Notes under the pieces: generated by a model
What the model saw: the letters and a program-made list of their open reading frames with translations, nothing else
Database searches by the model: none
Told to the model about the DNA's origin: nothing
IMG/VR virus record: IMGVR_UViG_3300007735_000637
Coordinates: 1 to 33,398 of that record
Source: a virus
Strand: one strand, 5' to 3'
Length of the DNA stretch: 33,398 nucleotides
Shown here: piece after piece, positions 1-33,398 of the stretch
Layout: the number at the start of each line of letters is the position of its first letter
Numbering within the stretch: position 1 is the first letter of the stretch
Program-made: the position numbers and the translations under genes

Positions 1-399
1 CTGGGCATCCAGGCCGAGGACGATTTGGCGCCTCAGCAACGCAGCGTGACCATGCGTGACGTCACTCCGGCTTCGACGCCCGCTGCGGCGGTCGCCGCCC
101 TTATCGACAACATCGAACAAGACGCCGACGCTTACGCGCCGGCCGTGTCGGACGCAGCCTCCCCTCCTGCGGCGGACCCCCAATCCGCGACGACCGGCGC
201 CCATGAACTGCCCGCCGAGCTGCGCGACAAGGCGCGAGCAATTGTGACCGCGATCCGCGCGGCTCGGGAGGTCAAGGAACTCGACCGCATCTTGGCCGCC
301 CAGCGCGCCACGCTCGACGCCATCGAGGCGGTCAGCCCTGACGCGGTGCAGGCGATCTTGAGCGAGGCCAACAAGCGCGTTGCGGAGGTGGTGGAATGA
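1..399 (+). CDS. RecT-type single-strand annealing protein, C-terminal part (5' truncated by window edge)
   Basis: The reading frame is open from base 1, so this is the 3' end of a gene that begins outside the left edge. Its first residues, LGIQAEDDL, resemble the segment that follows the WARRHAPE-type region of phage RecT proteins (LGVYTxDE). An MRDVTP motif comes next, then an Ala/Pro-rich linker and a helical tail, as in many RecT C-termini. The N-terminal part of a RecT gene runs off the right end of the window (32907-33398) in the same codon phase, so the two pieces are probably one gene. The end overlaps the next start by ATGA. A separate small protein starting at TTG 25 is possible but less likely. 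Confidence 0.7.
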   Translation: MGIQAEDDLAPQQRSVTMRDVTPASTPAAAVAALIDNIEQDADAYAPAVSDAASPPAADPQSATTGAHELPAELRDKARAIVTAIRAAREVKELDRILAAQRATLDAIEAVSPDAVQAILSEANKRVAEVVE

Positions 400-485
400 C
401 CCGCCTCGTTCGCGTTGCCGGCGATTTCCTGGCCATTTCCCTCATTGGCGCGGTGCTGTTTTTCGCACTGATCGCGTTTTCCTGA
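396..485 (+). CDS. Very small single-pass membrane protein (29 aa)
   Basis: This short frame starts in an ATGA overlap with the preceding gene. It encodes a basic N-terminus (MTRLVRVAG) followed by one hydrophobic stretch, from about residue 10 to 28 (FLAISLIGAVLFFALIAFS), and then stops. The layout of a few residues plus one transmembrane helix is common for accessory phage proteins in early operons. No family is recognised. Support comes from the translational coupling, from the clean hydrophobic profile and from a similar 36-aa membrane protein further along the same operon (1281-1391). Function is unknown. Confidence 0.55.
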   Translation: MTRLVRVAGDFLAISLIGAVLFFALIAFS

Positions 486-541
486 TCGGCCGGGCACTCG
501 GCCGGTGCCGCGTCACCTGCGGCGGACGATGTGGTGAGCGG

Positions 542-561
542 GCCGGGGCGGCATCCCCGGC
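542..561 (+). promoter_or_regulatory. GC-rich hairpin ahead of the zinc-ribbon gene
   Basis: GCCGGGG (542-548) and CCCCGGC (555-561) form a perfect 7-bp stem with a 6-nt loop. It lies in the 94-nt space between the membrane protein and the next start at 580. There is no T-run after it, so it is not a simple intrinsic terminator. It could affect mRNA stability or access to the AAGG at 567-570. The direct repeat CGGCCGG lies just upstream (about 488-504). Confidence 0.3.
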
Positions 562-579
562 ACATCAAGGGTGTGCGCA

Positions 580-1014
580 ATGCCAAGCTTGTTCAGGCTG
601 CAAGAAACAGAAGATTTGGACGACAATCGCTTTCAATGCGATTTTTGCGGTTGCGTTCAAAGCGACGATCGCAACGTTAGGCAATTCAACCGCAAATGGA
701 CAGCCGTATTCCACGGCCGCCACAAGCCTTGGCACAACGGGTGGAATTTGGTGAGCGATCTGACGCCTTGCGATTTTTGCATGCCAAAAGCCGAAGTTTA
801 CATGGCGAGGCTTGCTGACATTGATCTTGCCCTTCAATTTGTTCAAAAACTTGGGAGTGCGATAAATGCCGTTACCAAAGATCGAGACGACGGGTCAATT
901 GCGCGAAGTTCTGGCAAGGGCCATTGGGGAAGTCGTTTCTGGCTCGATGGATATCGAGCGGGCCTCCGCGCTTCACAAGCTGGCGAAAAACGTTACAGAA
1001 TCGCTGTATTCTGA
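580..1014 (+). CDS. Putative zinc-ribbon protein, possibly frameshifted at its 3' end
   Basis: The product contains two CxxC pairs, FQCDFCGC near residue 20 and PCDFCMPKAE near residue 65, an arrangement that suggests a small zinc ribbon. ATG 580 is preferred to the upstream GTG 571 because AAGG (567-570) is correctly spaced for it. The last 149 bases overlap, in another frame, the well-supported gene at 866. The sequence after about residue 95 (SSGKGHWGSRFWLDGYRAG) looks like that gene read out of frame. In the frame of the 866 gene a TAA (863-865) directly precedes its ATG, so the true end may have been at 865 before a frameshift or sequencing error. Base composition is lower in GC than the neighbours. 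No family is recognised. Confidence 0.4.
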   Translation: MPSLFRLQETEDLDDNRFQCDFCGCVQSDDRNVRQFNRKWTAVFHGRHKPWHNGWNLVSDLTPCDFCMPKAEVYMARLADIDLALQFVQKLGSAINAVTKDRDDGSIARSSGKGHWGSRFWLDGYRAGLRASQAGEKRYRIAVF

Positions 1015-1102
1015 AACAAAGATTGCCATGTTTGCGCACGAGGCCGGTAAACAAGAATTCTCAATGGGCAATTTGCCGCTTGGGCAAGTCAGCGACAAAT
1101 GA
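866..1102 (+). CDS. Conserved small phage early protein (78 aa)
   Basis: MPLPKIETTGQLREVLARA, followed by a segment with SxxMDIERASALHKLAKNVTESLYSE and KIAMF, matches the pattern of a short helical protein seen in many proteobacterial phages (K-I-x-T-T-G-Q-L-R-E-x-L then A-x-x-x-x-K-L-A-x-x-I-x-E-S-L-Y-x-E). Its function is not established. It follows a TAA by zero bases (TAAATG), with GGGAG a few bases upstream. It ends in an ATGA overlap with the next gene. The conserved pattern makes this more secure than the frame that overlaps its first half. Confidence 0.75.
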   Translation: MPLPKIETTGQLREVLARAIGEVVSGSMDIERASALHKLAKNVTESLYSETKIAMFAHEAGKQEFSMGNLPLGQVSDK

Positions 1103-1284
1103 CCCTGCTCCTCGCCATCTGCCTCTACACCGCCGACGGCGGCCGCATCTGCGACGGCGCATCCTTCCCGATGCGCTCGTTCGCGGAATGCCGCGAGACA
1201 GCAGCGGCGATCAGGGCGAACATGCCCGCAACCCACAAAGTCGTCTGGCACGAATGCGCCAGCGACAGGAGGATGCAACGATGA
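1099..1284 (+). CDS. Small cysteine-containing early protein (61 aa)
   Basis: This gene is translationally coupled by ATGA to the gene before it. The N-terminus is short and hydrophobic (MTLLLAICLYTADGG), followed by four spaced cysteines (residues 8, 18, 31 and about 53) and a helix around FAECRETAAAIRANM. Similar little proteins with a hydrophobic start, a central amphipathic helix and a terminal VxxxC segment occur in phage early operons without known role. The hydrophobic start is too short for a confident signal peptide call. It ends in an ATGA overlap with the next membrane protein. Confidence 0.6.
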   Translation: MTLLLAICLYTADGGRICDGASFPMRSFAECRETAAAIRANMPATHKVVWHECASDRRMQR

Positions 1285-1391
1285 ACGACGCTTTTCGACG
1301 GATCGCCAGCGCGATCCCATATCTCGCGGTCGCGGCCTATCTGCTCGCGATGATCGGCGGTGTCGCCGCCCTGCTGAGCCTGCTGCGATGA
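1281..1391 (+). CDS. Small single-pass membrane protein (36 aa)
   Basis: The frame begins at ATG 1281, 8 nt downstream of a strong AGGAGG ribosome-binding site (1267-1272), and overlaps the previous stop by ATGA. Residues from about 10 to 35 (IPYLAVAAYLLAMIGGVAAL, then LSLLR) form one hydrophobic helix after a short basic N-terminus. It stops in another ATGA overlap with the gene at 1388. Role unknown. It is the second minimal membrane protein in this operon, so both may belong to a superinfection or host-membrane accessory set, but that is inference. Confidence 0.65.
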   Translation: MNDAFRRIASAIPYLAVAAYLLAMIGGVAALLSLLR

Positions 1392-1585
1392 GCGGCGATG
1401 TCCCGCTGCTGCGGGCGCTGCGGCTGGTCGAGGACCTGATCCGCGAGCGGATGGCCGGGCTGCATCAGCAAGCGCAGGCGGCGCAGGAGCCGAAGGCGCG
1501 GCGACAAATACACATTAGGGCGGATGAGCTAGGGCTGCTGGTGCGGGAGATCCGCAAGGCGCGAGGGGAGGAACGCGATGAGTGA
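1388..1585 (+). CDS. Small charged helical protein (65 aa)
   Basis: The product is mostly helical and rich in Arg, Glu, Gln and Ala, with no cysteine and no membrane segment. It starts in an ATGA overlap with the membrane protein and overlaps the next start at 1578 by 8 bases. No family is recognised. The position in an uninterrupted chain of overlapping frames and the typical codon usage support it being real. The GGGGAGG serving the next gene lies near its 3' end. Confidence 0.65.
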   Translation: MSGDVPLLRALRLVEDLIRERMAGLHQQAQAAQEPKARRQIHIRADELGLLVREIRKARGEERDE

Positions 1586-1796
1586 CGAGCAGCTGACCCG
1601 CGACCGCGCCATGCTGCTGGCCGAGGTTGAGCGGCTGCGCGCACAGATAGTCTCTCTTGAGGCTACCGGCGCAGAAGCGGCTGATGAGATTGATCGGCTG
1701 CGGGCGACGCTGACATCAATCGCGGCAAACACATGCTGCGAAGAATGCCAAGAAGCCAAGCGAGTGGCGCGCTCTGCACTGGAGGTCAAGCTATGA
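1578..1796 (+). CDS. Short coiled-coil protein (72 aa)
   Basis: ATG 1578 follows GGGGAGG (1563-1569). Residues 5-50 have heptad-like leucine spacing (LLAEVERLRAQIVSLE then EIDRLRATL), which suggests a coiled coil. The C-terminus carries CCEEC, a cluster that could bind metal. The next gene is ATGA-coupled and is also a coiled-coil protein with repeated ERLRAQ/EVERL segments, so the two may be related or act together. Function unknown. Confidence 0.65.
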   Translation: MSDEQLTRDRAMLLAEVERLRAQIVSLEATGAEAADEIDRLRATLTSIAANTCCEECQEAKRVARSALEVKL

Positions 1797-2398
1797 CCCG
1801 AACATACACCCCACCGCAAATCGCGGACGGCCTCCTGGCTGGCGATTTCATCCGCGAAACAGAATTCGCGCTGGCGTTTGAGATCGAGCGCCTCCGCGCA
1901 TTCGAGGCCGCGCACAAGCAGTTGCAGGCCGCGCTTGACTCCGCGATCCGCGAGCGCGACGAGGCGCGGGCCGAGGTCGAGCGGCTACATCAGGCGCATC
2001 AAGCCGCATGTGAGGGCGGGGACCTGTTGCGGGAAGAGATCGAGAAGCTAACCCGCGAGCGCGACGAGGCGCGGACGGTCATCTCGACGCTGGAGATCGT
2101 CGGTAAAGCGGCCGACGACGAGAGGGCGCAACTGCGGGCCGAGGTCGAGCGGCTGATCGAATGGCAATCAATAAACCATTCGGAGCAGCACAAGCTTGGA
2201 TGGTCAATGACCGAGTTTTGCGAAGGGAAGCGCGACCATTTACATGAAATGTGGGAACGTCCACCAAGCCTTGATTACGGCATTGCTCATATTGAAGCAG
2301 AGATAAAGCGGCTGCGCGCCCACAACGCCCGCCTCCGCGCCCAAATCGCCGAGTATTTCGCCGAGCCAACGACGCATCTGGTGGAGGACGCGGAGTGA
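1793..2398 (+). CDS. Long coiled-coil early protein (201 aa)
   Basis: ATG 1793 is chosen because it forms an ATGA overlap with the preceding stop and follows GGAGG (1781-1785). An upstream ATG in the same frame would sit deep inside the previous gene. Residues from about 30 to 135 are strongly coiled-coil, with repeated segments (RERDEARAEVERL, then TRERDEARTVIS, then RAEVERLIEW). The DNA encoding RERDEARA is itself nearly repeated (around 1951 and 2056), suggesting internal duplication. A less repetitive middle part with SINHSEQHKLGWSMTEFCEG follows, then a second coiled coil. No known domain. It ends in a GTGA overlap. Confidence 0.7.
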   Translation: MTRTYTPPQIADGLLAGDFIRETEFALAFEIERLRAFEAAHKQLQAALDSAIRERDEARAEVERLHQAHQAACEGGDLLREEIEKLTRERDEARTVISTLEIVGKAADDERAQLRAEVERLIEWQSINHSEQHKLGWSMTEFCEGKRDHLHEMWERPPSLDYGIAHIEAEIKRLRAHNARLRAQIAEYFAEPTTHLVEDAE

Positions 2399-2664
2399 CC
2401 CACCACCGCCCCGCCCCTCCGCCACTCCGCCTCTACCTGCGCGCCACCGGCTTCCAGGCCATCACCATGCCCTGGGGCCGGGCCTACTACTCGCCCTGGC
2501 CCGCCGATCCCGGCTTGATCGCGCACGAACAGGCCCACCTCGACCAACTGGCGCGCCTTGGGCCGGTGCGGTTCGTCGCGCGCTATCTCTGGCTGCTGGC
2601 CCGCCACGGCTACGAAGCGCACCCGATGGAGCGCGAGGCGCGCGAGATCAGCGGTCACCGATGA
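2395..2664 (+). CDS. Small HExxH putative metallopeptidase-like protein (89 aa)
   Basis: A GTG start at 2395 overlaps the previous stop (GTGA). The central segment LIAHEQAHLDQLARLGPVRF contains HEQAH, the HExxH zinc-binding signature, followed by a YLWLLARHGYEAHPMEREAR segment that is typical of a small phage and bacterial family with this arrangement. The downstream Glu (PMEREA) could be the third zinc ligand. There is no signal peptide and the protein is far shorter than a classical protease. Activity is inferred from the motif only. It is ATGA-coupled to the next gene. Confidence 0.7.
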   Translation: MTHHRPAPPPLRLYLRATGFQAITMPWGRAYYSPWPADPGLIAHEQAHLDQLARLGPVRFVARYLWLLARHGYEAHPMEREAREISGHR

Positions 2665-2849
2665 GCCTGCCGCCCGGCGTCCGGATTGAAGACCCGTGCG
2701 CCTACTGCGGGCGCCGGCTGGCCGACGTCGTCGCGCTCGGCTGCGGCTCGCAGGAGATGCGCGATGCGGATCGGTACTGCCATGTGGTCGACTGGGCGCG
2801 ACGGCAGGGCGGAAAATTCGGCCAAGGCCAGCCCAAATCGGCGCGGTGA
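2661..2849 (+). CDS. Small zinc-finger-like protein (62 aa)
   Basis: This is the last gene of the rightward early operon, joined by ATGA to the HExxH gene. PCAYCGRRL gives a CxxC pair near residue 13, with further Cys at about 28 and 40 (ALGCGS, RYCHVVDW) that could complete a zinc site. No family is recognised. It ends 12 bp before the convergent endolysin gene. A CCGGT-CA-ACCGG palindrome lies at the junction but is too tight to be a convincing terminator. Confidence 0.65.
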   Translation: MSLPPGVRIEDPCAYCGRRLADVVALGCGSQEMRDADRYCHVVDWARRQGGKFGQGQPKSAR

Positions 2850-2861
2850 CGCCATGGCCGG

Positions 2862-3245
2862 TCAACCGGGATACGTCGCCCAGGGAAGCTGAAAATGCGG
2901 CCCGTCGAAGAAGCCCTTAAAATTCCCGCCCCATTCAACCGGCACGCCCTCGGCATTAGCCGCCGTCAGGATCTCGGCCGCAAGCTCTTCGTAAGCGGCG
3001 CGATCCCACTTCGCCGCGCCTTTATCGGTAAGGGCCACCAGATCGACCGCATGGCCGGTAAGGTGCCGGGACCGCATGGTCTGCGAGCGCCCCGCCGCCA
3101 CAAGCTCGGCCTGCCGGTCCATCGATCGGACGCCTTCGGTGACGCGCCACGGGATCGAGCCATCGCGCGCGGCGCGCTCGATCACACGCACGAGGTCGGG
3201 ATGAACGCCGACGAGGCGTTGCCGGTCGCGCTCCGACAGCGTCAC
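2862..3245 (-). CDS. M15-family peptidoglycan peptidase (endolysin)
   Basis: This 127-aa enzyme resembles M15 L-alanyl-D-glutamate or D-Ala-D-Ala peptidases. It shows SRHLTGHAVD (residues 59-68, the SxHxxGxAxD zinc motif, ligands H61 and D68), EWGGNF (about 104-109, with the catalytic acid) and DGPHFQ (114-119, ligand H117). It cleaves peptide cross-links of the cell wall at the end of infection. There is no signal peptide, so export through the holin just upstream is expected. It overlaps the holin stop by ATGA and is the last gene of the leftward late operon. The length is normal for single-domain phage M15 endolysins. Confidence 0.93.
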   Translation of the reverse strand: MTLSERDRQRLVGVHPDLVRVIERAARDGSIPWRVTEGVRSMDRQAELVAAGRSQTMRSRHLTGHAVDLVALTDKGAAKWDRAAYEELAAEILTAANAEGVPVEWGGNFKGFFDGPHFQLPWATYPG

Positions 3246-3634
3246 TTTGCGGCGACGCCCCTAAGCTTCTCGAAGGTACGCAGGCCGCCAAGCCCCAGCA
3301 AGGCAAACATCAGCTCCCACAAATTGTTGTCAAGCGCCGGAGGCTTAGCGATTGGCTTGCCCATCACAAAAGCAATCCACATACCGACCGGCACCAGAAG
3401 GTAGGTGTAAGCAACCGCTGCCGCGCAGACCCAGCCGATGGCGGGCCGCCATCCGCCGACAAAAAGCGATCCGCTCTCAGCCTCGGCTTTGTTGAGCTCG
3501 GTTTGCGCCCTATCGGCAGCAAACAGAGCATCGCGCATCTCGGCTTCAGCCTTTGCCTTGGCCGCCGGATCTGGAACGAATTTGTCGAGAACCTTCAACC
3601 CGGCCGCGACTGCGTCATCAATGCCAAATGCCAC
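3242..3634 (-). CDS. Holin of the 3TM gene-transfer-agent type
   Basis: The 130-aa product has an amphipathic, charged N-terminal helix (to about residue 55), then GWRPAIGWVCAAAVAYTYLL (61-80), a second hydrophobic stretch through about 92, and a third at roughly 104-119. The order (AxAEAEMRxAL helix, GWRPxIGW, three membrane segments) fits the GTA_holin_3TM family common in alphaproteobacterial phages and gene transfer agents. It should form inner-membrane lesions that release the endolysin encoded immediately downstream (ATGA overlap). A 12-nt gap separates it from the small membrane protein upstream. Confidence 0.85.
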   Translation of the reverse strand: MAFGIDDAVAAGLKVLDKFVPDPAAKAKAEAEMRDALFAADRAQTELNKAEAESGSLFVGGWRPAIGWVCAAAVAYTYLLVPVGMWIAFVMGKPIAKPPALDNNLWELMFALLGLGGLRTFEKLRGVAAK

Positions 3635-3646
3635 GCGCGCCTCCCG

Positions 3647-3889
3647 TTAAGCTTTGTCGGCCTTCTGCTCAAGCCGATCAAAGATCTTCTGCAACAGCGC
3701 TTTGATCTCGGCCAGATCGGCCGCGTAGTCGACGCGCTTGACGTAGTGGCTGGGCAAATTGACCTCAAGCTCGTGCAGGTCCGCGCGCAGCTCTTTGACC
3801 GCCTCCCACACCTGCCGAGCGAACCAACCAATCCCGGCCAAGACAACGCCGCCGATCAGGTTGATCATGGTCTGCGGGTCGATCATCAC
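3647..3889 (-). CDS. Small membrane protein with cytoplasmic coiled coil (80 aa), lysis-cassette accessory
   Basis: One transmembrane segment (about residues 8-24, MINLIGGVVLAGIGWFA) is followed by a charged helix (VKELRADLHELEVNLPSHYV and then a second helix ending KIFDRLEQKAD). Proteins with this ELRADxxxLEVxLPxHYV pattern are common beside holins in proteobacterial phages. A role as holin partner, antiholin or spanin-like component is possible but cannot be told from sequence. It is ATGA-coupled to the tail fibre gene upstream. Confidence 0.75.
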   Translation of the reverse strand: MMIDPQTMINLIGGVVLAGIGWFARQVWEAVKELRADLHELEVNLPSHYVKRVDYAADLAEIKALLQKIFDRLEQKADKA

Positions 3890-5337
3890 AAGATCTCCGT
3901 CACGGTGATGGTGGACATGGCTTTTCCGCCATAAAGGCGAGAGCCGCTGACGCCGTTCATTCCGACCGTTCCGGCGTTATTCGAGCCGCAACGGAATTTG
4001 AATGTCGTTGCCGATGTGCTGCTGGCGGCAACGATAACGCTGATCACGCTGACGAACAATTCATTCGCCAGCAGATATTGACCTTGCGCAGCGATTGCAT
4101 CGGCGGTGCTGTCGCGAAACAGAGCGGACGTCAAAGTTCCGTTCACGTTGGCCGCCAAATTGGCGTTGACCTGAATCAGCAGGTTGCTGCTGGCCGACTT
4201 TGGCGTGATCGAAACGGTCAGAAATTCCGTGCCTTCAGTATTCTGCGGGATCGTGTCATCTGCGGGCGTCGTGGTCGTGCCGCTGGCATAGGCCGAACTG
4301 GACGCCGACACCTGCTGCAAGATTTTGCTCGCCGTCGCCTGCGTCGTCCCATCCGGAAACTTGATGCCGCCGGTCGTGCTTTCGATGGTCCCGGCCACGG
4401 TAAGCAGCTGGCCCGGCGCATTGGTGCCGATGCCGACGCGACCAGCAGAGGTGATGCGCATGTCCTCGGCGGCGTTGGCCGAAAAGATCATGGCATCAAC
4501 GGTGTGGTCGTACTGGATCGAGCCGACCGTGTCGGATGCGGTGTCGCCGAAGTTGAGGATCGACTTGTTGGTCGAGGGCGCGCGCAGCAGGGCCTGCGCG
4601 TCCGTGGCGGCAGGCGCAACGACCGAGAATTGTTGCGTCGGCGTGGTCGTGCCGATGCCGACCCGGTTGTTGGTGGCGTCGATGCTCAGGACGTCCGTGT
4701 CGAAGGACAGGCCGTTGGGGATGGTGACGGCGCTGCTGTTGACGGTGAATGCGTCTCCAGCGGCGTCTCCGATAGTTGTGGAACCAATTGAACTGAATGA
4801 ATTTGTGATTGTCAGCGTCCGAATGCCGCTGGGATTTGCGACCAAAAATTGCGCGCCGTCATAGACGATGATGTAAATCAGCCCCGAAAGCAGGCCTCCA
4901 GCGGCAAGATTCGCACCGTTTGATAGGTTCTTGGCGCCTAATCCATCAATGTTGATTGTTGGATTTGAGGAGCAAGTCCCCGCTGCCTTAAACCAAAAGG
5001 CTTGACCGGCCGTGTATCCGGTGAGCGCAGGAGAGGCAGTTGCGGTGATTGTGGTGGACCCGGAAACGGTCAGATAACTCGCCGTCAACCCCTGCAACTG
5101 GCCCAGCGCAACGCTATCCGTCGCGGCAGATCCGTTGCCCAGCCCCGTCAACTTGAACCCGCCCATCGGCAGATTTCCGGTCGCAGTCGACTGCCCATCC
5201 TTGCACATGGCCGTCGAGAGGCCGGTGGCGAGGTCCGCCGTCAGCGCGTTGAAGGCGGTGGCGGTGATGGCCGTGCCCGCGGCGACGGGCTGGCCCGCGC
5301 TGTTGATTACGAAGGTTCCTGCGCCGTTGTAGCTCAT
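3886..5337 (-). CDS. Tail fibre / receptor-binding protein
   Basis: This 483-aa protein is Gly/Ala/Ser/Thr-rich with low-complexity beta structure. Features in order: an N-terminal segment MSYNGAGTFVINSAGQPV, probably for virion attachment; a GNLPMGGFKLTGLGNG segment typical of fibres; repeats of the NRVGIGTTTP and GRVGIGTNAPGQLLTVAG type; GGIKFPDGTTQATA, a common phage-fibre motif; and a C-terminal domain of about 140 residues containing SITPKSASSNLLIQ that likely forms the receptor-binding tip. There is no S74 chaperone at its end. The region 4741-4980 has about 45-52% GC by count, lower than the neighbours, which suggests exchange of this part. It overlaps the ejection-protein gene by ATGA. 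Confidence 0.85.
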   Translation of the reverse strand: MSYNGAGTFVINSAGQPVAAGTAITATAFNALTADLATGLSTAMCKDGQSTATGNLPMGGFKLTGLGNGSAATDSVALGQLQGLTASYLTVSGSTTITATASPALTGYTAGQAFWFKAAGTCSSNPTINIDGLGAKNLSNGANLAAGGLLSGLIYIIVYDGAQFLVANPSGIRTLTITNSFSSIGSTTIGDAAGDAFTVNSSAVTIPNGLSFDTDVLSIDATNNRVGIGTTTPTQQFSVVAPAATDAQALLRAPSTNKSILNFGDTASDTVGSIQYDHTVDAMIFSANAAEDMRITSAGRVGIGTNAPGQLLTVAGTIESTTGGIKFPDGTTQATASKILQQVSASSSAYASGTTTTPADDTIPQNTEGTEFLTVSITPKSASSNLLIQVNANLAANVNGTLTSALFRDSTADAIAAQGQYLLANELFVSVISVIVAASSTSATTFKFRCGSNNAGTVGMNGVSGSRLYGGKAMSTITVTEIL

Positions 5338-6935
5338 GGGCTGACACCTTGCTGAAGGATGTTGATCAGGGCCGGGATGTTGCCGCGCGGCGTCGGAGGA
5401 GGAAGATTTTGCGCGCGTCCACCGGAAAGGATCAGGTCTTGGAGGCGCTGCGCGCGTTCTCGCTGCATTTGATCCGCCGCGCGCTTGGCAAGATAGCCGC
5501 CCGCCGGAAGCGCTGCCGCGCCTACGGGTCCACCAAAATACGCGCCAGCCCCGGCGCTGAGGCTGCCGCTGACAGCGCCGGTAGGGGCGGCCTTGCCGAG
5601 CAATCGCAAGGTGTTTTGCAGCAAATCGCCATACACTGCTCGGTTTAGCGCCTTTTCCTCATCGGCAGTGAATCCGCGCATAATCCGCTTGTCGCGCAGA
5701 ATCAATTTCAACTGTTGCTTGATTGCGTTTTCAATGTTGGTCCCAGCGCCAGCGGATGCCGCATTTTGCTCTGCACGCTGGATGGCTTCTTGGACCTCAT
5801 TGTGCTTCATCAAGCGCGACCACTGATCCCGCGCCTCCGAGATCATGGCCGCAGCGCGCTTGGGATCTCCAGCGGCCCCCGCAGCCTGCGCAACCGGGCC
5901 AGACAGAACATCGGCGCTCTGGAGCGACGCGCCCACTCGCGGGTTCTGCACCAGATCATCAATGGCAGCGATGATCTGCCTCGCTGCGGTCTCGTCGGAC
6001 GGATTCGTCGGTGTTTTGATGGCAACGGCCTGCTTGCGCAGGTTTTCAAGGCCCTTGAACGCGACGACGTTGTCCTGAAGGCTGTCGAGCTGCTTCAGCA
6101 CAGCGGCGGTCTGCGGCTGGTTTGCCGGGTTGTAGCCAAATTCGGACAGTCGCTCGATGACGTCGTCGGCCACGCGGCGCATGGCGCCCGGCGTGAACAC
6201 GACACCCGCATCCTCGGCCGCCTTGTATGCGCGCTGCGCTGCGGCTTTCGTTTCCTCGGCTGTCGGCACACCTGCTGCGGGCGCCACGGTGCCAAATGTG
6301 CGGCGCGCGATGCCGGTCGCGGCGGCGGGCAGGAAACCGCCCACGAGGCCGCCCGCAACGCCTGCGGCTGCTTTGCCCAGCGGCCCGGCCTCCTCGCCAA
6401 CCGCCTCTTGCGCGACCTGCGCGCCAGCGCCGCCCGTGGCTCCCATGACGACCTGTTGGGCTGGCGAGGCGCTCAAGACCTGCGCCAGACGCTGCGCCGT
6501 GGGGCTTGCTGCCTTCGCCAGAGCCTGACCGGCGCCCACGGGCGTCAACGCGCCAGCAGCGCCGGAAATGGCCGATCCCATGACGCGCTCGCCAGCGTCG
6601 CGAGGTTGCGGCAAGCCCGCTTGGGTCAGCGCGTCGCCAAGGCTGCCGGTTCGCAGGAACCCAAGGCCGGGAACATTGGACAACAGGTTCTGCGGGACCG
6701 CGGCAACCTGATAGGCCAGACCGCCAAGACCTTCGACGGTTGCGCGAGTGCCAAGCCCCAGCTGTTCAAGCGCGGTGCGCGGCGCTGGCGCGGCCGGAAC
6801 GGGCGAAGCGGCCGGCTGAGCCGCAGGCGCCGACGGAAAGCGCTTAGCCATCGCCGCGCGCATTGTTTCGCGCGGCGTGTTTTCCGGAAACTCAAGGATT
6901 GTGCCGTCAGGCGCCTCAACTTCAATAGGCATCAC
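5334..6935 (-). CDS. Putative internal virion (DNA ejection) protein, 533 aa
   Basis: The N-terminus (EVEAPDGTILEFPENTP, then RETMRAAMAKRF) is a short module found at the start of many phage virion proteins. It is followed by a Pro/Ala linker and a long Ala/Gly-rich, helix-prone body with hydrophobic GxxG-rich parts (for example AGVAGGLVGGFLPAAATG around 190-210 and GAYFGGPVGAAALPAGGYLA near 475). This composition and the position after the tail hub genes fit proteins packed inside podovirus capsids that form the DNA translocation channel. No enzymatic motif is visible. Overlaps by ATGA or similar bind it to both neighbours. Confidence 0.6.
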   Translation of the reverse strand: MMPIEVEAPDGTILEFPENTPRETMRAAMAKRFPSAPAAQPAASPVPAAPAPRTALEQLGLGTRATVEGLGGLAYQVAAVPQNLLSNVPGLGFLRTGSLGDALTQAGLPQPRDAGERVMGSAISGAAGALTPVGAGQALAKAASPTAQRLAQVLSASPAQQVVMGATGGAGAQVAQEAVGEEAGPLGKAAAGVAGGLVGGFLPAAATGIARRTFGTVAPAAGVPTAEETKAAAQRAYKAAEDAGVVFTPGAMRRVADDVIERLSEFGYNPANQPQTAAVLKQLDSLQDNVVAFKGLENLRKQAVAIKTPTNPSDETAARQIIAAIDDLVQNPRVGASLQSADVLSGPVAQAAGAAGDPKRAAAMISEARDQWSRLMKHNEVQEAIQRAEQNAASAGAGTNIENAIKQQLKLILRDKRIMRGFTADEEKALNRAVYGDLLQNTLRLLGKAAPTGAVSGSLSAGAGAYFGGPVGAAALPAGGYLAKRAADQMQRERAQRLQDLILSGGRAQNLPPPTPRGNIPALINILQQGVSP

Positions 6936-8071
6936 TCAAAATCCCCGGTCGCCGGATTGTATCTGAGCCGCTTGGGCTGCTGCGCTGGTGCGGGCGCAGC
7001 TGCTGGAGCCGTCGGCTGAGTGGGCGCCATTGCGGGCGCGCCGGGCTGCTTGTAGGTCTTGCTCAGAACCGCCTCACGGCGCTGTTCGGCGCTGCTGATG
7101 CGCTGCTGAGCAAGCGACATTGCCCGGTTCAGAATGTCCGCACGCTGTTCCGGCGTCTTGCCGCTGCTGGCCTGGAGTTCAAGCAGGACCTTGCGCTCGC
7201 CTTCGGTGGGATTGCCGCCGAAGGTCGTTTTGAGCTGCGCAAGCGCCTGCTCTTTGACCAGATTGTCATAGTTGATGAGCGCGTTGCTTTCCTCGCTCGG
7301 AGGCATCCCGGCCAGCGAGCGGGCCTGCGATCCGGCAAAGGCCATCATTCCGGCGCCGACGCCGCCCTTGAACTTGCCGCTAAGCTCCTTGGCTGCCGAT
7401 AGCAGGGAAAGCGTGCTTTGCCCGGCGTCGATCTGGTCTTGATGCTGGAAGACCTGCCGCTGCTCTTGCGGGCTAAGTTCTTTGGCTTTTTCTTGCTGCG
7501 CTGCAACGCGAGCCTCAACGCCCTGCCGCGCAACGTCCGTCCGCATCGCCGCGGTCTCGCCCATCTGCCGAATCTGCAATTCGCGCAGCTGCCGGTTCGC
7601 CTCGGCATCGGCGGCGCGCTGCTCGCGCGTCGCGGCCGCCTGTTCCGCACGGAATTCCCGCTCGCGCGCCTTCTCCGCCTCGGTCTGCGCCATCTGCATC
7701 GTGGCGCCGCCAATCATCTGGCCGCGCTGCCCAAACTCGCCGCCAAGCGCTCGCAACGCCAGCGCCTGCCGCTCCTCGGGCGTTTTCGCTCCGGACAACG
7801 CCGCGGTGAATTCGGCGCTTTTGGCGATGTCGCCTTCGCGCAGCTCGCGCTGCTCCTTGCCCGCCTGAGCCGCCAGCATCCCGCCGCCAAAGCCCTGCAA
7901 CGCCTTCGCCAGCACTGCGGTGGCCGGGATCGGCGCCTGAATGCCCTGATAGGACGACGTCTCGATGGGCTGGAAGGCTTGCTGCTGAAGCGCCTGGGCA
8001 TAAGCCTGACGGCGGGCGATGTCTTGCCGCTGGGCTTCGTAGGGATCGGGAAGATTAAAAGAGACGGCCAT
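6932..8071 (-). CDS. Putative internal virion / DNA transfer protein, 379 aa
   Basis: The product is mostly helical and Ala/Gln/Arg-rich. There is a predicted long coiled coil around residues 125-215 (EAEKAREREFRAEQAAATRE and following). A C-terminal segment, FGGNPTEGERKVLLELQASS, followed by a Pro/Ala/Gln linker and a short RYNPATGDFE end, is familiar from phage DNA-transfer or ejection proteins. It has no signal peptide. It sits between an S74-terminated protein and the 533-aa protein, a place where P22-like phages encode three ejection proteins. The exact equivalence to gp7, gp16 or gp20 cannot be decided. Confidence 0.6.
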   Translation of the reverse strand: MAVSFNLPDPYEAQRQDIARRQAYAQALQQQAFQPIETSSYQGIQAPIPATAVLAKALQGFGGGMLAAQAGKEQRELREGDIAKSAEFTAALSGAKTPEERQALALRALGGEFGQRGQMIGGATMQMAQTEAEKAREREFRAEQAAATREQRAADAEANRQLRELQIRQMGETAAMRTDVARQGVEARVAAQQEKAKELSPQEQRQVFQHQDQIDAGQSTLSLLSAAKELSGKFKGGVGAGMMAFAGSQARSLAGMPPSEESNALINYDNLVKEQALAQLKTTFGGNPTEGERKVLLELQASSGKTPEQRADILNRAMSLAQQRISSAEQRREAVLSKTYKQPGAPAMAPTQPTAPAAAPAPAQQPKRLRYNPATGDFE

Positions 8072-8072
8072 G

Positions 8073-9158
8073 TCAAAGCGCCCCGTAGTTGACGGCCAGA
8101 TAGCCGCTCGGCGTTTTCGCGACGGCCTCGGGCTTCACCTTCGCCACATCCTGCGCCATGACGCCGCGCTGGCGTTCGCCGCCGATGTCGTAGTCATAGA
8201 TGCCGATGCCCAGCGGATGCGTGCCGACGCGCTCGACGTTCGATTTCAGGCGCTCGTCAGATAGGGCGTACAGGCCAAGCCCCAAGTCGCCGGCTGTTCC
8301 GGCGAGAGAGCTGATGCCCTGCATTCCGGCGTTTGCGCCCGCCTGTTCGATGCCATATCGTTGCATATCGGCCGCGCCCTGCGCCTGCGTGGCGCCAAAG
8401 ATCGGCGCAGGCGCCGCCTGCGCACCCGAATAGCCCTGAAACTGCGGCATCATGACCTGCGATCCGCCCATCAGGCCGATGATCTCGTTCAGCGGCTGAC
8501 CGCGCAGCGCAAGCTCTCGCTGAAGCGCCTGCGCTCGGGCTTGGTTCTCAAAGGTCATCGCCGCCTGCTGCTCGGTTGCCGCCTGCTGGCGCGCCGCTTG
8601 GTCAAGGCTGATACCTTGCATGGCTGCTTGCGTCCGCAGGTCGTTCTCCTGCTGCGTCTGCTGCGCCATGGCGCCGGTATAGGCCTCGGACCCGCGCGCG
8701 ATGCCCTGGTTCGCCAGCTGCGTCTCCAGAGCCGCCCGAGACCGGGCGATGTTAGGCTCCAGGCGCGCCAAGATCGCCTCCTGCGCCGTGGTCCCCGCAT
8801 TGATCGGGGCGCGCGGCAGGCCAGACAGGTCGAAGGTCGTGTTGAGGGCCTGCGTCTGGGTCTGGAACGGCGTCCCGAGGACGTCGCGGACCGATCCGAT
8901 GCCCTGCAAGCCTAGCTCGGCCAGCTGCCGGTCGACCTGCTGCTGCGCCTCAAGCGTTGCCTGCGACTGCGGCGTCAGGGTCTGCCTAACGGTCGGGATG
9001 TCGCCCTCATAGGTCACGGTCTGCGTGCCAAGCGGCCCAATGATGTTGGGGTTGCTCAGTCGCGCCGAAGTACGCGCGGCCTCGACGTTGGCGGCGCCCT
9101 GCTCGCGAGCGGCGCCGACATAGTCAGGCATCGGGGGCGGTGAGGCGGACTTTCCCAT
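8073..9158 (-). CDS. Virion protein with C-terminal S74 intramolecular chaperone domain, 361 aa
   Basis: Residues 1-290 are Ala/Gln-rich and helical (QQTQQENDLRTQAAMQGISL and similar), more like an internal virion protein than a fibre. The last 62 residues begin with SDERLKSNVERVG (S at about 300, K five residues later) and continue through IYDYD, RGVMAQDV and PEAVAK to GYLAVNYGAL, the signature of the peptidase S74 / intramolecular chaperone auto-processing domain. The Ser-Lys pair thought to drive self-cleavage is present. ATG 9158 is chosen because GGAG lies 9 nt upstream; a TTG at 9173 is the alternative. It overlaps the acetyltransferase gene by 35 bp. Confidence 0.8.
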   Translation of the reverse strand: MGKSASPPPMPDYVGAAREQGAANVEAARTSARLSNPNIIGPLGTQTVTYEGDIPTVRQTLTPQSQATLEAQQQVDRQLAELGLQGIGSVRDVLGTPFQTQTQALNTTFDLSGLPRAPINAGTTAQEAILARLEPNIARSRAALETQLANQGIARGSEAYTGAMAQQTQQENDLRTQAAMQGISLDQAARQQAATEQQAAMTFENQARAQALQRELALRGQPLNEIIGLMGGSQVMMPQFQGYSGAQAAPAPIFGATQAQGAADMQRYGIEQAGANAGMQGISSLAGTAGDLGLGLYALSDERLKSNVERVGTHPLGIGIYDYDIGGERQRGVMAQDVAKVKPEAVAKTPSGYLAVNYGAL

Positions 9159-9558
9159 TGTGGCGATCTCCAAGGAAACGGCACGCCGCGGCGTCGAGCG
9201 TGCAGATTAGCATATCGCCGCCGGGAACGGCATCGCGCAAACGCGCCTCTTCCTTGAACCCGAAACGGCGCAACAGATTGACGCTTTTCGTGTTTGCCGA
9301 CGATGCAGTCACGACGATTTTGCGCGCGGCAAGACGGCGAAACGGATAGTCGAAAATGGCGCGCACGAAGCCCGGCACAAGCGGCTTGTCGGCCGCGATT
9401 TGCGCTTCAATGCTGACGCCGTTCCAATCGCGATACGCAACGCCTGCGGTCAGAGCACCGTCGCTTTCCCAGCCGATCGCGACCATGCACACCGGGTCGA
9501 AAAACCCGCCAATGCGATTGGCGACCCAGTGTCCGACTGCGGGGCCCTGGACGATCAT
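9124..9558 (-). CDS. GNAT-family N-acetyltransferase-like protein, 144 aa
   Basis: The pattern MVAIGWESDGALTAGVAYRD (beta strands 2-3), PLVPGFVRAIFDYPF (helix) and KIVVTASSANTKSVNLLRRF followed by GFKEEARLRDAV matches the acetyl-CoA binding and C-terminal region of GNAT enzymes, with the N-x-x-S-x-x-L-x-x-x-x-GF signature. Similar genes occur inside structural clusters of some podoviruses. The substrate is unknown; a virion or host protein is possible. ATG 9558 overlaps the preceding stop; ATG 9570 is a close alternative. Confidence 0.7.
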   Translation of the reverse strand: MIVQGPAVGHWVANRIGGFFDPVCMVAIGWESDGALTAGVAYRDWNGVSIEAQIAADKPLVPGFVRAIFDYPFRRLAARKIVVTASSANTKSVNLLRRFGFKEEARLRDAVPGGDMLICTLDAAACRFLGDRHNGKVRLTAPDA

Positions 9559-11123
9559 ATGCCCTGCCATCCAGGCATGAACACGACGTCGGTTGCGGCC
9601 CATTCGAGCGAGATGTTTTTGCTGCTCGATTTGAACGCGATCCCGCCGCAATAGCCGACACCCGTGACGCCTTGCCAGTTGATCGTCAGCGTCTGGCCGT
9701 ATTGCCAAAGCGACGAGTCCCAGATCGCCGTATCCCAAAGCGCCCCGGACGAGGGCGCGACATAGGCAACCGCTGCGGTTGTGTCGGCGGTGTCAAAGTC
9801 GACGTTCATGCCAATCGAGACCGAGGGCGAACCGTCCGCAAACAGGTTTGGCCTTGCTCGGGTGAAGATCTTCTTTTGGCCGCGCGCGCCGAAATAGTTG
9901 AAGGCTTGCAGGGCATTGGCGCTGATGGGCAGCCCGTTGTCGGCGTGGTCGTCGGTCCAGGCTTTGCCGACATAGTCGGGGCCGCCGAAATACAGGTCTT
10001 GCTTGTGCAGGGCGAAACAGTTGGCTGGCCAATTCGTAAACTGACACCAGCTTTCGACGATGGTGTTCATCACGTACTGCTGCTGCGACCCGACGGCCAC
10101 CGGCACGTTGACGATGACCGCGTTGTATTTGGGCGCGACGCAGATTTCCCAGCCGAAATTAGCCTGATAGGCGGTCGTGGCGGTGGCAAATGCGCCCTGG
10201 ATTTTGTCGGTCAGCGCCACGGACTGCGGCGCCGCTCGGGCGGAAACCAGAGCTTTCGACAGCGGAAACAGCCCGTCGAACGCGATGTAGGCGAGATCGC
10301 CTTGCATCTTGGCAAGGCAGCGACGCCCCATCGGCGCGCCAAGCTGCCAGACGCCAACCAGCGACCACGTGGAGATGTTGGCCGGATCGGTGCCGCGATA
10401 GATGATGATCTCGCCCTGCGTCGTCACAAATACGAGGTTGTCGTCTAGGCCGAAACCGGCGTCGATGGTCCAGACGCCCATCGCCAGCAGGTAGCCGCCT
10501 CGACGCGCGACCGACGACAGATTCAGCAGCTGCGCGGCGCCCCCAACGGACTGGGTCGGTAGATACCATGCCTTCAGCGTGTTGCGCTGGATGAACCAGA
10601 GCCGGTTTTTGAACAGGCAGACGTTGTCCAGCTCGCTGGTTGTGACGCCGGTGATGGCCGGGACCGACACGCCCGTGATTGCGGTCCATGTGGCGCCATC
10701 GTAGAGCCGCGGATTGTTGCCGCCACTGACCGCATACAAAAAATTGCCGCCGGGCGTGGCGACGTTGGTCCATTCAAATCGTGACCCGCTCAAGCCCGAT
10801 ACGACCGCCGCGCCAACCGCGCCCGCAGACGTCACGTTGTAGATCGCGCCGTTGCTGATCGCGAACAGGCTTTGCGTCGTGGCGCCGTTGTAGGCCATGA
10901 GCGTCTCGACCTGCGCGGGCAGGCCGGTTGCGTGTTTCTGAAACCCGCCGCGCAGGACGACGTTGGTTGCGGTTGGGAAATAGTTGACCAGCTGCACCGC
11001 GTCGGTCGGCTTCATGTTGGCGAGGCTGTCGCGCGCGTTCCAGCCGCCAATCGGCGCCGGCAGCGAAGCCACGCGCGCGGTGGCCTGTTTCGCGGCGCGC
11101 AAAAGAGGAGCCGCGCGAACCAT
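9555..11123 (-). CDS. P22 gp10-like tail hub / packaged DNA stabilisation protein, 522 aa
   Basis: This long beta-rich protein has repeated WD-like strands (SLFAISNGAIYNVTSAGAV, FLYAVSGGNNPRLYDGATW, VCLFKNRLWFIQRNTLKAWY). This fits the tail hub or stabilisation protein that closes the portal after packaging in P22-like podoviruses. The N-terminus ALPAPIGGWNARDSLANMKP-like segment (positions 20-40) is a frequent start in this family. A C-terminal jelly-roll-like region contains GALWDTAIWDSSLWQYGQ. It follows the gp4-like adaptor with a start overlapping that gene's stop. The assignment is by pattern and gene order, not by alignment. Confidence 0.72.
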   Translation of the reverse strand: MVRAAPLLRAAKQATARVASLPAPIGGWNARDSLANMKPTDAVQLVNYFPTATNVVLRGGFQKHATGLPAQVETLMAYNGATTQSLFAISNGAIYNVTSAGAVGAAVVSGLSGSRFEWTNVATPGGNFLYAVSGGNNPRLYDGATWTAITGVSVPAITGVTTSELDNVCLFKNRLWFIQRNTLKAWYLPTQSVGGAAQLLNLSSVARRGGYLLAMGVWTIDAGFGLDDNLVFVTTQGEIIIYRGTDPANISTWSLVGVWQLGAPMGRRCLAKMQGDLAYIAFDGLFPLSKALVSARAAPQSVALTDKIQGAFATATTAYQANFGWEICVAPKYNAVIVNVPVAVGSQQQYVMNTIVESWCQFTNWPANCFALHKQDLYFGGPDYVGKAWTDDHADNGLPISANALQAFNYFGARGQKKIFTRARPNLFADGSPSVSIGMNVDFDTADTTAAVAYVAPSSGALWDTAIWDSSLWQYGQTLTINWQGVTGVGYCGGIAFKSSSKNISLEWAATDVVFMPGWQGI

Positions 11124-12031
11124 CAGGTCGACCCGTAGCCAGAATCAGGGATGTTGTCGTAGCCGATCAGGACGGTGCCGGGGCGCGGCGCAAACGAAAG
11201 CGTCGCGGCCGACATATCCTGAGCCTTTGCGGTCTCAAGCTCCATCAGGAAGTCGCGATAGAGCGCCGTCGTGTCGAAGCCCTTGGCCTCGAAATACTTG
11301 AGCTTCGTGAACAGCACCATGACCCGGTCAGGGTAGATGCATGTGTCGTCGTCAGCCGTGAAGCTGTTCTTGACGATGTCCGACGACGAAAGCGCCCAGC
11401 CCTTCGACCGATACTCAAAGCCCAAATACTCGGCGGTCGTGGTCGCGGGCCAGATCTGAAAATAGTTGCCGTAGAGCCGCCAGCGGATGCGCGGGCCGGT
11501 CGAGATGTAGCCCGAAAGCAGCCATTCCCACTGTTGCGGGCTTTCCGGCCCAAGCATTTCCCAGCGCTTCGACTTGTCCCATTGGGTCCGAGGCACCAGC
11601 GCGTCGTAATCGCTCGGCAGCGAGTATTTGGTCTTTGCGAACGTGATCGACGCTGCGGTTCCGGCGCCAGCCGGAGTCTGGTTGAGCGTCACCTGCGTCG
11701 CACTGTCAACCGACTGAATGAAGGTATCCTGATTGATGCCGGTGCCGACGGCCATATACGTGGTATCAAGGCCGGTGGTGCTGGGGATGCCCGTGACCGT
11801 GGCGGCCGATGTGGTCCAGGTTCCGGTTGTCGTGGTGAACTGGACGGTGAAGCGGTAGGGCTTGGTCAGCGCGCGCCAATCATGGCGACGCATCAGCTCG
11901 TAGCCGCAGGCGTTCATCAGCGCGAGCGTCTGCGCCACGTCCTGCGATGGATTGCCGGCAACCGTGCCGGGAACGACAAGGCCCAGCTCGGCCGTAACCT
12001 GCTGGACAAGCTGGACCATTGTCGAGCCCAT
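11123..12031 (-). CDS. P22 gp4-like tail accessory / head-completion adaptor, 302 aa
   Basis: The helical N-terminus (LVQQVTAELGLVVPGTVAG, then VAQTLALMNACGYELMRRHD and W) and the mixed body with DYDALVPRTQWDKSKRWEML and PRIRWRLYGNYFQIWPATT are typical of podovirus adaptor proteins that bind below the portal. A VTLNQTPAGAGTA insert in the middle is seen in the same family. ATG 12031 is chosen because AGGAG lies 9 nt upstream; ATG 12019 is possible. The order portal, scaffold, capsid, adaptor, hub agrees with a P22-like virion. Confidence 0.75.
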   Translation of the reverse strand: MGSTMVQLVQQVTAELGLVVPGTVAGNPSQDVAQTLALMNACGYELMRRHDWRALTKPYRFTVQFTTTTGTWTTSAATVTGIPSTTGLDTTYMAVGTGINQDTFIQSVDSATQVTLNQTPAGAGTAASITFAKTKYSLPSDYDALVPRTQWDKSKRWEMLGPESPQQWEWLLSGYISTGPRIRWRLYGNYFQIWPATTTAEYLGFEYRSKGWALSSSDIVKNSFTADDDTCIYPDRVMVLFTKLKYFEAKGFDTTALYRDFLMELETAKAQDMSAATLSFAPRPGTVLIGYDNIPDSGYGST

Positions 12032-12033
12032 CG

Positions 12034-12570
12034 TCAGGCACTCCTGTCAAGCGGCGGCCGCCCGCGGCGCGGCGCGTCTGCCCTGGCTTCCATCAGCGCT
12101 GCGACCTGGGCTTCCAGCGCCGCTAGCTTTGTTTTGGCCTCGGCCAGTTCCTTGTTGTTTCCGGCCTCCAGCTTGGACCGAAGGAAGGCCTGCGCTTTCA
12201 GTCGAAGCCCGACGCCGCCCATGCCGACGCGCATCAGCTGCGCATCGGACGCGGTCGCAATTTGCTCAACCGTGCGGAACTTCAAAATCTGAAGCTCCGA
12301 GACCTGCCCCTCGTTGATGTCGTGCGGGGCGGCAGCATACCAGTCCTCAAGCTTGGTGCCGGGCAGCTCGCCACCTTCGTTCTGCATCTGAAATGCAAGC
12401 CACTGGCGCGGAAACCGCTCCTTGTGATCGTCGCGAACGGGCTGATCGACGATGTTGGTGGTATCGCCCGGCACCATGATCTGCACGAACGGCCGATTCA
12501 GTTCCTTGTGGATGTAGAACTGAACGTGAAGCTTAGCGTCGGCATTCGCGTCGTCGCTATCCAGCGGCAT
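12034..12570 (-). CDS. Conserved phage structural-cluster protein, 178 aa
   Basis: The N-terminal region (LHVQFYIHKELNRPFVQIMV, PGDTTNIVDQPV and KERFPRQWLAFQMQ) is a conserved phage pattern without an assigned role. The middle (FRTVEQIATASDAQLMRVG) looks like a helix-hairpin-helix-type turn. The end is a coiled coil (ELAEAKTKLAALEAQVAALM) followed by a very basic tail (RRGRPPLD). It begins 2 nt after the stop of the gene before it and ends 2 nt before the adaptor. It could be a head-completion or assembly factor, but nothing in the sequence decides this. Confidence 0.7.
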   Translation of the reverse strand: MPLDSDDANADAKLHVQFYIHKELNRPFVQIMVPGDTTNIVDQPVRDDHKERFPRQWLAFQMQNEGGELPGTKLEDWYAAAPHDINEGQVSELQILKFRTVEQIATASDAQLMRVGMGGVGLRLKAQAFLRSKLEAGNNKELAEAKTKLAALEAQVAALMEARADAPRRGRPPLDRSA

Positions 12571-12572
12571 AA

Positions 12573-12935
12573 TCAGGCGCCCGCGATGCTGGCCCACGTC
12601 GTCGCGGACGTGGCGATGAACAGGACGCGCTGCGTGGTCGTGACGCTGAGCGAGGTTGCGCCGTTGTTGATCGTCGACGCCGTCGAGAACGGATAGACGG
12701 TCAGCGTGGTGCCGGAGCGATTGTAGACGAGGACCATCGCGCCCACTTCGGTCGGCGGCAGCTTGACGCCCGTCGAGGCCGAGACGTTCAGCACCTCGTT
12801 GTAGACGGCCGACAACTGCAACGCATCGGCGGCGGTCGACCCTGTGGCGGTCAGGCCGGTCGCGCCATCACCGCAGATCGAGGTCGTTGCGAGCCCGGAA
12901 TTGCCCGAGGCCAGAACGCGAGAAGGGATAGGCAT
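12573..12935 (-). CDS. Small virion-associated beta protein, paralogue of the 272-aa protein
   Basis: The 120-aa product shares its whole layout with the first ~120 residues of the protein encoded at 13733-14551: MPIPSRVLASGNSGLATTSI against MALPSRVLNSGVTSLSTVAI, GVKLPPTEVGAMVLVYN against GVRLPPCEMGAQIFIAN, and LTVYPF against LTVYPN. It is therefore the short member of a duplicated pair. Such proteins probably form small beta folds on the head or tail. A small gap of 12 nt separates it from the DUF115 gene. Confidence 0.7.
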   Translation of the reverse strand: MPIPSRVLASGNSGLATTSICGDGATGLTATGSTAADALQLSAVYNEVLNVSASTGVKLPPTEVGAMVLVYNRSGTTLTVYPFSTASTINNGATSLSVTTTQRVLFIATSATTWASIAGA

Positions 12936-12947
12936 GAAGATGTCCTT

Positions 12948-13736
12948 TCAGTTCGACGCTTTGCCCATACGGGCGGCAATGGCCGGGAGCAATCCCGAGC
13001 CATGAACATACAACTCTGCGTCGCCGTCGCAAAGTTGCCGCGAGGCGATTTGAAATTCCATGGCCTGACGGGCCATCCAAGGTGCGGCGATGAACTTCTG
13101 ATCGCCGACGCAGAATTCTTGACGGTCGTCGGCATCGTTCAGCGCTTGCGGGTAGGCATGGCCCTCGCCCGCTTCGGAATAACTGCTGTCGAACCCAAAC
13201 AGGTGAATCCTGCGATGTCCGAGCGCATAGGCGATGGACAGGGTTTGCAACCCAACGGTGGTCCCGCCGCCGATCAGAACCGTCTCTTTGTGACCAATCC
13301 ATTCCGAGATTTCGGGGTAGGCCGGGTGCCAAAGCGTCGCGGGATGGCCGGAAATCGCGTCAAAGAGCGAGGGATGGCATTGCGAGGCAATGAGGTAGTG
13401 CCGGGGGCGTGGACCGCTCAGGAAGGCTAGATTTTCCGGCCTTGCGTCGAGCAGGACATGGTGATCCGCCTGAACGCCCGCCTCGTATAGGGTCGGCAGC
13501 ACCCCATTCACCGCGTAGACCTCGGCGCCGCCGGCCTGAAGCGCGGCGATCATGGGCCGCAGAGGGCGCATCGACGGCCCGCCGCCGACCACGATTGCGG
13601 GCTTTTCGTGGGCATCGACCAGATCGAGCCAAGGCAGCGGCAGATTGCACGCCGCCAGCACGTTCTCGCGGATCTGGGCGTCGTCCGTGTTGCAGAATAC
13701 GGGCAGCGTCTCGTTGACGTTGTCGGCAACGATCAT
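12948..13736 (-). CDS. DUF115 / MptE-like protein, 262 aa
   Basis: KPAIVVGGGPSMRPLRPMIA, EVYAVNGVLPTLYEAGVQAD, HHVLLDARPEN and GGGTTVGLQTLSIAYALGHR followed by IHLFGFDSSY are typical of the DUF115 (6-hydroxymethylpterin diphosphokinase MptE-like / Maf glycosyl-transfer associated) fold. Relatives include enzymes linked to flagellin glycosylation with nonulosonic acids. ATG 13736 is chosen from its ATGA overlap with the stop upstream. Inserted between two virion protein genes, it may modify a structural protein or a host surface sugar; the reaction is unknown. Confidence 0.75.
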   Translation of the reverse strand: MIVADNVNETLPVFCNTDDAQIRENVLAACNLPLPWLDLVDAHEKPAIVVGGGPSMRPLRPMIAALQAGGAEVYAVNGVLPTLYEAGVQADHHVLLDARPENLAFLSGPRPRHYLIASQCHPSLFDAISGHPATLWHPAYPEISEWIGHKETVLIGGGTTVGLQTLSIAYALGHRRIHLFGFDSSYSEAGEGHAYPQALNDADDRQEFCVGDQKFIAAPWMARQAMEFQIASRQLCDGDAELYVHGSGLLPAIAARMGKASN

Positions 13737-14551
13737 GCGACTTGGCTCAGGGTGATGATGAAGGACGGGATCGCCGGAACCGGCGCAACAGCGGCAAAAG
13801 CTGCAATGAACACGTTCGTGTCGTTGGTCGACCACACAAGCTCGATGTAATCGTTGGCGTTCAGCTGCTGCACGAAGCCCCACGACGCGATCACCTCGGC
13901 GTCGGCACCTTGCACCGAAATCTTGCCCGCGCTGTTCGCCACATCGACGCCGTTGATGCGCATCCAGAGGTAGGCTGCGGCGGCCGCGGCGGCGGTCTTG
14001 TCGAATTGCGCGCTGAACATGACCTCATAGACGCCGGCCTGCGCAACGATGATGCGCGACGCGGGCGATCCAAGGGAGACGCCAAACGCCGCCGAGGTGT
14101 TTGTGAGCGTCAGCGGATATGCGGTGTTGATTGCCGCCGCAGTCTGCGTGGTCGTTGAATAGAACGACCCGTATCCGCCCGGCAGAATGGTGCCGGAGCC
14201 TTGCAGCGGCTCCCAGCGAGTGTTCGACACGGCCCAATAGATCGCCGAATCCAGCGGCAGCAGCATATTCGACGCATTGCCGCCGATGGTTGACCCGGTG
14301 TCGTTTGGGTAAACGGTCAGATTGTTGGCGCCCGCGTTGGCGATGAAGATCTGCGCGCCCATCTCGCAGGGCGGCAGCCTGACGCCCGAGCCCGACGCCA
14401 CGGTCGAAACCCGGTTGAAAATGCTGTTCAGCGCCGTGGCGTCCGTGCTGGACGTGCCTGCCGCGGAGATGGCGTCGGCGCCTTCGCCGCAGATCGCAAC
14501 GGTCGAGAGCGACGTGACGCCGGAATTGAGCACGCGAGACGGGAGCGCCAT
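13733..14551 (-). CDS. Virion protein with C-terminal C1q/TNF-like jelly roll, 272 aa
   Basis: Residues 1-120 are homologous to the 120-aa protein at 12573-12935. Residues from about 125 to 270 form an extra domain with GGYGSFYSTTTQTAAAINTA, AGVYEVMFSAQFDKT, AYLWMRINGVDVANS and LNANDYIELVWSTNDT, the strand pattern of C1q/TNF-like trimeric jelly rolls often found on phage decoration proteins and fibre tips. It is likely exposed on the particle. It follows the 178-aa head protein by 49 nt with AGAAGAAAGGGG-type sequence around the junction. Confidence 0.7.
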   Translation of the reverse strand: MALPSRVLNSGVTSLSTVAICGEGADAISAAGTSSTDATALNSIFNRVSTVASGSGVRLPPCEMGAQIFIANAGANNLTVYPNDTGSTIGGNASNMLLPLDSAIYWAVSNTRWEPLQGSGTILPGGYGSFYSTTTQTAAAINTAYPLTLTNTSAAFGVSLGSPASRIIVAQAGVYEVMFSAQFDKTAAAAAAAYLWMRINGVDVANSAGKISVQGADAEVIASWGFVQQLNANDYIELVWSTNDTNVFIAAFAAVAPVPAIPSFIITLSQVA

Positions 14552-14600
14552 GCGTTCTCCAGAAGAAAGGGGCGGCGAGCGAACCCGCCGCCCCCTTGGG

Positions 14601-15137
14601 TCAGATGATCTGGCCCTGCTTGTGCGGACGGTTGATCGAAACGATCACCGTCGAGACGCCCGAAGCAACCGTCGTGAGGTTTGCGGAGCGCGCCCCAAGC
14701 AGCTGCTTGCCGGTCGCCACGGTCGGCATCACGCGGCCCGCAGTCCCGGACTGGTAGATGGCGACCTGCGGCGTGACGGCCACGGCAGTCTTTTTCATGA
14801 CCGCCAGACCGCCAATCTGATACCAGCCGAACGACCCGGCGCCGTTGGCGGACATCGCGACCGCTACCGGACCCGCAAGGTTCGCCGTGTTGGCGGCCAG
14901 CGCGGTCTGGTAGGTGGTGGCGTTGTAGCTGACGAGCGAGCCGACTTCGGTCGACGCAACGCCGAGGAGGAGAATGAACTCCCCTTCGCCGTAGGTCGGA
15001 TCGAAGGCACGCGCGACCATGCCGAGCGTTGCCGGCGGCGTCGGGATCGCGGACGATCCGTTTGCCATCGTGACGCCTGCGTCGGTCTGATCGATCTGGA
15101 GCATCCCGGCGCGGTTTTCGGTGAACGAGTAGGCCAT
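14601..15137 (-). CDS. Putative head decoration / capsid-associated protein, 178 aa
   Basis: A beta-rich, Gly/Ala-rich protein is encoded directly after the capsid gene (16-nt gap with an AGAAGGAGG ribosome-binding site). It contains GEFILLLGVASTEVGSLVSY, AVAMSANGAGSFGWYQIGGL and QLLGARSANLTTVASGVSTV. A short protein right behind the major capsid is often a decoration or head-stabilising protein. No specific family was recognised, so the role rests on position and fold type. Confidence 0.6.
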   Translation of the reverse strand: MAYSFTENRAGMLQIDQTDAGVTMANGSSAIPTPPATLGMVARAFDPTYGEGEFILLLGVASTEVGSLVSYNATTYQTALAANTANLAGPVAVAMSANGAGSFGWYQIGGLAVMKKTAVAVTPQVAIYQSGTAGRVMPTVATGKQLLGARSANLTTVASGVSTVIVSINRPHKQGQII

Positions 15138-15153
15138 AGTGCAGTCCTCCTTC

Positions 15154-16074
15154 TCAGGCGATCAGCACGCCGCTGAACTGCGGCCCGCTGCTGGTGAGGT
15201 TGCCGGCCCAGCCGATCAGCTTGACGATGGCGTCCTGGTTGACCGCCTGACGCTCGCCCCCGATGGGAACGAAATTCCGGTCGGCGTGCGGCCGGAAATG
15301 CAGGTATTTGGTGTTCAAGAACCACATATGGTTCGCCGTCGCCGCCGAACCGATACCGCCGTCGAGGACGACATCGGAGGCCATGCCCGCGCCGTAGTAT
15401 TTGAGCGAGGCGAAGCCCGCGCCGGCCATGCTGGAGCCGCTGTCGGAGATGCGCTGAATCGACTGCAGGGATTGCAGATAGAGGCGGTAGTAGTTGTTGT
15501 CCGCCACGATCAGGTCCGGCTTGTCGGTGCCGCGGATCAGCTGCACCGCGACCGAATCCATATACTGCTGGATGTTCGACGCGGTGACGGCAGAGCCGCC
15601 GTTGGTCGTGCCGGAATAGGCGACCGAGCGCCAGAACGACCACGTCACGCGGCTGATGCCGCCATACGTGCCGGTCGACGGGCTGTCGGGAACCGCCGCG
15701 GCAAGGCCGGTGATGTTCTTGCCGCTGTTGCCCGTGCCGTCGAGGTAGATGTCGCTGCCGATGCGGTTGGCCAGCTGCGCCTCCGCGACGGCCATGCGGC
15801 CATCCAGCAGGTCGATGATGGCCTCCTTGCCCGAGTTCTGGATCATCTCCAGGCCCGAGATCGACACCGCCGAAGCGTACTGCGTGATGCTGAACTGCGC
15901 CGCGCTGATCGGCGAGTTCTGCGACACGTTCAGCACTTCGTAGCCCGAGTAGCTGTTCGTGTTGTTCGTCGTGGTGTCGTTGTACATGATCTCCTGCAAG
16001 ATCACGTTACCGCCCGAGAACGTCTTGACGTTCCCGCGCTCCTTGAGGCGACGCAGCAGGGCGTTGTTGTTGGT
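15154..16074 (-). CDS. Major capsid protein, exon 2 (306 codons plus stop)
   Basis: This exon carries most of the coat protein, starting TNNNALLRRLKERGNVKTF and continuing GGNVILQEIMYND, YSGYEVLNVSQNSPISAAQF, LEMIQNSGKEAIIDLLDGRM and DLIVADNNYYRLYLQSLQSI, patterns typical of a podovirus/alphaphage major capsid family. An ATG at 16113 opens the same frame but lies inside the intron, so it is not the real start. The first 27 codons are at 16773-16853, and removing 16075-16772 restores LADNV-TNNNALLRRL without a frame change. The mature protein would be 333 aa. Confidence 0.9.
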   Translation of the reverse strand, partial: TNNNALLRRLKERGNVKTFSGGNVILQEIMYNDTTTNNTNSYSGYEVLNVSQNSPISAAQFSITQYASAVSISGLEMIQNSGKEAIIDLLDGRMAVAEAQLANRIGSDIYLDGTGNSGKNITGLAAAVPDSPSTGTYGGISRVTWSFWRSVAYSGTTNGGSAVTASNIQQYMDSVAVQLIRGTDKPDLIVADNNYYRLYLQSLQSIQRISDSGSSMAGAGFASLKYYGAGMASDVVLDGGIGSAATANHMWFLNTKYLHFRPHADRNFVPIGGERQAVNQDAIVKLIGWAGNLTSSGPQFSGVLIA

Positions 16075-16772
16075 CCTTGCCTTACGGCCCGGCTCTTTAT
16101 CCGGGCCCTGCATCTTATGATTCGATGCAGAGGAGACTATCTCATCGCCAGTTTCGCTCGCTTGGTTGCGCTGATCTTTGCGCCGTGCCCTTTTGGCACC
16201 CCAAGCTGCGTTAATCTACGTTTCTCGTTGCTTTCGGCGCTTGGGCGGTAGCCATTTGCCACCCTAGCCCCTGCCGCCTTGGCCTGCGCCCCCAAAGGGA
16301 GCGAGAAAGAGATTTCGTTTTCGTTCAGAAGCAACCCGCGACTGCGGTATTCCTTCATCCAGAACAACTCTCTTTCGCGCTTCACGATCACCGAAACGTC
16401 ACCCGGCAAAACTTCCACCGGCTTGATCTGAAACTTGTCGGCGTGATCGTTCCACGCTGCCTGCAACCGTACCGAAGAATGCTTTCCGGCTTTCAAAAGG
16501 CAGCGATGCTCTCGCATCCTTTTCCCTATCCTGCCAGCGGTGCAGCCGATGTAGGCCGCGCCCGTCAAACCATCCTCCAGCTTGTAGATCGTCACCATTC
16601 GGGATTCCCCTCTGTGGTTTGATAGTGGCGCCCCGCGCTCGTGGGATTTGGCTTCCGCCTCGTCCTAGTCGTTACACCTTCCGCAGCCCTTGGCTATCCT
16701 CTGCGGCTTGGCTCGGTATTGGCATTCCAGCTTTTTACCGAATTCACGGGGTTTTACAACGTCTGGGAGTTA
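16075..16772 (-). ncRNA. Group I self-splicing intron in the major capsid gene (698 nt)
   Basis: Exon bases ACAACGTT (minus strand, 16780-16773) pair over eight positions with the internal guide GACGTTGT (16763-16756). The last pair is the U.G wobble that marks a group I 5' splice site. Core segments read on the minus strand: GTGAATTCGGT, AATACCGAGCCAAGCC, a CCGCAG/CTGCGG stem (16681-16706), GGAAGGTGTAACGACTAG with GACTA at 16670-16666, and the partner TAGTC at 16139-16135 forming P7. Two perfect 7-bp hairpins follow (16108-16130 and 16086-16107), and the intron ends in G (16075). An in-frame TAA sits at its first three bases. The order of segments matches phage and organellar group I introns of the IA-like kind. 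The open reading frame lies between the two P7 strands, probably in the P8 loop. Confidence 0.92.
16137..16598 (-). CDS. GIY-YIG homing endonuclease encoded in the intron, 153 aa
   Basis: The N-terminal catalytic domain shows IYK (residues 4-6), AYIG (15-18), the conserved basic helix GRIGKRMREHR with R27, a Glu in RERELFWMKEY (about residue 77) and the LNEN motif (91-94). The C-terminal part (GVPKGHGAKISATKRAKLAM) resembles NUMOD3-type DNA-binding repeats. The enzyme would cut intronless capsid alleles near the insertion point and so spread the intron. AGAGGGGA lies 8 nt before the ATG. The stop codon TAG (16139-16137) lies inside the intron's P7 strand, so protein and ribozyme share bases. 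Confidence 0.92.
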   Translation of the reverse strand: MVTIYKLEDGLTGAAYIGCTAGRIGKRMREHRCLLKAGKHSSVRLQAAWNDHADKFQIKPVEVLPGDVSVIVKRERELFWMKEYRSRGLLLNENEISFSLPLGAQAKAAGARVANGYRPSAESNEKRRLTQLGVPKGHGAKISATKRAKLAMR

Positions 16773-16853
16773 AACGTTGTCGGCGAGTTCGCCGGAACGC
16801 GACTGGATGTTCGTCGCGATGATATCGCTGATCGAACTGTTCGCGAAAGCCAT
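16773..16853 (-). CDS. Major capsid protein, exon 1 (27 codons)
   Basis: ATG 16853 begins MAFANSSISDIIATNIQSRS, then GELADNV, the characteristic N-terminus of the same coat family whose remainder is in exon 2. It starts 21 nt after the stop of the scaffold gene, with GGAGAG just upstream of the ATG. After GTT (16775-16773) an in-frame TAA follows at once (16772-16770), so translation of unspliced RNA would give only 27 residues. The final T of the exon is the U of the U.G pair in P1. Confidence 0.9.
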
Positions 16854-16874
16854 GTGGCTCTCCTTCTTGCTGGA

Positions 16875-17921
16875 TTACAACCGCTCCGAGAGCCCGTCGA
16901 GCTGCTCGGCCAGGAGGGAGCGGCGATCCGCTGTCTTGGCGCTCGTCGGCCCTCCGGGTGCGGAGGTGCGAACGGAGACTGCGGCTGCCCTGGCGGCTTT
17001 CGCCGCCCTGTCTGCCTGGGCTTTCCGATCTGCCAGGGCTGCGGCCTGTCTGGCCTCGACCTGCTTTGCGAAAAGCTCCTCGTCCAGACGAAGGGCCTTG
17101 TCGTATGCGTCTTGAAGCGTGGTCGCGACGCCGCTCTGTAGAAGCTGGATCATCGTCGGCCGGGCCGCTTCGAAATGTTCGGCCTTCGTTGCGAACTGGG
17201 AAACCTCGCTCAGAAGCGCGGCATTGGCCGCCTCTTCCTGCTGCTGCTTCCAGCCCGACACCTCGCCACGAATTCTCACGAGTTCGTTTTGAAGCGCCAC
17301 GAAGTTGGGATCGACCGGAGCCTGTGGGGCGGGCTGACCCTGCGCAGACAAGTCTATGCCGTAGGATTGAGCAAGTCGATAGAAATAGTTCAACTTCTCC
17401 TGCGGCGCGGAGGTGCGCAGGATATTGTCGGCTTCCATCAGCGCTTTCACCGCCGTCGGGGCGTCGATTCCAAGCCCGCGAATGGTCGGCAGATAAGGCT
17501 CGATGACCTCGTTCATGGCGTCAGCGAATTCGGCCTTTGCGCGAATCGGCTCAATTCCGGCGCGCATCTGCTCTTCGCGCTGGTAAGCGTATTCCTGCAA
17601 GCGCGAATCGGCCTTCAGCCACGCGTCGTGGTATTCTTTCTTCCACGACGACGGCGGGCGCTTCCAAACCGGCTCCTCGACGGGCTCGGCAGCCTCGGGC
17701 GCCGGGGCGGTTTTTGCGGCCCTGGGCGCGGGCTGGCCATCCGCCTTGGCAAACTTGCCAGTCGCATCGCGCACGCGATCCTGCGCGGGCTTTTCGGCCT
17801 CCGGCGCGGCCTCGGCCTGCGGCTCGGGCGCCGACGTGGGCTGCTCTGCCTCAATCGCGCTGAATTGCTCGGCCAGCAGCTCCTTGCGGCTGTCGCTGTC
17901 GACCTTTTGGATCTCGCTCAT
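16875..17921 (-). CDS. Capsid scaffolding protein, 348 aa
   Basis: An acidic, Ala/Pro/Glu/Gln-rich protein with a disordered N-terminus (PEPQAEAAPEAEKPAQDRV), a conserved segment PSSWKKEYHDAWLKADSRLQ, helical middle parts, a coiled coil (FVALQNELVRIRGEVSGWKQ, then QQEEAA) and a basic helical C-terminus. Located immediately before the major capsid gene, as scaffolds usually are. RKELLAEQFSAIEAE at the N-terminus and RRSLLAEQLDGLSERL at the C-terminus are similar to each other. The C-terminal helices are the part that binds coat protein in known scaffolds. Confidence 0.85.
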   Translation of the reverse strand: MSEIQKVDSDSRKELLAEQFSAIEAEQPTSAPEPQAEAAPEAEKPAQDRVRDATGKFAKADGQPAPRAAKTAPAPEAAEPVEEPVWKRPPSSWKKEYHDAWLKADSRLQEYAYQREEQMRAGIEPIRAKAEFADAMNEVIEPYLPTIRGLGIDAPTAVKALMEADNILRTSAPQEKLNYFYRLAQSYGIDLSAQGQPAPQAPVDPNFVALQNELVRIRGEVSGWKQQQEEAANAALLSEVSQFATKAEHFEAARPTMIQLLQSGVATTLQDAYDKALRLDEELFAKQVEARQAAALADRKAQADRAAKAARAAAVSVRTSAPGGPTSAKTADRRSLLAEQLDGLSERL

Positions 17922-17922
17922 T

Positions 17923-18252
17923 CTATCTCCGGGGCTGCGACCGCAGCTCGGCCAGGATCTTGTCGGCCTGCTTGTCGGTCATGTTCCACAATTGCTCGCG
18001 CAGGCGCTTGATGCGCATCTCGCGGCTCGGCAGCGTGGTCTGCCGAGGCTTGGGCATCTCGTTTCCGACCTCAAAGCAATTGTGCCGCTTGAGGTGTTCG
18101 CGGTGCTGCGAGCGGCTAGAGATCCACGAGCCATCGGCCATCGACTTGTAGCCGCCGATATCGGGCATGACTTGAATTTTCGATTCGGCTCCGGGATGCG
18201 CGATTGAGATCTCGATCATCTCACCGTCGCGCCAGACATATCGTGTTCTCAT
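17923..18252 (-). CDS. Conserved phage protein next to scaffold, 109 aa
   Basis: The pattern YVWRDGEMIEI, MPDIGGYKSMADGSWISSRS, QHREHLKRHNCFEVGNE is conserved in many phages between portal and scaffold genes. The S-R-S-x-H-R-E-H-L-x-x-H core resembles small nucleic-acid or metal-binding motifs, but no activity is established. The C-terminus is helical and basic. It ends 1 nt before the scaffold gene and its start overlaps the preceding gene (ATGA). Confidence 0.75.
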   Translation of the reverse strand: MRTRYVWRDGEMIEISIAHPGAESKIQVMPDIGGYKSMADGSWISSRSQHREHLKRHNCFEVGNEMPKPRQTTLPSREMRIKRLREQLWNMTDKQADKILAELRSQPRR

Positions 18253-18887
18253 AGCAACAACAGAACCTCCTCGTCGTCGGCCTCAATCGCGGCTTCAACC
18301 GCCAGCCGCTCGGCCAGCTGCTGCGCTTTTTCCAGCGTCGCGATCAGGCCGGTCAGTTCAATCGCGGGCGCGTAGATGATGCTGTCCGGACTGCTGATTC
18401 CCGCCGCCTCGACCAACGCGACGACCTCGGGCTGGGGTTGCTTGCCCTCGACGATCTGCTCGTACAGGTCGAGGACGCGCTGGCGGCGAGCGGCAACGGC
18501 CTTGCGCTCTTTGCGCAGCCTCTTGCCGAGATAGTCGCCGTCGTGGGTGTCGTCGATGATGATCGTTGTGCCGGCGGTCGCATCGGCGGACAGCGAGAGC
18601 GCACCGAGGGTCGCCGTCAGGTCTGCGGTGACGGGCGTTGGCGTCGAAACGGTCGCGTCAGCCGAAAGCGCGATGCCGCCAAGCGTGACGGTTAGATCGC
18701 CCGCAACACCAGTGGAGGCATCGGCCGAAACGGTAAGCGCGCCTAACGTTGCCGTTAAATCACCCGCGACGCCGGTTGATGCGTCTCCGGATAGCGTCAG
18801 GGCGCCGAGCGTGGCGGTCAGGTCGGCGGTTACGCCGGATGCGGTCGCATCAAAAAGGATCGCCGCCGGTTGCCTTGTGCGGAGCAT
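18249..18887 (-). CDS. Repeat-containing virion-cluster protein, 212 aa
   Basis: The first half is built of four tandem units of 21-25 residues with consensus D-A-S-T-G-V-A-G-D-L-T-A-T-L-G-A-L-T-x-S. The second half is helical (DYLGKRLRKERKAVAARRQR and following) and ends in an acidic tail EADDEEVLLLL. The repeats look like short beta repeats of the kind that form fibres or flexible spikes. No family is recognised. It starts directly after the LamG-like gene and overlaps the next gene by ATGA. Confidence 0.65.
   Translation of the reverse strand: MLRTRQPAAILFDATASGVTADLTATLGALTLSGDASTGVAGDLTATLGALTVSADASTGVAGDLTVTLGGIALSADATVSTPTPVTADLTATLGALSLSADATAGTTIIIDDTHDGDYLGKRLRKERKAVAARRQRVLDLYEQIVEGKQPQPEVVALVEAAGISSPDSIIYAPAIELTGLIATLEKAQQLAERLAVEAAIEADDEEVLLLL
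18585..18851 (-). repeat. Four tandem coding repeats of about 63-75 bp
   Basis: The units start at residues 13, 35, 56 and 77 of the 212-aa protein and each encode a version of DLTATLGALTLSADAS. DNA copies such as the GCCGTCAGGTC / GCCGTTAAATCACC / GTTAGATCGCC stretches on the plus strand differ mainly at third codon positions. The protein repeat is therefore conserved while the DNA has diverged, which argues for selection on the protein. Confidence 0.8.
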
Positions 18888-18888
18888 C

Positions 18889-19668
18889 TCAGTCTCCGAT
18901 CAGCGGCGGGCGGTTGGCGAAGGGGTGGTTGGCGGCGAGGGTAATGCCCCATTTCCAAGACATATAACCTTCCAGGGCTTGACGTTCCGGCGCTGCCATT
19001 GCTGATGACATCCACACAATTTCAAAATAGGTTCCGTCATATTTTTGAGTTGTTCCGGACTGCCCAATTTGGCCACCTATGTGACCAATAGTTGCAGAGC
19101 CAGAAAGTTGCCCCTGGCCCTCCGTTGCCGCATAGGTGCCGTCTGATGCCCCGTTTCGATAAAATGAGCCGCTGTCCAGCCCATCCATGCAGAGCAAATA
19201 TGGAGTTCCGGCGACCAGCTGTATCCCGCCGCTATAATCCACGGACGACCACGTCCCCCATTTGTTCGCGCCATTGTTTGAATACATGGCCGAGCCGCTG
19301 CCAGAACTTGAGCCTGTTGCACACAGTCCCCGAAATCCAGTTCCTCCACCCGTAACTTTAGGACGCGTCGCGACGATCATAGAACAAGATGCTGTTCCTG
19401 CGCTGTTTATGGCGAAAGAAGAATTGGAACCTGGAACAGTAACGATTCCTGGAAGCGAATTTTGACTTATGGTTTCAAGAGTTTGAGCGCCGCCGGTCGC
19501 GTGAATGCCGTTGCCACTTTTGTCGCTCCATTGGGAAATTGCGGAACCTGAGTAAGCAATTGTTGACAAGTCAGCCGCATCCCACCAAGCCGCTGGCCGC
19601 AACACCGCAGGCGTCCAGAGCCGCCCTTGTATCTGCGCGGTCTCGTAGTCGTTGCGCCCGCGCGGCAT
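18889..19668 (-). CDS. LamG / concanavalin A-like domain protein, 259 aa
   Basis: After a short N-terminus, PAVLRPAAWWDAADLSTIAY and SQWSDKSGNGIHATGG begin a single concanavalin A-like lectin/LamG domain. It runs through LVAGTPYLLCMDGLDSGSFY and GTYFEIVWMSSAMAAPERQA to the typical end LEGYMSWKWGITLAANHPF. Such domains on phage particles may bind sugars on the host or in the environment. GC content falls to about 42-50% in counted lines between 19021 and 19500, well below the neighbours, suggesting recent acquisition. Confidence 0.82.
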   Translation of the reverse strand: MPRGRNDYETAQIQGRLWTPAVLRPAAWWDAADLSTIAYSGSAISQWSDKSGNGIHATGGAQTLETISQNSLPGIVTVPGSNSSFAINSAGTASCSMIVATRPKVTGGGTGFRGLCATGSSSGSGSAMYSNNGANKWGTWSSVDYSGGIQLVAGTPYLLCMDGLDSGSFYRNGASDGTYAATEGQGQLSGSATIGHIGGQIGQSGTTQKYDGTYFEIVWMSSAMAAPERQALEGYMSWKWGITLAANHPFANRPPLIGD

Positions 19669-20078
19669 TAGACGCTCTGCTCGTTCCAGGGCCGGAAATA
19701 GAGTTCGTTGCCGGATCCGGCCAGCGTGACGCCGGAATTGTTCACCAGCGACACCCGCAGACTGTAAGGCGGGATCGTGATGCGGATGATGTTGACCTTG
19801 GCCGACGCTCCGCTGGTCAGTGGGATGGGGTAGATGTCGCCGCCGACCTTATCGCTAGTGTCGGTGCCGTCGTTGTAAGTAATTCTTATGCTGACGCTGC
19901 CGCCGGTCGAGGGCGTGATGCTGCCGAGCTTTAGCGTAACGAGGGCGTAGAGGTCGAGATTGGTGCTGTTGTCATAGGTGACGGTCGAGCTTTCGCTGCC
20001 GTTCGCGAGGCTGTTTGCGACGGTGGAGAGGAAATTGGCCGACCGGGACGACGGCGTGTTCCATTTTGCGACGGGCAT
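19668..20078 (-). CDS. Beta-rich virion-cluster protein, 136 aa
   Basis: KWNTPSSRSANFLSTVANSL, LYALVTLKLGSITPSTGGSV, SIRITYNDGTDTSD and PPYSLRVSLVNNSGVTLAGS suggest an all-beta fold. The protein is encoded between a small helical protein and the LamG protein with overlapping ends. Similar 130-140-aa proteins accompany LamG-like proteins in some phages and may form an adaptor for it, but this is inference. No named family. Confidence 0.65.
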   Translation of the reverse strand: MPVAKWNTPSSRSANFLSTVANSLANGSESSTVTYDNSTNLDLYALVTLKLGSITPSTGGSVSIRITYNDGTDTSDKVGGDIYPIPLTSGASAKVNIIRITIPPYSLRVSLVNNSGVTLAGSGNELYFRPWNEQSV

Positions 20079-20518
20079 CAGCGACCTCCGCGCGCAAGGC
20101 CAACGGCCCGCGCGTCAACAACGATCCCGTTCACCTCGGCCCATGAGGGGTACCGCGTACGACGCGACAGGGCGAGCAGGGCGTCGGCCTCGGGTTGCTT
20201 AAGCACGCCGCCGGCGACCAGCGTGGCCAACTGCGAGCGCGCGGATGGGCGGGACAGGTCGAGGCCGTCGCCGCGGATCAGTTCGAGGCCCCATTTCATG
20301 ACGGGCTGCGTCTTCGCCAGCGTCTCCAGCGCATCGAGAAACGTGGCGCCTGCGGATGGTCCGAGCGCGTCAAGGACCGCGCCGATGCCGATGCGCGTCT
20401 CGGCCCAGCTTTCGATGGCCGGAAGCGACGGATCGGGCTGGTTGAGGCGCGCGGCCGCTTCCCAGTCGGGCAGCATGACCACGTCGAGGCCTTCAAGCCT
20501 TGCGGCCAGATCGCTCAT
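20078..20518 (-). CDS. Hypothetical helical virion-cluster protein, 146 aa
   Basis: ATG 20518 gives an ATGA overlap with the preceding gene; a longer frame exists upstream but lies inside that gene and looks non-coding. The product is helical (TFLDALETLAKTQPVMKWGL) with SQLATLVAGGVLKQPEADAL and then LLALSR, reminiscent of short tail or fibre-associated proteins that end with a hydrophobic helix-turn. No family or motif is recognised. Confidence 0.65.
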   Translation of the reverse strand: MSDLAARLEGLDVVMLPDWEAAARLNQPDPSLPAIESWAETRIGIGAVLDALGPSAGATFLDALETLAKTQPVMKWGLELIRGDGLDLSRPSARSQLATLVAGGVLKQPEADALLALSRRTRYPSWAEVNGIVVDARAVGLARGGR

Positions 20519-20916
20519 GCGTTGGCATCCGTCAGCGTAAATGTGTTGATCGTGAAAGACTGGCCGGAGACGACCGACGTCGTATTCACGATCATATCGG
20601 CGCCGCTTGTGCCGACGGTGCCTTGGACATGGCAGGTTGCGGCCGTGGAGTCGTACATGCGGAAATAGCCCGCCGTGCCCGTGTTTGAGGCGCTGGCCAC
20701 GGTCCACGTGCCGAGCTTGGTCATCGAGCCGGACGATGCCGCGTTGAAATAGTCGGAGGGCAACGACAGCGTCGCGAGCGTCGTGCCGCTGTCGGCAGCT
20801 GCGCAATTTGCGGGCGGCGAGCCGGTGAAAATCTTGACGACCGCCGACGTGCCGATGGTCGTCTCAATGCTATTCAGCCGCGCGTTGCGGACCGTGGTCG
20901 AAAGCTGAACTGCCAT
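20515..20916 (-). CDS. Beta-rich virion-cluster protein, 133 aa
   Basis: MAVQLSTTVRNARLNSIETT, IGTSAVVKIFTGSPPANCAA and GTWTVASASNTGTAGYFRMY are recurring segments of a small phage beta protein family seen near portal or tail genes, of unknown function. The start overlaps the portal stop (TAATG). The alternating Gly/Ser/Thr-rich strands suggest a structural role on the particle. Confidence 0.7.
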   Translation of the reverse strand: MAVQLSTTVRNARLNSIETTIGTSAVVKIFTGSPPANCAAADSGTTLATLSLPSDYFNAASSGSMTKLGTWTVASASNTGTAGYFRMYDSTAATCHVQGTVGTSGADMIVNTTSVVSGQSFTINTFTLTDANA

Positions 20917-23165
20917 TATTGCACCTTCACGATTTCAACGCCGACTGCGCGCCCATCAGGGCCGCGGACAATGCGCTTCGGGGCGGACATAGTTGCGAGT
21001 GCATCTTGCAGGCGACCGAGCGTCTCGCCGTGGCGGTTCATTGCCGATGCCTCGATGCCTTGCATCTGTTGCACCAGCATTTGCATCTGCTGGGCGATCT
21101 GGTCAGCAATCGCGCTGGCTTGGTGGGCCTGCGCCTCAATGCTCGGCACGTCGGCGCCGGCAGCTCCGATGCGCGCGACCATGATCTTGGTGTCCGCTTC
21201 CAGCTTCGCCTTCTGCTGCTCCAGCGCGACGGTTTGCGCCAATTCCTCGACCTTAAGCGCCGCCTCAAACCGCTGGCGCTGCTCTTCCATCGCCGCTGCA
21301 GCCTGAGCCTTCATCTGCTCGATCTGGATGTCCGCCTGGATCTTGGCCTGCTGGATCTGCGCGTCAATCTGGGCCTTCTGCTGCGCCATCTGCGCCTCCT
21401 GCTGCGCGCGGATCATTTCGGGATCGGGCGGCGGCGGGGCTGCGGCGGCCTGCTGTTGCTGCTGCGTCATGGAATCGAGCAGGCGGTCGAGGGTGCCTTC
21501 GAGGGTGTCGGCCTGCTTGAAAGCTTTCACCCCGTATTTCATCAGCTCAACCACAATCGGCGCGGCCTGCGGAACCTGCTGCACGACCGGCAGGGCTTTT
21601 TCAAGGAAGCCGCCGTAGGCCGTCACGAACTCCAAGCGGTCCTGCTTGTTCTGGTTTTCGTCGATCTGGACGAGGCTGTCGGATGCGACGTCAATGCGGA
21701 AATTGCGCAGCGGCTTGTCGCTGAGCAGCTGAATGGCCTGCGGGATTAGCTGCTGGTCGGTAGGCGCCATCTGATTGGCGGCAGCGTATTGCAACAGCGT
21801 CTGGGGCTGAAAATGCTGGCAGATGATCTGCGCCTTCAGGCGGATCAGCTCCGACGCAAACAGCGCGACCTCGTCCTGCATCGCGCGCAGGCGCAGGCCC
21901 GCGTACTGGCCTTTGATTTGCTGCGCGGTGGCGGTTTCGCTGGCGGCGGTCTGGCCTCGGATGATGTCCGAAATACCGGTGATTTCGTAGATCTGCGCCT
22001 TGATCTGCTCGCGCGCCGTGTAGCACTGGAGCAGCGCCTGGGCGAGCGTGTCGAGCGGCAGAAGGTCGATGCTGCCCTTGAGGCCGCCCTTCTCGCCAAA
22101 CGCCATCCATTTGTCGACCGGGATCAGGGCGTTGTTGTCGCCCTCGGTCAGCAGGCGCTGGAGTGCGGGCTGCGAGGCATCATAAACGCCGCGCATCCGG
22201 AGCGCCTTGACCAGCCCATCAATGCGGTCAGACAGGATGTCGAGTTCGTTGGCCTGATCCTGGTAGAGCAGGAAGTCCGGGACCGGGACGAGGCTATCAG
22301 ACGTCGTGGTCGCAAACAGCGGGCGCGGGCAGGGGAAGAAGCCTTCAAGACCGAGCGGGTCCGGACGCTCGTCGATGAACTGCGCCATGCCCTTGTGGAG
22401 CCAGTAGACGCGCTGCGTCTCCTTGTCCCAAAGTTCGCAGATTTTCGCTCGCGTGCCTTCGCGCTTGCGGTTGGGGCCGTCGAGGTTGTCGGGACCGCTG
22501 TCGAGCGGGATTTTCTTGCCGGCGTCGCCAAAGCGCTCGATCAGCGCCTCGCGGGTCATGTAGACCCAGCGCCAGACCTGCGTGACTTCTTCCCAGGTTC
22601 GCGCGCTGCTGTGGCCGAAGTCCTTCCAATGGACGTAATCGACCGGCGCGCACTCGTATTCGATCTCTTCCGGCTGCTCGGCGCCGTCCGGAAGGTTTCC
22701 GTCTTCGTCGACGTCCTCGGTGACCTGCGTGCCGTCCTCGGGCAGGCCCATCTCGACTGCACGCATGTGCGGCTCATAGCGCACCCACGCGACGCCGCGG
22801 CCGCCGAGGAAGCGGTCTTCGACCGCGTAGCGCATCGTTGCGCGGAAATCGGGGTAATGCTCGATTTCGTAGTCGAGGGCGCGCTCGATCAGCAGGGCGG
22901 CCACGCGACCGACCTGATCGTTGTCGGCGAAACGACGGCGGGCCGAGGCTTTCGGCAGGCGCGCGTAGACGGCCGGAATCAGCGTCTGGATGTTGGACCA
23001 AAGGATGTTGAACTTGACCGTCTCATTGCCGCTCTGCGTGCGCGTGTCGTCGCGATAGCGCTTGATGATCTTCGTCGCGCGCTTCTGCCAGCGCTCGAAC
23101 TCGTTTTCGTAGGTCGAGATGGCCTGAAGGTATTTCTGGACGCCGGTCGGTTGAACGTCAGGCAT
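20916..23165 (-). CDS. Portal protein, P22 type, 749 aa
   Basis: An early helical segment (FERWQKRATKIIKRYRDDTR) is followed by VKFNILWSNIQTLIPAVYAR and LPKASARRRF, DRFLGGRGVAWVRYEP, and a middle with VDYVHWKDFGHSSARTWEEV, typical of large podovirus portals. The last ~170 residues hold a poly-Q/Pro-rich hinge (QQQQQAAAAPPPPDPEMI) and long Gln/Ala-rich helices resembling the extended C-terminal barrel of P22 gp1. It forms the dodecameric DNA channel at one vertex. Length is normal for the P22-like class. It follows the methyltransferase gene with a small overlap. Confidence 0.92.
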   Translation of the reverse strand: MPDVQPTGVQKYLQAISTYENEFERWQKRATKIIKRYRDDTRTQSGNETVKFNILWSNIQTLIPAVYARLPKASARRRFADNDQVGRVAALLIERALDYEIEHYPDFRATMRYAVEDRFLGGRGVAWVRYEPHMRAVEMGLPEDGTQVTEDVDEDGNLPDGAEQPEEIEYECAPVDYVHWKDFGHSSARTWEEVTQVWRWVYMTREALIERFGDAGKKIPLDSGPDNLDGPNRKREGTRAKICELWDKETQRVYWLHKGMAQFIDERPDPLGLEGFFPCPRPLFATTTSDSLVPVPDFLLYQDQANELDILSDRIDGLVKALRMRGVYDASQPALQRLLTEGDNNALIPVDKWMAFGEKGGLKGSIDLLPLDTLAQALLQCYTAREQIKAQIYEITGISDIIRGQTAASETATAQQIKGQYAGLRLRAMQDEVALFASELIRLKAQIICQHFQPQTLLQYAAANQMAPTDQQLIPQAIQLLSDKPLRNFRIDVASDSLVQIDENQNKQDRLEFVTAYGGFLEKALPVVQQVPQAAPIVVELMKYGVKAFKQADTLEGTLDRLLDSMTQQQQQAAAAPPPPDPEMIRAQQEAQMAQQKAQIDAQIQQAKIQADIQIEQMKAQAAAAMEEQRQRFEAALKVEELAQTVALEQQKAKLEADTKIMVARIGAAGADVPSIEAQAHQASAIADQIAQQMQMLVQQMQGIEASAMNRHGETLGRLQDALATMSAPKRIVRGPDGRAVGVEIVKVQ

Positions 23166-23799
23166 TGGGCCTCCGGCGGAAAATCACGTCGCGATGAACA
23201 TGCCCGGCGACCATGTAGCCCAGATCGGCCAGCATGGTGATGGTATCGACGTCGGTGACGCCGTAGCGCTCGCCCAGGCCCTTCAGCTCCAGCACGATGG
23301 TCGGCCAGCTGCGCTTGATGGTCTCCAGCGCGCCCTGCACGGCGAAATGCTCGAATCCTTCGACGTCGAGGCAGAGCAGGTCGCAATCATCGATCCCGAG
23401 GCTGTCAATCCGCACAATGGCGAACTCGTCGCCGTCCTTGACGCGGTGCGCGCCGATGTTGTGCGGGTCGAAGCGGTCCATGGCACCGGTCGAGGGCTGA
23501 TGGCCGAACGCGGCGCGGTAGGCGATGACGTTGGCGCGCTCTTCGGTCGAGAGATGCCGGTTGAGGTTCTGCAGCAGCGCCGCGTGGTTATCGACGTCCG
23601 GCTCGACCGTCACGACGCGCGCGAATTCCTTGGCCAGCGCGACCGGCCAGATGCCGATGTTGCCGCCCGCCTGAATGACCGTGCGGCGGCCCGAGGTCAG
23701 CGGCAGGATGTCGGTCTCAAGATCCGTCACCTCGCGCAGGATGATCTCAAGCGCGACCTGATCGGCCTCGGGAACCCACCAATTGTCACGCAGCAGCAA
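23158..23799 (-). CDS. FkbM-like SAM-dependent methyltransferase, 213 aa
   Basis: TVIQAGGNIGIWPVALAKEF with VVTVEPD downstream forms the SAM-binding motif I and the acidic ribose-binding residue. CDLLCLDVEGFEHFAVQGAL and IKRSWPTIVLEL are typical of FkbM enzymes, which methylate hydroxyls, often on sugars. TTG 23799 is the favoured start because GGGAGG lies 6 nt upstream; it overlaps the end of the glycosyltransferase gene. The partner gene upstream suggests that the methylated target may be a glycan. Residues upstream in the same frame look non-coding. Confidence 0.8.
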   Translation of the reverse strand: MLLRDNWWVPEADQVALEIILREVTDLETDILPLTSGRRTVIQAGGNIGIWPVALAKEFARVVTVEPDVDNHAALLQNLNRHLSTEERANVIAYRAAFGHQPSTGAMDRFDPHNIGAHRVKDGDEFAIVRIDSLGIDDCDLLCLDVEGFEHFAVQGALETIKRSWPTIVLELKGLGERYGVTDVDTITMLADLGYMVAGHVHRDVIFRRRPNA

Positions 23800-24376
23800 G
23801 GTTGACCTCCCAGGGCCTGGGCTTACCGTGGAAGATAATGACCCGCTCGTTCTTGGTCCGTTCACTGGCTTTCCAGCTGCCAATTGCGCGCGGCGCGACG
23901 TCCTGCCAGAACGCGAACTCACCTGCGTAGTGCTGCTCCAGCCATTCCTGATCGCCGCCCATGTAGAAGCGCGGCTCGGCAGCGAACTCGCGGTAGAGAT
24001 GCGAAACGTCGTCCCTCCACCACATCATTGACGACTGCATGGCGTGGCGATTGGTCCGACCGCGGTAGAAATCGCGCAGGATCACGAAATGGTCGCCTCC
24101 GGCAAGTTCAATGACCGGCGAGATGTCGCGCACAATCACGGTGTCGAGGTCGAGGTACAGAACGGGGCCGGAAAGCTTGAAAACTTCCATCTTGGCCCAC
24201 CATCCGGGCCAGTCGTGTTCCAGCGCGATGGTTTCGCAGTCGAGGCGCCCGTGCAGGTCGGTCACGCACACAAAACGGTGCGCAGGCGCGAATTGAGCGC
24301 ACTGGTCGCGAAGCGCTGCGACATGCTCGGGCAGGTATTCTCCGCCGGAGCGCAGGACAGTGGCGATGGTGATCAT
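23786..24376 (-). CDS. Glycosyltransferase-like protein (GT-A fold, DxD), 196 aa
   Basis: A typical N-terminus (MITIATVLRSGGEYLPEHVA, then FVCVTDL), WAKMEVFKL, the DxD-containing YLDLDTVIVRDI (about 76-87) and GGDQEWLEQ near 143 resemble small GT8-like transferases found in phage and bacterial clusters. The DxD would bind a nucleotide sugar via a metal ion. It forms a pair with the FkbM gene and sits between terminase-proximal genes and the portal. The acceptor is unknown; virion protein or DNA are possibilities. ATGA overlap with the gene before it. Confidence 0.75.
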   Translation of the reverse strand: MITIATVLRSGGEYLPEHVAALRDQCAQFAPAHRFVCVTDLHGRLDCETIALEHDWPGWWAKMEVFKLSGPVLYLDLDTVIVRDISPVIELAGGDHFVILRDFYRGRTNRHAMQSSMMWWRDDVSHLYREFAAEPRFYMGGDQEWLEQHYAGEFAFWQDVAPRAIGSWKASERTKNERVIIFHGKPRPWEVNLAAA

Positions 24377-24963
24377 CGCTGCGTGCGGGCAAACCGGGCC
24401 GCGAAGCTGCTCGGGTCCAGCTCCATACGGCCATAGCGGCGCAGGGCGGCGGCCATCTGCTGCGGCGTCAGGCGCGCGCCTGCGGTCGAGGCTTCGCCGG
24501 GCGGAGGCTCAACTTGCATCGGAGCCACTGTCGGCGCCATCGGAGCGCTTGATGCGGCCAGCTCGGCTGCTGCGCGCGGGTCCATGCGATACGCCACGGG
24601 CGGAGCCGGAGGCGGTGGCATCACGGGCGCCATTGGGCGCGTGCCGGTCGGCATCGCCGCAGGCGCCGCAGGCGGCGGCAGCGGAGCGGCGGTGACGGGG
24701 GCGGGCAGCGGAGGGCCACGCATGGCGTCGGTCGGCGGCGACGGCGCCATTGCCTCGGTTTCGGCGGGCATGGCACCCGGCGTCGCGGCTGGGGCCGCAG
24801 ATCCGCGCAAGAACATGCGCCGCAGGTCGTCGAGGCTGTAGCTCGCAATGGGATTGCCCACCGCGCGATCCAGCGCCGCCATGCCCTCGCCGTATGCGCC
24901 GGGCGTGTTGATCCCGGCCATCTTGCGGTCGAACGCGTCCTGCTCTTCGCGGGTCATCGGCAT
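24373..24963 (-). CDS. Pro/Ala-rich phage protein, 196 aa
   Basis: ATG 24963 (MPMTREEQDAFDRKMAGINT) follows AAGGA and is preferred to longer upstream frames. A short helical N-terminal part leads into about 110 residues of Pro/Ala/Met-rich low complexity (PPPAPPVAYRMDPRAAAELA and similar), then an ending with LTPQQMAAALRRYGRMELD. The middle is probably disordered. No family. The short C-terminal helix could be an interaction motif; the gene may encode an assembly or linker protein. Confidence 0.65.
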   Translation of the reverse strand: MPMTREEQDAFDRKMAGINTPGAYGEGMAALDRAVGNPIASYSLDDLRRMFLRGSAAPAATPGAMPAETEAMAPSPPTDAMRGPPLPAPVTAAPLPPPAAPAAMPTGTRPMAPVMPPPPAPPVAYRMDPRAAAELAASSAPMAPTVAPMQVEPPPGEASTAGARLTPQQMAAALRRYGRMELDPSSFAARFARTQR

Positions 24964-24974
24964 TGATTTGATCC

Positions 24975-25277
24975 TTAGCTGAAGATGCCGACGGCCAGCA
25001 CCGTCACGCCTGCGCCCGTCGTGATCTTCCATGCGCCCGTTGCCGAGCATGCGTTGATTTCGATTGAGTAGACGCCGATCGGCGTGTTCGCCGGGATGGC
25101 CAGGATCGTGGTCGATCCGTCGATGACCGACACCGTCGAGGTCGCGGCGGTCGCCACGGCGACGACGATGCGATGCAGGTAGTCCTGCGTCGCGCCGGTC
25201 GGGCCGAGCACCTGATTGGTCTGAGAGGCCGCGACCGCCTCGTAGGCGTACTCGTAGGGGTAGGAAACGCCGGACAT
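24975..25277 (-). CDS. Small beta-structured head-cluster protein, 100 aa
   Basis: SYPYEYAYEAVAASQTNQVL, GATQDYLHRIVVAVATAATS and PIGVYSIEINACSATGAWKI match a small protein found near terminase and portal genes in several phages; it is beta-rich and may act as a head fibre or decoration subunit. It lies 11 nt upstream of the Pro-rich gene and 10 nt after the DUF5856-like gene. Role not established. Confidence 0.7.
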   Translation of the reverse strand: MSGVSYPYEYAYEAVAASQTNQVLGPTGATQDYLHRIVVAVATAATSTVSVIDGSTTILAIPANTPIGVYSIEINACSATGAWKITTGAGVTVLAVGIFS

Positions 25278-25287
25278 GCGGGCCTCT

Positions 25288-25677
25288 TCAGGACAGGAAT
25301 CGGAGCTTGTAGAGCGTGCTGTCGATCAGCGACGCGATGGCGTCGATGTCGTTCTGCAGCTCGCTGCGGTCGGGCAATTTCTTGCGCGCCTTCTCGACGT
25401 AGGCCTTCTGGTCCTCGAAATACGAGACCAGCGCTTCGGCGCCTTTGCCGCGCGGGCTGTCCATTCGCGCCTGGAATCGGCCGACGAGCCCGTAGCAGCC
25501 CTGATACGCCTCGACCACGTCATCAACGAGGCCGGGGATCGCTTCGTAATACTCGCCCACCGCCTTGTGCGCCGCGTACGAGGTCGTCGACCAGTGCATG
25601 AAATGCGCGGCGACGGCGGTGCAGAGCATGTGCCCCGCAAACTCGCCCATTGCGGCGTGATACTCGGAATCGCTCAT
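25288..25677 (-). CDS. DUF5856-like ferritin-fold phage protein, 129 aa
   Basis: The all-helical sequence with HFMHWSTTSYAAHKAVGEYY, IPGLVDDVVEAYQGCYGLVG and DRSELQNDIDAIASLIDSTL strongly resembles the DUF5856 group, whose helices look like those of Dps/ferritin proteins (H-x-x-H-W then A-x-H-K-A-x-x-E-Y-Y). Metal binding is possible but unproven. ATG 25677 overlaps the terminase stop. The gene follows terminase in many related phages. Confidence 0.75.
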   Translation of the reverse strand: MSDSEYHAAMGEFAGHMLCTAVAAHFMHWSTTSYAAHKAVGEYYEAIPGLVDDVVEAYQGCYGLVGRFQARMDSPRGKGAEALVSYFEDQKAYVEKARKKLPDRSELQNDIDAIASLIDSTLYKLRFLS

Positions 25678-27017
25678 ATCCTGGCGCTCCTGCGCGGCGC
25701 GGTCGACCACAGATCATTCAGGGTAGCGCTGTTCTGCGGTCCTATCAATAATGGCCGCTCGGTCGGTGGAGTTTCCACTCGGGGCTCCTCTCTCCAAGCT
25801 ACGGCCATCATGCGAAAAGCGTCGGCTGAGTGCGACGTCCAGTCGTGCCGCGGCGAGGCCCGAAACGCGCGTTTGTCCTCGTCATATTCGCGCTGGTATT
25901 GGCGCAGAGCCTCGATGCCCTCGCGGCATTTCTCGCCGTCAAACCAGACGCGCGGCAGCATCAGGCGTGCGGCCTGGATGCCGTCCTGCACGCCCAAATC
26001 CGGCACAATCTGGAACATGCCAATGCCGCCCAGCAACGCCGCCAGCTGCTCAACCACGCTGCGCCCGCCCGAGGCCAGCGTCTTCGCGCGGGCGTCGTGC
26101 GGCAGGTAGTGCTTGCCATAGCGATACGGGCGACCGGCCACGATTTCGGCCAGATCCGCAACAGTCGAGCCGCTGCTGGCGTGGTGATCGATGACGTGGA
26201 TCTCGCCGCCGGCGACTTGCCACCACCAGATGGCGGTGTCGTCGCGCCAGCCGATGTCCCACGCGGTGTAGACCGGCAGCGCCGGGTCGTGCGGCACAGT
26301 GGTGATGCGGCCAGCGTCGAGCGCCTCGCGCATCTCGACGCCGTAATAGGCCCCGAGGATCGCCGCGTCGAACGAGCACTCGTACTCCTGATCATATTGA
26401 TCCTGCGTCAGCTGCGCGCGCAGCGCGTGGAGTTCGGTGGCGGGCAGGATGCCGCTGTCGCTGGCGCGCAGGCGCAGGAAAAACCAGTCCGGGCTGCGCT
26501 GCGCGGCCTCGAACACCTCGTAGAACTGATTGCGCCCCTTCGGCGTGCCGCCGATCACGGCCCAGCCCTGTTTGTCCGATAGCGTCGGGCGGATGACGTT
26601 GCCCCAGACGCTCGGGCGGAAATCGCCGTACTCGTCGAGATATGCGCCGTCGAACCCAAGTCCTCGCATCGCGTCGGCGTGGTCGGCTCCGAATAACTGG
26701 ATTTTCGCGCCGGTGCGGGTCGTCAGCAGCAACTCGGCCTCGTTAACCCCGGCCGTCGCCGGCTCGGCGTATCTTTTCAAATAATCCCAGGCCACCGATT
26801 TTGCCTGCGATCTGAACGGCGCGACGTAGGCATAATGCGCGTGCGGCCGTTGCGCGGTGATCGCGGCGCGGATCAGGTCGTTGATGGCGGCCACCGTTTT
26901 GCCCGCCCGGCGGTGCGCCACGAGGCAAGCCCAGCGCTGCGTTCGCCGGTGGAACGGCAGGAACGCCTTGCGCGGGCTGTAGGGCATCCGAACGCGCGCA
27001 GCGCGCAGCTCGGTCAC
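25674..27017 (-). CDS. Terminase large subunit, 447 aa
   Basis: The ATPase half shows Walker A HRRAGKT (about residues 35-41), YVAPFRSQAKSVAWDYLKRY and Walker B FDGAYLDEYGDF (122-133), then a TPKGRNQF coupling segment. The nuclease half shows AWDIGWRDDTAIWWWQ, HYLPHDA and HSADAFRMM, the acidic RNase H-like sites. It packages concatemeric DNA into the procapsid. GTG 27017 (GTGA overlap with the small subunit) is favoured by the coupling pattern of this genome; ATG 27032 is the alternative. P22-like organisation implies headful packaging. Confidence 0.93.
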   Translation of the reverse strand: MTELRAARVRMPYSPRKAFLPFHRRTQRWACLVAHRRAGKTVAAINDLIRAAITAQRPHAHYAYVAPFRSQAKSVAWDYLKRYAEPATAGVNEAELLLTTRTGAKIQLFGADHADAMRGLGFDGAYLDEYGDFRPSVWGNVIRPTLSDKQGWAVIGGTPKGRNQFYEVFEAAQRSPDWFFLRLRASDSGILPATELHALRAQLTQDQYDQEYECSFDAAILGAYYGVEMREALDAGRITTVPHDPALPVYTAWDIGWRDDTAIWWWQVAGGEIHVIDHHASSGSTVADLAEIVAGRPYRYGKHYLPHDARAKTLASGGRSVVEQLAALLGGIGMFQIVPDLGVQDGIQAARLMLPRVWFDGEKCREGIEALRQYQREYDEDKRAFRASPRHDWTSHSADAFRMMAVAWREEPRVETPPTERPLLIGPQNSATLNDLWSTAPRRSARI

Positions 27018-27253
27018 GTCGGCTCGCCCCATTCGTAGATGATTTTCTGCGGGCCGCCGTCGGCGCCGGTGACTTCAGTGCGACCAAGATCAGGCACGGT
27101 CTTGCGCAGCAGGATTTCCGCCGCACGGACCTGCGTCGGGCTCATCTCGATCCTGCCTTCTACGTGCAGCTTCAGGCGATGACACAAGTTTGACGCCTGG
27201 ATTTTTGCCCGCCAGTCGTCGTTCAGCCGCAGCTTGCGTTTTCTCGCGGCCAT
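27014..27253 (-). CDS. Terminase small subunit, 79 aa
   Basis: MAARKRKLRLNDDWRAKIQA has a basic DNA-binding start. It continues LKLHVEGRIEMSPTQVRAAE and ILLRKTVPDLGRTEV, the short helical pattern common to small terminase-type proteins of proteobacterial phages. It lies directly before the large subunit. ATG 27253 has TAGGA upstream. The length is short for a small terminase but normal for this subgroup. Confidence 0.8.
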   Translation of the reverse strand: MAARKRKLRLNDDWRAKIQASNLCHRLKLHVEGRIEMSPTQVRAAEILLRKTVPDLGRTEVTGADGGPQKIIYEWGEPT

Positions 27254-27266
27254 GTCGTTGAAATTC

Positions 27267-27455
27267 CTAGGTATCGTCCGGCATATGAGCGCGCCGCCGC
27301 GCATGAGCCTTCATCGCTTCGGCCAGCCGCTTACCCTTGTCCGCCTGGTTGTATTCCCTTGCGACGGACTGCGGCACGCCGACCTTCGCGGCGAACTTTG
27401 AATTATGCGCAGCTGCGGCCATCATCCTGGCCTGTGCGGGCGACTTGCTCGGCAT
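27267..27455 (-). CDS. Small conserved phage protein, 62 aa
   Basis: MPSKSPAQARMMAAAAHNSK followed by VGVPQSVAREYNQADKGKRL is a frequently seen small protein in phages and prophages, usually near terminase genes, with a basic helical character. Function unknown; a DNA-packaging or structural accessory role is possible. It is the first gene of the late leftward operon and starts 14 nt before the terminase small subunit gene in the same direction. AAGG lies directly before the ATG. Confidence 0.75.
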   Translation of the reverse strand: MPSKSPAQARMMAAAAHNSKFAAKVGVPQSVAREYNQADKGKRLAEAMKAHARRRAHMPDDT

Positions 27456-27461
27456 ACCTTG

Positions 27462-27490
27462 AACCTAGCCCCACCCTCCCCATGCGTCAA
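27462..27490 (-). promoter_or_regulatory. Candidate late-operon promoter
   Basis: On the minus strand TTGACG (27490-27485), a 17-bp spacer and TAGGTT (27467-27462) precede the first late gene at 27455. The -35 matches five of six consensus positions and the -10 only three. The predicted start of transcription is within a few bases of the ATG, so if real the message would have almost no leader. This is a weak call based on spacing and position. Confidence 0.35.
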
Positions 27491-27510
27491 GCGCATATCG
27501 CCATGCGCTT
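27489..27510. promoter_or_regulatory. Perfect 8-bp inverted repeat in the divergent intergenic region
   Basis: AAGCGCAT (27489-27496) and ATGCGCTT (27503-27510) are separated by 6 bp, in the 135-bp region between the leftward late operon and the rightward gene at 27591. It touches the -35 of the candidate promoter and is followed by more T bases on the plus strand. It could be an operator or an attenuator-like hairpin. A GGCGCC-AA-GGCGCC repeat also lies at 27561-27574. Confidence 0.4.
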
Positions 27511-27590
27511 TTTGCGCTGCTCATCTTCCGCGCCCGCGCGTATTTTTCTTCCATCGCAACGGCGCCAAGGCGCCAAGAAAGGGAACCACG

Positions 27591-27824
27591 ATGGACAAGC
27601 GCATTGCAACCGCACTGAAGGTCCTGACCGCCGGCGGCTATTTCCGTCGCCAGCTTGAAACCGCCTACATGGGCGAAAAATTCAAGTACCGCCTCAAGGA
27701 CGCCGAAGGCCGCACGGTGCGCGGGATTGGTTTCGCCACGTTCAGCGCGCTGGAAGCGCGCCTTAAGATGCGCGATTGCGAACGGTCCACCAGCTGGCCG
27801 ATGGAGTGGGAACTCCGCGCCTAA
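27591..27824 (+). CDS. Small basic phage protein, 77 aa
   Basis: MDKRIATALKVLTAGGYFRR, YMGEKFKYRLKDAEGRTVRG and FATFSALEARLKMRDCERST give a compact alpha/beta protein of unknown family. ATG 27591 is chosen because the longer upstream frame is non-coding in appearance; AAAGGGAA lies just before it. It runs opposite to its neighbours, forming with the next gene a short rightward transcript that ends at the terminator at 28106-28148. Confidence 0.6.
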   Translation: MDKRIATALKVLTAGGYFRRQLETAYMGEKFKYRLKDAEGRTVRGIGFATFSALEARLKMRDCERSTSWPMEWELRA

Positions 27825-27912
27825 CGCATAGCGGGGTCGCAGAAAACGCACTTCTCAGCCCCGCCCGCCTGCCCACAATCTTCCCATCTCAACCCAAACC
27901 CAGGAGACAACG

Positions 27913-28053
27913 ATGCGCAACCCTTTCTCACTTCAAATCGGCTACACCGTCGGCTGGTATTTTGTGAGCGGCGAAGACCGCCACGGCGTGCAGCGTTTCC
28001 GCCTGTTTCGGTCGCGCGCCGAGGCCGAAGCTTGGATCGCGGAGGTGCAGTGA
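27913..28053 (+). CDS. Very small phage protein, 46 aa
   Basis: ATG 27913 follows a good AGGAG (27902-27906). The product begins MRNPFSLQIGYTVGWYFVSG and ends in an acidic-basic helix (SRAEAEAWIAEVQ). It looks like a small folded beta-hairpin-plus-helix protein: the first half is aromatic (GYTVGWYFV), the second charged. Too short for family recognition. It is the last gene before the terminator. Confidence 0.65.
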   Translation: MRNPFSLQIGYTVGWYFVSGEDRHGVQRFRLFRSRAEAEAWIAEVQ

Positions 28054-28105
28054 TGCGCCTCTAGCCTCGACGCCAGCCCGGTAAATCCGCCCGCTGGCGA
28101 GCCAA

Positions 28106-28148
28106 ACGACCCGCCCCTAGGCAACCCTAGCGGGCGGGTCGTCTTTTT
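28106..28148 (+). terminator. Intrinsic terminator after the two rightward genes
   Basis: ACGACCCGCCC (28106-28116) pairs with GGGCGGGTCGT (28132-28142), the inner CTAG and CTAG extend the stem around a GCAACC loop with one bulged C, and TTTTT follows at 28144-28148. A second hairpin, CGCCAGC/GCTGGCG (28071-28099), lies just before it. The stem overlaps the 3' end of the convergent gene at 28117-28716, so the terminator sequence is also coding. Confidence 0.82.
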
Positions 28149-28716
28149 CATCCTCGTCCAGATTTTCCGCCCTCGCGGGCATCGGACCTCTTTCGCCCCT
28201 CCAGCCCGCCATGAGCCGGTTGAATTCCGCGCGCTGCTCGGCGCTCATCTCGGACCAGCGCCCCCGCGGCTGATGCTCGGCCACCGGCAGCGCGACTGCG
28301 CGGCGCAGCTGGTGGCGCAGGCGCTTCGCCTCGGCCGTTTCAACCTCAAGGTGCTCGCAAAGCTCAGCGTACGACGGGAAGAATTTGAACCTCCGCGCCG
28401 CCGAATTCAAACTTGACCGGTTGAACGCGCTGGCTGGGAATTCCAGCATCGTCGTCATCGCGCGGATCTTGCGCGCCGCCTCGGCTTCGCCTGCGGCGAC
28501 CGCGACCAACGCCCCGAGAGCCTCCAACCACCGCTCGACCAGTTCGCCCGGCGCCGGCTGCAGCGCCGCGTCAGCGGCCGCCATCGCGACCCGCGCCTCG
28601 GCGATCGTCTGGGATGAGATCGATAACGGTTCCCCCGGCTGCGCGGTCTCGATCCTCGCGAGCGCGCTTTTCAGCGAGGGCGATAAAACCGTTCCGATAG
28701 CGAGGCTGTTCGACAT
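28117..28716 (-). CDS. Replication-associated phage protein, 199 aa
   Basis: This helical protein follows the DUF1376 gene, as in many alphaproteobacterial phages. The pattern IRAMTTMLEFPASAFNRSSL followed by FKFFPSYAELCEHLE is conserved there and suggests a role beside the replication initiator, such as helicase loading, but no enzymatic motif is visible. AAGGAAG lies 8 nt before ATG 28716. Its first 146 bp overlap the 3' part of the DUF1376 gene in another frame. It ends inside the terminator for the opposite strand. Confidence 0.65.
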   Translation of the reverse strand: MSNSLAIGTVLSPSLKSALARIETAQPGEPLSISSQTIAEARVAMAAADAALQPAPGELVERWLEALGALVAVAAGEAEAARKIRAMTTMLEFPASAFNRSSLNSAARRFKFFPSYAELCEHLEVETAEAKRLRHQLRRAVALPVAEHQPRGRWSEMSAEQRAEFNRLMAGWRGERGPMPARAENLDEDEKDDPPARVA

Positions 28717-29365
28717 GGGATGGCTTCCTTTCCGATGAGCGGCGCACCCAATTGCGCCAGGTTGCGGACCAGTTTGATTTGCGCCCGGCCGCGCCGGGCT
28801 TTCCGTGCCAGTAATCGCGAAAACTGCCCGCCTCGCGGTCAGGGTCTATGCCCTCCGCCTCAGCGAACGCCCGGTCCTCCTCCGACGGCGTCCAATCGCT
28901 CGGCAGGCGCGATCCTCGGTCGGCGCGCTCTGCGCGCGACTCCCCGGACCCCTCAATTCTAGGAGATACCTCTCCTGTTTCTTCTTGGGTAATGGGTAAT
29001 GGGTCATGGGTAATGGGTGGTTGAACGTCCGTTGAACGGGCGTTGAACCGCCGTTGAGCCGATGCTTTTCCGGCCCTAGAGGCTTGTTCTTGCTTATTTT
29101 TGCATCGCACAATTTCCTCATCGGCGCGCCTGTTGACCCATCCTTCGCCGTCCACAAGCTCAAAAAATTCGGCTAGCACCGTCGCAACCTCGGTCTCGTG
29201 GTCGCGCATGTTGATGGCCCGTGCAACGTCCGTTGAACGGGCGTTCAACGGGCGTTCGTGCAGGTAATACAAATCGAGCAGGCGCCGATATGCCAGATCC
29301 TCCATCAGCGTCAGGTGCCGCGTGTGGCTCGCATAGTCGCCGATGTGGAAGGAATAAAAGCGCAT
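28571..29365 (-). CDS. DUF1376 (YdaU-like) replication protein, 264 aa
   Basis: MRFYSFHIGDYASHTRHLTL, MEDLAYRRLLDLYYLHERPL and WVNRRADEEI form a winged-helix-type DUF1376 domain, common in phage replication initiators. A linker holds low-complexity PITHDPLPITQ, then LPSDWTPSEEDRAFAEAEGI, FRDYWHGKPGAAGRKSNWSA and TWRNWVRRS, the usual C-terminal replication-protein module. ATG 29365 overlaps the preceding stop (TGATG). Two arrays of 11-bp repeats lie inside the coding sequence. The last 146 bp overlap the next gene. Confidence 0.85.
   Translation of the reverse strand: MRFYSFHIGDYASHTRHLTLMEDLAYRRLLDLYYLHERPLNARSTDVARAINMRDHETEVATVLAEFFELVDGEGWVNRRADEEIVRCKNKQEQASRAGKASAQRRFNARSTDVQPPITHDPLPITQEETGEVSPRIEGSGESRAERADRGSRLPSDWTPSEEDRAFAEAEGIDPDREAGSFRDYWHGKPGAAGRKSNWSATWRNWVRRSSERKPSHVEQPRYRNGFIALAEKRAREDRDRAAGGTVIDLIPDDRRGAGRDGGR
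28987..29063 (+). repeat. Origin-like repeat array: heptamers followed by 11-bp iterons
   Basis: On the plus strand GGGTAAT, GGGTAAT, GGGTCAT, GGGTAAT and GGGTGG run at 7-bp spacing from 28987. They are followed at once by GTTGAACGTCC, GTTGAACGGGC, GTTGAACCGCC and GTTGAGCCGAT at 29020, 29031, 29042 and 29053, exactly 11 bp apart. Periods of 7 and 11 are not multiples of three, so the regularity is at DNA level within the replication gene. Confidence 0.7.
29221..29260 (+). repeat. Second 11-bp iteron array in the replication gene
   Basis: GTGCAAC, GTTGAAC, GTTCAAC and GTTCGTG start at 29221, 29232, 29243 and 29254, again 11 bp apart. Bases 29225-29245 are identical to 29024-29044 of the first array. 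The copies are 201 bp apart in the same codon frame and both encode NARSTDV. Confidence 0.65.
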
Positions 29366-29553
29366 CACACGACACTCCTCGCCTGCTGCAGAAGCTCACG
29401 AATCCTGAGCTTCGCCTTGTCGTTGTGTCGCTTTTGGCATGCGGTGCAAGACGCGCTCACCGTATATCTTTCGGTGTTTCCGCAAATCTTGCAGGGATTT
29501 CCCTTGTACCGATTATGGCCGCATTTTGCCGCTTCGAGCCTTGCCGAGTCCAT
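29365..29553 (-). CDS. Small zinc-finger protein, 62 aa
   Basis: ATG 29553 has AAAGGA 8 nt upstream. The sequence KCGHNRYKGNPCKICGNTER, then YTVSASCTACQKRHND, has four CxxC-type cysteines typical of a small zinc ribbon, similar to the metal-binding core of short phage recombination or endonuclease VII-like proteins, but the rest of such enzymes is missing. DNA binding is likely. A gap of 202 bp separates it from the GapR-like gene; I see no convincing gene in it. Confidence 0.7.
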   Translation of the reverse strand: MDSARLEAAKCGHNRYKGNPCKICGNTERYTVSASCTACQKRHNDKAKLRIRELLQQARSVV

Positions 29554-29755
29554 CGCTAAAATCCTTTCGTTTGGATTTAGACAGACTAAGCAAATCACAA
29601 TCATTAGTCAAGCTGCGTCAGATCGCGCTGGCTTTGAATGGCGGGTTCGATCCATCGGGTAACGACATGGCCCGGAGACCCGTTAACGCTTGCGCGCTGG
29701 ATCAATTGCTTGGCTGGGACGCCCGCCGACGCCCCCAAGGGAGGGTCCGGGCTGT

Positions 29756-30007
29756 TCAGATCAGGGTCAGTTGCACCCCCAGGCGGTCGGCGTAGAGCGC
29801 CACCGCCTGCAACCGTTCTTCTGCGCGCACCCGCTTGCGGTCATCGCGCCGCAGCTTGGCAACCGAAACCAGCGCCGCCGGGTCAAACCCCGCCGACTTG
29901 ATCTCGGTTTTCAGATCTTTGAGCGCCGCGCTGGCCGTCTCGACCTCGTCGAGAACCCGGTCGAGCCGGTCGGCAAAACGCGATAGGTCGTCATTCGTGA
30001 TCGTCAT
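29756..30007 (-). CDS. GapR-like DUF2312 protein, 83 aa
   Basis: The helical sequence (LSRFADRLDRVLDEVETASA, LKDLKTEIKSAGFDPAALVS, VAKLRRDDRKRVRAEERLQA) fits the DUF2312 family typified by Caulobacter GapR, a nucleoid protein that clamps overtwisted, AT-rich DNA ahead of forks. Homologues occur almost only in Alphaproteobacteria and their phages. In a replication operon it may aid phage DNA synthesis. ATG 30007 overlaps the resolvase stop by 17 nt. Confidence 0.8.
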   Translation of the reverse strand: MTITNDDLSRFADRLDRVLDEVETASAALKDLKTEIKSAGFDPAALVSVAKLRRDDRKRVRAEERLQAVALYADRLGVQLTLI

Positions 30008-30386
30008 CGTCGAGAACCTCCTCGATGTGCAGCTCAGTCCGGGGCTGCGTCCGGTCAAGACCGTGGTACAGGTGCATTTCGCGCACCTGCCGGTCGTTCT
30101 GATAGATCCTGTCTTGAAGCGCGTCTAGAATCAGCGAAATGTCCAGATCCGGCCGCCTTGAGGCGTAAAAAACCCGCGCGGTCAGCTTGAGCGTCCCGCG
30201 CAGTTGCTCGGCCTCGGGCAACCGCGGAACCTGAAACCTTAGCGCGTCGACGTAATCGAGCGCCTTCTGCGACTTGATGAACGCGACCTTGCCGCCGCGC
30301 CGCACCATCCGCCGCGAATTGGCCTTGCTCGCAGGTTCCCCGGCAATAACCCCAGCCCACCAGCGCAACGGCAGCGCGCGCTTCAT
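29991..30386 (-). CDS. RusA-like Holliday junction resolvase, 131 aa
   Basis: GEPASKANSRRMV near the N-terminus and RRPDLDISLILDALQDRIYQ with NDRQVREM (residues 78-104) resemble RusA, which cuts four-way junctions using three Asp residues. D80, D82 and the acidic D88/D98 positions are present. The spacing after the DLD is two residues shorter than in E. coli RusA and its catalytic-region Lys is absent. An acidic C-terminal tail (EEVLDDDDHE) ends the protein. It would resolve recombination or replication intermediates made with the exonuclease/RecT pair. ATGA overlap with the gene before it. Confidence 0.78.
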   Translation of the reverse strand: MKRALPLRWWAGVIAGEPASKANSRRMVRRGGKVAFIKSQKALDYVDALRFQVPRLPEAEQLRGTLKLTARVFYASRRPDLDISLILDALQDRIYQNDRQVREMHLYHGLDRTQPRTELHIEEVLDDDDHE

Positions 30387-31066
30387 GGGCGCGCCTCGAT
30401 CACGCTCTGCGCGGTCGAATTGCGCGACACGACCTGAGCGGGCCTGTCAAAGCGCGCCGGGTTGAAATTCAGGTTGGCGCGCGGGTGATCCTCATACCGC
30501 CGACCGGCCATCAGCGACGCCCACAGCGACTCGGCCGCGGCGACGCGCGAGGCCGTGGTCTGCTCCCGCGCTTCGTCCCATGACATGACGCGCCGGTCGG
30601 CAACGTCCTGCGGCAGCAACTTGTAGGCCCGCGCATCGCCGACGCCCGTCCGCTCGATCTGCCCGCGCGCGATTCGGCCCGCGATGTTGTTCCTGAGCCG
30701 GTCCAGACTGACGCCGTTTTTCGCCATCTCTGCGGCGATTTCGGACTCAAGCAGCGTGTTATCAGGCGCCCGCCGCAGCATCTCGAAAATCACCGGCATG
30801 ACCGGCGTTTTGTTGGGCCGCAAACGCGGCGGCCGCGGCAAGAATCCGTCGCCCTCACGGCTTAGCGTTCCGTCGCCGACTGCCTCGCGGAGCCTTTTGA
30901 CGATGAAGCCGCGACGATGCCGCGCGATCGCCAGCGCTTGCCTGCGCTTCGCCTCGGTCAGAGGCGTTGTGGCGCGCGGCGGCGCAAACCGAGCAACGAT
31001 GTCGGCTTCCGGCACCGGCCCGGTCTGCGTGCGTAGCCACATGACGATTTTTTCGATTAGGGTCAT
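30383..31066 (-). CDS. Tandem winged-helix protein, 227 aa
   Basis: ATG 31066 makes an ATGA overlap with the repressor gene. Two winged-helix-like units are visible: TLIEKIVMWLRTQTGPVPEA ... FIVKRLREAVGDGTLSREGD and MPVIFEMLRRAPDNTLLESE ... RNNIAGRIARGQIERTGVGD. A shorter C-terminal region (MSWDEAREQTTASRVAAAES) follows. No enzymatic motif is seen. DNA binding is expected, possibly in replication start or early regulation. No family name can be given. Confidence 0.65.
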   Translation of the reverse strand: MTLIEKIVMWLRTQTGPVPEADIVARFAPPRATTPLTEAKRRQALAIARHRRGFIVKRLREAVGDGTLSREGDGFLPRPPRLRPNKTPVMPVIFEMLRRAPDNTLLESEIAAEMAKNGVSLDRLRNNIAGRIARGQIERTGVGDARAYKLLPQDVADRRVMSWDEAREQTTASRVAAAESLWASLMAGRRYEDHPRANLNFNPARFDRPAQVVSRNSTAQSVIEARP

Positions 31067-31254
31067 TCTGCGCGCCCCTGCGGCAGATGCTCGTCGCGAT
31101 AAAATCGCGTCCTCTTGCGGTCGTTCAGCACCGCCAAAATCGCCGCGCGCCACGCAGGCGGAATGCGCCGTTGACGCCATTTTTTCGCGGTTTCGTATGG
31201 GACGCCCAGGCGGTCCGCGACCGCGTGAACGGTATGCCAGTCGATCTGCATCAT
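31063..31254 (-). CDS. Cro/YdaS-like helix-turn-helix repressor, 63 aa
   Basis: DWHTVHAVADRLGVPYETAK, KWRQRRIPPAWRAAILAVLN show a helix-turn-helix in which a short alpha-helical unit is followed by the K-W-x-x-R-x-I-P-x-x-W pattern typical of YdaS/Cro-like and Carph-type phage regulators. No ribosome-binding site precedes ATG 31254 or the next ATG at 31251. A promoter candidate with its operator in the spacer ends 6 nt upstream, so the mRNA probably begins at the start codon. It likely represses itself and the opposite early promoter. Confidence 0.8.
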   Translation of the reverse strand: MMQIDWHTVHAVADRLGVPYETAKKWRQRRIPPAWRAAILAVLNDRKRTRFYRDEHLPQGRAE

Positions 31255-31260
31255 GTGCGC

Positions 31261-31289
31261 ATCATGGGACAATCGTCCCGGAATGTCAA
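31261..31289 (-). promoter_or_regulatory. Leftward early promoter with operator 1 in the spacer
   Basis: Minus strand: TTGACA (31289-31284), exactly the -35 consensus, a 17-bp spacer and CATGAT (31266-31261), four of six -10 positions. The spacer contains the inverted repeat GGGAC-N4-GTCCC (31266-31279). A bound repressor would cover the promoter. Transcription should begin about 31254, at the repressor start codon. Confidence 0.7.
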
Positions 31290-31297
31290 AAAAGATG

Positions 31298-31326
31298 TTG
31301 ACGCCGGGGACACGTGTCCCTTAGCT
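31298..31326 (+). promoter_or_regulatory. Rightward early promoter candidate with operator 2 in the spacer
   Basis: TTGACG (31298-31303), a 17-bp spacer and TTAGCT (31321-31326). The -35 is good and the -10 weak. The spacer contains GGGACACGTGTCCC (31307-31320), a perfect palindrome with the same GGGAC/GTCCC half-sites as operator 1. The two operator centres are 41 bp apart, close to four helical turns. Confidence 0.6.
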
Positions 31327-31373
31327 TGCCTGCACCGACGGCGTGGGGCCGCCGGTTTTCGAGGGAGAGCAAC

Positions 31374-31613
31374 ATGGCAATGAATGCAAGCGTCAGCATC
31401 ACCAGCGGCAGCGAAATGATCGCAGAAGTTGGGAATCAAAAGACAAATAGCTGGCTCTGGCTTACCGCCAAAGATCGCGACTTCAATCGCTACACGATCA
31501 CGTTCTTGACCATAGAGGACGCTGAGCGCGCCGCGCACGCGATCCTCGCCGCCGTCGCCAAAGCCCGTCCCGCCCTCGCCCCGCAGGGCCTTGTGGTCGA
31601 GGACGTGGTCTGA
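31374..31613 (+). CDS. First gene of the rightward early operon, hypothetical, 79 aa
   Basis: ATG 31374 follows GAGGGAGAGC. The product (MAMNASVSITSGSEMIAEVG, WLWLTAKDRDFNRYTITFLT) appears to be a small beta-alpha protein ending in a helix, of no recognised family. As the first gene behind the regulated early promoter it may be an anti-host or regulatory protein. Its end overlaps the next possible ATG (TGATG). Confidence 0.6.
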   Translation: MAMNASVSITSGSEMIAEVGNQKTNSWLWLTAKDRDFNRYTITFLTIEDAERAAHAILAAVAKARPALAPQGLVVEDVV

Positions 31614-31648
31614 TGTTCGCTCAATTCATCCGCCTGGAGGAACGCGCC

Positions 31649-31903
31649 ATGTCTGTCCGATCCGAAATTGCCAGCGATGTCAACACCGACATCGGGTTCA
31701 TGCGCAATGCCGCTCTGGCCGATATCCGCGCCCGCATCGGCACCTTGGTTGCCGACGTCGAGCGCGCCACCCGCGACATCGCAAATGTTGACATCAGCGT
31801 CGAGCAGCTGCTGTTGGCCGGGCATCAGGTTGAAGACGCAATCGACGACCTGCTGCATGACCTGCGCAACGACCTCGCCGAAATCGAGCGCGGCGATGCC
31901 TGA
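31649..31903 (+). CDS. Acidic coiled-coil early protein, 84 aa
   Basis: ATG 31649 follows GGAGG by 8 nt, a much better ribosome site than exists for the overlapping upstream ATG 31613, so the shorter form is chosen. The product is helical and acidic (ADIRARIGTLVADVERATRD, VEDAIDDLLHDLRNDLAEIE) and likely dimerises. No family is recognised. The function is unknown; the next small gene begins inside its end. Confidence 0.65.
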   Translation: MSVRSEIASDVNTDIGFMRNAALADIRARIGTLVADVERATRDIANVDISVEQLLLAGHQVEDAIDDLLHDLRNDLAEIERGDA

Positions 31904-32051
31904 CGCGTCAAAGCGGCGGCGCGCCTTGGCTGCGCACCGCCGCCTTGTCCGTGCTGCGATGATGGCGCCGCGCGGGCAAAAGCAGAAAAGGCTAGAGACG
32001 CTCCGGGCTTGGGTTCGGGCGCAACTGAGGAGGGAGATTAATGATCGCTGA
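31896..32051 (+). CDS. Very basic small protein, 51 aa
   Basis: This short frame starts inside the end of the previous gene and overlaps the exonuclease start by 11 nt. It encodes a helical, Arg/Lys-rich peptide (SKRRRALAAHRRLVRAAMMA, KQKRLETLRAWVRAQLRRE). Basic peptides of this size could bind nucleic acid. No clear ribosome-binding site; translation would rely on coupling. Real but uncertain. Confidence 0.45.
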   Translation: MPDASKRRRALAAHRRLVRAAMMAPRGQKQKRLETLRAWVRAQLRREINDR

Positions 32052-32910
32052 TGGCATACACCACAATCTGAGCTTTGCTCAGTATCTCGACCACGGCACC
32101 TTCGGCCCGCGTGCGGTGTCCGGTTCGGACCTCGTCGCGTTCGAGACCGAGTGCCCCGCCCACGCATACGCGTTCTGGCGGGGAAACCCTGATCGCGAGA
32201 TCAGCGACGCCACGCCAGCAATGGCATTCGGCAGCGCCGCCCATGCCTACATTTTGGAGGGCGCCGAGGCGTTCCACGCGCGCTACGCGGTCAAGCCGGA
32301 CGGCCTGTCGCTGGCCACCCGCGAAGGCAAGCAGTGGAAGGAGAGCCTAGGCGGCCGCGAGATCGTCAGCTTCACTGACCACATGCGCATCGTCGCAATG
32401 TACGGCGCCTTGATGAGCAACCCCGCCGCCGCGAAGCTGCTGCGGGCCGGCGGCGTCGCCGAGGCGACCATGATCGCAACCGACCCGGAGACCGGCTTGC
32501 GCCTGCTGACGCGTCCGGATCTGTTCATCGGCAAGCTTGGGCTGTCGGTCAACCTCAAGACCACCATGGCCCCAAACCCCGAGGCATGGCGCCGCACCTG
32601 CGCGAACCTGCGATATGACCTGTCCGACGCCCTGTTCCGCCGCGTCGCGCGACTGTTGCAGATCGAGAATGCCAGCCATGCGTTCTTGGTCGTTGGCAGC
32701 AAGCCCCCGCACCTGAACTATGTGGCCGCGCTGTCTGCCGAGGCGGCGCACGCAGCGGACCAGCAGCTCGACCAGATCCTGCGCCGGTTCGCGGCGTGCA
32801 TCGACTCCGGCAAATGGCCCGGCTACGCCGATGGCGTTGTCGAGATTGGCCTGCCCACCTGGGCGGCCGCGAAGATCCAACACAGCATCATCGAGGGAGA
32901 CGCAGCATGA
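32041..32910 (+). CDS. RecE/YqaJ-like PD-(D/E)xK exonuclease, 289 aa
   Basis: NLSFAQYLDHGTFGPRAVSG and FGSAAHAYILEGAEAFHARY match the start of the DUF3799-type nuclease domain. GLRLLTRPDLF carries the PD acidic residue, but the following D/ExK element reads NLKTT (in LSVNLKTTMAPN) instead of DLKTT or similar. LFRRVARLLQIENAS and FLVVGSKPPHLNYVAAL follow as in the family. It would resect double-strand ends and hand ssDNA to the downstream RecT. AGGAGGGAG lies before ATG 32041. ATGA overlap with recT. Confidence 0.85.
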   Translation: MIADGIHHNLSFAQYLDHGTFGPRAVSGSDLVAFETECPAHAYAFWRGNPDREISDATPAMAFGSAAHAYILEGAEAFHARYAVKPDGLSLATREGKQWKESLGGREIVSFTDHMRIVAMYGALMSNPAAAKLLRAGGVAEATMIATDPETGLRLLTRPDLFIGKLGLSVNLKTTMAPNPEAWRRTCANLRYDLSDALFRRVARLLQIENASHAFLVVGSKPPHLNYVAALSAEAAHAADQQLDQILRRFAACIDSGKWPGYADGVVEIGLPTWAAAKIQHSIIEGDAA

Positions 32911-33398
32911 CCAGCAACGCGACCACCCTGCCGACCGCCGCGCGCAGCGTCGCGGTCGACTTCAACGACCCCGTCGCGGTTTATCTAGACTCCGACATCT
33001 TTGCGCAGCTGCAGCGCGTCGCCAAGCTGATGTCGAGCGCCTCGCTGGCGCCCGCGCATCTGCGCGGCGAGGGCAAGCTGGGCGACTGCTTCCTGGTCGC
33101 GGCGCAGGCGTTTCGCTGGCGCATGGACCCGTTCAGCGTGGCCCAGCACACCTACGTATTGAGCGGAAAACTTGGCTACGAGGGCAAGCTCATTGCGGCC
33201 GTGGTCAACAGCAGCGGCAAGCTGCAAGGCAGCCTTGACTACCGCTACAGCGGCTTGGGCGACCAGCGCAGCGTCGTCGTCAGTGGCAAGTTGCTTGGCG
33301 ACGCCGAGCCGCGCGAGATCGTCGGCACGGTCGGCGGCTGGAAGACCAGCAACGAACAATGGAAGAAGAACCCCGACCAGATGCTCGCCTACCGCGGC
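32907..33398 (+). CDS. RecT-type single-strand annealing protein, N-terminal part (3' truncated by window edge)
   Basis: DIFAQLQRVAKLMSSASLAP followed by CFLVAAQAFRWRMDPFSVAQ is a classical RecT core, then GKLGYEGKLIAAVVNSSGKL and EQWKKNPDQMLAYRG, after which the window ends on a codon boundary. The C-terminal remainder most likely lies at 1-399. RecT anneals ssDNA produced by the upstream exonuclease and promotes phage recombination and concatemer formation. GAGGGAG lies upstream of ATG 32907. Confidence 0.9.
   Translation, partial: MTSNATTLPTAARSVAVDFNDPVAVYLDSDIFAQLQRVAKLMSSASLAPAHLRGEGKLGDCFLVAAQAFRWRMDPFSVAQHTYVLSGKLGYEGKLIAAVVNSSGKLQGSLDYRYSGLGDQRSVVVSGKLLGDAEPREIVGTVGGWKTSNEQWKKNPDQMLAYRG

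Follow-up and report, generated by a model that had tools for sequence, protein, structure and literature searches.

How does a phage produce its major capsid protein when the gene for it runs into a stop codon after 27 codons? The question is raised by an IMG/VR virus record of 33,398 bases, the whole of which was analysed and is referred to here as the window. The capsid gene starts at 16853 on the minus strand and proceeds for 27 codons to ...GCCGACAACGTT, where it meets TAA in the same frame; the reading frame is picked up again at ACCAACAAC only after 698 nt and ends with a stop at 15154. We are highly confident that this gene, which belongs to a small tailed phage of the Mx8 type with a capsid of the podovirus family, is split by a mobile group I intron predicted to splice itself out. 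The parts of the gene are as follows.

16773..16853, minus strand: capsid exon 1, 27 codons, ending in ACAACGTT, which is the P1 5' strand; placed by comparison with uninterrupted relatives.
16075..16772, minus strand: group I intron, 698 nt, with the in-frame TAA first and G last; placed by empty sites, covariation, and a covariance-model match.
15154..16074, minus strand: capsid exon 2, codons 28-333 plus stop; placed by the NF033394 and phrog_9953 matches of the spliced protein.

The insertion lies between capsid codons 27 (GTT) and 28 (ACC). An earlier note, made from the letters of the window alone, had proposed that the 27-codon N terminus and the remainder from 16074 join in frame once 698 nt are removed, with an in-frame stop at the first intron base. 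In silico removal bore this out, giving a 333-aa protein that reads ...LADNV-TNNNALL... across the junction, with TAA as the first intron codon and GACAACGTT-ACCAACAAC as the exon join expected after splicing. The spliced protein matched NCBIfam NF033394 (podovirus major capsid protein) at 297 bits (cut-off, 80), covering positions 2-307 of 311, and phrog_9953 at 353 bits, covering positions 4-328 of 329; exon 2 alone matched phrog_9953 at 329 bits, from position 29. The full-length family-model match places the spliced product among the podovirus-type major capsid proteins (Mx8 family), and the profile of the capsid family showed a remote match to solved capsid structures, namely 7f38 and, more weakly, 6j3q. 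An AlphaFold model of the capsid of an intronless relative (pLDDT 35 on a shallow alignment) was set aside. Named capsid relatives include those of Stenotrophomonas phage BUCT555, Myxococcus Mx8 and Mx9, and Bradyrhizobium ppBjS10J-1; in Mx8, BUCT555, and ppBjS10J-1 the capsid is a single unbroken ORF across the insertion site. The automatic ORF of the window's capsid begins at a false ATG, 16113, within the intron.

The boundaries of the insert can be read from environmental relatives whose capsids are 95-98% identical and which are without exactly the 698-nt segment; the coat-protein alignment suggested by the earlier note shows the LADNV-TNNNALL join uninterrupted in such relatives. In these empty-site alignments, the match breaks off a single base short of the 5' splice point and picks up at the final base of the intron, without any other sequence in the gap. 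The base by which the match falls short is the third of codon 27. Of 84 intronless genes, 78 have GTA, GTG, GTC, or AAG (AAG in three divergent genes) at this codon and 6 have GTT, but the codon is GTT in the listed intron-bearing genes at the window site, which supplies the U that the U.G pair at the splice point requires. The intron of one relative, L136, lies two codons downstream, after ...TTGACT, and has its own matching guide.

The insert has the structure of a group I ribozyme, the elements of which, all on the minus strand, are given below with their counts among relatives.

16756..16763, minus strand: internal guide GACGTTGT (P1 3' strand), in which 16763 is the G of the U.G pair; from comparison and fold.
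16745..16751, minus strand: P3 5' strand CCCCGTG, pairing with 16637-16631; pairing is 100% across the 45 relatives, and 4 of the 7 pairs are doubly changed.
16631..16637, minus strand: P3 3' strand CGCGGGG; from the covariation counts.
16666..16670, minus strand: P7 5' strand GACTA, pairing with 16139-16135; invariant in 45 relatives.
16135..16139, minus strand: P7 3' strand TAGTC; invariant in 45 relatives.
16626..16630, minus strand: P8 5' strand CGCCA, pairing with TGGCG at 16150-16146; 98% paired, 5 of 5 pairs doubly changed.
16108..16130, minus strand: P9 hairpin CTGCATC...GATGCAG; from alignment and fold.
16086..16107, minus strand: P9.1 hairpin GGCCCGG-ATAAAGAG-CCGGGCC; 88% paired, 5 of 7 pairs doubly changed.

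Helices were counted in an alignment of 45 distinct introns from which the endonuclease part had been taken out, with the window's helices as reference. P1, which is formed by ACAACGUU/GACGUUGU and carries the U.G pair at the splice point, was 88% paired; P4-P6 were paired in 92-96% of cells, P6a was 95% paired with all six of its pairs doubly changed, and P7.2 was paired in 70% of cells. Double changes in P3 are exemplified by CCCCGTG/CGCGGGG in comparison with TGGGTG/CGCCCA. Slid versions of the helices mostly dropped to 20-60% paired; P9 was the exception, at 67% as aligned and 69% in one slid version, and its low pairing is probably due to alignment slippage. P7, being invariant in the 45 relatives, contributes no covariation support of its own. 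P1, P3, P4, P5, P6a, P7.1, P7.2, P8, P9, and P9.1 all appear in the unconstrained minimum-energy fold, and the fold of the whole 711 nt had a z of -3.5. The features of a group I core, namely the P3-P8 and P4-P6 domains, the guanosine-binding P7 helix in its pseudoknot with P3, the U.G pair in P1, and a terminal G, are all present, and P7.1/P7.2 together with P9.1 suggest an IA-like subgroup; a P10 pairing, sought by eye in the window intron, was not found. The earlier note had read an 8-bp P1 with a U.G pair, the core segments, the GACTA/TAGTC pair as P7, two P9-type hairpins, and a final G from the letters, and each is recovered in the fold, in the aligned relatives, or in both.

The search with the Rfam Intron_gpI model (RF00028) that the earlier note had called for returned a match to the window intron, albeit at 21.9 bits (E of 0.0038 in a 901-base search), below the gathering score of 50 bits, which is a cut-off and not a defining feature of group I introns. 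The match was partial and ended at the endonuclease gene, and the low score is probably due to the 462-nt endonuclease gene splitting P8. A scan of the whole window with RF00028 gave no match at the gathering threshold and none in a permissive scan. With the same model, some same-site relatives were matched from one end to the other at 31-35 bits; several introns that lack an endonuclease and lie elsewhere in the capsid gene scored 50-64 bits, which equals or exceeds the cut-off. Furthermore, a covariance model built from other-position introns alone found the window intron as its single match, at 96 bits and an E of 4.8e-30. Together with the covariation and the fold, this match upholds the assignment to group I.

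Within the loop of P8 lies an endonuclease gene, preceded by a small hairpin.

16137..16598, minus strand: gene for a GIY-YIG homing endonuclease of 153 aa, within the loop of P8; from PF01541, PHROG, 1ln0, and the catalytic residues.
16601..16610, minus strand: small hairpin GGGGAATCCC over the endonuclease ribosome-binding site; from the minimum-energy fold and variation of the third pair.

The ORF scored 21.1 bits with PF01541, just below the cut-off of 22.6, matched PHROG homing endonucleases, and resembled I-TevI (1ln0) with an E of 1.7e-9. Residues Y5, Y16, G18, R27, H31, H40, E77, and N92 are invariant across 16 endonuclease relatives, and the catalytic Tyr, Tyr, Arg, His, Glu, and Asn of the GIY-YIG module, corresponding to Y5, Y16, R27, H31, E77, and N92, are all kept. 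The I-TevI match and these residues agree with the GIY-YIG type named in the earlier note. The C-terminal block PKGHGAKISATK is mostly invariant in the same 16 relatives, and the last codons at the 3' end of the gene double as the 3' strands of both P8 and P7. In the window, the ribosome-binding site upstream of the gene sits in the hairpin GGGGAAUCCC; the third pair of this hairpin is G-C in most relatives and A-U (GGAGUAUUCC type) in 12. Analogous hairpins over ribosome-binding sites restrain endonuclease translation in T4 introns, and by this analogy the hairpin probably restricts translation of the endonuclease here.

Relatives of the endonuclease offer a view of the history of the intron. 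At least 66 were found in IMG/VR, all beside a capsid gene of the window's family, and those with a readable position were at the window site or at most two codons away. Comparison of the window with L137 gave 92% identity in the capsid and 50% in the endonuclease; with L128, the values were 48% and 62%. The capsid grouping was rejected by the endonuclease data (AU p of 0.0014) and the endonuclease grouping by the capsid data (p of 5e-41), values that are supportive rather than strict since the groups were picked after the identities had been seen. The conflict between the two trees indicates that the intron moved horizontally, and these sequence comparisons are most simply read as a transfer of the intron, or of its endonuclease, between lineages. 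For a putative site-specific cutting of intronless alleles (homing), this spread is indirect support at most.

Other explanations of the interrupted gene were weighed against these data. A free-standing GIY-YIG gene could have broken the capsid gene without any splicing, leaving the capsid copy dead or made in two parts, and the endonuclease ORF does have its own start and ribosome-binding site. This is very unlikely given the covarying group I core that surrounds the ORF in 45 relatives, the empty sites that show exact removal of the insert, and the intact state of both exons in many independent contigs. Removal at the protein level, by an intein or another such element, would fit with the endonuclease being read in the same frame as exon 1, at a distance of 255 nt from the start codon. 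It was rejected as scarcely credible because the first intron codon is an in-frame stop, which would have to be suppressed; in addition, the reported matches of the ORF were confined to GIY-YIG endonucleases and included no splicing domain, and the RNA structure is conserved. That the record is a single metagenome contig raises the prospect of an assembly artefact fusing unrelated reads, the chance of which is negligible and which was rejected, as the same insertion at the identical base is shared by tens of independent contigs from different samples.

The mobility of the intron deserves separate consideration, as the intron may splice and yet be immobile, with an endonuclease that is inactive or does not cut the window site. 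The nearest capsid relatives are mostly without the intron, and the Pfam score of the ORF is slightly below its cut-off, both of which would accord with immobility. We nevertheless consider immobility unlikely, since the ORF is complete with the I-TevI catalytic residues kept, a protein 95% identical to it is found in L087, and the C-terminal GHGAKISATK block is conserved.

The mechanism of a mobile, self-splicing group I intron is proposed on the basis of this architecture. The folded intron RNA would excise itself via two guanosine-initiated transesterifications, with P1 aligning the end of the 5' exon on the internal guide through the U.G pair and the terminal G marking the 3' site. Codons 27 and 28 would thereby be joined in the message for the 333-aa capsid protein. 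Translation of unspliced RNA would end at the TAA, and virion assembly would consequently depend on splicing. The GIY-YIG endonuclease would cut uninterrupted alleles at the conserved DNV-TNNN, upon which the intron would be copied in, and the hairpin over its ribosome-binding site would limit its translation. A self-splicing ribozyme would be placed directly in the path of virion production, and, since the capsid protein is needed in hundreds of copies per virion, an intron at this position would have to splice very efficiently. As a practical warning, gene callers will call intron-bearing capsids truncated.

The window site is one of several in this gene. Because a list of the best 80 capsid matches favours uninterrupted genes, prevalence was estimated by searching with a fragment from the interior of the capsid, an approach that yielded 75 full-length genes (a sample rather than a census). 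Introns were present in 13 of these, nine with one, three with two, and one with three. In residues of the window protein, the intron sites are ~21, 27, 29 (L136), 52.67, 71.33, 82.67, 145, 151.67, and 309, where the L188 site at 52.67 is approximate and the L303 site was set by sequence reading; more divergent capsids (L149, L167, and L141) have further sites. A single capsid gene in the contig that carries L302 and L123 holds three introns. Three group I introns were also observed in the capsid gene of L149. The long capsid-gene insert of L141 (~2150-2900) extends as far as a second core of the group I type, which scored 51.9 bits with Rfam, and the contig of L167, which also has an interrupted capsid gene, carries three more group I matches on the opposite strand at 1612-3257 (minus). 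The Mx8-type capsid gene appears to be a new intron hotspot, in which related introns occupy no fewer than seven positions.

Two intron types without an endonuclease occur at more than one of these sites. Type X is found at residues 52.67 and 151.67, and the sites of type Y are residues 21 and 145; the two copies of each type are 93% identical, and CTCGGGT precedes type Y at either site. When IMG/VR was scanned for exact patterns, at least nine stretches with X and at least three with Y were found, and among the matches listed both were only in the window's capsid gene family and only at their named sites. Capsid genes with type X or Y introns include those of L280, L188, L117, L303, and L358-L367. 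The simplest reading of the two pairs is movement between sites within one gene, possibly by reverse splicing. We tentatively suggest, as a possibility that we hold to be less than even, that the capsid family is a place of intra-gene intron movement, a pattern that would fit ectopic RNA-level transposition by reverse splicing and for which endonuclease homing does not readily account. Alternatively, the duplicates may have come from an unsampled donor or may have arisen by DNA recombination. With seven or more sites and up to three introns, this one capsid gene offers a natural series for following intron spread with and without endonucleases.

The intron family also extends to other hosts. 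A 16-base core, AAGGTGTAACGACTAG, was found in at least 120 IMG/VR stretches, and 15 of the 80 examined lie in capsid genes of the window's family. Other introns with this core adjoin SU10-type capsid, Phage_capsid_3-type capsid, and family A DNA polymerase genes; related introns were seen in three capsid families. The same motif was observed beside the two unrelated capsid families in L153 and L163 (SU10_MCP) and in L189 and L193 (Phage_capsid_3).

Among known systems, the td intron of T4 is a group IA2 intron in the thymidylate synthase gene that has an in-frame stop at its start and the GIY-YIG endonuclease I-TevI inside. The window intron likewise opens with an in-frame stop and contains an endonuclease of the I-TevI kind; it differs in that its host gene encodes a capsid and its endonuclease, located in P8, is shorter (153 aa).

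The earlier note had called a capsid host gene uncommon, which is only partly right, as capsid introns are known from Tuc2009, LittleE, and crAss-like phages; Bastillevirinae introns, by contrast, are mostly in DNA polymerase genes (PMC11878797). For lactococcal phage Tuc2009, PMC3706429 mentions as a cited case a group I intron that lies in the gene of a capsid subunit, and, to the extent of that mention, the resemblance lies in intron class and host gene, with phage and gene unrelated to those of the window. Splicing of the intron in the major capsid gene of mycobacteriophage LittleE has been proven by RT-PCR and protein sequencing (PMC3706429). It too is a group I-type intron with an endonuclease gene, whereas its capsid family and site are different and its endonuclease is LAGLIDADG-like and on the opposite strand. 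In crAss-like phages, the MCP gene is a typical intron host, with group I introns typical in the MCP of the Delta group and one Zeta-group MCP split into five fragments (PMC7886860). Those phages share group I introns in the MCP with the window and belong to another virus order with another capsid and large intron-rich genomes, in contrast to the roughly 35-kb phages of the window's lineage, whose introns, to the extent tested, cluster in the capsid gene. Nothing turned up in a literature search for papers that combine group I introns with Mx8. The window intron therefore belongs to a known kind of element, and it is the intron-rich Mx8-type capsid gene and its site-hopping intron pairs that seem to be new.

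Follow-up and report, generated by a model that had tools for sequence, protein, structure and literature searches.

Small helix-turn-helix (HTH) proteins of the P22, N15 and Xfaso 1 Cro type (Pfam P22_Cro; PDB 1rzs, 2hin and 3bd1) are encoded by the first gene of an early operon and are associated with palindromic operators that overlap divergent early promoters, three such operators lying between cI and cro. At lambda OR, the divergent promoters PRM and PR likewise share an operator sequence. The lambda cI mRNA made from PRM is leaderless. In temperate phages Cro-like proteins are typically paired with a CI repressor (PMC4997575), and the half-sites of Cro operators change in step with the recognition helix (cited in PMC4997575 from Hall, Lefevre and Cordes 2005).

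Here we analyse the IMG/VR phage record IMGVR_UViG_3300007735_000637, the whole of which (33,398 bases, G000 among the records compared) is called the window. Its early region shares with P22-type systems a gene for a small HTH protein, 63 amino acids (aa) long, at the head of an early operon beside palindromic candidate operators in divergent early promoters, and shares with lambda OR an operator sequence common to both promoters. It differs from the P22 type in that the regulator is a remote relative, probably translated from a leaderless mRNA, and in that there are two candidate operators, one per promoter. Compared with lambda, the operator sequence is unrelated and again each promoter has only one. 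In contrast to both systems, a CI partner was not found in the window, nor was an integrase. We favour, with a probability of roughly 0.7, a Cro-type autoregulatory circuit that would time the lytic early genes rather than choose between lysis and lysogeny.

Genome organisation

The record is listed as linear in IMG/VR, yet base 1 continues the RecT gene cut at base 33398, with about 39 bp missing at this junction by comparison with relative G001. Since its ends meet inside RecT, the window is, judging from sequence, a near-complete, circularly permuted genome. For the same reason we rejected the idea of a repressor encoded beyond the contig end.

Leftward from position 31254, the minus strand encodes the 63-aa HTH protein (31063..31254), a 227-aa protein (30383..31066), a RusA-like Holliday junction resolvase (29991..30386), a GapR-like DNA-binding protein (29756..30058; Pfam GapR_DNA-bd, 4e-9) and a DUF1376/primosomal replication protein (28571..29368), followed by terminase, portal, structural and lysis genes. 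GapR itself is known in Caulobacter as a protein of the nucleoid. Rightward from 31374, the plus strand encodes a 79-aa protein (31374..31613) preceded by a ribosome site, GAGGGAGAG, at 31361-31369, then exonuclease VIII (RecE-like; 32041..32910), RecT, which is split across the record ends, and small genes that converge with the leftward block near 2855. Only a few short ORFs on the plus strand, near 27600-28050, break this two-block layout; those at 27591-27821 and 27913-28050 lie within the leftward block, between the terminase and replication genes.

Matches to FkbM methyltransferase, MptE-like, acyltransferase and glycosyltransferase families occur among the structural genes, for instance at 23158-23922 on the minus strand, most of them being placed in the structural region without an exact gene. 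Such cargo is unusual for a 33-kb phage.

Palindromes and opposed promoters

The starting point was a sequence-only reading that located GGGAC-N4-GTCCC palindromes at 31266-31279 and 31307-31320, 41 bp apart between divergent genes. Both palindromes are found there, the 41 bp (centre to centre) and the divergence of the flanking genes are confirmed by the sequence and gene orientation, and no other exact site exists in the 33,398 bases, for 0.03 expected per window on average in dinucleotide shuffles. The pair is also the sole case in the window of palindromes with identical 5-bp arms and an N4 centre lying within 120 bp of each other; shuffles contain 0.1 such pairs on average. The right site, GGGACACGTGTCCC, is fully symmetrical and the left one, GGGACAATCGTCCC, only in its 5-bp arms; neither is assigned a strand. 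Together these two candidate operators mark the point from which both main transcription units of the record originate.

The left palindrome lies in the spacer of a predicted leftward promoter (31261..31289, minus strand) made of a -35 TTGACA (31289-31284), a 17-bp spacer and a -10 CATGAT (31266-31261), whose hexamers are unchanged in relative L005. This was the only promoter-like match returned by a consensus scan of the region, for 0.1 expected. The right palindrome lies in the spacer of a predicted rightward promoter (31298..31327, plus strand) with a -35 TTGACG (31298-31303) and a poor -10. That promoter was missed by the same scan and is therefore weaker evidence than the leftward one. 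Its -10 can be read as TTAGCT (31321-31326) after 17 bp, which matches TATAAT at only 2 of 6 positions, or as TAGCTT (31322-31327) after 18 bp; the latter appears better because L005, with TAGTGT at this place, preserves its TA...T. The proposal that each palindrome fits exactly within a 17-bp spacer therefore needs correction on both sides: the left palindrome lies in such a spacer but overlaps the -10 hexamer by one base, and the right one is better read with an 18-bp spacer.

Since the leftward -10 ends six bases ahead of the regulator ATG, the regulator mRNA is probably leaderless, with its start expected at the ATG itself, and may thus be likened to the lambda cI mRNA. No Shine-Dalgarno sequence precedes the ATG of the 63-aa gene. 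At the sister loci described below the space for a leader is likewise short and the HTH gene has no evident ribosome site, while the first rightward genes have one.

Identity of the 63-aa regulator

The window protein matches the NCBIfam family NF046037, carph-isopro, at 25.3 bits (E 1.3e-5), and thus shares its domain at a score under the curated cut-off of 38. Matches of the sister proteins go up to 3e-16, and several reach or exceed 38 bits. Of 12 related records, 11 have a single match to the family, and in 10 of them it falls at the regulator position. A search for open-access papers that use the name carph-isopro found none.

A pooled HTH profile (A6) matches solved Cro proteins, namely 3bd1 (3.6e-7), P22 Cro 1rzs (0.006) and 2hin (0.02), and a profile built without the window-type protein also matches solved phage Cro proteins. 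A sister protein compared with Pfam P22_Cro gives a weak match (3e-4), under the family cut-off. The window type alone has no match in the PDB, and its comparison with the sister profile by hhalign gives an E-value of 2e-4 with a probability of only 44%. Its predicted structure, three helices in a poor model (pLDDT 67), gave no useful fold match in a structure search. A search of cultured phages found no convincing relative for the window HTH protein or for the sister one. From these comparisons, a Cro-like identity appears well supported for the HTH family; for the window protein, a weak but recognisable relative, it is probable. The profile matches support, though more weakly, a homology of the window regulator to its sister counterparts and to Cro.

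Conservation was to be sought in related phages carrying the same regulator, and a single such relative, G001, was found. Its 63-aa protein is 94% identical to that of the window, and it keeps both GGGACN4GTCCC sites in the same places with their 41-bp spacing, the left site being identical and the right one having identical half-sites and one changed central base. None of the 20 half-site bases is changed, against 12 of 99 other intergenic bases; from these counts, the chance of no half-site change given 12 in 119 is estimated at about 0.1. Taken alone, this conservation is weak evidence that the half-sites are maintained.

Sister phages carry another regulator and another palindrome

About 40 loci were retrieved with the exonuclease as query and about 60 with the sister HTH protein; 39 regions were tabulated. 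The sister phages have an exonuclease VIII 62-67% identical to that of the window and the same gene order, but keep of the 227-aa protein only a short C-terminal motif of 18 residues. The HTH protein at the regulator position is only about 20% identical to the window protein, the two having in common the NCBIfam domain (E 1e-5 for the window, 4e-9 for the sister protein).

GGGACN4GTCCC is absent throughout the sister phages, which carry TACAC-N5-GTGTA-type sites, such as TACACCCGGCGTGTA, in both opposed promoters. One site lies in the leftward promoter. On the right, a strong GGTGTA half-site overlaps TATGTT, the -10 of the rightward promoter, and the other half is degenerate in many sister loci. 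In the deepest groups (L142-L149) the pattern is kept in parts only and the left palindrome is unrecognisable. A generally conserved 41-bp spacing was rejected, sister groups having spacings of 54-55 and 73-78 bp.

Among the 12 long records, the GGGACN4GTCCC and TACAC..GTGTA patterns are mutually exclusive and track the regulator type. It is chiefly because regulator and operator change jointly within a conserved layout that we regard the adjacent HTH protein as the likely ligand of the palindromes, as had been proposed for the 63-aa protein: where the regulator differs, a different operator stands in the same places.

In two records (G006:C1:5274-5288 and G008:C1:2716-2730), an extra palindrome of the sister type, TACACCCGTGGTGTA, lies some 1.9 kb away from the regulator region.

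Proposed circuit and lysogeny genes

From this arrangement we infer the following circuit. On entry, early transcription would be strong in both directions. The 63-aa protein, encoded by the first gene of the leftward replication operon and probably translated from a leaderless mRNA, would bind, most likely as a dimer, the GGGACN4GTCCC site within its own promoter spacer as well as that in the spacer of the opposed rightward promoter, which is predicted to drive exonuclease VIII and RecT. Occupation of either spacer would block RNA polymerase, simple steric repression being the obvious reading because the operators sit in the spacers of both promoters. Transcription both ways would then fall as the protein builds up.

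Such a circuit could also belong to a full lysis-lysogeny switch, in which an undetected CI analogue would share the two operators and the phage would persist as a plasmid or through an unfamiliar integrase. The usual pairing of Cro-like proteins with CI speaks for it, as do the XRE repressors that adjoin the same palindrome in other phages. No Phage_integrase or Resolvase match was found in any of the 12 records, however, and Peptidase_S24, the CI-type domain, was matched in only one of them, G008; neither the window nor G001 has an S24 or HTH_3 match. The DNA-binding regulators that stand out among the Pfam matches of the 55 window proteins, with 25 of 30 families listed, are only the 63-aa HTH protein and the GapR-like protein. 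In addition, a search of the bacterial genome collection, which reaches only fairly close relatives, found none for the sister HTH protein or the exonuclease. A lysogeny repressor outside the S24 family could escape the family search. Since neither a CI-type S24 repressor nor an integrase was found in a near-complete genome, lytic timing is the likelier role and a lysis-lysogeny switch is, in our judgement, unlikely. We rejected a lambda-type CI switch in the window, which has no S24, HTH_3 or integrase match. The earlier description of the locus as a compact two-operator switch is thus retained for two matching operators in opposed early promoters and is too strong in a lysis-lysogeny sense.

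The sister record G008 (IMGVR_UViG_3300042906_001042) provides a further point in favour of such a switch. At its contig end (L152, 1512-2237), the genes of an S24 CI-like repressor and of a second Cro-like protein with the carph-isopro domain diverge from each other, and the usual single HTH circuit is kept as well. This sister phage has possibly acquired a complete immunity module.

XRE repressors of unrelated phages

The sequence-only reading had considered the operator to be unlike known lambda-type operators. A wider claim, that it is unlike any other, was rejected, since the same palindrome stands beside XRE repressors in phages unrelated to the window. No paper describing a GGGACN4GTCCC operator in phages was found. 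On unrelated phage contigs (L155-L189), XRE repressors with a GVSYEQLKK helix adjoin GGGACN4GTCCC, the site usually preceding their start by some 80 bp; the palindrome is matched 26 times in 209 kb, against none for four control palindromes. One of these loci, L023/L178, carries the left site of the window letter for letter. The XRE proteins are longer than the window regulator (about 105-215 aa), their sites are often in tandem 25-29 bp apart, and their phage backbones are different.

The recognition helix of the window protein, GVPYETAKKWRQR, is partly similar to GVSYEQLKK, and in G001 a Q replaces the shared E. Several SYEQLKK loci lack the exact site and have degenerate versions only. In a wider screen of 44 loci that have a GGGACA-type site close to TTGAC, a GVSYEQLKK-like helix was encoded at only 4, compared with 0 of 239 control stretches, L005 itself falling outside the search expression. 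Based on the Q for E in G001, the degenerate-only loci and the 4 of 44, a strict code by which YE..KK would specify GGGAC was rejected; the resemblance is better taken as a lead towards a specificity that may be shared with XRE repressors.

The count of 26 against none and the letter-for-letter left site also speak for a rival reading, in which the palindromes would be mainly targets of an XRE repressor with the GVSYEQLKK helix, encoded by the host or a resident prophage and silencing the incoming phage. Yet the phage encodes its own adjacent HTH protein, and a host repressor leaves unexplained the joint change of operator and regulator in the sister phages, so that this form of heteroimmunity seems quite improbable to us as the main role of the sites. 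Last, palindromes near replication genes can serve as iterons, RNA hairpins, or restriction or modification sites, but we hold such roles to be very improbable here, given that the sites number exactly two and both lie within promoter spacers, the like placement of different palindromes in the sister phages and the lack of any terminator-like signature in the region.

With the Cro-type timing circuit as the preferred reading, these phages would offer a series of small natural regulators, the operators of which are legible in the promoters where they lie (two types in close relatives, GGGACN4GTCCC and TACAC..GTGTA, and variant forms), and the joint change of HTH protein and operator could be tested on real pairs. 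The circuit suggests that autorepression of the Cro type may work on its own, with no CI, and leads one to expect possible cross-talk with the repressors of unrelated prophages. More speculatively, and with rather low probability, a family of small environmental phages may use a Cro-only circuit without CI or integrase in which regulator-operator pairs are replaced together between relatives; because its operator type is common to the repressors of unrelated temperate phages, a lytic phage of this kind could be silenced by resident prophages belonging to other phage families.

As a separate observation, at locus L050 (3702-4205) a different HTH protein of 167 aa replaces the window-type regulator module, in a relative whose exonuclease is 86% identical.
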